Positions 1 through 13,289 of a DNA stretch of 13,289 nucleotides are shown here, piece after piece. Positions within the stretch are counted from its first letter, which is position 1, and every line of letters begins with the position of its first letter. The translations under genes were made by a program, and so were the position numbers. The notes under the pieces are model-generated. The model was given only the letters and a program-made list of their open reading frames with translations. It was not told where the DNA came from and searched no databases. The stretch comes from Pseudomonadota bacterium (GTDB lineage: Bacteria > Bdellovibrionota_C > UBA2361 > OMIW01): NCBI GenBank assembly GCA_900299205.1, contig OMIW01000111.1:1-13289 (forward strand), read 5' to 3'.

Positions 1-1057
1 CCTTAATCTCCCCCCGTAACAGGAGCATCACCCCACCCATCATGAGCGAAGCACCCTCATCGGGTAACAGCTGCTGACACTGGTCAAAGCATGTGCTCGC
101 AGTTTCCAGGTCATTTAAGGCAAGGAACGCCACCCCAAGAGCATACCACCCCCGCACAAGGTGAGGCCGAGCCTCGACAACCCTCCGAAGAATGGCAACA
201 CCATCCTCCCACGCAGATCGCTCAACAAGCATGACCCCAAATTCAAGATGAATCTCCCATTGGTCAGGAAATTGCTCTATCGCCCCACGCATTAGTTCAA
301 ATGCATCGAGGATCTCTCCGCACCGTTTTAACTCGACCGCAAGCTCGAATATTGCCTTCCAATCATTGGGTGCAGCATCACATTTTGCTCGGGCCAACGT
401 CACATAGCGGAGGGCTTTTTCGCGCGATTCATCCCGTGGCTTACATGGCCCATAGTGATGAATCACTGGAGAAGCGCGTTCTATCGTGACGCCGTGCGCC
501 CATAAGCTCCCCTCAAGTGATTCGTGCAACGCTCCTTGGTAGCGATACTCGGGACGGGCACGAAACAGTCTAACGTCATGCGTCGAAAAATAGCCGATTG
601 CTCCCAAATCAAGGGGAGGAAAGGGATCTGAAAGAGGGAGCAGGTTACTGAGAGCGACGTCGCAGACGTAGTGACGTCGGTCGAGGTAGTAGGCATCTGT
701 CCGTTCTTGCGGCGATTGCGCCGCCCGCGCTCCCTCTTCATCAGCTTTATTAATCAGATACCTGACAACCTCACGATGAGAAAGCTCGAGTGCTTCGTCA
801 CCATCAAGCACAAGAACCCATGAGCCCATCACCTGATCGAGGACCGTATTGCGGGCCTCTGCATAACTCCCGTTCCACGGAATCGTCACAACTCTCGCTC
901 CAAAGCGCCGCGCGATTTCGACGCTCTCATCGGTGGAGCCGGTATCACCTACAACAAGTTCGTCTGCAAGTCCTTGCACACTCGCAAGGGAGTGAGCAAG
1001 GAATGCGGCCTCATTTTTTATGATCCAGCACGCTGAAAGGCGAATCGGGGAGGACAT
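1..1057 (-). CDS. Family-2 glycosyltransferase with C-terminal TPR repeats (partial, runs off left edge)
   Basis: Reading the minus strand from ATG at 1057 gives an open frame of 352 codons that never stops before the window edge, so the C-terminus is missing. Residues 1-90 look like a GT-A fold: SACWIIKNEA at 8-17, GDTGSTDES at 37-45, and the metal/nucleotide-sugar DxD motif as LDGDE at 84-88. Residues 163-203 (LFRARPEYRYQG, HES, VIHHYG) match the second half of the small GT2 enzymes that carry TPRs. From about 210 onward there are three or more TPR-like helical pairs (WKAIFELAVEL, WEIHLEFGVML, VRGWYALGVAF). It probably transfers a sugar to a protein or envelope glycan; the acceptor is unknown. 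It starts 26 bases after the yceI stop, has no clear ribosome binding site, and is likely co-transcribed with yceI. The family call is strong; the substrate is not known. Confidence 0.85.
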   Translation of the reverse strand, partial: MSSPIRLSACWIIKNEAAFLAHSLASVQGLADELVVGDTGSTDESVEIARRFGARVVTIPWNGSYAEARNTVLDQVMGSWVLVLDGDEALELSHREVVRYLINKADEEGARAAQSPQERTDAYYLDRRHYVCDVALSNLLPLSDPFPPLDLGAIGYFSTHDVRLFRARPEYRYQGALHESLEGSLWAHGVTIERASPVIHHYGPCKPRDESREKALRYVTLARAKCDAAPNDWKAIFELAVELKRCGEILDAFELMRGAIEQFPDQWEIHLEFGVMLVERSAWEDGVAILRRVVEARPHLVRGWYALGVAFLALNDLETASTCFDQCQQLLPDEGASLMMGGVMLLLRGEIK

Positions 1058-1083
1058 GAAATCACAATCAGAACATGATAACG

Positions 1084-1701
1084 CTAACCTGCCTTCTTCG
1101 CCTCACCACTTTCCTGAACCCCCTCTATCTCGAGCGACACCTTCACTTCATCACCGAGGACAAATCCTCCAGCATCCAACGCTTTGTTCCAGGTAATCCC
1201 AAAATCTTTGCGACTGAGGCTTGTTATCGCGGAAAATCCAACCCGTTTATTACCCCACGGATCGGTTGCTCCTCCCGTATATTCGACATCAAGAGTCACC
1301 GGCCTGGTGACCCCGTGCATCGTGAGGTCACCGGTCGCCTTAAAAACTCCATCCGAAACAGGCTCTACCTTTGTTGATTTAAAAGTTATCGTCGGATTTT
1401 GCGGTTCGTCAAAAAAATCAGCTCCCCTAAGGTGATCGTCCCGCTTTTTGTTTGCTGTATCGATGCTTTTGGTAACGATGGTCGCTTCGACCGTGGATTT
1501 TTCGACGGCCTGCGGATCAAACTGGAGTGCCCCCGAGAAATCGCCAAAATGTCCCGGAACCGAGGAGATAGCGAGGTGTCTAATTTTAAAACCCACTGTC
1601 GAATGAGAGGGGTCAATCGTATACCGCTCAGCATGAGCGATTCCACCGAAAAGAGTTATGGCTGACAGACTAGCTATTCCAAGAACATGTCCCTTTCGCA
1701 T
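1084..1701 (-). CDS. YceI-family periplasmic isoprenoid-binding protein
   Basis: The product is 205 residues, normal for YceI. Residues 1-24 form a Sec signal peptide ending AHA, so the mature protein would begin at E25 in the periplasm or be secreted. The mature part shows the family pattern: YTIDPSHSTVGFKIRHL near the start, GHFGDFSGAL, then DDHLRGADFFD, FKSTKVEPV, GDLTMHGVTRPVTLDVEY and FSAITSLSRKDFGITWN. YceI proteins are lipocalin-like barrels that bind long isoprenoid chains, including quinone-type lipids in solved structures. The physiological role is unsettled, with stress, acid and quinone links proposed. The ATG is preceded by GGAGG about 8 bases upstream, which fixes the start. The glycosyltransferase follows closely on the same strand. 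No convincing sigma-70 promoter was found in the 248 bases upstream. The C-terminal SGEAKKAG tail is a short extra. Confidence 0.93.
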   Translation of the reverse strand: MRKGHVLGIASLSAITLFGGIAHAERYTIDPSHSTVGFKIRHLAISSVPGHFGDFSGALQFDPQAVEKSTVEATIVTKSIDTANKKRDDHLRGADFFDEPQNPTITFKSTKVEPVSDGVFKATGDLTMHGVTRPVTLDVEYTGGATDPWGNKRVGFSAITSLSRKDFGITWNKALDAGGFVLGDEVKVSLEIEGVQESGEAKKAG

Positions 1702-1896
1702 GATTTGTTCCTCCGATCAGAGTTTCTCTCATGTAATCTTCCCCTCAGAGGAGACATTACCTCTTCGAAGGTATCGCAAAGCTAGACGAAACAACATCGG
1801 GATTTCTTTTTCTCGGGGCGCTTTATCGTTCATCCTCTTCGTTCTTACCCTGCCGATGAGGGGAGACCTGCCTAGTTTGTGCGAGCCCTTGTCCCC

Positions 1897-1925
1897 TTGC
1901 CCAAACCGCAGCAAATACATACAAT
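1897..1925 (+). promoter_or_regulatory. Candidate sigma-70 promoter for the 1950-4605 gene set
   Basis: TTGCCC at 1897-1902 (4 of 6 matches to the -35 consensus) lies 17 bases before TACAAT at 1920-1925 (5 of 6 matches to the -10). Transcription would start near 1932, about 18 bases before the ATG at 1950. Spacing and position fit well. This is read by eye only. Confidence 0.5.
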
Positions 1926-1949
1926 GGTTGATAAGCAATCGGTACCCTC

Positions 1950-2393
1950 ATGACTGACTCCAATCTTCTCTCCTCCATCGAACGGCGTGAGCGCCGGCGC
2001 GTATTCGCCCGGGCCGCCCATGTCGCTCCCCCGGCCCCTCGGATCCTCCTCCTTCATGGTGCCGTGTCGGGACCCTGCCTCACGAGCATATTTTTCTTCG
2101 TTCCACTCCTAGGCCCGATCCTCACTCTCACAACCGTCGGAGTTATGGTGCGACTTTTCTGGCTCTGTCGGTCCTTCACTGCGTCCCTTTTTTGGATGGG
2201 TGGGGCAGCCATCACCCTCACCATACTCGGAGGGGTCCTCTCACTCGAACGAACCAGCGTTGAATTTTGGTTATATATCCTGTTTGGAATGTCCATGGCG
2301 GGGGCGCTCGGCTCGCTTATTTTCGCGGGAACCCTCCTCAGCGATCAGCTTGAGCGTGCTCGAATTGCCTGTGAGGGGGACGTCAGAGAATAA
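1950..2393 (+). CDS. Small integral membrane protein of unknown function
   Basis: I do not recognise the family. The 147-residue product has a basic, Arg-rich N-terminus (ERRERRRVFARAAH at about 11-24) and then three hydrophobic segments: about 43-67 (TSIFFFVPLLGPILTL), 78-98 (TASLFWMGGAAITLTILGG) and 104-130 (FWLYILFGMSMAGALGSLIF). It ends in a short charged tail. The positive-inside rule suggests a cytoplasmic N-terminus. A good candidate promoter sits just upstream, but there is no clear Shine-Dalgarno sequence before the ATG. It is followed 77 bases later by the TetR-like gene on the same strand, so it may lead an operon with the regulator and the ABC1 kinase. It contains no catalytic motif. 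It could be an accessory to that kinase or unrelated. Confidence 0.65.
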   Translation: MTDSNLLSSIERRERRRVFARAAHVAPPAPRILLLHGAVSGPCLTSIFFFVPLLGPILTLTTVGVMVRLFWLCRSFTASLFWMGGAAITLTILGGVLSLERTSVEFWLYILFGMSMAGALGSLIFAGTLLSDQLERARIACEGDVRE

Positions 2394-2470
2394 ATAAGTT
2401 GATTGATGGACTACGTCATTGATTCGATGAACCGCCACCGTGCGTACTATCATCGGAATCGTCGGAAGAG

Positions 2471-3283
2471 ATGGATTCCTGGTCCACTCGCGGGGTTTCT
2501 CTGTTGCCTCATTTGTCCGCAAGCCCTCTCCTTATGGCCGCCACTTCACCCGAGCCCTTCACTGCGTATCGAACCTTCGTTACAACCCACCGTCGACTTC
2601 CCAAAAATCTGCGGGAGCTTGCCCGAGAGTGCTCTTTTCCTCTTGAATTACTCCGCTCTCGTTTTCCCACTATCCATGCCATGACAGAACAGCTCTGGGA
2701 AGACGTAGCGACCTCTGCTGGTTCTCAGGTCACGTTGACCCCGGAGTTTCCCCTGTTCTCGCCTCGGGAAAAGATAACAGCTCTCTTTCTTGCCGTACTT
2801 GATGAGTGCAATCGTGAGCGCGGTCTCTCCGATGTCACTTTCCCTCCCGATCTTCTCCGACCGATCAGCCGTGGACTCCCTCTCCTGCATGCTACCCGAG
2901 GGTTACGACGTGGTATCCTTCAATCACTAGCGGCAGCGCGATCATATCCCACTCACGGTTCTCCATCTCCGCTTGCCGAGGGAGCAACACCACTATCAGG
3001 CGGTATAATTCGCGACGAGGCGATCATCACGGCGTTTTTAGCATCTCTTGCCTTTTGGGCGACCGACTCCTCTCCTGAGCGGCTTCAAACCGAGGCGTTT
3101 GTCGACCACATCTCTCGAGTCGTTTCGGAGATTGTTTTTAGCCCGGTCCAGCCGGAACTTGCTTCCTCCATCTCAGAGCTTCTCCAATTTGTCGGCCAAC
3201 GACGGGTTCTCCCCCTTATCGCGCCCCTGCTGGCATCCTGGATGCACCGCTCCACATCATGTGACCCTGACGAGGACGGTTGA
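2471..3283 (+). CDS. TetR-like transcriptional regulator paired with ABC1 kinase
   Basis: The product is 270 residues from the first ATG of the frame. Residues 30-72 (FTAYRTFVTTHRRLPKN, then LRELARECSF and LLRSRFPTIHAM) follow the TetR N-terminal pattern: helix 1, then the helix-turn-helix, then a short-residue-F-x-[ST] segment. The rest is a mostly helical domain without enzyme motifs, as expected for a ligand-binding and dimerisation region. From memory, Bacteroidota genomes carry a similar divergent TetR-like protein next to an ABC1 kinase, which strengthens the call. The stop TGA (3281-3283) overlaps the kinase ATG (3283-3285), so the two are translationally coupled. The start is uncertain: ATG 2534, giving MAATSPEPF, would remove 21 residues that look unlike a folded domain, and neither site has a well-spaced ribosome binding site. 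The HTH is weak, so DNA binding is inferred. Confidence 0.68.
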   Translation: MDSWSTRGVSLLPHLSASPLLMAATSPEPFTAYRTFVTTHRRLPKNLRELARECSFPLELLRSRFPTIHAMTEQLWEDVATSAGSQVTLTPEFPLFSPREKITALFLAVLDECNRERGLSDVTFPPDLLRPISRGLPLLHATRGLRRGILQSLAAARSYPTHGSPSPLAEGATPLSGGIIRDEAIITAFLASLAFWATDSSPERLQTEAFVDHISRVVSEIVFSPVQPELASSISELLQFVGQRRVLPLIAPLLASWMHRSTSCDPDEDG

Positions 3284-4605
3284 TGGACGAATCGGGATAC
3301 AAAAAAGGAAAATCAATTCCTACCTCATCCCTCGGACGAGCCGCTCGCCTTTTCGGGACGGGAGTTCAGCTCGGCGGGAACTACCTTTCCCATGTCACTC
3401 GACGGGCAATCGCGGCCGAGAATTCATCTTCTCGTCTCCACGAAGCGAACGCGGCCACCATCTATCATGGATTGAGTCAGCTAAGGGGAAGCGCCTTAAA
3501 GGTGCTCCAAATGCTAAGTCTCGACACCGGCATCCTCCCTGAACCGTATCGGGACCGCTTCCAGCTCTCCCAATCCAGCGTCCCGCCTCTCTCGTTTCCC
3601 CTGGTGGTGAGGGTCTTTCAGCAAACCCTCGGCAAAGCTCCGAGCAGCCTGTTCGACACATTTTCGCACACCGCTGTTGCCGCAGCATCCATGGGACAGG
3701 TTCATCGCGCCTCCAAAGGCGATCATCAGTACGCAGTGAAGATACAATACCCTGGAGTAGCAGCAAGCATCGATGCCGACCTTGCCATGATACGACCGTT
3801 CGCATCGCTTCTCTTCCAGATTAAAGACTCTGATGTTGCGTTCTTCCTCGAAGAGGTTCGGGCTCGCTTGAAAGAGGAAGTTGACTATACCCTCGAGCTT
3901 TCTCGCGGAGAGGAGATAGCTGGCGCATCTTCCCACCTCGAAGGAATCGCCTTCCCCCGATATTATCCGGAATTATCAGGACAACGGGTGATAACGATGG
4001 ACTGGATGGAGGGGATGCACCTTTCCTCGTTTCTCGCGACCAATCCATCCCGCGAAGTTCGCAATCGCGCTGGTCAACGGCTCTGGGATTTTTATCACTT
4101 TCAGATCCACTCTCTTCGGCTTGCTCATGCGGATCCGCATCCGGGGAACTTTCTCTTTCAACCCGATGGCGGTGTCTCTGTCATCGACTTTGGCTGCATC
4201 AAAGAAATCCCATCACCTTTTTATGAACACTACTTCTCCCTCATACAGAATGAGTTTCGTAAAAATGACGAAAAGCTCGCTCACCTCTTCGAGCAGATGG
4301 GGATTCTCCTCCCCGACGATACGCCCGAAGAGCGCGCCCTTTTTTTCTCGATCACCGCTGAATTTATAGAATTACTTGCCCGCCCCTTCGACACCCCTGT
4401 CTTTGACTTCTCGGATGCAACCTACTTCGAACAAATAGCGCGACGAGGTGAGGAAATTGCCCGAATGAAGGAAGTGCGAGAATCTCGCTCAGCGCGGGGT
4501 CCCCGCGATGCAATCTTTGTTAATCGGATTTATGTCGGTTTGTACACGCTGCTTCATTCACTAGGAGCAGAAGTTGCAACTCGCGGAGTGGTAAATCCTG
4601 ATTGA
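3283..4605 (+). CDS. ABC1/AarF/UbiB-family atypical kinase
   Basis: The 440-residue product has the ABC1 landmarks in order: an N-terminal extension with LRGSALKVLQMLS at 67-79 at the place of the KxGQ motif, the Ala-rich nucleotide loop AAASMGQVH at 133-141, the VAIK-like lysine in YAVKIQYPGV (K153), the EEVDYTLE acidic helix at 198-205, the catalytic loop HADPHPGNF at 282-290 (D284, N289), and IDFG with D302. ABC1 proteins such as UbiB and COQ8 are ATPases or kinases needed for isoprenoid quinone synthesis or other lipid metabolism; the exact substrate is often unknown. Unlike UbiB it has no obvious C-terminal membrane helices. The KxGQ motif reads K73-V-L-Q76, with Gly replaced by Leu. The ATG at 3283 overlaps the upstream stop; an in-frame TTG at 3280 would add one residue. 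The family call is firm, the pathway is inferred. Confidence 0.9.
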   Translation: MDESGYKKGKSIPTSSLGRAARLFGTGVQLGGNYLSHVTRRAIAAENSSSRLHEANAATIYHGLSQLRGSALKVLQMLSLDTGILPEPYRDRFQLSQSSVPPLSFPLVVRVFQQTLGKAPSSLFDTFSHTAVAAASMGQVHRASKGDHQYAVKIQYPGVAASIDADLAMIRPFASLLFQIKDSDVAFFLEEVRARLKEEVDYTLELSRGEEIAGASSHLEGIAFPRYYPELSGQRVITMDWMEGMHLSSFLATNPSREVRNRAGQRLWDFYHFQIHSLRLAHADPHPGNFLFQPDGGVSVIDFGCIKEIPSPFYEHYFSLIQNEFRKNDEKLAHLFEQMGILLPDDTPEERALFFSITAEFIELLARPFDTPVFDFSDATYFEQIARRGEEIARMKEVRESRSARGPRDAIFVNRIYVGLYTLLHSLGAEVATRGVVNPD

Positions 4606-4613
4606 GAGGCTGC

Positions 4614-4655
4614 AAAAAATAAGGGGAGGGCATCGCGAGATGCTGACCTCCCCCT
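4614..4655 (-). terminator. Rho-independent terminator of the 4681-5100 gene
   Basis: On the minus strand, GGGGAGG (complement of 4647-4653) pairs with CCTCCCC (complement of 4623-4629). An inner 5-bp stem GCATC/GATGC (4630-4634 with 4639-4643) follows, separated on one side by a 3-base bulge at 4644-4646 and closed by a four-base loop at 4635-4638. The arm is followed by TTATTTTTT (complement of 4614-4622). It lies just past the stop of the minus-strand gene. On the plus strand there is no T run after the stem, so it should act mainly leftward, though the stem also sits 17 bases beyond the kinase stop. Confidence 0.85.
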
Positions 4656-4680
4656 GTTGATGACAACCGATGCCACGTAT

Positions 4681-5100
4681 TCATAAACGCCCAAGGTACT
4701 CCTCAACTCGATCTCGGGCTAGTATCAGCCGATATCGAGTCGGTGGGCGGAGATCCTGTGGTGAGGGGATGAGTGAGTCGAGCTCACTCATCAGCGCCTG
4801 TGCCTCAGGACCTTTCCTGCCCTCCAGTCTTCGTTTCTGTTTCTCCACGAACTGACGAGTCTTTTCGCAGGAAATACGCTCCGAGCGAGCCATAAGACCA
4901 AGAGTCTCCATCGTCGCGATGAAACCGATGACACCAAGCCACCCACGGAGGAGGAACGGCACTCCGAGAAAGAGGAATAATCCTCCCCCTATCAGAATGG
5001 CATAAAAGTCAAAGAACGGACCTAATTGGCCACTGGCATTTCTCCGATACCAGCGAAACACTGTCAGCAAATTCATCCGGAGAACGTGGTATGTGTACAT
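4681..5100 (-). CDS. Small two-helix membrane protein of unknown function
   Basis: I do not recognise the family. The 139-residue product has a basic N-terminus (FRWYRRNASG), then a hydrophobic hairpin at about 29-70 (FYAILIGGGLFLFLGVPFLL, a short RGW turn, then LGVIGFIATMETLGLMA). A highly charged C-terminal half follows (EKTRQFVEKQKRRLEGRKG, EAQALMSELDSLI), which could form a short cytoplasmic coiled coil. AGGAAGG lies 8 bases before the ATG at 5100, supporting this start over the Met at residue 9. The gene is a single unit: its own promoter candidate lies upstream and a strong terminator downstream. It is divergent from menB across about 197 bases. The context suggests nothing specific beyond its position between an ABC1 kinase and menaquinone genes. 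Confidence 0.75.
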   Translation of the reverse strand: MYTYHVLRMNLLTVFRWYRRNASGQLGPFFDFYAILIGGGLFLFLGVPFLLRGWLGVIGFIATMETLGLMARSERISCEKTRQFVEKQKRRLEGRKGPEAQALMSELDSLIPSPQDLRPPTRYRLILARDRVEEYLGRL

Positions 5101-5124
5101 TTAAAAAACCTTCCTGAGGCATCA

Positions 5125-5153
5125 CCTCTAAAACTACCTCCGCCAAAAGTCAA
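5125..5153 (-). promoter_or_regulatory. Weak candidate promoter for the 4681-5100 gene
   Basis: On the minus strand TTGACT (complement of 5148-5153, 5 of 6 matches) lies 17 bases before TAGAGG (complement of 5125-5130, only 3 of 6 matches). The -35 element is good, the -10 poor. Its placement 25 bases ahead of the start codon is reasonable. Confidence 0.3.
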
Positions 5154-5297
5154 GCATCACCACAGCCACCTTTCGACGACTAACCACTGATTACTCCCCT
5201 CACCTGTCTATTTCTGATACGCTTGCTCTACCTCAGGAACGCGGGTTTCATATCATTCCCGTCGTCGCATTCAAGCCCCCCCTCCTTCGGAGATCCC

Positions 5298-6146
5298 ATG
5301 TCATTTTCGCCCTATGCCCCCGCGCCCGCCCCCATCCTCTGGCAAACCGCAAAAACTTATACCGACATCGAATACCATAAAGCAGAGGGTATCGCCCGGA
5401 TTACGATCAATCGGCCCGAGGTTCGGAATGCATTTCGTCCGTTGACAGTTCAGGAGATGCAGGATGCCTTCTCTGATGCCCGCGATGATGGCGATGTGGG
5501 AGTGGTCATTCTGACGGGGAAGGGTCCGCTCGCATTCTGCTCCGGGGGAGATCAACGGGTTCGCGGAGATGCGGGCTATCGCGATTCGGAGGGCACTATG
5601 CGGCTGAATGTTCTCGACCTCCAGCGACAGATTCGTACCCTCCCGAAGCCGGTCGTCGCGATGGTCGCAGGATATGCGATCGGTGGTGGTCACGTCCTGC
5701 ACGTTGTCTGCGATCTTACGATAGCTGCCGATAATGCCCGATTTGGTCAGACAGGTCCCCGGGTAGGATCGTTCGACGGAGGATTCGGTGCATCGTATCT
5801 CGCTCGGATGGTTGGACAGAAAAAGGCGCGCGAGATCTGGTTTCTCTGTCGTCAGTACGATGCGACTGAGGCTCTTGAAATGGGGCTCGTAAACGCGGTC
5901 GTCCCGCTGGATCGACTTGAAGAGGAGACGGTACAATGGTGCCGCGAGATGCTCCAGCATTCTCCTCTCGCGCTTCGTTGCCTCAAATCGGCTCTGAATG
6001 CCGATTGTGATGGACAGGCGGGCCTTCAGGAGCTTGCAGGGAATGCGACGATGCTCTTTTATATGACCGAAGAGGGCCAGGAGGGTCGCAATGCTTTTCT
6101 CGAACGTCGTCCTCCCAACTTCGGACAGTTTGGACGGAAGCCGTGA
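5298..6146 (+). CDS. menB: 1,4-dihydroxy-2-naphthoyl-CoA synthase, type I (MenB)
   Basis: MenB closes the second ring in menaquinone synthesis, converting o-succinylbenzoyl-CoA to 1,4-dihydroxy-2-naphthoyl-CoA in the cytoplasm. The 282-residue crotonase-fold product shows the family motifs: [13 protein letters not shown] at 34-46, the oxyanion-hole stretch CSGGDQ at 81-86, AGYAIGGGH at 124-132, [16 protein letters not shown] at 149-164, and the long conserved C-terminal run from [12 protein letters not shown] to [14 protein letters not shown]. Gly153 in QTGP marks the type I, bicarbonate-dependent form; type II enzymes carry Asp there. S158 matches the conserved active-site serine. I chose ATG 5298 because CGGAG lies a few bases upstream and the protein then starts like known MenB. 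An in-frame ATG at 5223 would add 25 residues of low-complexity sequence. menE follows 29 bases later. No clear promoter was found upstream. Confidence 0.96.
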
Positions 6147-6175
6147 TGGATTGGGGAATATTCTGACGATGCGCC

Positions 6176-7588
6176 ATGAAAGATCCTCTTCGGGAGCTGC
6201 TTATCCTGCGGGCGACGACCGACCGTGATCGGATTGCGGTTATCTCCAAAACCGGGTCCGTTACGTATCATGAGCTCATCGCCCGTGCATCAACGCTCGC
6301 CAGCGACCTCTTTGAAGGAGGGTCTTACAACGGGCCATTTCCCCCACCGTTACCATCTTACCATCCCCAATCGCCAGTAAGTGTTACCGCCGAGATAACC
6401 CCATCGTTCGTTGAGCTATGGTGGGCCTCGATCCTCGCCGGCGTGCCCCTCCTGCTCCACCATGAGGGAGATCCTCCCGCACGACTCGCCCGTCATCGAG
6501 CAGCTGCAGGTATCGTCGGGGTGCTCTCTCATGAGGAGAATAAGGCTCCTCGTGCTAGTCATTGGCACCTTGAACCCATTGAGCCCCCTCACCAGAGGCC
6601 CCAATCCCGAGCTGCAGCGCTTATCGCAACGAGCGGCAGTTCGGGTGAGCCAAAGATCATCGAGATACCCTCTCCTCACCTTTTTGCGAGTGCGGTTCGG
6701 GTCAATCATCGCCTTTCAGTTTCGCACGACTCGGCCTGGCTTCTCTCCCTCTTCCCTTGCCATATCGGTGGCCTGAGCATCATCGTGCGGGCGATGGTGG
6801 CGGGCTGTGCGCTCGTCATCCCTGATGACCTTAAACGGAGTACTATCCACCTCGCTTCGAGCACCCACAAGGTTACTCACCTTTCCCTCGTGCCCTCCGT
6901 CGTTGAGGAATTCCTCGCGGTCGGGCCGATGCCGTCGTCGGTGCAGGTAATCCTTCTCGGTGGTGAACGCATTCCATCAGCAAAACGAGCCTTGCTTGCA
7001 TCTATCCCTCAATGCGTCGTGAGCTACGGAGCTACCGAGACCTCGTCATGTATCGCCTCCGCCCGACTGGAAGAAATTGGGAAGACTGCACCCGATGCTG
7101 TCGGTATCCCCTTGGCTGATACCACCATCCGAATAATTGATGACCAAGGACGGGAAGTACCCCGAGGAGAGGTCGGAACCATCGAGGTGCATGGGCCTAC
7201 TATAATCACCCAGAACGGAACATGGCGCTCCTCAGATATCGGTTTTGTTAATACCGACGGATGTCTTCATGTCATCGGCCGACGCGATGATGTTATTATT
7301 AGCGGTGGGATGAAGATACGGGGTAGCGAAGTTGTGGATGCAGCTATTTCCAGTGGCCTCGTGACAGATGCCTGCGTTTTAAAGGCTCCAGATGCTCGAT
7401 GGGGTGAACAGCCCATTTTGTTCGTATCCGGACTCACGGCTCCACTTGCCACCCTTACAGATTTGCTCCGCGCCTCTCTCGGATCTCATCGCACCCCACG
7501 GCAGATAGAGGTAGTGGAATCTCTTCCGCGAACAGCAATCGGGAAGATTGACCGAGAGGCACTCCGAAATGCCTCTCAAAAAAAATAG
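6176..7588 (+). CDS. menE: o-succinylbenzoate--CoA ligase (MenE), ANL-family adenylating enzyme
   Basis: MenE activates o-succinylbenzoate with ATP and CoA, making the substrate of MenB. The 470-residue product has the ANL motifs in order: the phosphate loop IATSGSSGEPK at 150-160, the MenE-like FPCHIGGLSII at 193-203, YGATETSS at 284-291, SSDIGF with D354, the hinge GRRDDVIISGGMKI at 368-381, and the C-terminal PRTAIGKIDREAL at 451-463 with catalytic lysine K457. Its length is close to that of other MenE proteins. ANL sequence alone does not fix the substrate; the menB neighbour 29 bases upstream makes MenE the best call. Residues about 50-68 form a Pro-rich insertion (GPFPPPLPSYHPQSP). There is no strong Shine-Dalgarno sequence, so translation may depend on menB. 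Its stop lies only 7 bases from the convergent sensor gene's stop. Confidence 0.88.
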   Translation: MKDPLRELLILRATTDRDRIAVISKTGSVTYHELIARASTLASDLFEGGSYNGPFPPPLPSYHPQSPVSVTAEITPSFVELWWASILAGVPLLLHHEGDPPARLARHRAAAGIVGVLSHEENKAPRASHWHLEPIEPPHQRPQSRAAALIATSGSSGEPKIIEIPSPHLFASAVRVNHRLSVSHDSAWLLSLFPCHIGGLSIIVRAMVAGCALVIPDDLKRSTIHLASSTHKVTHLSLVPSVVEEFLAVGPMPSSVQVILLGGERIPSAKRALLASIPQCVVSYGATETSSCIASARLEEIGKTAPDAVGIPLADTTIRIIDDQGREVPRGEVGTIEVHGPTIITQNGTWRSSDIGFVNTDGCLHVIGRRDDVIISGGMKIRGSEVVDAAISSGLVTDACVLKAPDARWGEQPILFVSGLTAPLATLTDLLRASLGSHRTPRQIEVVESLPRTAIGKIDREALRNASQKK

Positions 7589-7595
7589 ATACGTC

Positions 7596-10500
7596 TTACC
7601 CCAGCAACGCAACGACATCCTCAACCCGAACTGGCTTCGTCAGATAGGCGTCAAATCCCGCCTCTCGCGCGGCTTTCTTGTCGTCGTCCTCTCCATACCC
7701 GCTGACCGCGATCAAGATGGGGAGTTTCGCCGAACTCTCATGACGGAGCTGTCGAACAACCTCGATCCCCGTCATATCAGGGAGGCCGATATCGACTATC
7801 GCAGCAGCAGGGCACTGAGAATGTACGCTATCAAGTGCCTCCTTTCCCGAGCCCGCAATCTCGACTTCGTAGCCCCGCGACTGCAGGACCATTTTGAGCA
7901 TTTCTGATGAATCGGGATTATCCTCCACGAGGAGAATCCGAGCCCCTGAAACCCGTTTTTCGCGGTCAGTACCCGCACCCTCGGCGGTCGATTGACTCAA
8001 TACGAGCGGGAAATCGACGACGAACTCGCTCCCCCGCCCGAGGCCCTCGCTCCGCGCAACTACTGAACCACCATGCTGCCGAGCAATCTCCTGAACCACC
8101 CAAAGCCCAAGACCCACTCCCGGGGAACGATTGGGCAAGTCCGTATCCAGCTGTGCATACTTCTCAAAAATCTGCTCGATCCGGTCAGGCGCAATCCCAC
8201 GCCCCTCATCTCGAACAATGAGAGACATCTGTCCGTCGTGACTCTCGATTCGGACCCATATACGGCCCTTTTCCTGAGAATACTTACTCGCGTTGTCGAG
8301 TAGATTCGCAACTAATTGTCGAAGGCGGTCCTCATCACCAGATACCCACACCGGCTCATCGGGCAACTCACAAATCAATTCCTGCTTTTTGGCTTCAATG
8401 TCCAGCCGCACCTGATCAATGGCTGATTCGACGGTTGGTCGAATGTCAATCGTTTTTGGATACAACCGAAGCTTGTCATGATTCGCCCTCGACATACCCA
8501 TCAGATCATCGACAAGACGGCTCATCTGCTGCGTTTGCCTCGTTATCACCCCCACCGCTCGCTGAACAGGCTCGCTCTTGTTCCGCTCGCTCTGAACCAC
8601 CGCGAGCGCACTGACGATGGCATGCAGCGGATTGCGGATCTCGTGAGCAATAGTCGCCATAAAGGCATCCCGTCGCCGAATCCCTTCGAGCGCCTGAAGC
8701 TCTTCCTGTTTTCTCTCGGTGATGTCAGTTGCAATCGTCGCAACACCGTATATCCCCTTGTCGGCCGATTTTACCGGATAACGGGCGGCAACGAATGTCC
8801 TCGATTGACCTGAACCATTGGCACCGACTGTTAACACCTCTTCAAATTCCCGAATCTGATCGCTCCGAACGACCTCTACATGATGACCTCGGACTAGCTC
8901 AGCTACCTCGAAGGGAAAAAGATCATAATCGATTCGTCCCTCAATCTCCTGAGCACAGAGCCCTAATAGCTCTTGAAACTTCCTATTAACGAGGATATAT
9001 CGCCCAAGCAGATCCTGGACTGTTACAAGAGCGGGAGAGGAATCAAGAATGTTCCGCAATACATCGGACTCTCCGATAAGTGCCTGGGCTCGATGTAATT
9101 CGTGCGCATCCATGAGGGTCGCCATCCATCCTTCATCCCCAGATATCTCATCTTTGAACGGAACAAATTTAAATGAGCATACCCGGTGCTCGTGATGCTG
9201 AGCACTCCATACCCGTACGACAGCTTCGAGGGCTCCTCCTGAGACGTCCGCCGGTGTCCGGGTGAGAAGGTCCAAAACGCGGGCCCTGTCACCCTCGGCG
9301 ACAGCAGAAAGCCAGCCAAAACCTTTTTCACTTGCCCAATCCTGTCCAACGAATTCCGCCCAATGAGGCTGATATTCGATAATCGCTCCCGAGCGATCCA
9401 TACTCCACACCGCAGCCTCTGATGCTTCAACAAGGGTCCGATACCGAGCCTCGCTAACCCGCAATGCCCGCTCCTTCTCCTTAACCGTCGAGATGTCAAC
9501 CATCGTCACTATTACCCCATCGACAGCATCTCCGGCGAGGTACGGGAGCACCCTGACAAGAAACGAATGACCCATCATGTCCTGATAGTCATGTTCCACC
9601 GGCTGTCCCTCTCGGAGAACTTTCTCAAGGGTTGGCACCAGCGCAGGACCTCGAAAACGCATCGCGAAGGTGTCGATCCGCCGACCGATATCCTGAGGAA
9701 GGAGACATAACAGCTCACCAATGGCTGGCGTAAAGCGTCGAATACTCAGATTGCTATCAAGAAAGAGAGTTGCGATATCAGTCGCCGTCAGAAAGTTTTC
9801 CAGATCATTGCTTAACTCAGTAAGCTCACCGATCTTCTGATGATACTCCGTGTTGACCGTATAGAGCTCCTCGTTCAATGAATGGAGCTCCTCGTTTGTA
9901 CTCTGAAGCTCTTCGTTTGAAGCTATTAATTCTTCATTACTCGCCTGAAGCTCTTCATTCGTCGTTTCAAGCTCCTCTATAGTGGCTTGCAAGGTATCCC
10001 TCGTGTACCTGAGCTCCTCTTGGAGATTATCGATCTGATGTCGCCCTCCCTCATCTGCCGCGAATGCGCGTCCATCAACAACATGCTCGGAACCAACCGG
10101 TGGAAGCTCGACTATTGATGATACGACCGGCTCAGTGAGGACAAGGACACACTCCGCCTTAATAAATTTCACGGCGAGAGGCCGCACCGTTACATGAAAT
10201 TCCTGAACTGCACCCGCGGGAAGAGTCAACGAAACCCTCTCAAATCGAACCGATTGGCCCGTCTTTCGGATATGTGGAAGCGCCCCAACCAATAGAGAGC
10301 GAAGCTCCGGGGGTACAAGCTCAAGAATATCTACCGTCGCCCTTCCACTTCTTAGGGAGAGGATATCTCCTCCCTTACCGAAACAGTACAGCAACTCTCT
10401 GACATCGTTGATAAGAAATCCCGATGGCATATACTCCGAAATCACCGAGTCAAGAATCGACAATATGCGGTGTTCAGGAAGGGTCGTCGCATGAATTCGC

Positions 10501-11969
10501 TCTGACTGCCGCAATCGGAGCTGGGTTGAATCGGAGATATGACTCAACGTGGGGACAACGGATCTGTCCCTCCGTTTCCGGAATATCTTTGAAGTGGCAT
10601 CTATCGGGTCAAAATCGTCTTTTAGCGCGCCAGTTGACTCACTTGAACCAAGGAAGAGAACTCCCTGCGATTTGAGAGAGAAGTGAAATATCGAGAGAGC
10701 CCGACGCTGGGCACTTGGCTGAAAGTAGATCAGGAGATTTCGGCAAACTACGAGATCTATCTTCGTGAACGGAGGATCTCTCAGAAGATTATGGTTAACG
10801 AATGTCACCATACTCCGAATGTCTGTGCTCACTCGATATGAATCACCGACTGGCGAAAAATAGCGGTCGCGACGCTCGGGAGAGAGGGCGGCGATACTCT
10901 CTCCCGAATACAGACCCGCCATCGCAAATGATATCGAGGTCGGATGGATATCCGTCGCAAATATCCGAACCCGGTTGGTCATCTTGCGACTAGTTAACGC
11001 CTCACGAAGTAGAATTGCAAGAGAATAGGGCTCCTCTCCTGTTGCGCAACCGACAGACCACACCCGAATCTCGGCATCAGGGGCAATCTTATCCACCAGA
11101 CCCGGTATCACCGAGAACTCAAGCACCTCATACGCCCCTTTATCGCGGAAAAAGGCCGTTACCCCTATCAGAAGATCCTTATAAAGCCGGCCCAGCTCCT
11201 CCTCATTCGAACGAAGAAGCTCAAGATATGATTCAGGAGAATGTGCTTGAACAAGCGCGAGGCGACGAGTGATACGCCGAGCAACGGTCGAGAGCTTGTA
11301 CTGCGAAAAGTCGATTCCAAATGACTCAAAAAGCATCCGATAGATCGAGAGCAGCACCGATTCATCTTCATCCACTTCACCGTCACCCGCGTCCTCTCTT
11401 CCTCCCCCTTCTAGTAAGCTCCCAATCAAGGGGCCAATCGCCGAGGGCGATACAACCTCATCCATCACACCAGTAGCGATGGCGGCACGGGGCATACCAT
11501 CAAATTTCGCTGAATCTGGATCTTGAGCGATGCAAAATCCACCTGCATCGTGAACTGCCCGGATACCCCGCGAGCCATCGGATCCGGTTCCGGACAACAC
11601 CACCGCGACAGCGCGAGATCCATAAATCTCTGCAAGTGAATTGAAAAACAGATCAATCGGCATCGTTAACGACGAAGGTCGTTCGCGGTCGGTCAACGCA
11701 AAAGCCCCCTCCCGGATGGCAACCTCTTTACCTGGTGCGTTAACGTACACCACGTTCGGTTTGATCGGCATTCCGTCTTCGACCATCATCACGGGAAGCG
11801 TGGTGATCCGTCCGAGAAGTTCATCCATCATACTCGGGAAATCGGGCGAGAGATGCTGAACGACAATAAATGCAACCCCTGAATTGAGCGGAACCCCCTG
11901 AAACATAACCTGAAGAGCTTCAAGCCCTCCCGCCGATGCACCTATTCCAACCACCTTTGTTAGTTCCAT
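7596..11969 (-). CDS. CheB-CheR-PAS-histidine kinase-receiver fusion protein
   Basis: This 1457-residue protein joins a whole signalling pathway. Residues 1-187 are a CheB methylesterase (GIGASAGG with S12, QHLSPD with H39, GTGSDG with D131). Residues about 203-468 are a CheR methyltransferase with the SAM loop GCATGEEPY at 307-315, NHNLL and DLVVCRNLLIYF. A degenerate PAS (about 500-600) precedes a coiled coil (about 648-715) with five NEEL heptads. Three more PAS domains lie at about 720-830, 837-955 and 965-1090. Then come HisKA (AHEIRNPL, H1109), HATPase (N1226, DEGRGI, GVGLGL) and a receiver (VEDNPD, D1393, K1445). All catalytic residues are present. No membrane helix is visible, so it is probably cytoplasmic. 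The start is ATG 11969, since GGGGAGG lies 8 bases upstream; GTG 11978 would overlap that site. No MCP, CheA or CheW genes are nearby. CheB lacks its usual N-terminal receiver. Confidence 0.95.
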   Translation of the reverse strand: MELTKVVGIGASAGGLEALQVMFQGVPLNSGVAFIVVQHLSPDFPSMMDELLGRITTLPVMMVEDGMPIKPNVVYVNAPGKEVAIREGAFALTDRERPSSLTMPIDLFFNSLAEIYGSRAVAVVLSGTGSDGSRGIRAVHDAGGFCIAQDPDSAKFDGMPRAAIATGVMDEVVSPSAIGPLIGSLLEGGGREDAGDGEVDEDESVLLSIYRMLFESFGIDFSQYKLSTVARRITRRLALVQAHSPESYLELLRSNEEELGRLYKDLLIGVTAFFRDKGAYEVLEFSVIPGLVDKIAPDAEIRVWSVGCATGEEPYSLAILLREALTSRKMTNRVRIFATDIHPTSISFAMAGLYSGESIAALSPERRDRYFSPVGDSYRVSTDIRSMVTFVNHNLLRDPPFTKIDLVVCRNLLIYFQPSAQRRALSIFHFSLKSQGVLFLGSSESTGALKDDFDPIDATSKIFRKRRDRSVVPTLSHISDSTQLRLRQSERIHATTLPEHRILSILDSVISEYMPSGFLINDVRELLYCFGKGGDILSLRSGRATVDILELVPPELRSLLVGALPHIRKTGQSVRFERVSLTLPAGAVQEFHVTVRPLAVKFIKAECVLVLTEPVVSSIVELPPVGSEHVVDGRAFAADEGGRHQIDNLQEELRYTRDTLQATIEELETTNEELQASNEELIASNEELQSTNEELHSLNEELYTVNTEYHQKIGELTELSNDLENFLTATDIATLFLDSNLSIRRFTPAIGELLCLLPQDIGRRIDTFAMRFRGPALVPTLEKVLREGQPVEHDYQDMMGHSFLVRVLPYLAGDAVDGVIVTMVDISTVKEKERALRVSEARYRTLVEASEAAVWSMDRSGAIIEYQPHWAEFVGQDWASEKGFGWLSAVAEGDRARVLDLLTRTPADVSGGALEAVVRVWSAQHHEHRVCSFKFVPFKDEISGDEGWMATLMDAHELHRAQALIGESDVLRNILDSSPALVTVQDLLGRYILVNRKFQELLGLCAQEIEGRIDYDLFPFEVAELVRGHHVEVVRSDQIREFEEVLTVGANGSGQSRTFVAARYPVKSADKGIYGVATIATDITERKQEELQALEGIRRRDAFMATIAHEIRNPLHAIVSALAVVQSERNKSEPVQRAVGVITRQTQQMSRLVDDLMGMSRANHDKLRLYPKTIDIRPTVESAIDQVRLDIEAKKQELICELPDEPVWVSGDEDRLRQLVANLLDNASKYSQEKGRIWVRIESHDGQMSLIVRDEGRGIAPDRIEQIFEKYAQLDTDLPNRSPGVGLGLWVVQEIARQHGGSVVARSEGLGRGSEFVVDFPLVLSQSTAEGAGTDREKRVSGARILLVEDNPDSSEMLKMVLQSRGYEVEIAGSGKEALDSVHSQCPAAAIVDIGLPDMTGIEVVRQLRHESSAKLPILIAVSGYGEDDDKKAAREAGFDAYLTKPVRVEDVVALLG
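9864..9959 (-). repeat. 21-base coding repeat encoding NEEL heptads
   Basis: Within the hybrid gene, five copies of NEEL occur exactly seven residues apart (residues 671, 678, 685, 692, 699), each with short polar residues between. The DNA shows a matching 21-base period but the copies differ at synonymous and variable sites. This is the coiled coil between the CheR part and the PAS/kinase part; such NEEL-rich linkers are typical of CheB-CheR-PAS fusions. Confidence 0.85.
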
Positions 11970-12020
11970 GTTTTGCACCTCCCCACCGGCGTAAGCCTAC
12001 CTTTTTTCCATGGTGAGGGC

Positions 12021-12050
12021 ATCATAGGGTGCCTTGAGGGAGGTATTCAA
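12021..12050 (-). promoter_or_regulatory. Candidate sigma-70 promoter for the CheB-CheR hybrid gene
   Basis: On the minus strand TTGAAT (complement of 12045-12050, 4 of 6 matches) lies 18 bases before TATGAT (complement of 12021-12026, 5 of 6 matches). Transcription would begin near 12014 and give a leader of about 45 bases that includes the GGGGAGG ribosome binding site before ATG 11969. Confidence 0.5.
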
Positions 12051-12093
12051 CTGGCAAGATGAGTGGTGGCATCTACCCCTCACGCTCGTCGTA

Positions 12094-12115
12094 TGTGTGG
12101 TACTACTACCACGCA
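12094..12115. repeat. Inverted repeat in the divergent intergenic region
   Basis: GTGGTA at 12097-12102 and TACCAC at 12107-12112 form a perfect 6-bp inverted repeat around CTAC. It extends to 9 pairs, 12094 to 12115, with one G-T wobble. It has no T run, so it is not a terminator. It could be an operator between the sensor hybrid and the redox gene, or simply a hairpin in the 5' region. Confidence 0.5.
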
Positions 12116-12181
12116 ACCTCACTCAGACTATTAAATACTCGACAACGCCCTCAAACTGTTCGTGGGGTCGCTTTATTCAAC

Positions 12182-12225
12182 TTGTCGCCTCGTCGCTAAG
12201 TGCTCAGAATCATGCCGATACGGCA
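12182..12225 (+). promoter_or_regulatory. Weak candidate promoter with palindrome for the SelL-like gene
   Basis: TTGTCG at 12182-12187 (4 of 6) is spaced 17 bases from CAGAAT at 12205-12210 (4 of 6), giving a start of transcription near 12217. A perfect 5-bp palindrome, TGCCG-ATA-CGGCA, covers 12213-12225, right at that point and 12 bases before the ATG at 12238. It could be an operator or a short 5' hairpin. Both elements are weak on their own. Confidence 0.3.
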
Positions 12226-12237
12226 AATTCGTCAGCG

Positions 12238-13206
12238 ATGCGATCCATGAAAACCCCTCCCAAGAACAGAATCCGCGCCGCACTGATCTCGGTGCTGCTC
12301 TACTATGAAATCTTCGCGGTTGGCCTCATCCTCCTTACTGCCGATTTATTTCCGCTGATAGGACTTCCCCCGTCCACCGCTGCCTGGCCGCTGCGACTCG
12401 CCGCAGTCATGGTTGGCGTAAGTGGCATGGGCCTTATCCTTCCGTTGCGTGACCCCATTCGCCATTGGGGAATTACCGCACTTATTGCGAGTGGTCAGAT
12501 TGCCCTCCCTATCGCAACCATCATACTGGTACTTTGGGGAGACCTTCCCCCCCACGTTGGGGTCCCGATGGCACTCGTTGATTGTCTTTTCTTTTTGCCG
12601 AGTATCCTCGCACTCATCTGGACGATTGATCTGTACGCAGATTCCGAGAATCCAACGGGCGAACGTGGGCGTCTTTTTAGCGCCAACACGGCTTCCGATG
12701 CAGTCCTCTCCGTGGTCCCCGACGGCACTCATCGAACTATTGCTGAACTCTCAGATGATGGCTCTGTTCTGATTCTTCTCCTGCGGCACCTTGGTTGTAC
12801 GTTCTGCCGTAAAAGCCTGGCAGCGCTCGGCGAACAGAGCGAGCTCCTTAAGGGACATTATCACCATATCGTTATCGTTACGATGAGCCCGATCGAGGAG
12901 ATGCTTTCCATTCGGACACGCTACCACCTGCCCTCTGCTCTTCTCGTGAGCGATCCTGACCGAACAATCTATCGCGCACTCGAAATACCCCGCGGGACAG
13001 CCCGCCAAACCCTCGGCTGGGGCGTTTTAAGAGAGGGTCTCCTGTCGGGTCTCCTCTTTCGGCATGGTATCGGCACCGTCCGCTCCGATCCATTTCAACT
13101 ATCTGGCTCAGCAATCATCAAACATCGATCAATCGTCGCTATCTACCCGACCGAAAACGCCGCCGCAGACGTCGTCGCAACCAGTGATGGCTCTTGTATG
13201 CTGTGA
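12238..13206 (+). CDS. Membrane protein with C-terminal SelL-like peroxiredoxin/thioredoxin-fold domain
   Basis: From ATG 12238 the product is 322 residues. The first part has four hydrophobic segments at about 17-38, 51-69, 79-100 and 111-132. The rest is a thioredoxin-fold domain of the AhpC/TSA-like, SelL-related type: LLLRHLGCTFCRKSL with the redox pair C187 and C190, IVIVTMSP, LLVSDPDRTIYRALEIPRG, then FRHGIGTVRSDPFQLSGSAII. SelL proteins use UxxU or CxxC for peroxide or thiol redox work; here both positions are Cys. The membrane part may pass electrons to or from the CxxC, as in other membrane-anchored thiol systems, but that is inference. The frame stays open upstream to TTG 12034, adding 68 residues that look non-coding; neither start has a good ribosome binding site. 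The gene is divergent from the CheB-CheR hybrid and is followed by a terminator. Confidence 0.8.
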   Translation: MRSMKTPPKNRIRAALISVLLYYEIFAVGLILLTADLFPLIGLPPSTAAWPLRLAAVMVGVSGMGLILPLRDPIRHWGITALIASGQIALPIATIILVLWGDLPPHVGVPMALVDCLFFLPSILALIWTIDLYADSENPTGERGRLFSANTASDAVLSVVPDGTHRTIAELSDDGSVLILLLRHLGCTFCRKSLAALGEQSELLKGHYHHIVIVTMSPIEEMLSIRTRYHLPSALLVSDPDRTIYRALEIPRGTARQTLGWGVLREGLLSGLLFRHGIGTVRSDPFQLSGSAIIKHRSIVAIYPTENAAADVVATSDGSCML

Positions 13207-13241
13207 ATCCTCTTATTCTATGCTGTGAATCCTCTTATTCT
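13197..13241 (+). repeat. 22-base tandem duplication over the stop codon
   Basis: Bases 13198-13219 and 13220-13241 are identical, directly adjacent copies (period 22). Each contains ATGCTGTGA, the last two codons and the stop of the SelL-like gene. The first stop at 13204-13206 ends translation, so the second copy is untranslated. It looks like a recent slippage duplication. Confidence 0.95.
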
Positions 13242-13284
13242 CAGAGCCGTAGAGGCTACTGTATAGGGTCCGGCCCTATTTTTT
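13242..13284 (+). terminator. Tandem hairpins with intrinsic terminator after the SelL-like gene
   Basis: A first hairpin pairs CAGAGCC (13242-13248) with GGCT-A-CTG (13254-13261), with one bulged A. The second pairs ATAGGG (13263-13268) with CCCTAT (13274-13279) around a five-base loop and runs straight into TTTTTT (13279-13284). The second is a normal rho-independent terminator for the plus-strand gene ending at 13206. Confidence 0.85.
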
Positions 13285-13289
13285 GAGAA

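Follow-up and report, generated by a model that had tools for sequence, protein, structure and literature searches.

ABC1/COQ8 proteins pose a long-standing question of function. Yeast Coq8 has been proposed to act as an ATPase that responds to CoQ intermediates with increased activity, and cells that lack Coq8 have no detectable Coq9 (PMC7263595). COQ9 binds isoprenoid lipid and is present in alphaproteobacteria without COQ7 (PMC10385794). It is a TetR-fold protein that raises questions of its own, about its origin and about its role apart from COQ7, and the gene pair examined here, in which a gene for a TetR-fold protein overlaps that of an ABC1 kinase, bears on both. The pair lies in a 13,289-nucleotide stretch of DNA (the window), whose features are collected in Table 1.

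TABLE 1 Features of the window, with positions counted from its first nucleotide
Feature	Positions	Strand	Remarks
YceI-family lipocalin	1084..1701	-	PF04264, 181.7 bits
TetR-fold protein gene	2534..3283	+	249 aa from ATG 2534; 270 aa if the start is 2471
HTH-like region (first three helices and beginning of helix 4)	2549..2683	+	Usual lysine is Ile; net charge +4
Conserved C-terminal motif around WATDSSPERLQTEAFV	3056..3106	+	Family pattern W..D.S..FE.TD..IEK; segment in common with COQ9 (hhalign)
TGATG	3281..3285	+	Stop of the TetR-fold gene overlaps the kinase start by one base
ABC1/UbiB-family atypical kinase, short type, 440 aa	3283..4605	+	PF03109 (ABC1), 174 bits, above the cut-off of 22.9
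KVLQ where UbiB has KxGQ	3499..3510	+	Paired clade mostly KxAQ; distant relatives often KxGQ
A-rich loop VAAASMGQVH	3676..3705	+	Motif comparison
HADPHPGN catalytic loop to DFG, intact	4126..4194	+	From sequence; D284, N289 and D302-G304 invariant in alignment A1
menB	5223..6146	+	PRK07396, 509.8 bits; TIGR01929, 464.6 bits; genome's only close MenB; best match, at 81%, from a same-order genome
menE-like o-succinylbenzoate-CoA ligase	6176..7588	+	Best family TIGR01923, 197 bits, below the cut-off of 330

Conserved pairing of the TetR-fold and ABC1 kinase genes

The stop codon of the upstream frame, TGA, occupies positions 3281 to 3283 and the ATG of the kinase positions 3283 to 3285, the two sharing base 3283 as the original prediction had read it, and this overlap suggests that their translation is coupled. 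For the TetR-fold gene, the family alignment (A2) favors ATG 2534 (M22) over 2471 as the start. Just 5' of the pair and on the same strand (1950-2393, +) is a gene for a hydrophobic 147-aa protein with no Pfam match, by its look a small membrane protein that could be part of the same operon.

The kinase matches solved ABC1 proteins closely (7cy2, E = 2e-39; 5yjz, E = 3e-39) and COQ8 entries at E values of 1e-22 to 8e-27. Its A-rich loop, VKIQYP lysine, HADPHPGN and DFG are all present and only the KxGQ motif deviates; because the other motifs are intact, the KVLQ kinase is a variant within the ABC1 family. Paired kinases cluster strongly in a quick tree, in which that of the window joins the Bacteroidota and Verrucomicrobiota rows (99% SH-aLRT) as the first to branch.

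Pairs of this kind had been placed in Bacteroidota too and taken as an old conserved module, and a survey of the neighborhoods of homologous kinases confirms both points. Across 148 Bacteroidota genomes, every one of 46 TetR_C_23 genes is closely followed on its own strand by an ABC1 kinase gene, and just one of the 46 pairs has room for an intervening gene. The association is confined to short kinases, 46 of 49 of which are paired, as opposed to none of the 20 long UbiB-type kinases. When the window kinase was compared with species genomes, its best matches were mostly from Bacteroidota (39 to 55% identity), nearly all of them immediately preceded by a gene for a 200- to 260-aa protein that often overlaps the kinase gene or stops a few bases short of it. 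The pair also extends beyond Bacteroidota to Verrucomicrobiota, Balneolota, Rhodothermota and Pseudomonadota.

Five kinases that were first scored as unpaired (L042, L043, L046, L052 and L086) have their TetR gene one gene further upstream. The order is TetR-HAD-ABC1 in the Mucilaginibacter group (L042, L043, L046 and L052), where the intervening gene encodes a HAD-family hydrolase, and TetR-DUF2867-ABC1 in Acidovorax, where a DUF2867 protein (L086:5403-5984) separates a canonical TetR from the kinase. DUF2867-containing SDR proteins also occur near the pair in Flavobacteriia, and DUF2867 may share its pathway. At locus L057, the TetR-fold gene lies elsewhere in the genome and does not adjoin the kinase. 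Long frames in genomes G193 and G275 were considered as TetR-ABC1 fusions, but their reading phase, taken from the coordinates, showed that they are not. A search of the open-access literature found no published account of the pair. The pairing is real, broadly conserved and apparently undescribed.

TetR fold, helix-turn-helix region and the link to COQ9

In Pfam searches, the window protein scored below the cut-offs of both TetR_C_23 (PF17931; 19.4 to 19.6 bits against 29.1) and COQ9 (PF08511; 16.5 to 17.6 bits against 20.5), and a PDB sequence search with this protein alone returned no match. A profile built from 44 Bacteroidota upstream proteins, leaving out the window, recovered the window protein with 39.8 bits (E = 2e-12), whereas the best generic TetR control reached only 20.4 bits, and a family profile including the window matched solved TetR regulators at E = 6e-14. 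The AlphaFold model is all-helical (pLDDT, 86.6; pTM, 0.84), and a structure search of the PDB assigns it a TetR fold. Together, these profiles and the predicted model establish the protein as a member of the TetR fold superfamily, and the TetR-like character originally ascribed to the protein stands.

Among the upstream proteins chosen for alignment, 51 of 53 match TetR_C_23, a figure that speaks for kinship among them and not for function, this Pfam family probably having been built on such proteins. The TetR_C_23 cut-off is passed by L063, L083, L086, L087 and L090 and not by L106; the upstream proteins of L082 and L106 have no match to the leave-out profile, so that evidence for their membership is weak. 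Within the C-terminal motif, D178 is invariant and S180 and T186 are nearly so in alignment A2. The C-terminal amphipathic helix was dropped as evidence, its hydrophobic moment lying barely above that of controls (0.545 versus 0.502, P = 0.02).

The N-terminal half had been described as a weak helix-turn-helix (HTH), and the window protein indeed has no match to TetR_N in Pfam. Across the family, just 3 of 53 members retain the lysine that follows the F-x-S/T turn, compared with 18 of 21 control TetRs, and the mean net charge of the HTH region is −2.6 in Bacteroidota members and +0.6 in controls (P = 8e-6). Canonical TetR_N domains are kept by the Pseudomonadota members L086 and L087 and by the planctomycete L090. 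The HTH is therefore eroded in Bacteroidota-type members and canonical in Pseudomonadota. The window protein is the exception in charge: the usual lysine is absent, yet its HTH region carries a net +4. The original suggestion of a partner protein that does not bind DNA is thus favored for Bacteroidota-type members, whose HTH has lost the lysine and is negatively charged; the window protein may still bind DNA because its HTH region is net positive. The label of regulator that came with that suggestion is supported by no regulatory evidence.

The C-terminal domain of the family matches COQ9. With hhalign, the C-terminal profile aligned to alphaproteobacterial COQ9 with 95.2% probability (E = 2.5e-8, 112 columns), compared with 8.3% against generic Bacteroidota TetRs and 0.1% for COQ9 against generic TetRs; with Bacteroidota rows only, the values were 90% against COQ9 and 1.6% against generic TetRs, the heterogeneous control TetR alignment being weakened by construction and a Pfam-wide scan forming the cleaner control. 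Of 26 COQ9 proteins compared with the full set of 24,736 Pfam families, 19 matched TetR_C_23 and none matched another TetR_C family; TetR_C_23 was the sole other family widely matched by bacterial COQ9 proteins. In the reverse scan, COQ9 was the second most frequent family, matched by 12 of the 53 TetR-fold proteins. The scores of these cross-matches are weak (best E, 0.00035) and gain credibility through their consistency. Taken together, these comparisons show that the C-terminal domain of the family is specifically akin in sequence to COQ9, beyond the likeness expected of any TetR protein.

Structure searches agree with a kinship to COQ9 but did not separate COQ9 from ordinary TetR folds with either model tried, the Z values being tied: human COQ9 ranked 4 to 6 among PDB matches to the window model (Z, 11.4 to 11.8) and 11 to 16 for a Zunongwangia model with a pLDDT of 92.8 (Z, 13.3 to 13.7). 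For this reason, the case for COQ9 rests on sequence profiles. Bacterial COQ9 proteins also have a GD.STD.N.YTKR segment (W129, G133, D134, D138, Y142, K144 and R145 invariant in alignment A3) that has no counterpart in the TetR-fold family when A3 is aligned to A2; because of this, and because it scores below the COQ9 cut-off, the window protein is not filed as a COQ9. The COQ9 motif is not restricted to proteins linked to ABC1, since an alphaproteobacterial TetR-like protein (L113:1423-2055, −) has a weak one, and its neighbor is a csaA-like gene in place of an ABC1 kinase.

Genomic context and alternative explanations

The window also carries menB, a menE-like gene and a gene for a YceI-family lipocalin; isoprenoids or ubiquinone-8 are often bound to lipocalins of this family (PMC9113575). 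An opposite-strand frame separates the men genes from the pair, and men genes are not recurrent neighbors of the pair at other loci. Elsewhere in the window are a fused CheB-CheR-PAS-histidine kinase-response regulator of 1460 aa (7596-11978, −) and a frame (12034-13206, +) whose product has hydrophobic segments in the N-terminal half and a weak AhpC/TSA domain in the C-terminal half. Upstream, and on the opposite strand, 10 loci (L047, L048, L050, L053, L056, L059, L062, L063, L066 and L078) have an htpG-like gene; downstream, a FabH-like gene is present in 9 loci, largely the same set. Co-occurrence with heme-copper oxidases was uninformative as a clue, 141 of the 148 genomes having one.

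The main rival to a kinase partner, especially with the HTH region of the window protein still positively charged, is a ligand-sensing autorepressor that would bind a lipid or quinone signal and repress its own operon, including the kinase. TetR genes commonly adjoin their target, and the canonical HTH of L086, L087 and L090 is in keeping with such a role, as is the net charge of +4 in the window. An AACAAA-n-TTTGTT palindrome occurs upstream of the pair at 5 of 44 Bacteroidota loci and in 3 of 196 control promoters, but the pattern was picked after the data were seen. The five loci (L053, L058, L059, L063 and L066) may have in it an operator or a Bacteroidota promoter element. Palindromes are not enriched overall (53 upstream regions, mean P = 0.49; perfect 7-bp arms, 30% versus 21%), and Bacteroidota-type members lack both the HTH lysine and the positive charge. 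Palindrome scans for a shared operator stayed near background, with no general signal, but are weak tests; overall, a ligand-sensing autorepressor is a possible explanation that we consider unlikely.

A photo-oxidative stress module, in which the pair would belong to a light-response set and act on membrane lipids or pigments in place of respiratory quinone, we regard as improbable. It is suggested by the genes often found near the pair in Flavobacteriia and Hymenobacter, which encode photolyase, DPRP, DUF2867, TIGR03643, TspO and FolE, by flavin reductase genes also nearby in Flavobacteriia or Hymenobacter, and by the DUF2867 gene within the Acidovorax operon. In the 148 Bacteroidota genomes, photolyase lies within 10 kb of at least 11 of the 46 pairs, compared with 0.32 expected, a Poisson figure that is inflated by the synteny that related genomes share and so overstates their independence. 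The other 35 pairs have no photolyase within 10 kb among the matches listed, and the window has none. Such a module would be compatible with a lipid-binding kinase partner, because quinones are also antioxidants. Less probable still is mere co-inheritance of the two genes without joint function, or a misbinned contig that brought a Bacteroidota pair into this genome. No close relative of the kinase turned up in the genomes sampled from the same order and class, which would fit misbinning and suggests horizontal gain or patchy loss of the kinase. Neutral hitchhiking is disfavored by the invariable association in Bacteroidota, the branch of the window kinase lies outside the Bacteroidota rows, and the menB of the contig, the only close MenB of the genome and nearest to that of a same-order genome, makes the contig look native.

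Proposed function and comparison with known systems

We judge the chances to be about even that the TetR-fold protein and the ABC1 kinase form a dedicated two-protein module, with the TetR-fold protein as a lipid-binding partner whose ligand is most likely menaquinone or a precursor. The TetR-fold protein would have stopped binding DNA in most lineages, a regulator turned kinase partner. Close to the membrane, its C-terminal helical pocket would hold a lipid that is probably a prenylquinone. The kinase would spend ATP to drive release or hand-over of this lipid from the TetR-fold protein, which would act with it as COQ9 does with COQ8, and the gene overlap would ensure that the two proteins are made in matching amounts. 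For the window, we infer a non-DNA-binding role, physical contact between the proteins, a ligand of this identity and an ATP-driven step. The partner model draws on the pairing, the erosion of the HTH, the kinship with COQ9, the menB, menE and YceI context and the dependence of Coq9 on Coq8 in yeast; against it stand the charge of the window HTH, the ties in the structure searches, the missing COQ9 segment, the non-recurrent men genes and the canonical HTH of Pseudomonadota.

Because the TetR-fold protein resembles COQ9, which assists mitochondrial coenzyme Q synthesis by binding lipid, the pair may be a bacterial counterpart of COQ9/COQ8. A further reading, which we hold as rather doubtful, is that COQ9 descends from a TetR regulator already coupled to ABC1 in bacteria, the TetR_C_23/ABC1 operon being a living, quinone-handling counterpart of COQ9/COQ8 in which DNA-binding (Pseudomonadota) and HTH-eroded (Bacteroidota-type) versions coexist. 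The COQ9 link makes the question of what COQ8-type kinases do testable, since the operon, in which a COQ9-related protein is constantly tied to an ABC1 kinase, is a small, genetically simple system for contact, ATPase stimulation and lipid binding. A function would also follow for a large group of proteins annotated just as TetR regulators.

Among known systems, the Pfam TetR_C_23 family, whose proteins are annotated as TetR regulators, is matched by most of the relatives from Bacteroidota, Verrucomicrobiota and Pseudomonadota, whereas the window protein scores under the cut-off of that family. FadR/KstR-type TetR regulators, which bind acyl-CoA, have in common with the window family the fold and the class of hydrophobic-ligand pocket, but they keep a working HTH, and the C-terminal profile match of the window family is to COQ9 and not to generic TetR controls. 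COQ8, UbiB and MABP-1 resemble the window kinase in kinase fold and most motifs; the window kinase is of the short type (about 440 aa), paired kinases mostly have KxAQ (KxLQ in the window) and not KxGQ, and the window kinase is accompanied by a TetR-fold gene. COQ9, which is mitochondrial and alphaproteobacterial, shares with the window family a TetR-derived fold and the C-terminal W..D.S..E.T...(L/I)(D/E) segment, and in eukaryotes it is the functional companion of the ABC1-family COQ8, much as the window TetR-fold gene is paired with an ABC1 kinase. Unlike COQ9, the window family has its gene adjoining that of its kinase, and its hosts are bacteria expected to use menaquinone.
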